From positions 1-33,681 of the IMG/VR virus record IMGVR_UViG_3300024518_003244: a stretch of 33,681 nucleotides of DNA; one strand, 5' to 3'. The notes below the pieces were generated by a model. It made no database searches and was not told the origin of the DNA. It was given only the letters and a program-made list of their open reading frames with translations. The stretch is from a virus. Below, in pieces: positions 1-33,681 of the stretch; the stretch's first letter is position 1, and every line of letters starts with the position of its first letter. The translations under genes and the position numbers were made by a program.

Positions 1-942
1 TTTCGTTGAATCTAGGGTTATGGTCCCACTTGTTGCTGCCGTTAGAGCAACCGCTGCGGTTCCTTGCTCGAAGTCATCGAAAAGGTTAGCCGCTGCTGTG
101 CCGCCTAGATATACGCCGCCGGAGAGGTAAATATCTTTTATTCGCTTGTCGGTTTTGCCTATGTCTAAATAGTCATCTGCGTTGGGGTAGAGTTTCTGAC
201 TGCCGAGCAATAACCGCAATCCCGCCCCCGCCCGAAACCCCATTTCATCATCGTTATTATTGTATGCAATTGAGCCAGCATCGGTATCGGTGTCTCCCAT
301 CCGTAACTCTGACTCACCAGTTGCGGATGATTTTATATAGACGATTGCCGAGGCTTTGCTGGTATCGCCTACCTCAAGACCATCTGTGACTGTGACGGTT
401 CCTGCAAATACTGCGGATTCTGAGCCGCTTGCGCCTGAGAGGGTTAGGTTGGTTATAGTGTCGTCTGCCCCCAGTAGCATTGACGCACCAACTTTGCTGG
501 TATTAAGTCGAAACTCTCCATTGCTGTAGTTGTTTTTTATCTCTGCGGATTTGCCTCCGGTCGGGGTGCTCCATGTGATCCTAGAGGTTGCACCGTCACG
601 ATTTAGTAAGCTAATCCCGCCAGACGAGCCATCTGCTTCAACTATAAAGTCGTCACTATTTGCTTCGGGAACAGCCCCGCTAGAGCCTGTGCTGAACTTG
701 CCAGCACCATTTGCGTACAAAGTTACTGCATCGGCTGCACCGACAGCGCCACCAACGGCAAAATCGTTCACAAAAGAACTGACGTTGTTCCCGTCAACCC
801 GCGCCATCTCATAAACAACACCACCAACCATGACCACCAGCACGCCCTTGGTGGTATCAATCTGCATCTCATTCTCAACAATGGATGCCGCCACCTCAGC
901 AGTGGTGCCTCGTCTAAATTTGACCTGTGTTGCTTCTGTCAT
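1..942 (-). CDS. Tail fibre / receptor-binding protein, N-terminal part (3' end cut by window edge)
   Basis: Open minus-strand frame starting at ATG 942-940 and still open at position 1 (314 codons). The N-terminus (VKFRRGTTAEVAASIVENEM then QIDTTKGVLVV) resembles the N-terminal segment of many phage fibre proteins, including Mtd-type ones (family knowledge). The middle is low-complexity, Gly/Ser/Thr/Asp-rich and beta-prone, as in fibre shafts. Near the left edge comes LDIGKTDKRIKDIYLSGGVY followed by NLFDDFEQGT, the linker that usually precedes a fibre tip domain. It lies 12 bp downstream of the repeat protein and is the last gene of this arm of the late operon. The linker recurs at the right edge of the window in the same frame. 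If the two copies are merged, 252 codons from here plus 157 from the right end give one 409-aa fibre. The tip encoded at 1-85 differs from the tip at the right end. Confidence 0.8.
   Translation of the reverse strand, partial: MTEATQVKFRRGTTAEVAASIVENEMQIDTTKGVLVVMVGGVVYEMARVDGNNVSSFVNDFAVGGAVGAADAVTLYANGAGKFSTGSSGAVPEANSDDFIVEADGSSGGISLLNRDGATSRITWSTPTGGKSAEIKNNYSNGEFRLNTSKVGASMLLGADDTITNLTLSGASGSESAVFAGTVTVTDGLEVGDTSKASAIVYIKSSATGESELRMGDTDTDAGSIAYNNNDDEMGFRAGAGLRLLLGSQKLYPNADDYLDIGKTDKRIKDIYLSGGVYLGGTAAANLFDDFEQGTAAVALTAATSGTITLDSTK
86..187. repeat. Left copy of a 102-bp repeat shared by both window ends
   Basis: Positions 86-187 match 33580-33681 over 102 bp with a single mismatch (c at 177, a at 33671), in the same orientation and the same fibre reading frame. 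The mismatch changes an Asp codon to Tyr. Outside the match (positions 1-85 versus 33494-33579) the DNA diverges, although the proteins stay recognisably related at the junction (NLFDDFEQGT versus NLLDDYEEGT). This fits an assembly overlap at a circular junction in a mixed population. A tandem paralogue is the alternative. Confidence 0.85.
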
Positions 943-954
943 TTTCTCTGGTTC

Positions 955-2001
955 CTATAGTGGCGGGGATATTACGCCAACCGCTTGAGATGTTAGCACA
1001 ACTGGGGGCACAACTGCACCAGCTGCTTGATCTGTTAGTGATACCGGCACAGCTACTGATTGACTGCTTTCTGGTGTAACGGTTCGCGGGGCTGCTGGGG
1101 GTGATTCTGTCTCAGCTGACAATGTAGCAGGCGCGCCAACTGACCCAACTGGTGTGGTTCCAAGCTCAATCGGCCTCAGTAATGTGCCGCCCTCTTCCCT
1201 TGAGCTTCCATAATCCTCAAACTCAGTTGGCGCATCACTCGCCGCGCCATAATCTTCAAACACTGTTGGGGCATCTGAGGCGGCACCATAATCAAGATAA
1301 ATCAAATCAGATGAATTGGTCAGAGCCACTGGCACTGCTACTGCGCCAACTGTCTCTGGTGCTACCACCACCGGAACCGCAACTGCACCAGCTGTCTCTG
1401 CTGCCACCACAACTGGGATGGCAACTGCGCCAACCGCATCTGGTGTGACAGTGTTTGGTGCGCCTACCTCCCCAGCAGCGTCTGGTGTGACTGTGTTTGG
1501 TGCGTCAACCTCGCCTGCCGCCTCTGGGGTGACTGTCACAGGAACCGACAAAGCGCCCTCTGTGCGGTCTGTTAGGGCAACTGGTGTTGCCACCTCGCCA
1601 ATGGTCTCACCTGACACTGTTCTAGGCACTGAGAGAGCACCAGCTGTCTCTGGCGTGACATCTACCGGCGCAGCAATGTCTGCAACCGCTTCTGGTGCAA
1701 CAGTGACCGGCACATCTACTGTGCCAACTGTCTCTGGGGCCACCGCTCTAGGGGTCGCAACATCAACCACCGCATCAGGTGTCACTGATCTAGGCGCTGC
1801 TACCTCACCCGCTGCATCAGGTGCAACTGATCTGGGTACTGCAACCACCGCTGCTGAGTCTGGTGTGACTGATCGAGGCACTGCAACTGGGGCGGCTGTT
1901 TCTGGGGTGACTACTACCGGCGCAACTATAGCGCCAGCTGTCTCTGGTGCAACAGTGGTGGGTGGGTCTATACCTTCAACTGGCTCAGGCGTGAATGCCA
2001 T
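955..2001 (-). CDS. Virion-region protein made of about 20 tandem 14-residue repeats
   Basis: 348 aa. After a short N-terminus, residues 17-226 are fifteen back-to-back 14-residue units of the form V-T-P-E/D-T/A-A-G-x-V-x-x-P-x-x. Residues 237-262 hold a different 13-residue unit (DYGAASDAPTVFE) twice. Residues 280-348 return to five more 14-residue units. There is no signal peptide, membrane segment or coiled coil. Units are almost free of aromatic and Cys residues and contain regular Pro and alternating small/beta-branched residues, suggesting a beta-solenoid or extended rod; this is inference. It lies between the tape measure (3 bp gap) and the tail fibre (12 bp gap), so it is probably a tail or fibre component. 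I do not recognise the family. DNA repeats of 42 bp make the gene prone to unit gain and loss. Confidence 0.8.
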   Translation of the reverse strand: MAFTPEPVEGIDPPTTVAPETAGAIVAPVVVTPETAAPVAVPRSVTPDSAAVVAVPRSVAPDAAGEVAAPRSVTPDAVVDVATPRAVAPETVGTVDVPVTVAPEAVADIAAPVDVTPETAGALSVPRTVSGETIGEVATPVALTDRTEGALSVPVTVTPEAAGEVDAPNTVTPDAAGEVGAPNTVTPDAVGAVAIPVVVAAETAGAVAVPVVVAPETVGAVAVPVALTNSSDLIYLDYGAASDAPTVFEDYGAASDAPTEFEDYGSSREEGGTLLRPIELGTTPVGSVGAPATLSAETESPPAAPRTVTPESSQSVAVPVSLTDQAAGAVVPPVVLTSQAVGVISPPL

Positions 2002-2004
2002 TCT

Positions 2005-3960
2005 CTAAACTCCCACAATTGTGGCATTCAACTGAACACCATCTGCTGTTTGGCTATTGATAGATTCTATCAGATTGCGCACATTCTCTGGCGAATATCT
2101 TTCATCGCCATTGAGCGTGATGCTGATCGCTTGAGCTGTTTGAGCCACAGGCGCGCTTGTCACTGGGGCTGTGGCAACAGATCCTGAGCTGCTTGAGCTG
2201 GTTGACCCGCCACCTGGTGAGATAGATGAGCCACCACCGCCACCGATTTTGCTCATGACCTGAGACCCTACCAAAGCAACTCGCGCTGCCTCTGCAATGT
2301 TCGCTGGAAATCCAAGCGCTTGAGCCTTGGCAATACCGGTTGCAATGGCAATGCCAGCCTGAGCCTTGGCCGCGATCCTCTGCACCGCTGTGCTCTTGTT
2401 TCCCTGAGCCGCAAGAGTGCTGAGCAATGAGTCACCGCCTGCGCCAATAATTCGCTGCTTGAGTGATTGCTCCTCTGCTGCAATGCGCTCACTTTCTTTG
2501 GCGTATGCTCTCTCAAGCTGTGCTTTCTGTGCGAAATACTCCTCATCTGTCAGAGTCATATTCTCACGGGCGGCCTGAAGTTGGGCAAGCTCTGCGTCAT
2601 GGGCCTCTTGCCGGATCTCAGCTGCCGTCAAATACCTGACCCGCAACTCCTCAAGGAATGCTTCAGACTCAGCTTTTGTGGCCACAATGAGAGCGCTGTC
2701 TGCGTCTGGTACAGTTTCGGCACCAGCGCTGGCCCTGATCTCTGCAATAGCGTCTGCCCTAGCCTGAGCAATGCTGAGCGCTTCATCTGCGAATTGCTGA
2801 ATGGCGGTTGATGGCAGCGGCCGCATGGCCAGCTCTTGCAGCTCTGCGCTTGCATCCTTGACAGCTTTCACAGACACATCACCCATGGCTTTCAGTGCGT
2901 CTTGTTCGGCCTGAAGCGATGCCGTGAAGCTATCCAGCCCATCTGTTGGGATATTGACCAATGGCAGCTTGTTGGCGGTCTCAATCAATCCGCGCAACCC
3001 CATGCCAATGGTCTCAAATATGTTTGACCAGCCAATCAAAATTGTAGTGCCGCTCTTAACAATGGCCGCACCTAATCCCAAGAACCCAACCTCAACCACC
3101 TTGCCTGCTACCTGCACGCCGCGCAGCATGTCGGCTAATTTGGCAACGATGTTGATGATTCCTGTGAATACGTTTTTAGCAACGGCACCAAAGCCGCCTG
3201 CCTCAATCGCCATGTTGGTGAACTTACTGGCCAGCGCTGTGACTATCGGCGCAAGCTCAACTGTTGCCGACTGAGCGGCACCGGTCAGAACTTTCTTGAC
3301 CTCATTCAGCGCATCATTTGCCTGCTCAACTTTTGCTGCATCAATGCGACTGAGCGCAATGCCCATGGCATCAGCTCTGCTCTGGAAGTCATCGAGGGCG
3401 GCTGAGCCTCCTGCGAGTGTGTTGACCAGCGCAGCACCCTCAGAATCAAACAGCTTGAATGCCAGCGCCAGCTTGTTTCCTTCGCCTTCCACTTGCATCA
3501 TCGCATCTGCTATGTCTCGCATCTGCTCATCTGGTGACTTTTTGGCGAGATCCTCAGCGCTCAGGCCCAAAGTATCAAGTGCTTTGACCGCCTCGCCTGT
3601 ACCCTGTGCGGCCTCTGCAATCCGCCTAGTGGACCGCTGCAGGGCCATGTCAAGAGTATCCTGAGCAATGCCGGTCTGCTCAGCAGCGAACCGCAAGCCG
3701 ACCAGCTTATCTGTTGCCAAGCCTAACTTGTCAGCGGTCTTTGCCAGCGAATCAATATTTGATGCGGTTGATTTGAAGATAGCAGCAGCAACAGCCACGG
3801 CAGCGGCGGCACCAGCGGCACCCCACTTGGCCCAAGTGTTCATTGAGGCGCGCAGATTTGTTCCCATCTGTTTTACAGATCGGCTGGTTTTTCCTAGCTT
3901 TGCTTCTGCGTCAGAGTTTTCAACAACAACTTTGACGCTAATGACACCCACTTGACTCAT
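2005..3960 (-). CDS. Tail tape measure protein
   Basis: 651 aa. It sets tail length and is packed inside the tail tube, then ejected at infection. The N-terminus (VISVKVVVENSDAEAKLGKT) followed by an Ala-rich hydrophobic segment (about residues 47-65) and long Ala/Lys/Glu helical stretches are typical of siphophage tape measures. Central hydrophobic patches occur around residues 270-330, and the C-terminal third has coiled-coil character followed by a Gly/Ser-rich linker (near 575-600). At roughly 0.15 nm per residue it would predict a tail near 100 nm (rule of thumb). Its ATG overlaps the TGA of the frameshifted chaperone (ATGA at 3957-3960), the usual arrangement. Confidence 0.93.
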   Translation of the reverse strand: MSQVGVISVKVVVENSDAEAKLGKTSRSVKQMGTNLRASMNTWAKWGAAGAAAAVAVAAAIFKSTASNIDSLAKTADKLGLATDKLVGLRFAAEQTGIAQDTLDMALQRSTRRIAEAAQGTGEAVKALDTLGLSAEDLAKKSPDEQMRDIADAMMQVEGEGNKLALAFKLFDSEGAALVNTLAGGSAALDDFQSRADAMGIALSRIDAAKVEQANDALNEVKKVLTGAAQSATVELAPIVTALASKFTNMAIEAGGFGAVAKNVFTGIINIVAKLADMLRGVQVAGKVVEVGFLGLGAAIVKSGTTILIGWSNIFETIGMGLRGLIETANKLPLVNIPTDGLDSFTASLQAEQDALKAMGDVSVKAVKDASAELQELAMRPLPSTAIQQFADEALSIAQARADAIAEIRASAGAETVPDADSALIVATKAESEAFLEELRVRYLTAAEIRQEAHDAELAQLQAARENMTLTDEEYFAQKAQLERAYAKESERIAAEEQSLKQRIIGAGGDSLLSTLAAQGNKSTAVQRIAAKAQAGIAIATGIAKAQALGFPANIAEAARVALVGSQVMSKIGGGGGSSISPGGGSTSSSSSGSVATAPVTSAPVAQTAQAISITLNGDERYSPENVRNLIESINSQTADGVQLNATIVGV

Positions 3961-4519
3961 AACAGATTGATTCCTTGGGCCTCTAATTCTTTCCGCCGTT
4001 CAACCAGCTGATCAAACTGCTGCTCACTCATGCTGCCAAAGGTACGCTCTGGCATTTTCACTGCAATGACCATCCAGCACTCAGCTGGGGCCATCTTCCA
4101 ATACTCTGATGGGGCCATTCCATGCTGACCAACTAAGGCAGAATAGAAGTGCTCCCACGGCCAACGTTTTAGCGGTTTTTGCTCTTCGCCGCTCGCAGCG
4201 GCTTGGACTTTTTTGGCGGTTCAGGGAATATCGCTGACCAGATTTCAAAAAGCAGCGGGGCCACTTCTTCTGCGCCCATCTCGCCTGCGCCAAACATAGC
4301 CTGCCAGACTTCATCCTGTGTGATCTTGCATCCGCCCTCAGTGAGCAGCATTGAGATCAGCAGTGACGCCTGACTGAATCTGATGTCACCAGTCATCGAA
4401 TTCTGCATCATAATCATCAGATTGATGTGCTCTTCGATCTGGTTAATGAGCCCCATGGAAATAGGCACCATATAGCTGGTGCCGTTCCATGTGATCTCAA
4501 CTGACTTTTTGACTGCCAT
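3957..4519 (-). CDS. Tail assembly chaperone GT fusion made by -1 frameshift
   Basis: Predicted 187-aa product: 104 codons of the upstream chaperone frame, a -1 slip on A AAA AAG (4214-4208), then 83 codons in the -1 frame starting GTC at 4208 and ending TGA 3959-3957. The downstream part reads VQAAASGEEQKPLKRWPWEH and later MAPSEYWKMAPAECWMV, similar in style to lambda-gpT-like chaperone extensions (W/Y/F-rich, ending in a charged helix). It has no good start of its own and fills the otherwise empty 210 bp before the tape measure gene, ending in a 4-bp ATGA overlap with it. In lambda and relatives the G and GT proteins are needed in a fixed ratio to bind the tape measure and recruit tail tube protein. 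Frame, slip site and hairpin are seen; function is inferred from the family. Confidence 0.85.
4169..4519 (-). CDS. Tail assembly chaperone, short (G-like) form
   Basis: 116 aa, the unshifted product. The sequence is a compact helical domain (MVPISMGLINQIEEHINLM, then QASLLISMLLTEGGCKITQD) with a basic Lys/Arg-rich end encoded after the slip site. Size and position between tail tube (4526-4921) and tape measure fit the G-type chaperone of siphophages. The stop TAA (4171-4169) is only 12 codons past the slippery codon AAG, so most ribosomes should end here and a minority continue as the GT fusion. There is no sequence signature beyond position, size and frameshift. Confidence 0.85.
   Translation of the reverse strand: MAVKKSVEITWNGTSYMVPISMGLINQIEEHINLMIMMQNSMTGDIRFSQASLLISMLLTEGGCKITQDEVWQAMFGAGEMGAEEVAPLLFEIWSAIFPEPPKKSKPLRAAKSKNR
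4188..4214 (-). promoter_or_regulatory. Programmed -1 ribosomal frameshift site
   Basis: In the mRNA sense the zero frame reads CCA AAA AAG, containing the slippery heptamer A AAA AAG (4214-4208), the same heptamer as E. coli dnaX. A 5-nt spacer (UCCAA, 4207-4203) follows. Then comes a perfect 6-bp GC-rich hairpin, GCCGCU-GCG-AGCGGC (4202-4188). Heptamer, spacer length and stem all fit efficient bacterial -1 frameshifting. Confidence 0.88.
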
Positions 4520-4525
4520 TAGGCG

Positions 4526-4921
4526 TTAAGTGCCAGCAACAAATACAGCAGCACCAGATGATTTGAATGGCGCATCAAATGTCTGCAGGCCATTGCTCTC
4601 ACCGGTCATGGCGAAGCTCTCAAGCGCTGCGTCAAATGTGACTGTGCTGCCATCAGGCAGGGTCACAACTGCTGGGAAGATCTGCGAGCTGCCAAAGAAG
4701 GCGGCAAGCAGCTCATAGTTCTTGACAGTGCCAGACATAGTGAAGTCAAAAGCCTTCTTTCCAGCTACAGCCAGGAATTCCTGCCAGCCTGCGCTTGCGT
4801 CATCTGTGGTGTCAAGCAGCTCATTTGTTGCTGTGAATGCTTTGGTGATTGTTCCCAGTAGGGTTTGACCGCCTACTGTCATGGTGACCTGACGGCCTAT
4901 AACTCCGATTCCTACTGACAT
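4526..4921 (-). CDS. Major tail (tube) protein
   Basis: 131 aa. Forms the stacked rings of the tail tube. It is beta-rich and compact (VGGQTLLGTITKAFTATNEL, TMSGTVKNYELLAAFF, TLPDGSTVTFDAALESFAMT), a pattern of TP901-1-type tail tube proteins, and lies directly upstream of the two tail chaperones and downstream of the tail terminator, the standard siphophage order. ATG 4921-4919. It is at the short end of the family size range. The family call rests mainly on order, size and beta pattern. Confidence 0.82.
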   Translation of the reverse strand: MSVGIGVIGRQVTMTVGGQTLLGTITKAFTATNELLDTTDDASAGWQEFLAVAGKKAFDFTMSGTVKNYELLAAFFGSSQIFPAVVTLPDGSTVTFDAALESFAMTGESNGLQTFDAPFKSSGAAVFVAGT

Positions 4922-4949
4922 TGTTCACACTCCAAAAAAGATTAAAAAA

Positions 4950-5342
4950 TTAAGACTTGCCTATATTAACATGAAAACGCTGGATGCCATGCCTTGTGTT
5001 TCCATCTGGATCTGCTAACTGCTCAGAAAACTCTTGAATGCAATCGACAAGTGCATAGCCGGTCATGGTTGCAGTGAACCTGTGCATGGCTGTAAATATG
5101 GCTGATTGCATCTCGATGACCTGCTTGACTGACTTGGTGCGGCTCCACACATGCACAAGGAATGTGCCCTCCCAGAATAGCATCTCATCTGAATCAAGCT
5201 CATTCAGCTTGGGTGCTTCAAGAACAACGTATGGAAACGCTGCACCGCTGGCAGGGTTTGCCGACTGGGGAACGTATGAAACACAATCAAACCCCGTTGT
5301 TTTCAACTGGGTCAATAATACCGGATAAAGCAAAGGGGTCAT
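4950..5342 (-). CDS. Tail terminator / tail completion protein (DUF3168-like)
   Basis: 130 aa. The terminator ring caps the growing tail tube and docks on the head connector. The start MTPLLYPVLLTQLKTTGFDC followed by P-Y-V-V-L, a central HVWSRTKS and a long amphipathic helix VKQVIEMQSAIFTAMH match DUF3168/gp17-type proteins (family knowledge). The ATG overlaps the upstream HK97-gp10-like gene by 4 bp, indicating translational coupling. A lambda gpU-type terminator is the functional equivalent. Confidence 0.75.
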   Translation of the reverse strand: MTPLLYPVLLTQLKTTGFDCVSYVPQSANPASGAAFPYVVLEAPKLNELDSDEMLFWEGTFLVHVWSRTKSVKQVIEMQSAIFTAMHRFTATMTGYALVDCIQEFSEQLADPDGNTRHGIQRFHVNIGKS

Positions 5343-5782
5343 GCAAGCACCTGCTGAATTTGTCGAGTGACAGCGCGATTGATGGCAGGCTCAAGGTCTC
5401 GCTTGTGAGCTTGTCTGGCTGGCTCAAGGAATGGGCGCGCTGCCATGTTGACTGTGCCAAATTCCAGATGGGCGGCATAGTCAAGATCACTGCCGACCTC
5501 TGCAACTCGACTGCCTTTTGTGTGCTCAACTGCAACTGACTTGACCAGCGCACCTGTGTCTGTGTTGGGGGCATCACCCTCAGCGCTGACTGTGTGACTG
5601 ATAGGAGTGCCGCCCTGTGTTGTCTTGCGTACAGTGCGGCCTTGTGACTGCTCTTGGATTGACTTGATGGCAGTGCTTCTCACCATGTGCGCAACGTCGA
5701 GCACTGCGTCATCAATGGCGCTGTCTATGTCAACCGCCAAGCCCTGCAGATTCTTGATAGTTTTATCCACGCCCGTGATCAC
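5339..5782 (-). CDS. HK97 gp10-like head-tail/tail completion protein
   Basis: 147 aa. The C-terminal signature VGSDLDYAAHLEFGT then MAARPFLEPA is the hallmark of the HK97 gp10-like family, a neck/tail component joining head and tail. The N-terminal half is helical with a basic patch (RTVRKTTQGG) near residues 49-58. The start is GTG (5782-5780), overlapping the TGA of the previous gene as GTGA, which decides the start. Position between closure and terminator genes fits. Confidence 0.88.
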   Translation of the reverse strand: MITGVDKTIKNLQGLAVDIDSAIDDAVLDVAHMVRSTAIKSIQEQSQGRTVRKTTQGGTPISHTVSAEGDAPNTDTGALVKSVAVEHTKGSRVAEVGSDLDYAAHLEFGTVNMAARPFLEPARQAHKRDLEPAINRAVTRQIQQVLA

Positions 5783-6117
5783 TGCGCAACACCTCTCTCA
5801 ATCAGCAGCTCCATCCAGATGTGAGCCTCTTCGATGTCAACAATGGACCTGATCTGGTAATCCTTTCCGGCATAGGTCACTTTCATGGTCTCATCAATAT
5901 CATCTCGATACCTGATGAACACTGAGGCCATGCCGGTTGCATCGAGCCTCTGGCTGTGCATCTTCTCGCCGCCGCTCTTGGGTTTGATAAATGCCCATGG
6001 AGTAACAACGGTTGTCCATGTCTCAGTGTCGCCGCCATAGCCATCATCAACAAGCACTGACTGGCTGATTGTGATCTTGCGATTGAGTTGACCGGCTGTG
6101 ATGTCGCAGCACTTCAT
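5779..6117 (-). CDS. Head-closure / head-tail joining protein (SPP1 gp16-like)
   Basis: 112 aa from ATG 6117-6115, which overlaps the TGA of the upstream connector gene (ATGA). A longer frame exists upstream but lies inside that gene. Features: QLNRKITISQSVLVDDGYGG, PWAFIKPKSGGEK, FIRYRDDIDETMKVTYAGKD and ending IWMELLIERG. This beta-barrel pattern (L-x-x-R-I-T-I, later W-A-x-I, then F-x-I-R-Y-R) is that of the phage head-tail joining family that plugs the portal after packaging. Confidence 0.87.
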   Translation of the reverse strand: MKCCDITAGQLNRKITISQSVLVDDGYGGDTETWTTVVTPWAFIKPKSGGEKMHSQRLDATGMASVFIRYRDDIDETMKVTYAGKDYQIRSIVDIEEAHIWMELLIERGVAQ

Positions 6118-6704
6118 CAGATGAACATCTCTGCCCTGCGATAAGGTGTCAGCAGCATTGCCGCGCCTGTGTTGTTGATCGCGTCTGCAGCTGTGCACAT
6201 GCCTCTGTGCTCGTACATGTAAGCCGCCACCATAGTGACCGCTGTGACAATAGCCTCTGGCACCGCATCAATGTCTGAGTATCCCGCATCGTAAACCACC
6301 ACAAATGCAGGCTCATCATCATCGTGCGAGGTGAAGCCATCGAATACGATCTCATCACCGCGCAGATTGTAATCAGTATATGCATCACCATTCACTGTGA
6401 CCGCTGTGACCGCATTGGCTACATCAGCCATGCTGTTGGAGTAAGGCAGCAGAATGTTGAGAACAAAGCCGCCAAGGGATGGTGACATACCAGCTGTTGG
6501 GGTTCCGGCTGTTGGCCAGTCTTGCGCAGTGAGCGTGAATTCTCTGGTTATCAGGTTCCGGTTCAAATACTCGATGACCCCTGCTGTGGCAGCAGTAGCC
6601 AATGGAGTGATGAGAGGATCTGTCAGGTCATCCAGCCTCAACCAATCGGCAAGCTGCTGATCAGTTATGACTGGGGTGACTGGGGTTGAAGGGATTGATT
6701 GCAT
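6117..6704 (-). CDS. Head-tail connector adaptor (HK97 gp6 / SPP1 gp15 type)
   Basis: 195 aa. The adaptor ring binds below the portal. The N-terminus TDQQLADWLRLDDLTDPLIT followed by LATAATAGVIEYLNRNLITR is the helical gp6-like start; the middle is a beta insertion (residues about 70-135) and the end returns to helix (EAIVTAVTMVAAYMYEHRG). It is longer than HK97 gp6 because of the beta insertion, as in many relatives. It directly follows the 73-aa gene and overlaps the closure gene by 1 bp. Confidence 0.85.
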   Translation of the reverse strand: MQSIPSTPVTPVITDQQLADWLRLDDLTDPLITPLATAATAGVIEYLNRNLITREFTLTAQDWPTAGTPTAGMSPSLGGFVLNILLPYSNSMADVANAVTAVTVNGDAYTDYNLRGDEIVFDGFTSHDDDEPAFVVVYDAGYSDIDAVPEAIVTAVTMVAAYMYEHRGMCTAADAINNTGAAMLLTPYRRAEMFI

Positions 6705-6926
6705 TTACTTGGACGCTTTCTTGCCAGCCTTTGTGGCTGCAACAGATGCTTTCTGCTCAGCTGGCTTGACCACCTTTGACTCAGCTGGTTTGTTGGCTGG
6801 TTTGGTTACTGGTGCGATCTGGCCGCCTTTGATTCTCGCTCTGGTCTGGCCAGAGTTTTCATTCAAAGAAACAGTTGCGCCTTTCTCACCCAGTGGGCAA
6901 GTGCTTAGGATTTTGAATTTTTGCAT
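6705..6926 (-). CDS. Small basic Lys/Ala/Pro-rich protein of the head module
   Basis: 73 aa. The N-terminal 35 residues (QKFKILSTCPLGEKGATVSL) look like a small beta fold; the rest is a disordered tail rich in Lys, Ala and Pro (KPANKPAESKVVKPAEQKAS). It lies between the capsid terminator and the connector adaptor, immediately adjacent to the latter. Small genes of this kind are common at this position; none has a function I can name. A DNA- or capsid-associated role is only suggested by charge. Confidence 0.65.
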   Translation of the reverse strand: MQKFKILSTCPLGEKGATVSLNENSGQTRARIKGGQIAPVTKPANKPAESKVVKPAEQKASVAATKAGKKASK

Positions 6927-6967
6927 TGCTCAGATCTCAATAAAATGAAGATGACAAATGGTAGCAC

Positions 6968-6996
6968 AAAAAAAAGCCCACCGGTTAGGGCAGGCT
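6968..6996 (-). terminator. Rho-independent terminator after the capsid gene
   Basis: In minus-strand RNA: an 8-bp stem (AGCCUGCC / GGUGGGCU, with two central G-U pairs; 6996-6975) with a 6-nt loop, followed by a run of U complementary to the A tract at 6968-6975. On the plus strand the two wobble pairs become C-A mismatches, so the minus orientation is favoured. It starts 24 bp after the capsid stop and may give capsid mRNA an excess over downstream genes. Confidence 0.8.
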
Positions 6997-7019
6997 TTTT
7001 CTATCGGTTACTTCCTCCG

Positions 7020-8270
7020 TTAAGCGGCGATAGCAAACGATCCTTTGCAGAATGCCAAGGGGCGGTTAATGCCTAAGCAGTAACGCTCTTCAGCGAGTAC
7101 AGCAACACCGTTCTCAATGAACAGGTCAGCATGTGACTCAGATACGCGAATGTTAGCTTGCTCGCGGTCATAAATGGTCGCACCCATTTGGAAATCACCA
7201 AGCAAGAAAACACCAGCAGTCATTGCGTTAGACACAACAACTGGCACGCGCCAGATAGTTTGAGTCTGGCCAGCAGTGGCTGCGAAGGCTACCAACAAGA
7301 AATGGCCATCAGTTGCTTTGGCTGTTTCAAGTGTTTGCCAATCAACTGGGTTCAAGATCAAGCCATTGATGTTGTAATACTCATTGGTTTGACACTCAGT
7401 AATTGCAGCGCGTATGTGGTCGATCATTGCACCGGCCAACTCAGCCGCAGTTGTGCCGCTGGCGATCTCGCCAACTGTTGGGACAGCTGCATCTACCATC
7501 AAGCCAGTGAGGTCTTGGTTAGTTCCAGAGCCATTGAGCAATTGCTCATCTGACTCAAGGTCAAGGCCATAGTTCAGCTCACCATCAATGATGCCTTTCA
7601 GCTGAGGTGCGTCTGTTAGGACTTGTCGAGATGCAATTACATAGTGCGCGATAGTTCGCACAGCAACGGTCACTGCTTCAATAACCAGATTTGACTTGGC
7701 TTTTGTTACCAACTCACCAGCGCCTTGTGCAGTACCGGCAGCTGGGCCTTGAGGGGCCGCGTTATTGGTGACAGATGTGATGCGCATGATTTCAACAGCA
7801 CCAGAATTCACTGGGATCGTTGGAAGCAGATCACGGATGCGAAGTGCACGCATACCACCAATTGTGCGGTAGGTGGTTGGATCACGGAAGTCTTGCACCG
7901 CACCCATGGCGCTTGCCACTGTGCCAGTGATGTCTTTCTGTTCCATCTCAGCGTTTACAGCGCCAAAGCCTTTGCGGTCAGATCCACCAAGTGCGAGAAA
8001 CTTCTCACTCTCAACAAATTGCTGGCCCCATGATTTGGCCTCAACAAACGCAGCTTGCTCAGCTGCAGATGCTAATTTCTTCAGCTCTGCATCAATGTTG
8101 TCAAACTTGCTCAGCGCTTCGGTCATTTTAGTCTCTGCCAATTCAAGGGCAGCCTTGGTCTCAGCTTGCACTGATCCCATCTCTTTCATCTCAGTGTCAT
8201 GCTTTTCTTGCATTTCAGTGAATGCGGTTTGAGTGCTTTTGAAGCTCTCGACTAGATCTTTTAATTCCAT
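7020..8270 (-). CDS. Major capsid protein, HK97 fold
   Basis: 416 aa from ATG 8270-8268. A longer open frame upstream runs inside the protease gene and is not used. The first 75 residues are a Glu/Lys-rich coiled coil (TEMQEKHDTEMKEMGSVQAE), the delta/scaffold domain normally removed by the prohead protease encoded just upstream. The rest shows HK97-fold landmarks: LRIRDLLPTIPVNSGAVEIM, the P-domain VRTIAHYVIASRQVLTDAPQ, NGLILNPVDWQTLETAKATD, and the C-terminal FLLGDFQMGATIYDREQANI. A strong terminator follows the stop. Confidence 0.96.
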   Translation of the reverse strand: MELKDLVESFKSTQTAFTEMQEKHDTEMKEMGSVQAETKAALELAETKMTEALSKFDNIDAELKKLASAAEQAAFVEAKSWGQQFVESEKFLALGGSDRKGFGAVNAEMEQKDITGTVASAMGAVQDFRDPTTYRTIGGMRALRIRDLLPTIPVNSGAVEIMRITSVTNNAAPQGPAAGTAQGAGELVTKAKSNLVIEAVTVAVRTIAHYVIASRQVLTDAPQLKGIIDGELNYGLDLESDEQLLNGSGTNQDLTGLMVDAAVPTVGEIASGTTAAELAGAMIDHIRAAITECQTNEYYNINGLILNPVDWQTLETAKATDGHFLLVAFAATAGQTQTIWRVPVVVSNAMTAGVFLLGDFQMGATIYDREQANIRVSESHADLFIENGVAVLAEERYCLGINRPLAFCKGSFAIAA

Positions 8271-8280
8271 AATCAGATAC

Positions 8281-8919
8281 TCATTTAAATTTAAAGGATT
8301 TGAGCACAGTGTCCAGCTCAGCCAGCAATGCGGCCTGCTTTGCTTCTTGCTCGTCTTGGGTATCTGCCTCGCGCAGACTTTTGATGCCAGAGTTGGCCAT
8401 GCACTTTGCTTGGCTGTTGGTATAGCCTGCCTCACGCAGAATATGCTCAAGCTCTCTGACATCTAAATTTTTGACAGCTGTGATGCGTGCTGCCTCATTC
8501 ATTGGGAAATTCACCAGCGAGATTTCAAACAGCTCAAGCTCTTTGATTGTCCTGATGCCGGTCTCTTGGTCAAGCTCTGCCACTTTTGTGGTGTAGCCAA
8601 TGCTCATCTCAGTGAGCACGCCATCGGCAAGTAATATGCTCGCGTCTTTGCCTTGGCTTGTCTCAGAGATTGCGCCCTCTATATACAGAGAGCCGTTTCT
8701 CTCTTCCAGCTTCTCAGGCTTGCCAATGGGCATCAAGTCTGACCTGTGATTCCAGAGCAGCTTGACTCTCCCAGCTCTCTCGCTGAGTGTCTTGGTGAAT
8801 GCGCCCTCAATTATCACATCTTTGCCGCGATCCAGATCACCAGTGCTCGCAAGACCGGCAAACTTTTTGCCTTTTGGGTCAACATCATCTGCTTTGAATT
8901 GAAGGGTTTTGTATTCCAT
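8281..8919 (-). CDS. Prohead maturation protease (HK97/U35 family)
   Basis: 212 aa. Cleaves the capsid delta domain and itself inside the procapsid. Motifs: FAGLASTGDLDRGKDVIIEG at the start, catalytic His in LLWNHRSDLMPIGK (H58), nucleophile Ser in LTEMSIGYTT (S106), and the third conserved block LELFEISLVNFPMN (about 128-141). The C-terminal 60 residues are helical and Glu/Ala/Lys-rich, like the scaffold-binding tails of relatives. The stop is 10 bp before the capsid start, the usual pairing. Confidence 0.94.
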   Translation of the reverse strand: MEYKTLQFKADDVDPKGKKFAGLASTGDLDRGKDVIIEGAFTKTLSERAGRVKLLWNHRSDLMPIGKPEKLEERNGSLYIEGAISETSQGKDASILLADGVLTEMSIGYTTKVAELDQETGIRTIKELELFEISLVNFPMNEAARITAVKNLDVRELEHILREAGYTNSQAKCMANSGIKSLREADTQDEQEAKQAALLAELDTVLKSFKFK

Positions 8920-8968
8920 TGTTACACTCTCACTGGTTGCCTATAGGATACACATGCACGCATGAATA

Positions 8969-9736
8969 TCAAATCACTATATATGCCGCCACGCATCGGC
9001 AGTTAATCACCTCTACAGCAGGGCCGTTTGGATCTTGTGGATACATCAGCGCAGAACCGCCAACATCAAATGGCTGGCTCATTCTAACTCTCTGGCCGTT
9101 TGCACTTCTGTGGGTCTCTCTGGTGCGCTCGCCACCACTTGCGACCCATTCCTTCATCATCGGCAAGCCTGATGCCAGTGCGCCTTGATCGGTTGCAACC
9201 TTGGCCGCTGTTCCGGTCTCTGTGCGAGCAATCACCCTTGATCGGTAGCTGCTCATGGTCAGCGCTTGGCTGGCCACTTCATTCTGGATCTCTTTGGCAA
9301 TGGCGATCTCACTCATACCATCAAGAATGCCCTGACTGGTTGCCGCATTAACAATGGCAGCGGTTTGCTCTTGAGTGGTTCCAGCAATCTCGATGACTCT
9401 TTTGGCCCCGTTCTTTTTGATCCACTCATTTGCCATGGCTGTGAACTGGGCTGTTGATGGCACTGCTTTTTGCACCTTGGCGGCACCCTCAAAAATGCGA
9501 GACCCGAACACCTTGAATGATGACCGGTATTGCTTGTCTAGGATTGCCGCAACTCTTGCCTTGTGCGCTGCTAGCGCTGACTTAGCAGCGCCTGATGTTG
9601 TAGCCGCTGACATTGATTTCATTGCGCGCTTGATCTCTCTGGCCATTGCAGGCTGCATTGCGCGCTCTTGGCTCAGCACCAGTCGCTCAACAAGTTGCTG
9701 CTCTCTGGCTGGGGTCAGACCTGTGACTGTTTTCAC
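8969..9736 (-). CDS. Minor head protein, Mu gpF / SPP1 gp7 family
   Basis: 255 aa. A portal-associated protein, often carried into the head or ejected with DNA. The C-terminal signature is clear: SRVIARTETGTAAKVATDQG, KEWVASGGERTRETHRSANG, then QPFDVGGSALMYPQDPN and VINCRCVAAY. These conserved His/Cys positions define the MuF domain. The N-terminal 120 residues are helical. The start is GTG (9736-9734), overlapping the TGA of a 42-aa gene as GTGA. No C-terminal toxin-like extension is present. Confidence 0.92.
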   Translation of the reverse strand: MKTVTGLTPAREQQLVERLVLSQERAMQPAMAREIKRAMKSMSAATTSGAAKSALAAHKARVAAILDKQYRSSFKVFGSRIFEGAAKVQKAVPSTAQFTAMANEWIKKNGAKRVIEIAGTTQEQTAAIVNAATSQGILDGMSEIAIAKEIQNEVASQALTMSSYRSRVIARTETGTAAKVATDQGALASGLPMMKEWVASGGERTRETHRSANGQRVRMSQPFDVGGSALMYPQDPNGPAVEVINCRCVAAYIVI

Positions 9737-9861
9737 GCCTTCTGCTCTCCATACATCAGCAGCCGGTTAGTCTCTTGCGAGGCCCAGATGCAGATCATCT
9801 TGGGTGAGTCACCCCTTGCAACGCGCCATGCAACGCCTGCATGTATCCAAGCATTATCCAT
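9733..9861 (-). CDS. 42-aa protein between portal and MuF genes
   Basis: ATG 9861-9859 to TGA 9735-9733. The product begins MDNAWIHAGVAWRVARGDSP and ends LLMYGEQKA. It fills the gap between the portal stop and the MuF start, overlapping the latter by 4 bp (GTGA), which argues that it is translated. There is no strong ribosome-binding site, so it may be coupled to the portal gene. Trp-rich and compact; function unknown. Confidence 0.5.
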   Translation of the reverse strand: MDNAWIHAGVAWRVARGDSPKMICIWASQETNRLLMYGEQKA

Positions 9862-9884
9862 GGCGCACAAAAAAGGGATGAGAT

Positions 9885-11438
9885 TTATGTCTCATCTCCA
9901 TACGCAAGAGCTTGCAAAAACTTCATGCCTTTTTCGTCAAGCTCTCTGGGGGTGAAGTTGACCACTGGATTGATGATGTCATCCACTTGCTGGGCTGTTA
10001 GCGCTGGGAACGCTGCAGCAATCAAGCCTCTGGCCGTCTCAGCTGGGAGCGTGCCATCTGCAACACTGCTGGCGATGTCGCTTAGGCTAGAGATCTGTGC
10101 GCCGTTCAGCACTGCATCTTGCACCTTCTCAACTGATGCGTCTGGCAGGGTTAGCGCTTCTTGGTCGTCATCGCCTTCTGGTGGCTCTCTTCCAAAGCCT
10201 TGGGGCAGCAGTCCAGCTGGCTCATACCTGATGTCACCATCTTCTGTTTCATCAAATCCAAGCTCATATTTCTCATTAACCTCATTGCGCGTATATCCAA
10301 GACTGACCGCCTTGGCTGCATTGTCTAGTTTTTTGCCCTCATCATCCTTGAGCGCGCTGATGTTCGTGAGGTCTGGCTCCATGCGGAACTCAGGCCCAAA
10401 CTCACTGGCCAGCTGATAGTTGAACTGCATCTTCATCAAGACCAGCTGAGGTATGATGGTATCTTCCCACAGAAGCCGTTTCATGGCATCTGCATTGGCG
10501 AGGTTCACATTCTCAGTGAATCCAAGCATGGCTAATGGCACGCCGAACACTGCGCCAATCTCTGTCCAGTTGGATTTGCGACTGTTCACAAAATCCATCT
10601 CAACCGCTGTTTGGCCCAACTGGTTGACCTTACCTGATGTGACCAAAGGCGCTCTGGCATTAGCAGGCCCACTCTGGCGCTCTTTCATTTTCTTGCGTAT
10701 CTCATCACGCATCTCTGGGCCGGTATTCTCTGGCACCTCAATATGCAGATCCATGACCGACCTGTTTTGCAGGGATGACTTCTGCCAGTCTCCGCTTTCT
10801 CTATCGACATCTGCTGCCCTACCTGCCGCCTTCAGTGTGGGCTGGCCAAAATAGGGGTTGTCAGGGTTTGGCAGTTTGAGGTGAATCATATCCTCTGGCG
10901 CAATGGTTCTGGGTCTACCGCTTGCGCCTGTGAATGTGTAGCCATCAATCAGGCGCACATCACCGGCTTTGATCTTGATGCCCTTGGCCGGTAGTAGCCA
11001 CAACTCAAATGGCGTGCCGTCAATGCCACCCTTGATCTCTGAGATATACGCAGCGCCTGCAAGATCCAATGACTGCGAGGTTGAGTACATCAGCTCGTAC
11101 AGGCTAACTGAAGGGTTGGGCCGGTTGAGCAATTTCTGCAACGGGCTGTCTGGCGCATCTTCCCATACATCACCTGCGAGCTTTTGCGCTTTCCACGGAA
11201 CTGAGGCAATCAACTTGGCGCGCTTCTCAACTGCTGCGAACACAACAGAGCTTGCATTGTATCCTTCAGTGATTGCGGTCTGAATATTCCAATCGCCTTG
11301 ACCCTTGGCCACGCGCCAAGTTGGGGTGGTCATCGGCAGTGTGAGTGACTTCACATCTTGCAGCAGAAAAGCCTTGATGGTTTCCGCTGTCAGTGATCGG
11401 CTTTGCGCCTCTGGGGTCTTTTTAAATGGGTTGGCCAT
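9885..11438 (-). CDS. Portal protein (HK97 family)
   Basis: 517 aa. Dodecameric DNA channel at the head vertex. Recognisable blocks: NASSVVFAAVEKRAKLIASV with VPWKAQK, LLNRPNPSVSLYELMYSTSQ, AAYISEIKGGIDGTPFELWL, DMIHLKLPNPDNPYFGQPTL, and in the core NWTEIGAVFGVPLAMLGFTE with NLANADAMKRLLWEDTIIPQ. The C-terminal 130 residues extend beyond the shortest HK97-type portals and carry an acidic segment and a small helical domain (LPAETARGLIAAAFPALTAQ). It lies between terminase and head proteins. Confidence 0.95.
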   Translation of the reverse strand: MANPFKKTPEAQSRSLTAETIKAFLLQDVKSLTLPMTTPTWRVAKGQGDWNIQTAITEGYNASSVVFAAVEKRAKLIASVPWKAQKLAGDVWEDAPDSPLQKLLNRPNPSVSLYELMYSTSQSLDLAGAAYISEIKGGIDGTPFELWLLPAKGIKIKAGDVRLIDGYTFTGASGRPRTIAPEDMIHLKLPNPDNPYFGQPTLKAAGRAADVDRESGDWQKSSLQNRSVMDLHIEVPENTGPEMRDEIRKKMKERQSGPANARAPLVTSGKVNQLGQTAVEMDFVNSRKSNWTEIGAVFGVPLAMLGFTENVNLANADAMKRLLWEDTIIPQLVLMKMQFNYQLASEFGPEFRMEPDLTNISALKDDEGKKLDNAAKAVSLGYTRNEVNEKYELGFDETEDGDIRYEPAGLLPQGFGREPPEGDDDQEALTLPDASVEKVQDAVLNGAQISSLSDIASSVADGTLPAETARGLIAAAFPALTAQQVDDIINPVVNFTPRELDEKGMKFLQALAYGDET

Positions 11439-11484
11439 GCGCAGCGATCCGGTCAGGTGTTTGGGTTAGCGGCAAAGTATAGCA

Positions 11485-12726
11485 TTAGCAGTCGAAAACA
11501 AAACCATCAGGTTTGATAAGCGGCTGCAGTGCATACCTGATCGCATCAATGCAGTGGTTCCAAGCGTCTTTGACCTCTGGCAAAACGTCGCCGGTCTGCT
11601 TGTTGACCTTGTAGCTGTAGAATTTGAACTCTTCTGCTGTCTTGGGGCAGTCAGGGTGAATCACAATGCGATCATAGTTGCGCATGTGTGTGATGCCATC
11701 AGCAACAGAGCCTGCGCCCTTCTTCACGCTCTCGATCATTGGGAGGCGGTCATCACCTCGCGCTGGGTTCTTCAAATAGCTGATTGTTTCAGGCCGCGCA
11801 CTGTCTGCCCTGATTGTGTGCTTGGCGATTTCCGGCAGACACTTTTTGAAGTATGGCGCTGTCTGGTCAAGCTCTAGGGCCAACTTCCAAGCCTCGCGCC
11901 TGATGTAGAGGGTGCGGTCGTTGACATAGCACTCAACGGCTGTGGTGGGGTCTTGAGAGAATCCCCAATCAGCGCCGAACATAGGCGCCCAGCTCTCGTC
12001 AAGCTCGAACTCTTCCACTTGCCACTTGCCACTAAATACTTGGGCCTCGCTCTTGATGTCGTATGCGCCATGCCAGATGTGCTCATAGTTCTCTGGGTCA
12101 ACCCTTGCACAGCGCGCCGCTTCCTTCTTTGATTCCTCTGTGCAGAATGGGTTCTGCTCGAAATTGACATGCACAAGCACAAAGTCTGGATCATTGGCCG
12201 CATCTGCGAACAGCTGCTCAACTGGGTTATTCTCATCTTGAGGGTTCCATGTGAACCATAGCTCAGAGCCAGCTGCCCTGATGGTTGGAATAAGCAACTG
12301 CATTGATTTGGCTGAGAGTGTCTGCGCCTCTTCAACCCAAGCGATCTGGAAATCTTCAAGCGACTTGATTGAGTCGGCTGTGTGATCCTGCAAGCCCTGA
12401 AATATGATCACCCCTTTGAATTTACCATCAGATCCAATGCGTCTAATCTCAGTGCTTGTGATGTCGAACAGATGGCCAACTTTGAATTTGGCAATTTTCT
12501 GCTCAAGCAGTTTCTTTGCTGAAAATTTGAGGGATTTCTGGATCTCGCGGATGCAGACCGCGCTGAGGTTCTCATCCATGACCATGGCCTCAATGAGAGC
12601 CTCTGCTCGCTCGTGCGACTTACCGCCAGACCTGCCACCTTTGATGCCCTTGAACCGAGCAGCAACCAGCAGCGGGAGAGACCAGCGAGGTGTGGCAATG
12701 TCGAGCGCCACCACAGCTGAGGTCAT
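11485..12726 (-). CDS. Terminase large subunit (PBSX/Terminase_3 type)
   Basis: 413 aa. Packaging motor ATPase plus headful or cos nuclease. Walker A GGRSGGKS (30-37), Walker B FQIAWVEEAQ (126-135), and coupling motif LWFTWNPQDENNPVE (156-170). The C-terminal RNase-H-like nuclease shows acidic residues in FGADWGFSQDP (D253), TIRADSARPE (D308) and DAWNHCIDAIRYA (D394). Its length is normal for the family. ATG 12726-12724 abuts the stop of the small subunit gene. PBSX-type terminases are usually linked to headful (pac) packaging, consistent with circularly permuted ends, but this was not tested. Confidence 0.96.
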   Translation of the reverse strand: MTSAVVALDIATPRWSLPLLVAARFKGIKGGRSGGKSHERAEALIEAMVMDENLSAVCIREIQKSLKFSAKKLLEQKIAKFKVGHLFDITSTEIRRIGSDGKFKGVIIFQGLQDHTADSIKSLEDFQIAWVEEAQTLSAKSMQLLIPTIRAAGSELWFTWNPQDENNPVEQLFADAANDPDFVLVHVNFEQNPFCTEESKKEAARCARVDPENYEHIWHGAYDIKSEAQVFSGKWQVEEFELDESWAPMFGADWGFSQDPTTAVECYVNDRTLYIRREAWKLALELDQTAPYFKKCLPEIAKHTIRADSARPETISYLKNPARGDDRLPMIESVKKGAGSVADGITHMRNYDRIVIHPDCPKTAEEFKFYSYKVNKQTGDVLPEVKDAWNHCIDAIRYALQPLIKPDGFVFDC

Positions 12727-13239
12727 CTATTCAGCAGGGTCAACAATGGTGCGAGTGATGACGGTTGGAGTCATTGAGCCATCTGAGCTCTGGTGGTCTT
12801 GCTTGTCAGCGAGCCCAACCTCTCTGGATATGATGACAGGGTTGAGCAGGTCAGCTGCTGCGCCTGTGATTTTCTGATGCAGAATGACCTCATTCACCAT
12901 GAGCACCACATCTCTCAGTTTGTGACCCTCAGCGCCCCATGCCATCCATGTGGTGTGATGAATGCCAAGGAATATGCACAGACCGCCCTTGGTCATGGCC
13001 TGCATCTTCTCGACATCGGCATATGTGATGTGACCCTGAAAAGCAAAAGGCCGCTGCTCAATGAGCGGGTTTTTCTCAACCCAGTCAAAATACTCGCAGC
13101 AGTCGGCCCACAGCTTCTTGGGGTCAGTGTATAGCTCAGGCCGCCCAGATGTTGACACGCCATCTTTGTAGGCTCTCTGCCAGAGCTTGTTGCCCTCAAC
13201 CATCAGCGGGCAACCTCTTTTGGGTTTTTCGTCATTCAT
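12727..13239 (-). CDS. Terminase small subunit (P22 gp3-like)
   Basis: 170 aa. Recognises the packaging site and stimulates the large subunit. LYTDPKKLWADCCEYFDWVE followed by KNPLIEQRPF is characteristic of the gp3-like small terminase family; a helical oligomerisation core follows (LCIFLGIHHTTWMAWGAEGH, VVLMVNEVILHQKITGAAAD). The acidic/polar tail (DQHSSDG-like region near 145-155) is probably disordered. It is directly followed by the large subunit gene. Confidence 0.87.
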   Translation of the reverse strand: MNDEKPKRGCPLMVEGNKLWQRAYKDGVSTSGRPELYTDPKKLWADCCEYFDWVEKNPLIEQRPFAFQGHITYADVEKMQAMTKGGLCIFLGIHHTTWMAWGAEGHKLRDVVLMVNEVILHQKITGAAADLLNPVIISREVGLADKQDHQSSDGSMTPTVITRTIVDPAE

Positions 13240-13256
13240 CTGGTAATGGTATCAGA

Positions 13257-13727
13257 TTAGCTGGCGAGCAGTGAAGCCATGATGTCCTCAGTGAGCATGG
13301 CTCTGCAATGGTTCTCAGACACAGCCTGCCTGATCTGCGCCTCAGTGAATACTGGCTCTGGTTCGCTGATGAGTTTCCATGTCCCAGCTGTGAGCCACTC
13401 GTGTGAGACAGCCTGAGACTTCACGCTTGCCACAGAGTTGCCATCATTCCTGCACAGCAAGATTTTGTCGCCAAAGATAGCAGCAACCAGCCAGCCATGA
13501 GGCTCTGGTGATGCCCACTCTTGCCCGACCTTGACCTCAATTGCTTGCTTGGTTTGGTAATTGCTGCTTTCAGCAATTTTGCTTGGGTGGTCTGTCGATA
13601 ATATCCATACCCCATCATGCAGCAGAGCATACTCATCATTGAGGTTGCAGTACCAAGCGCCAGCCCAGTAAACCTCAAGCCCATCTCTGGGTGCTGCAGG
13701 TGCTTCATTCCAGTCTGGTTTGTTCAT
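13257..13727 (-). CDS. Hypothetical protein upstream of the terminase genes
   Basis: 156 aa, Trp- and acid-rich, no signal peptide or membrane segment. Starts MNKPDWNEAPAAPRDGLEVY. Two beta-rich blocks (VYWAGAWYCNLNDEYALLHD and HGWLVAAIFGDKILLCRNDG) precede a helical end (EAQIRQAVSENHCRAMLTED). ATG 13727-13725 overlaps the stop of the 57-aa membrane protein gene (ATGA). Function not recognised. Confidence 0.75.
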   Translation of the reverse strand: MNKPDWNEAPAAPRDGLEVYWAGAWYCNLNDEYALLHDGVWILSTDHPSKIAESSNYQTKQAIEVKVGQEWASPEPHGWLVAAIFGDKILLCRNDGNSVASVKSQAVSHEWLTAGTWKLISEPEPVFTEAQIRQAVSENHCRAMLTEDIMASLLAS

Positions 13728-13897
13728 TTTTCAATCACCTCAATAAGTGCAAAACCTATAAGAAAAGGCCACACAATGGCCATAAAAAGCGCAGTCATTA
13801 TTCTTGCCTGCTTTGTGCATTTCATGCCTCTGGACATGAAAGCAAAGTATGTGCCAGCAGCAATCATCATATAGATCAACATTAGTGCTTCAATCAT
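13724..13897 (-). CDS. 57-aa membrane protein with two hydrophobic segments
   Basis: ATG 13897-13895 to TGA 13726-13724. Two predicted membrane helices: residues about 4-20 (ALMLIYMMIAAGTYFAFM) and 36-53 (ALFMAIVWPFLIGFALIEVI), joined by a short basic loop with Lys and Arg. Both ends overlap neighbours by 4 bp (ATGA), strong evidence for expression. Size and topology are compatible with a class II holin or an accessory lysis/exclusion protein, but it is far from the lysin. No family assignment. Confidence 0.7.
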   Translation of the reverse strand: MIEALMLIYMMIAAGTYFAFMSRGMKCTKQARIMTALFMAIVWPFLIGFALIEVIEK

Positions 13898-14301
13898 GTC
13901 TTGCCCTCTGCTTCAGCCCAGAGATCAAAGTCAGCTTTGGTCAAGCCAGCTTGATATATAGCGCTATTTGCGCAACCCAGACAGCCGCACGCCTTGGAAT
14001 TACACCAGCGCTTGTGTGCCATCGGTTTACTCTTGAGCGCATCAGATACCGCCGCAATCTTCTCGCGCTTCTCAGCAGCTCTCATGCTCGCAACCTGAAG
14101 ACCACCAAAGGCCAGAATGGTGGTGACAATGGCCACAACAACTTGGCCCCACTCATCTAGGCCAGCCATGCCGAACAATGCGCCAGCGAGTGCGCCAACA
14201 CCAAAACAGCTGATGGCAACGGCCAACCATTCGACGGCTTTTTCTGTGACCCCCCATGTAAACTCGGAAAACTCTAACAGTCTTTTTTTGCAACTTTTCA
14301 T
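13894..14301 (-). CDS. Membrane protein with Cys-rich C-terminal segment
   Basis: 135 aa. Two hydrophobic segments at about residues 23-45 (VEWLAVAISCFGVGALAGAL) and 53-72 (QVVVAIVTTILAFGGLQV), then a basic helix (RAAEKREKIAAV) and a C-terminal motif WCNSKACGCLGCAN followed by LTKADFDLWAE. The Cys motif could bind metal. ATGA overlaps on both sides place it in a tightly coupled run with the 57-aa and 58-aa genes. Function unknown. Confidence 0.72.
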   Translation of the reverse strand: MKSCKKRLLEFSEFTWGVTEKAVEWLAVAISCFGVGALAGALFGMAGLDEWGQVVVAIVTTILAFGGLQVASMRAAEKREKIAAVSDALKSKPMAHKRWCNSKACGCLGCANSAIYQAGLTKADFDLWAEAEGKT

Positions 14302-14474
14302 TTTTTTAGCCTCTTGATATCCGCTCTCAGGGTATTCTGGAAGCGGTTTATATTTGAGTAATGCGCAGACCGTTGTGCGATTGGCAGGCGGTTGACTGCA
14401 CCCCTTGCTCTGTTGCAGGCGCCCAGTCTGTGTTGCTTGATTCTGAGCAGCGCTTGGTTGAATAAGTCGCTCAT
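14298..14474 (-). CDS. Small basic hypothetical protein
   Basis: 58 aa from ATG 14474-14472, preceded by AAGGAAA with 6-7 nt spacing, which favours this start over a longer frame beginning near 14630. Starts MSDLFNQALLRIKQHRLGAC and ends LRADIKRLKK. Very Arg/Lys-rich and probably helical; it could bind nucleic acid, but no motif is recognised. It is the first gene after the terminator at 14506-14527. Confidence 0.65.
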   Translation of the reverse strand: MSDLFNQALLRIKQHRLGACNRARGAVNRLPIAQRSAHYSNINRFQNTLRADIKRLKK

Positions 14475-14505
14475 TTTAAATTTCCTTGGTTGGTTGCTGT
14501 TACCC

Positions 14506-14527
14506 AAAAAGCCCTCACATGGAGGGC
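14506..14527 (-). terminator. Rho-independent terminator/attenuator early in the late operon
   Basis: In minus-strand RNA: GCCCUC (14527-14522), loop CAUGU, GAGGGC (14516-14511), then UUUUU (14510-14506). It lies between the 62-aa leader gene and the rest of the late genes, 25 bp after the leader stop, with no promoter visible between it and the next gene. It may be a site of attenuation or antitermination. Confidence 0.7.
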
Positions 14528-14551
14528 GGTTGGGTTGGTTGAGATTGGTGG

Positions 14552-14740
14552 TTATGGGGCAACCATCACAGAGAGATGACCGCCACCCTCGCCATGATAT
14601 TTTTGGCTTTGGATTTTTCCAAGACCGCACTCAACGAAATCAATCACAACTGGGTGATTCTCTTGGCCGGTCACATTCGCTGCACCGTAAGCGAAAATTG
14701 ATCTGATTAAATCTTCTTTTGTTAGGTTTTCTTGTCTCAT
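14552..14740 (-). CDS. 62-aa leader protein of the late operon
   Basis: ATG 14740-14738 is preceded by AAAGGGCAA about 8 nt upstream, which decides this start over an upstream in-frame ATG at 14794 that overlaps the promoter. Starts MRQENLTKEDLIRSIFAYGA and contains a Gly/His segment (KYHGEGGGHLSVMVAP) at the end. It is the first gene downstream of promoter 14780-14808 and is followed by a terminator hairpin. Function not recognised; a late regulatory role is conceivable from position only. Confidence 0.65.
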   Translation of the reverse strand: MRQENLTKEDLIRSIFAYGAANVTGQENHPVVIDFVECGLGKIQSQKYHGEGGGHLSVMVAP

Positions 14741-14779
14741 TGTGTTGCCCTTTGGTTGTTTATTGAGTTGATGCAGAGC

Positions 14780-14808
14780 ATTCTGGGCTATCATTTATGT
14801 TCTGTCAA
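14780..14808 (-). promoter_or_regulatory. Sigma70-type promoter for the late operon
   Basis: Minus strand: perfect -35 TTGACA (14808-14803), 17-bp spacer, -10 CAGAAT (14785-14780, 4 of 6 matches). Predicted start near 14773, about 33 nt before the leader ATG. Two direct AGTGTAACCT boxes and one inverted box lie just upstream of the -35 (14823-14858), where an activator or repressor could act. Confidence 0.65.
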
Positions 14809-14822
14809 CTATTTTTGTTATA

Positions 14823-15109
14823 AGTGTAACCTAGTGTAACCTATTTTGAGGTTACACTGTCCCGCATCCCGCGCCCTGTCTAGCTTTCCGGCGATTTAGT
14901 GTAACCTATCTCGAAAAACGAGCTCAAAACTAATCTCGTGCGTTTATGCTCAAGGGCAGTGCCCTTACGCGTGTGCCCTTTTGTATATTGCTATATAACT
15001 ATATATATATATAAGGTTACACTAGGTTACACTAAAGTGGCTACAGCCCTTGCACACTGGGCTTTTCCCGATAGTGTAACCTTCCTAGAGGATACACTAA
15101 GGTTACACT
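14823..15109. repeat. Cluster of nine AGTGTAACCT boxes in both orientations
   Basis: Plus-orientation copies: 14823-14832, 14833-14842, 14898-14907, 15073-15082. Reverse copies: 14849-14858, 15014-15023, 15024-15033, 15089-15098 (one mismatch) and 15100-15109. Two are adjacent direct pairs, and two sets form inverted pairs about 6 bp apart (14833/14849 and 15073/15089). An AT-only stretch (about 14991-15013) lies next to one direct pair. No gene is supported here. The layout is like iterons of an origin or operators of a phage regulator. Confidence 0.85.
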
Positions 15110-15111
15110 GT

Positions 15112-15141
15112 TTTATGGGCTTAAATGAGAATGATTGTCAA
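15112..15141 (-). promoter_or_regulatory. Second minus-strand promoter inside the control region
   Basis: Minus strand: perfect -35 TTGACA (15141-15136), 18-bp spacer, -10 CATAAA (15117-15112, 4 of 6). The predicted start (near 15105) falls on the AGTGTAACCT boxes at 15073-15109, so box occupancy would be expected to block it. Any transcript would run about 365 nt before the leader gene and could be a primer RNA, a leader or a regulatory RNA. Confidence 0.5.
15126..15140. promoter_or_regulatory. Fur-box-like site over the -35 element
   Basis: TGAGAATGATTGTCA matches the bacterial Fur 7-1-7 consensus (TGATAAT-N-ATTATCA) at 12 of 14 defined positions and is itself an imperfect inverted repeat. 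It overlaps the -35 of the promoter at 15112-15141. It may be a chance match in an AT-leaning region. Confidence 0.35.
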
Positions 15142-15231
15142 TAACCTCTGCCCTTTTGCATATTGGGAAATTACAAAAGGGCAGAGAGTCAAAAAGGCAG
15201 GAATTACAAAAGGGCAGCTATCCGCTAGGGG

Positions 15232-15390
15232 TTAAGCGGCAAAAGTGCCCCTCTGCTTGAGATCACACATGACCCTAATAGCTGTCTCAGACTTGCTTGC
15301 GCTTGGGTTGGCCTTGACAGCCTTGAGATACTCCCTTGCAAATAGTCGAGGGCTGATACCGTTATCCTTGGCGAATTGGGCCAGCTGCAT
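15232..15390 (-). CDS. Small hypothetical protein at the end of the replication operon
   Basis: 52 aa. ATG 15390-15388 overlaps the methyltransferase stop (TAATG), so it is probably translated by coupling. Starts MQLAQFAKDNGISPRLFARE and contains KSETAIRVMCDLKQRG. Helical; the first 25 residues could be a helix-turn-helix-like or nucleic-acid-binding module, but this is not certain. It is the last gene before the repeat region. Confidence 0.6.
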   Translation of the reverse strand: MQLAQFAKDNGISPRLFAREYLKAVKANPSASKSETAIRVMCDLKQRGTFAA

Positions 15391-16025
15391 TAGAACATAC
15401 TCTGCTGCGCTGTCTCGCGCTCAAATCGCTCGCAAGCGGCTTTGTAGTAATCCTCGTCTAGTTCGCAACCTACGAAGTCAAAACCTCCGTAATGGGCAGC
15501 AATGGCGCTTGAGCCTGATCCTAAATGCGTATCTAGGATTCTATCGCCTTCTTTGGCGTAGTTTTTTAGGAGCCAGTCGTAGAGTTTTACGGGTTTTTGA
15601 GTTGGGTGGAACCTCACTTTGTTGTTGGCTAGAGCCTCACCTCTGCTCATATCAAATATACGAAGCGCTTTATTAAAAGAAGTCCATGCCAGCTCCCCAT
15701 CTGCTAACGAAAAATCTCGCTGCATTTTGTTCCACACAATCCATCCCGCGCTATCATGTGGGTTTTTGCTGATAAAGTGGTTTGCTCCCCATATAATCTG
15801 ATTTTTGGAAACTCGGTGAATCTCATTAAAATAATCTACTGTTGGCGCAGACTTGTCCCACCCACCACTATGGTATTGTACCCACCCGTTTTCTTTTTTC
15901 CCTTCATGCGTATCTGCGCCTATCCCATAAGGCGGATCAACAATCGCAAGCTCAAAAGCGTTATCTTCAAGCCCTGCCATATATTCCATGCAGTCGATGT
16001 TTAAAAGTTCGATATTCTTATTCAT
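15390..16025 (-). CDS. DNA adenine/cytosine-N4 methyltransferase (orphan)
   Basis: 211 aa. Transfers a methyl group from SAM to an exocyclic base amine. Catalytic motif IV DPPYG (30-34) comes before SAM motif I DTHLGSGSSA (165-174), with motif X-like FHPTQKPV (139-146) between, the beta-class order. No restriction enzyme is adjacent, so it is an orphan, probably protecting phage DNA or marking the genome. The domain is small and lacks an obvious separate target-recognition domain. Its start overlaps the DUF4406-like stop by 1 bp. Confidence 0.92.
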   Translation of the reverse strand: MNKNIELLNIDCMEYMAGLEDNAFELAIVDPPYGIGADTHEGKKENGWVQYHSGGWDKSAPTVDYFNEIHRVSKNQIIWGANHFISKNPHDSAGWIVWNKMQRDFSLADGELAWTSFNKALRIFDMSRGEALANNKVRFHPTQKPVKLYDWLLKNYAKEGDRILDTHLGSGSSAIAAHYGGFDFVGCELDEDYYKAACERFERETAQQSMF

Positions 16026-16366
16026 TATTCACCAGCCTGCTCAGGCACAAGTAGAATGTCTTTATATACTGGAACTCCCAACCGCTGCGCCTCTTGTATC
16101 TCTGCAAGAGTGCCAGATGATTGCTCGTAACCCTGAACAACGAGAACGGCATCACAACGCCGCATTAGCTCTAGGGTTCCGGCCAGCCAAAACGCATCGT
16201 GTGTGGCGGTTAGATGCTCAAAACCAGATGTGTTGGAGTGAGGTATCACTGGGTAATATCCTTTTTCAACTACAAGCACCCCAGCGGCCCTTGCCGCTTG
16301 AATGTTTAGATCAACTGCCTCTCTTGTTTTTCCTCTGTAACGCCCTGCTATATATATTAGTTTCAT
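16025..16366 (-). CDS. DUF4406 / nucleoside deoxyribosyltransferase-like protein
   Basis: 113 aa. The Rossmann-like start KLIYIAGRYRGKTREAVDLN, then GYYPVIPHSNTSGFEHL, DAFWLAGTLELMRRCDAVLV and a late acidic GTLAEIQEAQ are diagnostic of the DUF4406/nucleoside 2-deoxyribosyltransferase superfamily. In this superfamily such proteins handle modified nucleotides or nucleosides. The late E (in GTLAEI) could be the nucleophile equivalent. Encoded with the methyltransferase and replication protein, it may act on phage DNA precursors; no substrate can be read. Confidence 0.82.
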   Translation of the reverse strand: MKLIYIAGRYRGKTREAVDLNIQAARAAGVLVVEKGYYPVIPHSNTSGFEHLTATHDAFWLAGTLELMRRCDAVLVVQGYEQSSGTLAEIQEAQRLGVPVYKDILLVPEQAGE

Positions 16367-16375
16367 CTTTATGCC

Positions 16376-18664
16376 TTAGTGAGTGAGTGTTAATTTTCTA
16401 GGCGGCACCAGCAACAAATTTTGGCCATTAGAGCGCTTGCCCCTGCCTCCATTATGCTTGCGGATAATTGACGCACCGCTTGTTGTGTCAGACCGAGTTG
16501 GCCGGTCAACACCACAGTCAAGCAAAACCTCAGTGGTGGTTTTCCACTTCCACTCTGCATTTGGGTTTTGCCAGTCAAGCCGGTTGAGAATTCGCTCCTC
16601 GATGGGGTCAGCTGCCATAAACTCCTCATTGGAGTTGTTGAGCATTTCCATTTCTGTATGGTTCAGGTAATGGCTCTCACCGGCCTGCCAAAGTGTCTTG
16701 ATCTCAGCCCACAGCTGCTGCATGTTGATTGAGTGATCATGGTCTATGGCCACTGTTTCAATTGTCCAGTATCGGCGGTTACCAGTTGCGTCTTGTAGGA
16801 ATCCGCGAGGGTTCACAGATCCAAAGAACACAGTACGCCTTGCATAGTGCGATTCTTTTCTTGCATAGGGCCGACGCAACACATCAGAGCTTGATGTCAA
16901 GAATGCCTTGAGCGCAGCCAGATCAGATTTCCTGAAGGTGCTGTCAAGCTCGCCAAGTTCAACCAACCAGAATGAGCAGACCTGCTTGACTGAATCCTTG
17001 TCATCAGGCTTGAGGATCATGCCATCTTTAACTAGGCCCAATTCCGCTGGCACAAGATTTTTAAACCATTGAGTCTTGCCCATATACTGAGCGCCCTGAA
17101 ATACCAGAGCACCACCTGCACTGACACCATTGGGATCAAATCCGGCAATGACTGCAGAGATCATCCAGCGCTTGATGAGGATCTCTTTGAGGTCTTTTCG
17201 CTCTGGGAAATCATCTTCATCTCTGGCCGTGATGGTCTTGTATATGTCAGGCAGGCGGCTCACACCATCCCATGGTTTTGAGTCTATCCATTCTGCCACT
17301 GGGTTGTAGAGGTTTTTGTCTGCGAGATAGCACAGGAACTCTGGCACCTTGTCTGTGCCATATTCAAACCGGCTGCACTCCGACACCAGCCAAGCAAGAC
17401 TGGCATTGGCTTGATTGTCCACGCTAAATGATTGATTAGGGATGATCACTTCTTCCGCTTTGGTGATCACGTTGTATCGGACATGCACCCCCAAGCGCTC
17501 ACAGATCGCCTTGAGGTTCTCAATGTGCTTGAGCGGCTTGCCTTTGCTGTTGGCGTATGGGAGCGGGTCAAAGTGGTTCACAGCTGGGAGGCTTTCCATC
17601 TCTGGGTATTCGTCAACCAGAGCGCCTGTGGATGGTGCAGGGGCAACTTGCCTTGGTTCCGGCTGTGGGTTTGGCTCATGGTTTGGCTCTCTGACAATCC
17701 CAAGAGCCTTGGCTGCAGCCTTCACTGCCTTGCTGACATCGCCGTTGTGCTCGTAGTAGCAGAACAGATCAAAGCTATTGACCGGCGCACCTGACTCAGC
17801 TGAGCAGAGCGGGTCACTGGCATGGTGAATCCATGCTCTGGCGCCATCGGGCAATATGTGAACACCAGCAAGCCCTGTGCCGCTGTGAGGCGATAACCAG
17901 CGCCGCCCCTTCTGTTGGTATCCATACGCCTCAAGAGCTACTGGCAGAGAAACTGTGCTTGTGTACTGGCCAATGACATCTGGGCTGCTGTTATCGGTTG
18001 AGGCTCTCTGCTGTCTGGGGGCGGCTTTTACAGCTATTTCTTTTTCTGACCATGGGCAGCTCATTTGCATTTGAGGCTTTAGTGTTGCCCATCCTTCCCA
18101 GATAGCCAGCAACCAATGAGGCGGCTCTGGCCACTCCTTAATTGATGAGGGTGGCTGTGTCATCCATGCGTAATTTCTCTGCGCCTCTTCATGCCAGCTT
18201 GGTGGTGCAATATCCTGCCTAGCCTTGCCATCTGTTGCGGCTCTTAGCTCAAAAACTGTAAATTGTTTTTTTGCATCTTCCTTTTGCGGCCAGTTTAATT
18301 TTTGATAGTTAAGCTCTACCCCCTCTGGAACTCGGAACAGAACACGATGGCCTTTGTCGCCGCCTTTAATTGTTGGGTATTTTTCCAGCTCCTCAATGGG
18401 GATGCCAAACTCATCTAATATGGTTTTAAAGCTGTCTAGGTGATCAATATCTAGGCTGCACATACCTGAAGGCCCAAGAGCAATGCCCATGTTCCAAGTT
18501 GGGTGCTGCTTGTAGAAAGCCTCCGCTGCAGCTGGATCTGTTATGCAGTTTTCACCCCAATCTTTTGTTCTTGGAAATTTCCGCTTGGGTTCAATGGGCA
18601 CTAGATGAAAGTTGAACTGCTCACAGTATTTGCGAGCGTACCAGTCAATTGTTTTTTTGGTCAT
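16376..18664 (-). CDS. Primase-polymerase fused to VapE/VirE-type ATPase (replication initiator)
   Basis: 762 aa from ATG 18664-18662. AAGGA sits 10 nt upstream of this ATG, whereas an in-frame ATG 21 bp further upstream has no ribosome site. Residues 1-190 are a bifunctional primase/polymerase domain with the metal pair DID in MCSLDIDHLDSF (about 72-74). The middle (about 230-320) looks like a primase C-terminal or DNA-binding region. Residues 385-690 are a VapE/VirE-type P-loop domain with Walker A GAQYMGKT (about 524-531), the following FWLVELGELDS and GNRRYWTIE. It probably opens and primes the origin. It is the key replication protein, as no DNA polymerase gene is seen. Confidence 0.92.
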   Translation of the reverse strand: MTKKTIDWYARKYCEQFNFHLVPIEPKRKFPRTKDWGENCITDPAAAEAFYKQHPTWNMGIALGPSGMCSLDIDHLDSFKTILDEFGIPIEELEKYPTIKGGDKGHRVLFRVPEGVELNYQKLNWPQKEDAKKQFTVFELRAATDGKARQDIAPPSWHEEAQRNYAWMTQPPSSIKEWPEPPHWLLAIWEGWATLKPQMQMSCPWSEKEIAVKAAPRQQRASTDNSSPDVIGQYTSTVSLPVALEAYGYQQKGRRWLSPHSGTGLAGVHILPDGARAWIHHASDPLCSAESGAPVNSFDLFCYYEHNGDVSKAVKAAAKALGIVREPNHEPNPQPEPRQVAPAPSTGALVDEYPEMESLPAVNHFDPLPYANSKGKPLKHIENLKAICERLGVHVRYNVITKAEEVIIPNQSFSVDNQANASLAWLVSECSRFEYGTDKVPEFLCYLADKNLYNPVAEWIDSKPWDGVSRLPDIYKTITARDEDDFPERKDLKEILIKRWMISAVIAGFDPNGVSAGGALVFQGAQYMGKTQWFKNLVPAELGLVKDGMILKPDDKDSVKQVCSFWLVELGELDSTFRKSDLAALKAFLTSSSDVLRRPYARKESHYARRTVFFGSVNPRGFLQDATGNRRYWTIETVAIDHDHSINMQQLWAEIKTLWQAGESHYLNHTEMEMLNNSNEEFMAADPIEERILNRLDWQNPNAEWKWKTTTEVLLDCGVDRPTRSDTTSGASIIRKHNGGRGKRSNGQNLLLVPPRKLTLTH

Positions 18665-18741
18665 TTTTATAGTTTCCTTAGTCATAGGTAGTCAAAAATC
18701 GGGGCGGCAAGCAGTGACTAGCTGCCTTTCGAGTGATCGCT

Positions 18742-19050
18742 CTAGCCGCTGATCAAGTCTAAAGCATCTTGAGGTAATCGCGCAACACCGGCAATGCCGC
18801 CTCTTGCGTTCACATGGTCAATGAATTTCCTCTGCTGGTCACTCAGCCTGCCGGTTCTGGTCTTGACCTCAATGGCCAGAAATTTGCCTTCAGGGGTCAT
18901 GCCAATGATGTCCGAGCTGCCAACGCACAAGCCGAACCGGACCAGCCTGCCATCAGGGTCTTTGAGTGCGCCGGTGTTATTGCGCCAGACTGTGCAGCCC
19001 CTCTCAGTGAGTGCCACCATGATCAATCTCTGAATGTTCAGCTCTTTCAT
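18742..19050 (-). CDS. VRR-NUC domain nuclease
   Basis: 102 aa, a stand-alone virus-type replication-repair nuclease of the PD-(D/E)XK fold. Motifs: GCTVWRNNTGALKDPDGR, GSSDIIGMTPEGKFLAIEVK (the D and E-x-K catalytic residues) and TGRLSDQQRKFIDHVN. Its length is normal for single-domain phage VRR-NUC proteins. Encoded between the helicase and the primase-polymerase, as in many phages, where the three are thought to act at forks or recombination intermediates. Confidence 0.92.
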   Translation of the reverse strand: MKELNIQRLIMVALTERGCTVWRNNTGALKDPDGRLVRFGLCVGSSDIIGMTPEGKFLAIEVKTRTGRLSDQQRKFIDHVNARGGIAGVARLPQDALDLISG

Positions 19051-20519
19051 CAGAATGCCCTTGAGTTGTCAGTGTGTGCGGCCTTAACTCTGGCCATGGC
19101 TGCTTTTGCCTCAACAAAATCAGCTGGGGTTGGCTTGCTGCCTGACCTTGAGGCGAGCGTGATAGCAGCCCATTGCGCTGGCCTCTTCATGTTTCTGCTC
19201 ATCCCAAGCTCAACCAGCTCATCAATTGTTCTGGCCCTGCCCTGTGCGATCCGGCGCTCTCTTCGCAGTGCCTTGGTATCTATCTCAACCAGCTCACCCT
19301 CAACCTCTCTGGGCGCAGAGCTGAACACCTTGATGGGTGCCCCACATTGTGGGCAGGCGCTGTGACCCTTCAGAAAAACCGCATAGCATTGGTCACAGGT
19401 CTGGGTCTTGATGTCGGCCTCTTCATCTTGCTTTTTGCGCTTGCCCTTTTTGCGCGCATCCAGAGACCATGTGCGCTCATCATCTGGCAGGCCAAATCTG
19501 GGCTGTTTCCAATTCTCGCAGTGGTCAAGTATCCAGCAGTGTTGCTTACCAACTTCAACCCTCAAGCCGCGCCCAATGATCTGCAGGTAAACAATCACTG
19601 ACTTGGTTGGCCTGAGCATCTGCACCGCTTCAACCGCGGGAATGTCGAGCCCCTCAATGGCCAGATTGACTGTGCAGAGCACTAGGGTCACGCCACGCCG
19701 GAACCGATCCAGAGCGCCTTCTCTTTGCGCATCGGTCATGGTGCCATCAATGTGCTCAGCAGTGATGCCAGCTGCATTGTATTGTTCGCAGACATGCTTG
19801 CTGTGCTTGACATTAACGCAGAACACCATGCAGCGCTTGCCATTAACGTGCTTTTTATATGCGGCAATGGCATCACCAGTGATAGTTGGCTTGTCCATGC
19901 GCTCAGCCAACTCTTTGTTGTCATAGTCACCGGCAATTGTCTTGATACCGGTCAAGTCGATGCCAGAAACAGGTGGCGCAATGAGTTTATATTCTGACAG
20001 ATAGCCATGGTCAATGAGCCAGCGCATGTCCTTGGTCAGAACCATGTCATTGTAGGTCTCATCCATGCCCCTGCCATCTGTTCGCTCAGGGGTTGCGGTC
20101 AGGCCAATGATGATTGAGTCAGGGCAAGCATCAATGATTTTCTGATAGCTCGCAGAGTTGGATCTGTGCGCCTCATCAATGATGATGATGTCTGGCTTTT
20201 TCCAAGTCTCAACCCGCTTGGCACAAGTCAGCACTGTGCCGATCTGCACCGGCACTTGGGTCTGCGCCTTGCCTGCCATGATCAGGCCATGCTCGACTTT
20301 GCCTTTCCAGAATTCGCGGCTTGTCTGCTTGCACAGCTCGCGCCTGTGAACAATGAACCACACTGACCGGCGCTGCTGAACGGCACCCTGCACCAGCCTC
20401 AGTGCCACTCTGGTCTTACCAAATCCAGTGGCGGCAACCAGCAATGACCGCTTGTGCTTGATCACGGATGCCCTCAAATCAATGATGGCCTCTTCTTGGT
20501 GGTCATATAGTGAGATCAC
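19050..20519 (-). CDS. SF2 DEAD/DEAH helicase with C-terminal zinc ribbon
   Basis: 489 aa from GTG 20519-20517, chosen because it forms a GTGA overlap with the upstream gene and has AGGGA 10 nt before it. Another GTG at 20549 would add 10 residues but lacks a ribosome site. Motifs: Walker A AATGFGKT (29-36), IIIIDEAHR (DEAH at 115-118), TATPER (141-146), and motif VI YLQIIGRGLR. The C-terminal CDQC and CPQC pairs form a zinc ribbon, followed by a basic tail. It resembles the RAD25/UvsW-like phage helicases used in replication restart and recombination. Encoded with VRR-NUC and primase. Confidence 0.93.
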   Translation of the reverse strand: MISLYDHQEEAIIDLRASVIKHKRSLLVAATGFGKTRVALRLVQGAVQQRRSVWFIVHRRELCKQTSREFWKGKVEHGLIMAGKAQTQVPVQIGTVLTCAKRVETWKKPDIIIIDEAHRSNSASYQKIIDACPDSIIIGLTATPERTDGRGMDETYNDMVLTKDMRWLIDHGYLSEYKLIAPPVSGIDLTGIKTIAGDYDNKELAERMDKPTITGDAIAAYKKHVNGKRCMVFCVNVKHSKHVCEQYNAAGITAEHIDGTMTDAQREGALDRFRRGVTLVLCTVNLAIEGLDIPAVEAVQMLRPTKSVIVYLQIIGRGLRVEVGKQHCWILDHCENWKQPRFGLPDDERTWSLDARKKGKRKKQDEEADIKTQTCDQCYAVFLKGHSACPQCGAPIKVFSSAPREVEGELVEIDTKALRRERRIAQGRARTIDELVELGMSRNMKRPAQWAAITLASRSGSKPTPADFVEAKAAMARVKAAHTDNSRAF

Positions 20520-20713
20520 CCTCTCAGCTTCCCTGTGATCAAAAGCCACAACACAAAGAATGGAACCAGCGCAACCATGACCGCGCTGAGTGGATTGTCG
20601 AAAAAATCAACAAGATGGCTGGGCGGTCTGCCTTGATAGAACAGCGCCAGCAAAACAACAAAAATGCAGAACGCATACCAGAGCGCCATGAGGATCAGAA
20701 TATCAATTATCAT
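20516..20713 (-). CDS. Small membrane protein in the early operon
   Basis: 65 aa with two strong hydrophobic segments (residues about 2-25, IIDILILMALWYAFCIFVVL, and 43-60, AVMVALVPFFVLWLLI) and a short polar loop between. It overlaps the regulator gene upstream by 11 bp and the helicase gene by 4 bp. Early expression and membrane location would fit superinfection exclusion, but there is no family signature. Confidence 0.68.
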   Translation of the reverse strand: MIIDILILMALWYAFCIFVVLLALFYQGRPPSHLVDFFDNPLSAVMVALVPFFVLWLLITGKLRG

Positions 20714-20915
20714 TTTTCACCTCATGCCGATCAATTGCAATTTGCAACTTATCCATCAATTCAATGGTTGGGTTCGCCATGCCTGATCTGATGGCTCTCA
20801 GGGTGTTGTACCCAACAGGGCAGTTTTTGCAGAAGGCCATCAGGTTGAGGTCAGGCTGGTTGAGAAATGCGCGCTGCTTTTCTAGCTGCTCGCGTGCTGC
20901 TGACTGTTTGCTCAT
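20703..20915 (-). CDS. Cro-like helix-turn-helix regulator
   Basis: 70 aa. Residues about 24-63 (LMAFCKNCPVGYNTLRAIRS then MANPTIELMDKLQIAID) follow the Cro/CI helix-turn-helix layout: a recognition helix after a turn, then the N-P-T-I-x-x-L-D-K-L third helix. It is too short for a cleavable CI repressor. Second gene of the leftward early operon, so it can act on the divergent promoter region (21164-21247) or on the AGTGTAACCT boxes. It overlaps the Cys-rich protein gene by 4 bp. Confidence 0.7.
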   Translation of the reverse strand: MSKQSAAREQLEKQRAFLNQPDLNLMAFCKNCPVGYNTLRAIRSGMANPTIELMDKLQIAIDRHEVKNDN

Positions 20916-21163
20916 ACCTTGTCATCCTTAGAATAATGCTTATATTCCCATTCTGCTTTGGGTATCACGTTCTCATTTTTTTCAACCTCACCATCATCTC
21001 TGGGGCAGCTGTGCGGTATTCGCCAGAAGGTAACATCAACCCCGCCATCATCAACTGACTCTGAGCTGTGAGGTATAACCATTCCATTTTTCTTGCAGCC
21101 AGCCACCAAGAAATTAGGCACCCGCATGATCTCAAGATGCGGGCAGCTTTTGCATGTTTTCAT
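20912..21163 (-). CDS. Cys-rich protein, first gene of the leftward early operon
   Basis: 83 aa. CKSCPHLEIM at the start, a Cys in VAGCKKNG and HSCPRDD near residue 55 suggest a small zinc-binding fold. The C-terminal part is charged. The ATG is next to the divergent control region. No family recognised; similar small Cys proteins are common in early phage operons. Confidence 0.65.
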   Translation of the reverse strand: MKTCKSCPHLEIMRVPNFLVAGCKKNGMVIPHSSESVDDGGVDVTFWRIPHSCPRDDGEVEKNENVIPKAEWEYKHYSKDDKV

Positions 21164-21247
21164 AACTTATCACCAATATATTGTTGCCAAGATGGTGGCA
21201 ATATACTAGGATGCCAATCTCAATACAACAACACAGGGTGAAATAAA
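21164..21247. promoter_or_regulatory. Divergent early promoter/operator region
   Basis: The 84-bp gap separates leftward and rightward early genes. TTGCCA (21184-21189) and TGGCAA (21196-21201) form a 6-bp inverted repeat, and TGGCA (21196-21200) with TGCCA (21212-21216) another, so three half-sites sit together. A possible rightward promoter is TTGTTG (21181-21186) with TATACT (21202-21207), spacing 15. AGGGTG (21235-21240) serves the exonuclease TTG start. The nearby Cro-like protein is the obvious candidate binder. Confidence 0.6.
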
Positions 21248-22063
21248 TTGATTACAACTGATCTAAATATCGCGGATTACCACAAGCATGACAGCATCAG
21301 CAAGACTGGCCTGACCGCCATGATGCGCAGTGCTGCCCATTACCGTTTTGGTGAAGAGAAAGAGCGCACGCGCCCAATGGTGCTAGGTCAGGCGCTGCAT
21401 GTTGCGGTTCTTGAGCCTGAACTATTTAAGCAAGACTATTTGCTATTACCGGAAGTCAAAGACCGAAGAGCTTCAGCCTATAAAGAAGCAGTGAAAACAC
21501 ATGATGCTGACCTGACATTGATTGGCCATGAGGCAAACTACATTGCCGGAATGCAGGAAAGCATGAGCAACAATCAGACTGTATCTGCTCGATTAAAAGC
21601 AGCAGGGCGCTCTGAGGTTTCCGTGATCACAACTGACCCAGAGACTGGGGTGGCGGTTCGCTGCCGATTTGACCGGCTCAGTGATCTCAATGAGGCAACG
21701 GATCTGAAGAAAACCCAAGATGCTCGCGCTCCAGCGTTCAGCCGATCTGTGGCAAATTACACCTACCATGTGCAGCAGGCTTTTTATTCTGATGTCTGGG
21801 AATGGGAGACCGGCGAGAAGCTCAAGGATTTTCTATTCTGCGCGGTTGAGGAAAAGCTGCCCCACGCTGCCATGCTCTATCAGCTCGATGATGAGGCGGT
21901 TGAATATGGCCGCAAACTCTATCGGGAAGCGCTCAATTATTATGCTGAGTGCTTAAACAAGGACATCTGGCCAGCCTACAGCGAAGAGGTTGAGATGCTC
22001 AGCCTGCCAACATGGGCTGCACCTGACGTTGAAGATAATTTTACTTTTGATGAGGATCAATAA
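21248..22063 (+). CDS. RecE-like PD-(D/E)XK exonuclease
   Basis: 271 aa. 5'-3' exonuclease that makes single-stranded tails for recombination. Features of the exodeoxyribonuclease VIII C-terminal-like family: YHKHDSISKTGLTAMMRSAA, RPMVLGQALHVAVLEP, CRFDRLSDLNEATDLKKTQD (D and D-x-K catalytic residues) and VANYTYHVQQAFYSDVWEW. The start is TTG (21248-21250) with AGGGTG 7 nt upstream; no ATG is usable nearby. First gene of the rightward early operon, followed by the unknown protein and SSB. Confidence 0.92.
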   Translation: MITTDLNIADYHKHDSISKTGLTAMMRSAAHYRFGEEKERTRPMVLGQALHVAVLEPELFKQDYLLLPEVKDRRASAYKEAVKTHDADLTLIGHEANYIAGMQESMSNNQTVSARLKAAGRSEVSVITTDPETGVAVRCRFDRLSDLNEATDLKKTQDARAPAFSRSVANYTYHVQQAFYSDVWEWETGEKLKDFLFCAVEEKLPHAAMLYQLDDEAVEYGRKLYREALNYYAECLNKDIWPAYSEEVEMLSLPTWAAPDVEDNFTFDEDQ

Positions 22064-22065
22064 CC

Positions 22066-22662
22066 ATGAACGATGTCTCAAACCTAAACCCAACAATCGT
22101 TGCCAAGTCAGATCAGCTCAATGCAGATGATCTGATGGGCGGCCCAATCACTGTGACCGTTCAGGCGGTCAAGGCTGGTGATAAAGATCAGCCAATCTCT
22201 ATCCAAATTGATGGCGGTCATCAGCCATTCAAGCCCTGCAAATCTATGCGGCGAGTGCTCATATTTTGCTGGGGTGATGATGGTCGCAAGTGGGCTGGCA
22301 AATCCATGACCTTGTTCAATGATCCAACTGTGACATGGGCTGGCGTAATGGTTGGCGGTATTCGCATCAGTCACATCTCTGACATTGATTCTGACATCAC
22401 CATTGCCCTGACCAAGACTAGAGGCAAGAAACTGCCAACGGTCATCAAGAAACTAGTGATGCAGCAACCTGCACCGGCACCAATTGAGCCGGGAGTAGGT
22501 GGCATGTATCCAGCGGCTCAATTTGAGAAAGCACTGCCAACAATGCAGGGCAGGATCAACACTGGAAAGATGACAGTTGAGCAGGTCATCGAGCAGTGCG
22601 AGAAAACCGGCAAGCTATCTGATGAGCAGAAAGCACAAATTAAACCTAAGCAGGAGTTTTAA
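22066..22662 (+). CDS. Unassigned protein between exonuclease and SSB (candidate recombination partner)
   Basis: 198 aa. The N-terminal 130 residues form a beta-rich domain with conserved-looking aromatic blocks: PFKPCKSMRRVLIFCWGDDG, KSMTLFNDPTVTWAGVMVGG, RISHISDIDSD. A Pro/Ala linker (PAPAPIEP) leads to a C-terminal helical region rich in Lys and Glu (EQVIEQCEKTGKLSDEQKAQ). It is not RecT, Erf, Sak or Red-beta by eye. In RecE-type operons this slot usually holds a single-strand annealing protein, so an OB-like DNA-binding or annealing role is a reasonable inference. Gap to the exonuclease is 2 bp, to SSB 3 bp. Confidence 0.75.
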   Translation: MNDVSNLNPTIVAKSDQLNADDLMGGPITVTVQAVKAGDKDQPISIQIDGGHQPFKPCKSMRRVLIFCWGDDGRKWAGKSMTLFNDPTVTWAGVMVGGIRISHISDIDSDITIALTKTRGKKLPTVIKKLVMQQPAPAPIEPGVGGMYPAAQFEKALPTMQGRINTGKMTVEQVIEQCEKTGKLSDEQKAQIKPKQEF

Positions 22663-22665
22663 ATT

Positions 22666-23181
22666 ATGGCATCAAGAGGCATCAATAAAGTCATCCTAGT
22701 GGGTAACCTTGGCAACGATCCAGAGACAAGGTTCATGCCATCTGGTGGCGCTGTGACCAATATATCAGTGGCCACATCAGAGGACTGGAAAGACAAAGTG
22801 ACCGGCGAAAAGCAGAGCCGAACTGAGTGGCATCGGGTGGTTTTCTTTAACCGGCTTGCTGAGATCGCAGGCGAGTACCTGAAGAAAGGCAGCAAGGTCT
22901 ATATTGAAGGATCTCTCAGGACAAAAAAATACACTGACAATGCTGGGGTTGAGAAATACAGCACAGAGATCATTGCCTCAGAGATGCAGATGCTTGACAG
23001 TCGAGGAGGCTCTCACGATGGCGGTCAGAACCAACCACCACCACAGCAGGAAAGTCAGCAGCAGGCACCGGCTCAACAACAGCCAAAGACTCAGGCATTT
23101 GATGACGTTGATGACGACATCCCTTTTATATGCTCTTGGGATGTTAAACATAAAGAGCAATCAAATGAAAAAGTGCTTTAA
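22666..23181 (+). CDS. ssb: Single-stranded DNA-binding protein with an extended tip
   Basis: 171 aa. The OB fold is clear: [81 protein letters not shown] Gln/Pro-rich linker leads to the canonical acidic tip DDVDDDIPF (146-154). Instead of ending there, the frame goes on for 17 residues ([10 protein letters not shown] and onward) to TAA 23179-23181. In bacterial SSBs the terminal Phe carboxylate docks partner proteins, so the extension should hide it. The extension overlaps the start of the HNH gene, suggesting the endonuclease inserted at the ssb stop. Confidence 0.95.
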
Positions 23182-23584
23182 GTGCGAGATCCAGAAGCCA
23201 CTGTCTGAGTTTTACAAACACAAGCAGATGTCTGATGGTTATCTCAATAAATGCAAAGCCTGCAAACGCGCTGATGTTGGTCAGCACAGGCTGGCGAACA
23301 TAGAAAAGATAAGAGCCTACGACAGAAAGAGAGGGGCAAGGCAACCCCCAGAATATATGCGAGAATATAGAAATAAATATCCGAACAAGTACAGGGCGCA
23401 CAGTTTGGTGAATAGCGCAATAAAAGGAGGCAAGCTGTTCAAGGAACCATGCGAGATATGCGCAACGGGCACGCCGGTTCATGCTCACCACGATGATTAT
23501 CTCAAGCCTCTCAATATTAGATGGCTATGCTGTGCGCATCACTCGCAGTGGCACGCAGTGAATGGCGAGGCGGCTAACCCCTAA
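23165..23584 (+). CDS. HNH endonuclease (probable free-standing homing type)
   Basis: 139 aa from ATG 23165-23167, inside the last codons of ssb. The N-terminal zinc motif [20 protein letters not shown] with KCKACK precedes a basic linker. The HNH core is [20 protein letters not shown], then [16 protein letters not shown]. Such proteins cut DNA near their own insertion site and spread between phages. A longer frame from 22904 runs inside ssb and is not used. It is followed by a 150-bp gap without a supported gene, containing a CCCCA/TGGGG hairpin near 23592-23609. Confidence 0.9.
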
Positions 23585-23734
23585 TTCATAACCCCAGCGG
23601 CTGGTGGGGCTAATAACCACCGCAACTGAGCTTCATTGTCTTGCCTCCCTTGGCCGTATGGCTTGGCACCAGTGTTGTGATCAGCTGACAGGCAGGAAAG
23701 ACTGCCACTAATTTCAATTTTGAGAGGTAATACC

Positions 23735-23950
23735 ATGAAAGGATTTGGATTTTTTAAAGCGATAGCAGCAGCGGCCAAACTAGGCTGGGCGCAAGGGTCA
23801 GCACCAGCGCTCTCACAGGCACCGATCAGGCCAGAGAGATTTGGCAGCAGCAGTGCTTTATACATGCGCCGCCACTCACCCAAGGATGCGCACAGCGGTC
23901 TCAATAGAATGAGCCAGCAGTCTAGGCGCAAGAGAGCAAAATGGGCATAG
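23735..23950 (+). CDS. Small basic hypothetical protein
   Basis: 71 aa from ATG 23735-23737 with GAGAGG 7 nt upstream; this outweighs a TTG 15 bp earlier. Starts MKGFGFFKAIAAAAKLGWAQ and ends QQSRRKRAKWA. The N-terminal 15 residues are mildly hydrophobic; the rest is Ser/Arg-rich and probably disordered. It overlaps the next gene by 10 bp. Function not recognised. Confidence 0.6.
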   Translation: MKGFGFFKAIAAAAKLGWAQGSAPALSQAPIRPERFGSSSALYMRRHSPKDAHSGLNRMSQQSRRKRAKWA

Positions 23951-24186
23951 CAGCCATTAGACCGCACCTGCTGGCAGCAGAGATTGTTGCTGGCAAGTCG
24001 CCGGTCATCCCATCGGATATGGCCGCACTGGTTCAGGCCCATATTAACTGCGCGATCCATACCAAGGCATCAGTGATCTGCTCAGAGCGAAGCAGGGTTA
24101 AGCGCCGCCTGATGCTTGATCGGGTGCCAGACTCAATCAGGGAGCCAGTTAGGGCCAGAGTATTAAAAATATTTGCAATGAGATAA
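23941..24186 (+). CDS. Hypothetical protein
   Basis: 81 aa, helical. Starts MGIAAIRPHLLAAEIVAGKS; the second half is Arg-rich (SERSRVKRRLMLDRV, SIREPVRARVLKIF), suggesting nucleic-acid contact. ATG 23941-23943 lies inside the end of the previous gene. No motif allows a family call. Confidence 0.62.
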   Translation: MGIAAIRPHLLAAEIVAGKSPVIPSDMAALVQAHINCAIHTKASVICSERSRVKRRLMLDRVPDSIREPVRARVLKIFAMR

Positions 24187-24233
24187 ATAATCTGGCAAGG
24201 TGGCTGCATCAATTAATTAATAAAGGGCAAGAC

Positions 24234-24494
24234 ATGAGCAACCTATCACCAGAGCACCTAAACCGCCTACAAGATCCAGACTTTATCTGCGAGGGTATTG
24301 GGCCTGATGGCTTTCAATATCCAGATGCGGTCATGTATAAGACCTCGGCAGGCCGCTTTGAGTATGACAATGAAACACTCAAGCGCATTGGGCAAATGGC
24401 TGCTGAGTATGCCAAAGGCAATCAAGAGGCCGCCCAGAATTGCGGCGAGCTGATCCTTGGCAATTTAATCAAATACACCAACCCTGAGAAATAG
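24234..24494 (+). CDS. Hypothetical protein
   Basis: 86 aa with AAAGGG 8 nt before ATG 24234-24236. Starts MSNLSPEHLNRLQDPDFICE and ends CGELILGNLIKYTNPEK. Acidic, mixed alpha/beta, no Cys motif or membrane segment. It is followed after 1 bp by a helix-turn-helix gene and may be co-regulated with it. Function not recognised. Confidence 0.65.
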   Translation: MSNLSPEHLNRLQDPDFICEGIGPDGFQYPDAVMYKTSAGRFEYDNETLKRIGQMAAEYAKGNQEAAQNCGELILGNLIKYTNPEK

Positions 24495-24495
24495 A

Positions 24496-24870
24496 ATGAA
24501 AACAGAATCTGAAAAGCTGCTCAATAGCCTCATCACCAAGATGGCCGAATACAACGCCAACGAATTGGCAGAGGCATCTGGTGTTGGTGTTATCACCATC
24601 AGGCACATCATGTCTTGCAAAAGAGTGCCCAGCATCAACACTCTGGCAGCTATCGAGCGCGCCATGCTGAGCATTACCACTCAAACAAGCGGGGCCAGCC
24701 GGTTCTCTAAATGCTGCAGAGATAATGATGCAGCTGAGCGCGATGTTCGCAAGGTAATGACCCAGCAGGCGCTCAGGCGCTCACAGGCAGGCTTGCCAGC
24801 TTACAGTGAGCCAGATGCCATCATTGAGGCTATAGGCTTGGTTAAGACTATTACAGGGGCATTGCGATGA
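24496..24870 (+). CDS. Helix-turn-helix transcriptional regulator
   Basis: 124 aa. Residues about 16-60 (MAEYNANELAEASGVGVITI then RHIMSCKRVPSINTLAAIER) form a Cro/CI-type helix-turn-helix. The C-terminal half has CCRDNDAAERDVRKVMTQQA and could mediate oligomerisation, but no protease or dimerisation family is evident. It is in the middle of the rightward early operon, so it may switch from early to late expression. It is the second helix-turn-helix protein in the genome and a candidate reader of the AGTGTAACCT boxes. Confidence 0.7.
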   Translation: MKTESEKLLNSLITKMAEYNANELAEASGVGVITIRHIMSCKRVPSINTLAAIERAMLSITTQTSGASRFSKCCRDNDAAERDVRKVMTQQALRRSQAGLPAYSEPDAIIEAIGLVKTITGALR

Positions 24871-24947
24871 AACTATCAGTGGTAAGGCTGGATGGGTGCT
24901 ATACGGTAGATAATCCGCCGAAGCGCATCATTTGCAAGAGTGGTTGA
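24867..24947 (+). CDS. Possible 26-aa peptide gene
   Basis: ATG 24867-24869 overlaps the preceding TGA (ATGA) and runs to TGA 24945-24947, product starting MKLSVVRLDGCYTVDNPPKR. The overlap suggests coupled translation, but the size is near the limit of what can be supported. It could be a remnant of a longer gene; the next gene starts 21 bp later. Confidence 0.35.
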   Translation: MKLSVVRLDGCYTVDNPPKRIICKSG

Positions 24948-24967
24948 AAACTGCGGAGGTGGTTGAT

Positions 24968-25174
24968 ATGGACGAAAGGACAAAAGCTATCGAAAATGCA
25001 GTCGCGGCTATTAGATCGTCAGATTGTGGTGCATGGCTAAAAGACTGCCATTCAATGATCTTTGACTGCACTGATGGCCGAGCCAAGCGACTTGAGTTGA
25101 GGCCCTTGCTGGACAACCTATACAGCGCAGTAAAACCAATACCATCTGAGCCAGTAGAGGGTAAGTCGAGATGA
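24968..25174 (+). CDS. Hypothetical protein
   Basis: 68 aa from ATG 24968-24970 with a strong GGAGGT 7 nt upstream, which decides this start over an upstream TTG. Starts MDERTKAIENAVAAIRSSDC; helical, with AWLKDCHSMIFDCTDG in the middle. It overlaps the next gene by 4 bp (ATGA). Function not recognised. Confidence 0.68.
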   Translation: MDERTKAIENAVAAIRSSDCGAWLKDCHSMIFDCTDGRAKRLELRPLLDNLYSAVKPIPSEPVEGKSR

Positions 25175-25482
25175 ATAGGCTAGAGCATTTGATGTGCATA
25201 TTTCGGGAGGAGTGCAGCGAGGTGTCTCAAGAAGTTTCTAAGGCAATGAGGTTTGGATTGTTTGAGCAGCGCGACTTGCCTACCAGCAACGCAGAGAGGA
25301 TAAACAAGGAATTCAATGATTTGCTGGCAATGGTAGAAATGCTTAAAGACGAATCCCCGCCGCTAAGACTTGGCAGGAACCAAGAGATGATCGACGCGAA
25401 GAAAGAGAAGGTAGAAAAATACCTGATCTACTCAGCCGAGTGCGGAACCCTTAACCCTACCGACAGCAAAGGAGAAGAATAG
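25171..25482 (+). CDS. MazG-like nucleotide pyrophosphohydrolase
   Basis: 103 aa, all-alpha. CIFREECSEVSQEVSKAMRF supplies the E-E-x-x-E helix and NAERINKEFNDLLAMVEMLK the E-x-x-D helix, the four acidic metal-binding positions of the MazG/dUTPase-like all-alpha NTP pyrophosphatase superfamily (family knowledge). Phage members are thought to clear (p)ppGpp-related or non-canonical nucleotides. The C-terminus is charged. Its start overlaps the previous gene by 4 bp. Confidence 0.72.
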   Translation: MNRLEHLMCIFREECSEVSQEVSKAMRFGLFEQRDLPTSNAERINKEFNDLLAMVEMLKDESPPLRLGRNQEMIDAKKEKVEKYLIYSAECGTLNPTDSKGEE

Positions 25483-25713
25483 ATGAAAGAGACAACACGC
25501 GACTTTACGCATCTTTGGAACGACCTCCCATATTCTGAGCGAAGCAGGTTGATGCCATATGCGATTTTGACTCAAAAGCGGCACCTTCTTCAGGATAAGG
25601 CGAAAGCTATAAGGTCGCACAAAGCCTTACTAAAGGATTTTAACGACCACATAAAAAACCTAGATCAGGAGCTATATAAGTATCGAGCAGCCTTAGAGGA
25701 CAAGCCCCAATGA
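25483..25713 (+). CDS. Small coiled-coil hypothetical protein
   Basis: 76 aa. Starts MKETTRDFTHLWNDLPYSER; from residue 29 on it is Lys/Asp/Leu-rich with heptad spacing (LLQDKAKAIRSHKALLKDFN), a likely coiled coil. ATG 25483-25485 follows the MazG-like stop directly and a GGAGAAG site precedes it. It overlaps the next gene by 4 bp. Function unknown. Confidence 0.65.
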   Translation: MKETTRDFTHLWNDLPYSERSRLMPYAILTQKRHLLQDKAKAIRSHKALLKDFNDHIKNLDQELYKYRAALEDKPQ

Positions 25714-25898
25714 AGCTATGCGCAAAACCAAACTGCTCGGAGCCTGTCGGAAAAGGTAATTATCTTTGTATTCAGCATGTGGACGAGCTGGCCTCGCATA
25801 TTCAAAAGGGGATGGATCGGGCGGGAGATTATATTTACAGAGAGCGAAAGAGGAACGCCGCAGCAATCGCGAAACTTGACGGGGTGGTTATCACATGA
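25710..25898 (+). CDS. Small zinc-finger-like protein
   Basis: 62 aa. The N-terminal motif CAKPNCSEPVGKGNYLCIQH (C-x4-C, C-x2-H) looks like a single zinc site. The remainder is a helix with many Arg/Lys residues (YIYRERKRNAAAIAKL). It may bind DNA, RNA or a host protein. Overlaps both neighbours by 4 bp. Confidence 0.65.
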   Translation: MKLCAKPNCSEPVGKGNYLCIQHVDELASHIQKGMDRAGDYIYRERKRNAAAIAKLDGVVIT

Positions 25899-26101
25899 AG
25901 CGAATAGAGAATGAATCGGAACTGGTTGTAGGTGAGTGGTATTGGGTTGCTAGTAGATTTTGGGGAAAAAAGAGGGGAATAGCGGAATGCCGCCTGTGTG
26001 GAAGGGGGTCAAACACCCATTTAAGGCTCGGCCCGTTGCTCCCTTTCAGAGATACAGAGGAAGTCTACGGCCCAATCCCTACCCCTGAGATAGAGGAATA
26101 G
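25895..26101 (+). CDS. Hypothetical beta-rich small protein
   Basis: 68 aa. Starts MKRIENESELVVGEWYWVAS; contains ECRLCGRGSN and a Pro-rich end (YGPIPTPEIEE). The W-Y-W pattern and Cys pair suggest a small barrel or zinc fold. ATG overlaps the previous stop by 4 bp. No family recognised. Confidence 0.62.
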   Translation: MKRIENESELVVGEWYWVASRFWGKKRGIAECRLCGRGSNTHLRLGPLLPFRDTEEVYGPIPTPEIEE

Positions 26102-26103
26102 AT

Positions 26104-26337
26104 ATGAGCGTACGAAGAATTGGAAAAAAACTAGCGGCTATCTACTGGGCGCACAAATCGCCAGATGATCCAGAGAAAGCAGTATTGCCAGCACTGGTAT
26201 TTGTTAACGCCAACCACCCAAAGTATTTTGATGTAACTGGCGGAAACTTCAAAGGGTGCATTTTTGTTCTAGGGTGGTGGCATTGGAGTATTGCTTTCGG
26301 CCTTGTTAGCCCAACAACCAATAGAGATAAGGAGTAG
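26104..26337 (+). CDS. Hypothetical protein, Trp-rich
   Basis: 77 aa. Starts MSVRRIGKKLAAIYWAHKSP. A central VLPALVFVNANHPKYF and FVLGWWHWSIAFGLV are hydrophobic and Trp-rich, more consistent with a small beta fold than with a membrane helix. Two bases separate it from the previous stop. Function not recognised. Confidence 0.6.
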   Translation: MSVRRIGKKLAAIYWAHKSPDDPEKAVLPALVFVNANHPKYFDVTGGNFKGCIFVLGWWHWSIAFGLVSPTTNRDKE

Positions 26338-26342
26338 ATGAA

Positions 26343-26588
26343 ATGCCAAACACTCAGAAACACATCGACCATATTTGTGCGGCTAGGGATATTCCCGCTG
26401 TTACAAAGGGAATGAGGTGTAGCTCAGACGGAAGGTTCGGGGAGATTGTTGGCGGGAATCACTCGCAGAACTTCAACGTCAAATTTGACGATAACGGAGA
26501 CATTGGAAACTGCCACCCTTATTGGCGGTTTCAGATATACACCAGCACTGGTGGCCTGTATTACGACCACGAACAGGGGATTACATAA
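26343..26588 (+). CDS. Hypothetical beta-barrel-like small protein
   Basis: 81 aa. Starts MPNTQKHIDHICAARDIPAV; then GMRCSSDGRFGEIVGGNHSQ and NFNVKFDDNGDIGNCHPYWR, a run that looks like an SH3/KOW-type small barrel by eye. The stop TAA overlaps the next ATG by 1 bp. Function not recognised. Confidence 0.62.
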   Translation: MPNTQKHIDHICAARDIPAVTKGMRCSSDGRFGEIVGGNHSQNFNVKFDDNGDIGNCHPYWRFQIYTSTGGLYYDHEQGIT

Positions 26589-26872
26589 TGAAACAGATCA
26601 AATCAGCCGATGATATAAGTGCGCTAGTAACGTTCGCCAAGAAAGAAGCCGACGCCTACGAGAAAGAAGGGATTGCCGGAGCCTCTAATTTAATTCACAG
26701 GCTTTTAGAAGAACTCCAAAACCAAGCCGCTGTGATTGCGCAAGCTAAGGAGTGGATCCCGTGGGCAATTGAAATTCTTGAAATGGATAAAGAGGCCGAA
26801 AGCGATTCGTGCGAGGTGGCAGGTAGAGCAGCCCTAACCGCAATTGAAGAAATGGAGAAAGTAAATGAGTGA
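26588..26872 (+). CDS. Helical hypothetical protein
   Basis: 94 aa from ATG 26588-26590; an upstream frame from 26522 lies inside the previous gene. Starts MKQIKSADDISALVTFAKKE, Glu/Ala-rich and helical throughout (SNLIHRLLEELQNQAAVIAQ, ALTAIEEMEKVNE). It resembles the many short acidic helical proteins of phage early regions. It overlaps the next gene by 8 bp. Confidence 0.62.
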   Translation: MKQIKSADDISALVTFAKKEADAYEKEGIAGASNLIHRLLEELQNQAAVIAQAKEWIPWAIEILEMDKEAESDSCEVAGRAALTAIEEMEKVNE

Positions 26873-27164
26873 GCATAAAGTTATTTACCTACAGCCTGAG
26901 TGCTGTGCCGAGCCGTCAGTCGGTCGGCTATGGTGCAAGGACAGCGAGCCGATGCCCTGCGATGCCGGTGTTCCTTGGACTAAGTATGTCCTTGCAAGCA
27001 CCACTCCCCAATCTGACGCAGCCAAAAGCCGCCAAGATTTGTTTGACCTTCTATTCAACGAGCATGGGATAAGTGCACTCGAAACCGAGATGAGCGACAT
27101 CGAGCATTGCGTAATGGCTATTCACGGAATCCCTAGAAACTCCGATGGGAGCTATGGAGCGTGA
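26865..27164 (+). CDS. Hypothetical protein
   Basis: 99 aa. The N-terminal half is Cys/Trp/Pro-rich (YLQPECCAEPSVGRLWCKDS, PMPCDAGVPWTKYV) and the C-terminal half is helical (DLFDLLFNEHGISALETEMS). The first part could be a metal-binding module of the kind found in small phage proteins. Function not recognised. Confidence 0.62.
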   Translation: MSEHKVIYLQPECCAEPSVGRLWCKDSEPMPCDAGVPWTKYVLASTTPQSDAAKSRQDLFDLLFNEHGISALETEMSDIEHCVMAIHGIPRNSDGSYGA

Positions 27165-27194
27165 GTACGGATTTAGTAACCATGAGAAAAGCAA

Positions 27195-27449
27195 ATGAGC
27201 ATTAAGGCAAAACTTAACCGCCTATATTGGCAATGGCACAACTCAGACACAATGAGGTATTTCCACATGCACCCAAAATCAGAGGCATTCTGTAACGTGC
27301 TGAAAAATGGGGCGAAAATTACAGCGTTATACACCTCTGTTATAGCGGCTATCGCAATGACGTTCAACCAAGATATCAACTGGCTTGGATTTACCTTAAC
27401 GCTGCCCCTAGCTTTTCTTGTTGGGGCGCTTATGAGATGGGAGGATTGA
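27195..27449 (+). CDS. Small membrane protein
   Basis: 84 aa. Starts MSIKAKLNRLYWQWHNSDTM. Hydrophobic segments at about residues 42-57 (ITALYTSVIAAIAMTF) and 63-79 (WLGFTLTLPLAFLVGALM). A basic N-terminus suggests an N-in topology. It may be an exclusion or lysis-timing protein; nothing in the sequence decides. ATG 27195-27197 has only a weak ribosome site. Confidence 0.6.
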   Translation: MSIKAKLNRLYWQWHNSDTMRYFHMHPKSEAFCNVLKNGAKITALYTSVIAAIAMTFNQDINWLGFTLTLPLAFLVGALMRWED

Positions 27450-27450
27450 G

Positions 27451-27828
27451 ATGAGCAACTATAGAGACACAGCAATAAACCCAGATACTGGCAAGACCGA
27501 GGAGGCTGATTTCTTAGACGGCTATTATGGGCGGCATAGATATGGGGTTAGGTTTGACGATGGAGAAGTTTATCCTATATCTGATGTAAGACTCTGGGCA
27601 ATAGATTGTGGCGGGGTGGCAAGGTTAAGGTATAACCTGATCCAGAACAAAGATAAAGAGATAGGTAATGGCAAGGTCGATCATAAGATCGCCCCGCACA
27701 ACCTTTATGAATCTAGGTTATTAAGCCTTCTTGCTCTTAATCGACTCGGCCAGGCTTTTAACCGCCTCAGAGTTTTGCGTGGTGGCATAACGAAGAACCA
27801 AAGCAAGCCACTTGATAGCCCGGTCTAG
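27451..27828 (+). CDS. Hypothetical protein overlapping a convergent late gene
   Basis: 125 aa. The first 85-90 residues look like a real domain (KTEEADFLDGYYGRHRYGVR, DDGEVYPISDVRLWAID). The last 36 are encoded antisense to the end of the 80-aa late gene and look like out-of-frame Arg/Leu-rich sequence. An original stop near 27720 may have been lost, or the two operons truly overlap tail to tail by 108 bp. The only stop-like signal is a 5-bp hairpin (27678-27691) without a U-tract. Confidence 0.6.
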   Translation: MSNYRDTAINPDTGKTEEADFLDGYYGRHRYGVRFDDGEVYPISDVRLWAIDCGGVARLRYNLIQNKDKEIGNGKVDHKIAPHNLYESRLLSLLALNRLGQAFNRLRVLRGGITKNQSKPLDSPV

Positions 27829-27963
27829 CTGGTCGTCAATCTCGGTTCCTTCGTTGGTCTTTTCTTCGACAAACTGCAAAACGGCCATTATCTTTGAGCC
27901 GTACAGGTTGACGGTCAATAGTGCGCCAGCTATGGCGGATAGCGCTAAGTACAAGTATTCCAT
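27721..27963 (-). CDS. Membrane-anchored lysis-cassette protein (i-spanin candidate)
   Basis: 80 aa. N-terminal hydrophobic segment residues 3-20 (YLYLALSAIAGALLTVNL), then a soluble helical part (VEEKTNEGTEIDDQLDRAIK, ATTQNSEAVKSLAESIK). A single N-terminal anchor plus a helix is the layout of inner-membrane spanins, though it is shorter than lambda Rz. Its ATG overlaps the lipoprotein stop (TAATG). Last gene of the late operon. The spanin call rests on topology and neighbours only. Confidence 0.55.
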   Translation of the reverse strand: MEYLYLALSAIAGALLTVNLYGSKIMAVLQFVEEKTNEGTEIDDQLDRAIKWLALVLRYATTQNSEAVKSLAESIKSKKA

Positions 27964-28175
27964 TATATGCCCTCTAAGCAGTATTCAAGTGTTTCAATGT
28001 GTTGCAATAATAACACGATTTGATCGTCTGGTATAAGAATACCGTCTGGCCTCTCTTCGTAATCAAAATTAAGAGCCGGTATCGGACACTTCGGAGTCGT
28101 TGCGCAACCTGTAGTTATCACGCAGATAACCGCGAACGTCGCTAGAAATCTCGTCCATTTCCTTTTCGTGTTCAT
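27963..28175 (-). CDS. Small lipoprotein, o-spanin (Rz1-like) candidate
   Basis: 70 aa. A basic N-terminus (MNTKRKWTRF), hydrophobic core (LATFAVICVI) and TTGC make a signal peptide with a lipidation Cys at residue 24; Thr at the -3 position is not ideal. The mature part has CATTPKCPIPALNFDYEE and ends in a helix (IVLLLQHIETLEYCLEGI). Two genes after the endolysin, it fits an outer-membrane spanin. Its first third lies inside the 59-aa gene in another frame, like Rz1 within Rz. GGGAG precedes ATG 28175-28173 by about 10 nt. Confidence 0.65.
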   Translation of the reverse strand: MNTKRKWTRFLATFAVICVITTGCATTPKCPIPALNFDYEERPDGILIPDDQIVLLLQHIETLEYCLEGI

Positions 28176-28248
28176 TGCTTTTGTGCTCCCGCCAGATGTC
28201 CCGACCTAGATCTAAAACTATTCTAATCAATTTTAAAAGCTCAATCAT
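28069..28248 (-). CDS. 59-aa protein overlapping the lipoprotein gene in another frame
   Basis: ATG 28248-28246 directly follows the endolysin stop (TAG ATG) and the frame stays open to TAA 28071-28069. Product starts MIELLKLIRIVLDLGRDIWR and continues with EHEKEMDEISSDVRGYLRDN. The N-terminus is amphipathic rather than a clean membrane helix, so it is not a standard Rz. It overlaps the lipoprotein gene by 107 bp. Both frames look protein-like, so a nested pair is likely. Confidence 0.55.
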   Translation of the reverse strand: MIELLKLIRIVLDLGRDIWREHKSNEHEKEMDEISSDVRGYLRDNYRLRNDSEVSDTGS

Positions 28249-28599
28249 CTACCCTTCCCATCTAGCATGACCCGTTCTGGAGTCAACATGCGTAAAGTTT
28301 TCATATCTTCCCAGCCCGCCTAGCGATAACTCCTCTTTGCAAAACTCCTGAACATCCCGCGGCGATACGCCGCTTACAACTATGTCAGCAGCTCTGCCGT
28401 ATAAGTGCTGAGAGGTCTTTGATCCGCCTACCTGCTTGTTATGACTAGGGCATCTGCACGCGCTGGTAATCGCCACCAGCCCAAGAGCGTCTCTAATCGC
28501 TTGGAGGTTCTTAATTAATTCTGCATCGACCGTGTCGAACCCGCACCCGCACTTACATGCAAATTCTGACCGGCTGAAATTCTTCGACAAATCACCCAT
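28249..28599 (-). CDS. Endolysin, M15-type peptidase
   Basis: 116 aa. Cleaves peptide cross-links of peptidoglycan. The zinc site of the M15_3 family is visible: SACRCPSHNKQVGGSKTSQH then LYGRAADIVV (H65 and D72), and NFTHVDSR (H104). The N-terminal LSKNFSRSEFACKCGCGF is the usual start of these lysins. No signal peptide, so a holin is needed. It follows the holin-like gene by 2 bp and is followed directly by the 59-aa gene. Confidence 0.92.
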   Translation of the reverse strand: MGDLSKNFSRSEFACKCGCGFDTVDAELIKNLQAIRDALGLVAITSACRCPSHNKQVGGSKTSQHLYGRAADIVVSGVSPRDVQEFCKEELSLGGLGRYENFTHVDSRTGHARWEG

Positions 28600-28601
28600 A
28601 A

Positions 28602-28877
28602 CTACCTGCTCATATCTTTAACTGCATCAATCAGTCCAGAACCCCATGCGATAAATGTTGCTAACATTATAGCACCTAGCGCTTTCCAGCCTTGAGATTT
28701 TGCAAGCTCCCACAAGGGAGATTTATTAGCCTTGTTTTCTTCCAATGCCGCAACCATTCCGCGTAGGGTTTTAACGCTTTCTTTGAGGTGAGCTAATTGT
28801 CTCTCATGCTCTAGTGCTAGATCGGCGTTCTTTAACGCCACTTGCATAACTAAGTTTGATTCATTATCGTCGGCCAT
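28602..28877 (-). CDS. XhlA-like membrane protein, holin or holin accessory
   Basis: 91 aa from ATG 28877-28875 with AAGGAG 10 nt upstream; a TTG 9 bp earlier is the alternative start. Residues 15-50 are a coiled coil (LALEHERQLAHLKESVKTLR), and residues about 64-84 one membrane helix (WKALGAIMLATFIAWGSGLI). A cytoplasmic coil with a C-terminal anchor is the layout of the XhlA haemolysin/holin-partner family. It lies directly before the endolysin. No second holin is next to it. Confidence 0.7.
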   Translation of the reverse strand: MADDNESNLVMQVALKNADLALEHERQLAHLKESVKTLRGMVAALEENKANKSPLWELAKSQGWKALGAIMLATFIAWGSGLIDAVKDMSR

Positions 28878-29343
28878 GCGAAACAATCTCCTTATACTCC
28901 TGCTCGTCGATATATCTCAAAGTGTTTCTCCACACTTTACCTAGTACGCCTATCTTTGTTCCTAGTGGATAGGGTGTTTTCATTAATTCCGCCGTTTGAT
29001 ACATCTTGTCTTTTGGGTTATACCAAGCCTCTTGCACGTTGTGTAAAGTGTATCCGGTCTCAATCACATATCTATCGTTAAGATAAAACGCGTTTGAATC
29101 GTTACCCCATACATCAGCATCGGGCTTGCCTTCATAATCTTCCGGCAATATACCGGTAAGCTGCGTGTAGCCTTTTGAGATAGCCAACATAACACCACTG
29201 TAATCTTTTACAAACTCCACCCAGTCAGCCGAACGTACTTCGTCAAGCGTGGGCATTTTGTTTCTTGAGGCAACGCACGCATGCAGGTCACAGAATGTTT
29301 TTAGCCTGTCCCTCAATGCCTGTAGCTCGTCCACTTGGGTCAT
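28864..29343 (-). CDS. PAS-domain-like protein between tail hub and lysis genes
   Basis: 159 aa. Residues about 45-140 follow the PAS sensor layout: DYSGVMLAISKGYTQLTGIL, EDYEGKPDADVWG, NDRYVIETGYTLHNVQEAWY, a MKTPYPLGTK strand and IGVLGKVWRN at the end. This matches the order N-x-x-Y-x-x-L-T-G, E-x-x-x-G-K, D-x-x-V-I-E-T-G and G-V-L-G seen in PAS domains (family knowledge). No kinase, cyclase or DNA-binding domain is attached. The N-terminal 40 residues are helical. It overlaps the holin-like gene and is preceded by the hub gene with a 1-bp overlap. Confidence 0.72.
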   Translation of the reverse strand: MTQVDELQALRDRLKTFCDLHACVASRNKMPTLDEVRSADWVEFVKDYSGVMLAISKGYTQLTGILPEDYEGKPDADVWGNDSNAFYLNDRYVIETGYTLHNVQEAWYNPKDKMYQTAELMKTPYPLGTKIGVLGKVWRNTLRYIDEQEYKEIVSHGRR

Positions 29344-31625
29344 TAGGCTATGGTGCCTCGGATATCACCTGCGGTTGAATAAGTTACAGTATAACCATTC
29401 TCATTGATTGCATCACCTGCCGCGCCGCCAAGACCCTCATCGCCGCCATAATATCCATCAGAATCCGCACCAGCCTGACCAAGATCGCCACCATCTCCAC
29501 CGTAATAAGTGCCATCAGGGGCTGTTACCGAGTCTCCCGCATCGCCGGTTGTCACGGTTGCGTCAGACCCCCTAAGATACCCCGCGCCATTCCCTCCGCG
29601 CGCACGGTATGAAAGCCCGTCTATATCCGAAAAAAACCCTAGCGTTCCGCCGCCACCGCCACCACCGCCAATGATGCCAAAGTTGTCAATTGTTACATCA
29701 TTGTTAACATCAAGGGCAAGACCTCCGTCAGATCCGTTGAACGAACCCGCCCCAACGCCAGACCCTAGTCGGCCTCCATAGCCTACAATATAGCCCCTGT
29801 TTTCAATGGTAACCGTTGCCCCAGCTGGCCAGATTCCGGTGTCCATGCCAGCGGTTGTGTTGCTGGAACTGCCAACTTGCACGCCAGACTCAATGACTAT
29901 CTTACATACAGTGCTGGCATCAGGGGTCGGAAATAGGGAGTCATAAACAGTGCGAATATTTAAGTTTGTCTGATCTGCGCCGATTGTGATCAGGTCAAAT
30001 CCAATGTCGCCTGCGCCCTCATCGCTGTCAACTGCCGCATCATAATCAAATTCAATACCTTTGTAGTCATATCGCGCATCACCTTCTTTGGCGCTGATGA
30101 CCTGAAACGCCACCTCAGCTGGAACACCAGCAGGGTCTACCATATCCCTGTGACAAATCCCAATGGTGTCACCTGCCCACAGGTCGCCATCCTTAGGATC
30201 AAGCGAAAAGGTGACAGACCTTGGAGCAAAACCGAACCGCCGCCCTAGCCGCTCAGCCAGTAGCAGTGCCGCTGTCTTGTTGACGTTGGTGATCCATCGA
30301 CTGTAGATGGTTTTGACTCGATCACTCCCATATCTGGCAATGCCATCTGTGTTTACGCGAGCGTACACCTGCGCGTAGTTGTTTGTTTCGTCTAGCTTTT
30401 TAGTTGGATCAACCTGCCCAAAATACACAATGACAGTGGAGACCCTGAGCGATTCTTCATCTTTGACAGATAGCGAGTCAGCCAGTAAGTTGCTGTCCAT
30501 ATCAAGGCAGTTTGCGCCATCTTCTGGGGGCGGCTTGACGGCCAAAAATTGAACCTCTTGTGCGCGCTCATCCCAATAGAGAGAGTGCGGCGCTTGCTCA
30601 CCAAGCTCTTTGAGCAGAGTGGCAACACCAACTGGCTCAGTGATCAATGTGCTTAGCAGGCCGGTCAAATATGTATCAGCCTCAGCTGCCCATGATGCGG
30701 TTGGAATGAATGCCGAATCAATGCCAGCATAAGTGGTGAGCAGGTCAGCAACAATGTCATCAACCTGCTGGGCATCATACTCAAGGCACAGCTGCACTGT
30801 GTCATTTGCAGAGTGAGCCACTGCCGTTGTGTTGTACTGGCCGCGCACCACAGTGAGCACATCTGATGCTCTGGCTGTGACCTCCATCACCTCACCCTTG
30901 ACGCGTACATATCCAGTGCTTGGGTACTCAGACCCAATGCCGCTAGGGGTCAGGGTGATTGACGTTGCAACGGCTGTCAGAGAGCCTGAGATCAGACCAT
31001 TGGAGGCAGCAGGCGCTTTGGCCTTGATGCTGTCTGCCAGTTTGAGTGGATCTTTGCCAACAATGGAGCACTTGCCGCCGCTCACTGTCAGGCTGTCGAT
31101 TATGTAATATCTAGTGGTAAAGTTTGCCGCATCGAATACGCCATCAACCAGATAACCAGAAAGCACCTTGATTGACCGGCCTTGGTAGTATGGGTTGCGT
31201 GCTCTCCACTTTGTCCAGAATGTTCCCTGATCGCTGGCAATGTAGGTGCGGTCTGTCAGATATGGGTCAACACCAATATCAGCGCTGGGCTGGTCATTAA
31301 ATGTCAGGCTCACATTACTGCGAACCCCCAGACCACCTTGCAGGTCTATCGTAGCAGGGGCAATGCTGACTGATACCAGTGATGGGATCGCATCAAGCCC
31401 AGCTGGATGTGGGCTGGTGTTCTCGCAGAATCTGTAAGTCTTTGTTACCTGATCAAAATTGGGCACGTCATTGCAGGTCACAATGGTGTTGTAGCACTTC
31501 GCATCGCCGGTCTCAGTCGCCGTACAAGGTGAAGTGCCAGAGACTAGATCACAATAATCTTGCTCGATCTCGACAATGAAAAGGTGCTCTTTACTATATG
31601 CTTGTTTGAGTGTGTCAAATGTCAC
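29343..31625 (-). CDS. Tail hub/tip protein with glycine-rich C-terminal adhesin-like domain
   Basis: 760 aa, the largest tail gene after the primase in size. Residues 1-560 are a beta-rich tail-hub-like part: EHLFIVEIEQDYCDLVSGTS, GRSIKVLSGYLVDGVFDAAN, a central DGDLWAGDTIGICHRDMVDP and EVAFQVISAKEGDARYDYKG, as in central tail proteins that mature into the baseplate hub. Residues about 610-760 are Gly/Asp-rich with DNFGIIGGGGGGGG and YYGGDGGDLGQAGADSDGYY, like the polyglycine loops of T-even gp38 adhesins and some siphophage tips. The start is GTG (31625-31623), overlapping the upstream gene by 11 bp. The tip probably contacts the receptor. Confidence 0.82.
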   Translation of the reverse strand: MTFDTLKQAYSKEHLFIVEIEQDYCDLVSGTSPCTATETGDAKCYNTIVTCNDVPNFDQVTKTYRFCENTSPHPAGLDAIPSLVSVSIAPATIDLQGGLGVRSNVSLTFNDQPSADIGVDPYLTDRTYIASDQGTFWTKWRARNPYYQGRSIKVLSGYLVDGVFDAANFTTRYYIIDSLTVSGGKCSIVGKDPLKLADSIKAKAPAASNGLISGSLTAVATSITLTPSGIGSEYPSTGYVRVKGEVMEVTARASDVLTVVRGQYNTTAVAHSANDTVQLCLEYDAQQVDDIVADLLTTYAGIDSAFIPTASWAAEADTYLTGLLSTLITEPVGVATLLKELGEQAPHSLYWDERAQEVQFLAVKPPPEDGANCLDMDSNLLADSLSVKDEESLRVSTVIVYFGQVDPTKKLDETNNYAQVYARVNTDGIARYGSDRVKTIYSRWITNVNKTAALLLAERLGRRFGFAPRSVTFSLDPKDGDLWAGDTIGICHRDMVDPAGVPAEVAFQVISAKEGDARYDYKGIEFDYDAAVDSDEGAGDIGFDLITIGADQTNLNIRTVYDSLFPTPDASTVCKIVIESGVQVGSSSNTTAGMDTGIWPAGATVTIENRGYIVGYGGRLGSGVGAGSFNGSDGGLALDVNNDVTIDNFGIIGGGGGGGGTLGFFSDIDGLSYRARGGNGAGYLRGSDATVTTGDAGDSVTAPDGTYYGGDGGDLGQAGADSDGYYGGDEGLGGAAGDAINENGYTVTYSTAGDIRGTIA

Positions 31626-32355
31626 TGTGCGCCCTGATGTTAGCCGTTACAGTCATCAGGTCTGTGCCTCCTCCCTGATTGACCGCTGTGATGTCTTTCT
31701 CAGTGTGACAGAATGCAATCTCAGTTGCATAAATATCTGGCCGCCACTGCATAAAGAATGGTCTAGTCTGAGCTGCTAATATGAATGGTTCAAAGTCTGA
31801 GCGAACCCAATCCGCTGTGAGGTTGCGCCAGACAAATGGAGCCTGTGCGCCTTTGCGTATGATTTGCCGCCCAAGGAACTGCCCAGAGTCAGACATATTG
31901 CTCTGGTATTCTGTGGCCTTGTTCAGCAGCAATGGAGAATGGCCGCCATAGATAGGGCGCTCCATCTCAAGCAAGTTGCCAGCATAGATCACGCCGACCT
32001 CACAAGCACCGCCCACTGTGATCTTGACATCAAATATGCTCAAGTCAGCAAGATCAATGATGATGGGCCGGTTGTCCGTTGGTGTGGCTGAGTATCTTGT
32101 TGTCAGAGCGCCGCCTGATGTTGCTGATGTCTCAACAGTCACCGCAATGCCTGAGAGCGTATGCGCAGCAATGCCGATATAGTCACAGACCTGAGCAGAT
32201 GCCATCGACACAGTGGCATTGTCAGCGCCAACAGGTCGCCACCGCTGCCATGTGTCAGGGGTTAAAAGCTCAGGGTCATCCGAGCTGCTCAGTAAATTCT
32301 GGTAGCCAATGTTCGCGGCACCAACAACTGTGATTGTGGCTGGCGTTAATGGCAT
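31615..32355 (-). CDS. Distal tail / tail-tip protein
   Basis: 246 aa, beta-rich. Residues about 20-120 resemble a jelly-roll (WQRWRPVGADNATVSMASAQ, CDYIGIAAHTLSGIAVTVET, IFDVKITVGGACEVGVIYAG). The second part has NLLEMERPIYGGHSPLLLN, FVWRNLTADWVRSDFEPFIL and QWRPDIYATEIAFCHTEKDI, a pattern seen in siphophage tail-tip proteins. It lies between the 281-aa protein and the hub gene. A distal tail-like role is inferred. Confidence 0.7.
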   Translation of the reverse strand: MPLTPATITVVGAANIGYQNLLSSSDDPELLTPDTWQRWRPVGADNATVSMASAQVCDYIGIAAHTLSGIAVTVETSATSGGALTTRYSATPTDNRPIIIDLADLSIFDVKITVGGACEVGVIYAGNLLEMERPIYGGHSPLLLNKATEYQSNMSDSGQFLGRQIIRKGAQAPFVWRNLTADWVRSDFEPFILAAQTRPFFMQWRPDIYATEIAFCHTEKDITAVNQGGGTDLMTVTANIRAHSDI

Positions 32356-32358
32356 TTA

Positions 32359-33204
32359 TCAGGCCAGCTTTGCTGTTAGTTCTGCCAGCCTTGCTTTGTC
32401 CTCATCGCTGACCTTCTTGCCCTTAACCATGCGGGGCACTTTGAGAATCTTTGGCTCTTTGATCGGGTGGATCTTGTGGGTGGTGTTGCACTTGTCACAG
32501 ATACCATCGCCGTTCTCGTCTACGCAAGGGAATTCATCAAACAGCGGAACCTCAACAGTTTTGGGTGTTGGGGTTTTTGTCACAACTGCCTTGCCGTCGA
32601 TAACCTCAACAGACTCAACAAGCTCGACCACCTCTGTGGTTTCAGTTGCTTGATAATCCGGCTCATCTTCTAGGCTTTTCAGCTTGACGATTTCTTTATA
32701 GATACCGGCCTCATGCGCATAGATAGCTTTCGCAAAGCCCTGTGCATCTGGTGGTAATTGGGTTAGATCAGTGTCTTTGATCTCGCCGGTTTCTTCACAT
32801 TTAAAACAAGGCGAAACCAGTGCATCAGGTATGGCTTTGTGCCGGTTTTTAATTCCAACCATGCCGAAGCGCGGCTCTTCTGTGATGCCATCTTGTCCAA
32901 CTTTCCCGCTAGGGTCAGCGGCAAATACAGCCTGCGTTGCTGTAGGGTAAAAATGCAATTGGGCAATATCTGAATCAACTGGAATCAGTGCCGCCTCTTT
33001 AGCTGCTGCCCCTACTAGCGCAAGCTCTGCTGTGGATAGATTAGGCAGGCAAGACAAGTCTGCATCAGCCTCACAAGTGCATCTGTGATATGTGCCATCA
33101 TCTTTTAGATAGCGTAGCTGCATAGTTGGTTTTGACTCAACTGGCCTGCCGTCAATATCTTCTGATGTGGTTGCGGTTACTGCTTCGATTTTGTTTAGTT
33201 TCAT
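32359..33204 (-). CDS. Tail-region protein with a Cys-framed calcium-loop-like motif
   Basis: 281 aa. The N-terminal part is mixed alpha/beta (MQLRYLKDDGTYHRCTCEAD) with CFKCEETGEI near the middle; the end carries CVDENGDGICDKC (about 227-239), a D-x-N-x-D-G-x-x-D loop framed by Cys, similar to calcium loops in dockerin or thrombospondin-type repeats. A basic tail follows (PRMVKGKKVSDEDKARLAEL). It lies between the tail fibre and the 246-aa tip protein. Family not recognised; a fibre chaperone or attachment protein is possible. Confidence 0.68.
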   Translation of the reverse strand: MKLNKIEAVTATTSEDIDGRPVESKPTMQLRYLKDDGTYHRCTCEADADLSCLPNLSTAELALVGAAAKEAALIPVDSDIAQLHFYPTATQAVFAADPSGKVGQDGITEEPRFGMVGIKNRHKAIPDALVSPCFKCEETGEIKDTDLTQLPPDAQGFAKAIYAHEAGIYKEIVKLKSLEDEPDYQATETTEVVELVESVEVIDGKAVVTKTPTPKTVEVPLFDEFPCVDENGDGICDKCNTTHKIHPIKEPKILKVPRMVKGKKVSDEDKARLAELTAKLA

Positions 33205-33206
33205 AC

Positions 33207-33681
33207 TTATGTCGCCTGATAAGTTGTCTGGAACTTTATATAGGCTGACGCATTATTTAGATCGTCATGGCCTAAAGCGTCCCATGTTCCAGCTGATACG
33301 CTCTCATAAAAAACCACGTTTGATACCCCAATATAGGAACACATGCTGCCAGTTTTTCCAAAATACCTACCCATAAACGCCCCCGGCGCGTCTGACGTTG
33401 CGTTAAACGGCAAGCCTGTAAACGATATTCCTGCGGCTGTGGTTTGATCTGAAAAAGCAGAAAATGAGGATTGAAGTGTGACGGTACGGCCAATTTTTGT
33501 ATAAACCGCCATCGACACTGTAACCGTGCCGTATCCGATTACTGGTGTCCAAGTCCCCTCTTCATAATCATCCAGCAAATTAGCCGCTGCTGTGCCGCCT
33601 AGATATACGCCGCCGGAGAGGTAAATATCTTTTATTCGCTTGTCGGTTTTGCCTATGTCTAAATAGTCATATGCGTTGGGG
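33207..33681 (-). CDS. Tail fibre C-terminal receptor-binding tip (5' end cut by window edge)
   Basis: 157 codons in frame from the right edge to the stop at 33209-33207. The frame enters with NAYDYLDIGKTDKRIKDIYL, the linker also found at 86-187, then ANLLDDYEEGTWTP, a very common introduction to phage fibre tip domains, then VYTKIGRTVTLQSSFSAF and a beta-rich end (FMGRYFGKTGSMCSYIGVSN). An internal ATG at 33578-33576 is not needed as a start. It is most simply the 3' end of the fibre gene that begins at 942. Confidence 0.85.
   Translation of the reverse strand, partial: PNAYDYLDIGKTDKRIKDIYLSGGVYLGGTAAANLLDDYEEGTWTPVIGYGTVTVSMAVYTKIGRTVTLQSSFSAFSDQTTAAGISFTGLPFNATSDAPGAFMGRYFGKTGSMCSYIGVSNVVFYESVSAGTWDALGHDDLNNASAYIKFQTTYQAT
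33580..33681. repeat. Right copy of the 102-bp end repeat
   Basis: Matches 86-187 with one mismatch (33671 versus 177), same orientation and same reading frame. It marks the likely circular junction; see the left copy. Confidence 0.85.

Follow-up and report, generated by a model that had tools for sequence, protein, structure and literature searches.

The array of AGTGTAACCT boxes at positions 14823-15109 of the viral contig analysed here (the window, the whole stretch of 33,681 bp) is, with a probability that we put at about 0.87, the DNA replication origin of the phage, its boxes being bound by the winged helix at the C-terminus of the VapE-type primase-helicase that the phage itself encodes. 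This reading rests on the conserved place of such arrays beside VapE genes, their conserved layout, and the covariation of box letters with residues of the winged helix; it is further supported by the location of the covarying residues in the wing and recognition helix of a confidently predicted winged helix, by new arrays that obey the rule at residue 751, by the window's own residues R751, N753, N756 and T735, which fit its box AGTGTAAC, and by the likeness to known SaPI and PICI origins. One point against it is that the window's array lies 1,267 bp and three genes away from the VapE stop codon and does not adjoin it. A first-pass annotation had offered the region as a candidate origin, with the primase-polymerase among its possible binders, and that proposal is now strongly supported by the arrays, their layout and the winged-helix covariation.

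The box array and its genomic surroundings

Eight exact copies of the box and one with a single mismatch are present in both orientations (Table 1), as the first-pass annotation had described, and no further copy with 0 or 1 mismatch occurs elsewhere in the contig; about 0.06 exact copies would be expected in the window by chance, and the reversed control pattern of the box has 0 occurrences there. The description of the array as free of genes also holds, with no ORF of note across the boxes and flanking ORFs that start at 14794(-) and end at 15232(-), and the AT tract noted beside the boxes is real, being the AT maximum of the window (85%, vs 50% for the window as a whole). Missed at that stage were the mirror symmetry of the array, its position downstream of the VapE gene, and a second repeat. 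The symmetry is centred on ~14965.5, about which the boxes at 14823+, 14833+, 14849- and 14898+ answer those at 15100-, 15089-, 15073+ and 15024-, with gaps of 10/16/49 in one half-array vs 11/16/49 in the other; read in the orientation of VapE, the array is >> < >> [118] < > <<. The second and weaker repeat, AAAAGGGCA / TGCCCTTTTGYATATT, is interleaved with the origin boxes within 14952-15217, with copies near 14952, 14960, 14974, 15149, 15177 and 15210, among which is a perfect 13-bp inverted repeat (15146-15158/15174-15186). GC skew, which had been suggested as a check for an origin, is uninformative: within the window it has no turning point at the array and tracks gene strand.

Table 1. 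Array, neighbouring genes and predicted initiator domains, in window coordinates
Feature	Position	Strand	Basis or remark
Box 1, AGTGTAACCT	14823..14832	+	
Box 2, AGTGTAACCT	14833..14842	+	
Box 3, AGTGTAACCT	14849..14858	-	
Box 4, AGTGTAACCT	14898..14907	+	inward-facing, borders central gap
Central gap between the two half-arrays	14908..15013	.	in relatives, median 98 bp, start to start
AT-richest 40 bp of window	14979..15019	.	85% AT; probable unwinding element
Box 5, AGTGTAACCT	15014..15023	-	inward-facing
Box 6, AGTGTAACCT	15024..15033	-	paired with box 5
Box 7, AGTGTAACCT	15073..15082	+	flipped
Box 8, AGTGTATCCT	15089..15098	-	one mismatch
Box 9, AGTGTAACCT	15100..15109	-	
Promoter-like TTGACA-17-CAGAAT	14780..14808	-	promoter scan, weak; toward packaging/structural genes
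Three genes between VapE and array	15232..16366	-	
52-aa ORF	15232-15390	-	
N6/N4 DNA methyltransferase	15390-16025	-	
DUF7768/deoxyribosyltransferase-like gene	16025-16366	-	
PrimPol + VapE SF3 primase-helicase, 769 aa	16376..18685	-	Pfam; predicted box-binding initiator
Predicted C-terminal winged helix, residues 694-763	16397..16606	-	AlphaFold, mean pLDDT ~95
Predicted recognition helix, residues 731-745	16451-16495	-	AlphaFold
Predicted wing, residues 749-760	16406-16441	-	strands 749-752 and 755-760

The contig encodes terminase, portal, tape measure, tail fibre and endolysin. Its primase-helicase combines an N-terminal Prim-Pol domain (PF09250, E 1.5e-21) with a VapE-like SF3 helicase domain (PF05272, E 1.3e-49); the helicase part matched one PDB entry by phmmer, 7pds (E 8e-20); this entry has the listing 'Similar to D. 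nodosus vapE' and the title PriRep1 with dsDNA, and we take it to be a SaPI replication protein. The gene order and shared strand beside the array place it downstream of this initiator gene. The methyltransferase gene that lies between the primase and the array has a counterpart in phage ep3 (L409, 3384-4361), where a DNA methylase is encoded immediately after the primase, and it is conceivable that methylation could affect origin firing. Elsewhere in the window, a 348-aa ORF at 955-2001(-) consists almost entirely of a degenerate VTPETAGAVAVP-like repeat and is likely a repetitive tail-associated or linker protein.

Arrays beside VapE genes in relatives

Scanning IMG/VR for the 20-mer double box returned three other viral contigs (L009, L010 and L011); the exact box is mostly not conserved. 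Each of the three has a VapE-type gene ahead of its boxes: those of L010 lie 55 bp after the VapE stop, and L009 and L011 carry ten AGTGTAAC copies ~580-865 bp past it. We searched VapE loci for clustered k-mers with no motif assumed, in a sample of 42 VapE relatives and 80 closer ones drawn from the best matches listed, scoring the best 8-mer cluster (<=1 mismatch, both strands, 350 bp) against dinucleotide shuffles. The top cluster falls at or just after the VapE stop in most loci. A significant array (above 20 shuffles) is present between -200 and +1800 of the stop in 50 of the 65 non-redundant loci scored, a fraction that, coming from best matches listed, is not an unbiased prevalence; for the 2 kb upstream of the gene the corresponding figure is 9/53 (above 10 shuffles). 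Top scores reach 10, vs shuffle maxima of 3-4. The arrays are 200-300 bp long and usually lie within 400 bp of the VapE stop.

The array, its place and its layout are common to these relatives although the box letters differ. Each phage has its own box, AGTGTAACCT, CAGTGTACC, AGTGTAGGG, AGTGCCTC, AGTGCAACC, AGGGACACT, AGGGTAGAG, GGGGTCACT, ATGACACCT, ATGTCACCT and ATGACCAA being among those found. Neighbouring boxes that face the same way have a spacing peak at 8-10 bp; the inner boxes, which come in inward-facing pairs, are opposed across the central gap in 46 of the 55 arrays that have such a gap, which is AT-richer than its locus in 53/55 (median length 98 bp); and in 83/95 cases the box that follows on the outer side has the reverse orientation, distances peaking at 43-50 bp (~46 bp). 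Lack of box conservation in related phages, which the first-pass annotation had set as part of a refuting test, would mislead, since the array, its place and its layout are kept and the letters mostly are not. Its remark that the box is not recognisable from a known system was reasonable, the box being specific to each phage's VapE.

Among ten cultured phages checked for arrays, a clear one is found only in Acinetobacter phage Alexa, with nine AGTGCAAC/AGTGCATC boxes at +279 to +525 after the primase gene; in phiWae15 and VP16T an array is not clear, and none is present near the VapE gene of ep3, Bas97, KA2-1, Mica, FoX3, Persinger or PPpW-3. Nor was a convincing array found in the whole genome of Mano, the nearest isolate with a name (61% across the helicase), which with the preceding seven accounts for the array-less loci L408, L409, L411, L412, L413, L415, L416 and L407. 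Mano and Iiscvirinae-like phages such as ep3 thus indicate that VapE at times occurs without an array, and this array-less cultured clade and Mano must start replication elsewhere or at cryptic sites.

Beyond VapE, non-coding AGTGTAAC arrays were seen beside D5_N/DUF5906 primase-helicases (L058, L143, L183, L184, L213), beside DUF3987 genes (L078, L106, L194, L216) and beside DUF927 with a Cch HTH (L254). That the box form may extend past VapE to other SF3-type families is only suggestive: the link between AGTGTAAC and SF3 across contigs is a weak contrast, because the reversed-box control likewise places an SF3 primase within 2-3 kb of 2 out of about 10 non-coding array families. The wider pattern scans were set aside, as they returned many coding repeats in one orientation with spacing a multiple of 9 or 18. 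In seven further contigs (L130, L136, L137, L157, L158, L159, L171) AGTGTAAC boxes, three or four one way and one opposite, lie just upstream of the small-terminase gene; these are possibly a packaging site in that family, a role not suggested for the window phage.

VapE winged-helix residues that covary with the box letters

For 47 phages, boxes were oriented by layout and their register was set by hand, guided by layout, giving an alignment whose first four letters are [AG][GA][TG]G in most boxes and whose last four vary; the last 480 residues of VapE, in window residue numbering, were then scanned for covariation with box positions. The strongest pair joins residue 751 (within KRSNG) to box position 3 (Fisher p=2.5e-10). 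Phages whose boxes are xGGG have K at residue 751 in 12/12 cases; where the boxes are xxTG, this residue is R in 31/35 and K in 1/35. It predicts box position 3 in 46/47 phages, vs 39/47 for the best column of the helicase domain, so that shared ancestry does not explain the covariation. On a tree built from the helicase domain only, box position 3 changed seven times, and residue 751 changed alongside it in 5/5 phylogenetically independent pairs on supported branches, although each such sign test has too few pairs for p<0.05. Two close pairs illustrate the change: L328 (AGGG, RKSNG) vs L361 (AGTG, KRSNG), and L041 (AGGG, RKTNG) vs L018 (AGTG, RRTNG). The covariation is weaker for N753 and A at position 1 (~4/5 independent pairs agreeing) and for R756 and C at position 6 (~4.4/6), each having almost no contrary pairs. 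A covariation of T735 with box position 8 failed the tree test and was rejected.

Two further scans supplied 12 non-redundant new arrays, for which boxes were assigned before residues were read. K751 is found exactly when position 3 is G in 11 of the 12, a set in which the L424 box is ambiguous and the L465 and L481 arrays are weak; the single miss, L497, is distant and poorly aligned. The wing of phage Alexa, KRSNG, also agrees with the 751 rule, in a comparison that was not blind.

An AlphaFold run on the last 130 VapE residues, with a 47-row alignment, predicts the winged helix in Table 1. Residues 751, 753 and 756 fall in the predicted wing, and 732 and 735 in the predicted recognition helix; the wing and the recognition helix are the parts of winged-helix proteins that touch DNA. 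A PDB sequence search with the domain gave no matches, and Foldseek gave nothing below E 0.001. The VIA-align rows are generic winged helices (RFX5, Z 5.0; ASFV PrimPol 9ivf, Z 4.7; 7pds, Z 4.3), and these matches of the predicted fold are within noise, compatible with the assignment and not diagnostic of it. The P4 alpha domain was absent from the fold-search rows for the window's winged helix, itself predicted with high confidence.

Known origins, alternative readings and implications

The closest parallels to the array are found in satellites. SaPI origins have iterons directly downstream of rep that are read by the Rep C-terminus (PMC7581432), and PICI origins have two iteron sets around an AT-rich region, with ori deletion lowering plasmid maintenance (PMC6092414). 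Like these elements (SaPIbov1, SaPI1, EfCIV583, EcCICFT073), the window has an SF3-type initiator with a C-terminal DNA-binding domain (predicted in the window) and two iteron sets around an AT-rich stretch downstream of the initiator gene, and by its layout the array fits an origin of the SaPI/PICI kind. It differs in belonging to an apparent tailed phage and not a satellite, in an initiator fused to a PrimPol domain, in the displacement of the array by three genes, and in a box, AGTGTAACCT, of its own; having its own structural genes, the window phage would therefore work like, but is not, a SaPI or PICI. In SCCmec, the isolated C-terminal domain of Cch2 binds repeats downstream of the helicase gene, at a putative origin (PMC7581432). 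The Cch2 iteron AAGTG resembles the AGTG start of the window box (PMC7581432), whereas Cch2 has only three 5-bp iterons and a separate A-family primase-polymerase pair. The P4 alpha primase-helicase binds origin repeats through a winged helix, according to the passage of PMC4234260 that cites Ziegelin and Lanka 1995 and Yeo 2002. Its primase is of Toprim type, in contrast to the PF09250 Prim-Pol of the window. For its type I iteron, P4 has a sequence near GGTGAACAG, in line with the RGTG+4 pattern of the family.

Reasoning from SaPI Rep, PICI Pri-Rep, SCCmec Cch2 and P4 alpha, we infer that the array would be physically bound and melted, that it would fire as an origin, and that the initiator would form two opposed hexamers there. 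Each 10-bp box would serve as a site to which the phage's PrimPol-VapE binds through its C-terminal winged helix, and boxes ~10 bp apart (one helical turn) in mirrored half-arrays would nucleate two opposed VapE rings flanking the AT-rich gap. After melting of this gap by the SF3 motor and priming by the PrimPol domain, a pair of forks would move off.

Other functions for the boxes are much less probable. The first-pass annotation had also considered a late-gene switch, that is, an operator array at which a phage or host regulator, such as the helix-turn-helix proteins of 20703-20915 or 24496-24870, would bind and so switch the late promoter; the boxes do abut the TTGACA-17-CAGAAT match, late genes begin just past it, and such a second effect would be possible for an origin array too. 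Of the two promoters it had proposed, this one was recovered and the second TTGACA (~15139) was not picked up by the scan, and the recovered match is weak, because 4 of such quality were found vs 1.7 per region expected by chance in shuffles. Homologues of the two small proteins occur in only 3/20 and 1/20 array-bearing phages, which argues against them as binders, and in relatives the array follows VapE and not a fixed late promoter, its letters covarying with VapE, so the switch is unsupported and an operator improbable. A packaging (cos/pac) site read by the small terminase (12727-13239) is more doubtful again: one marine phage family does have AGTGTAAC arrays just upstream of its small-terminase gene (L159, L130), with no VapE or DUF3987 found in its searched records, but in the window's relatives the array lies next to VapE, whose residues covary with the box letters, and in the window three other ORFs and 1.6 kb separate it from the terminase gene.

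A parS-like partition or silencing site for a segregation protein is a very remote prospect, for although such sites typically consist of short intergenic boxes in inverted and direct order, nothing seen in this analysis links the array to a ParB-type gene, and the covariation is with VapE. We give equally little credence to the reading that a large stem-loop 3' of the gene is where the initiator assembles, the boxes being only arms of that structure. In the pRN1 ORF904 and BPP-1/BIP-1 type, which has the same domain order (PrimPol, SF3 helicase, winged helix) and an origin downstream of its gene, the proposal for pRN1 ORF904 and phage BIP-1 is a stem-loop origin in place of iterons (PMC4234260), and inverted boxes could pair. 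No iterons are reported for that type, whereas the window's VapE family has them; its boxes are direct as well as inverted, at ~10-bp spacing, near-identical within a phage, and covary with residues predicted to contact DNA, as expected for protein-binding sites. With iterons present in the window, a stem-loop would not stand in place of them there, and judged from sequence the stem-loop-not-iteron view does not hold for the surveyed VapE phages. It may still apply to BPP-1, which is not a close VapE relative and has no array of the window's form; four TTTGCCTCG-like repeats lie ~466-570 bp downstream of its primase stop (L505), in a region where the origin previously proposed is a stem-loop only.

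With the array read as an origin bound by VapE, we consider it probable that VapE-type phages share a common origin architecture in which the boxes drift in step with a few wing residues, specificity being re-settable by single changes; the residues concerned would be 751 (K/R with G/T at position 3), N753 (with A1) and R756 (with C6), together with smaller signals in the recognition helix. If the boxes drift in this way, the sequence of an origin would be partly readable from the protein. What seems to be new here is the breadth of the arrays among tailed phages and the residue-level code. The origins of most VapE/SF3 tailed phages lack annotation, and putative iteron origins can now be placed beside most of the VapE genes surveyed. 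Their shared geometry and the residue-to-base code may allow prediction of where replication starts and of which phages are replication-compatible, the code pairing individual protein changes with the individual base changes expected to match them, and they would connect phages, through their origins, with satellites such as SaPIs and PICIs.
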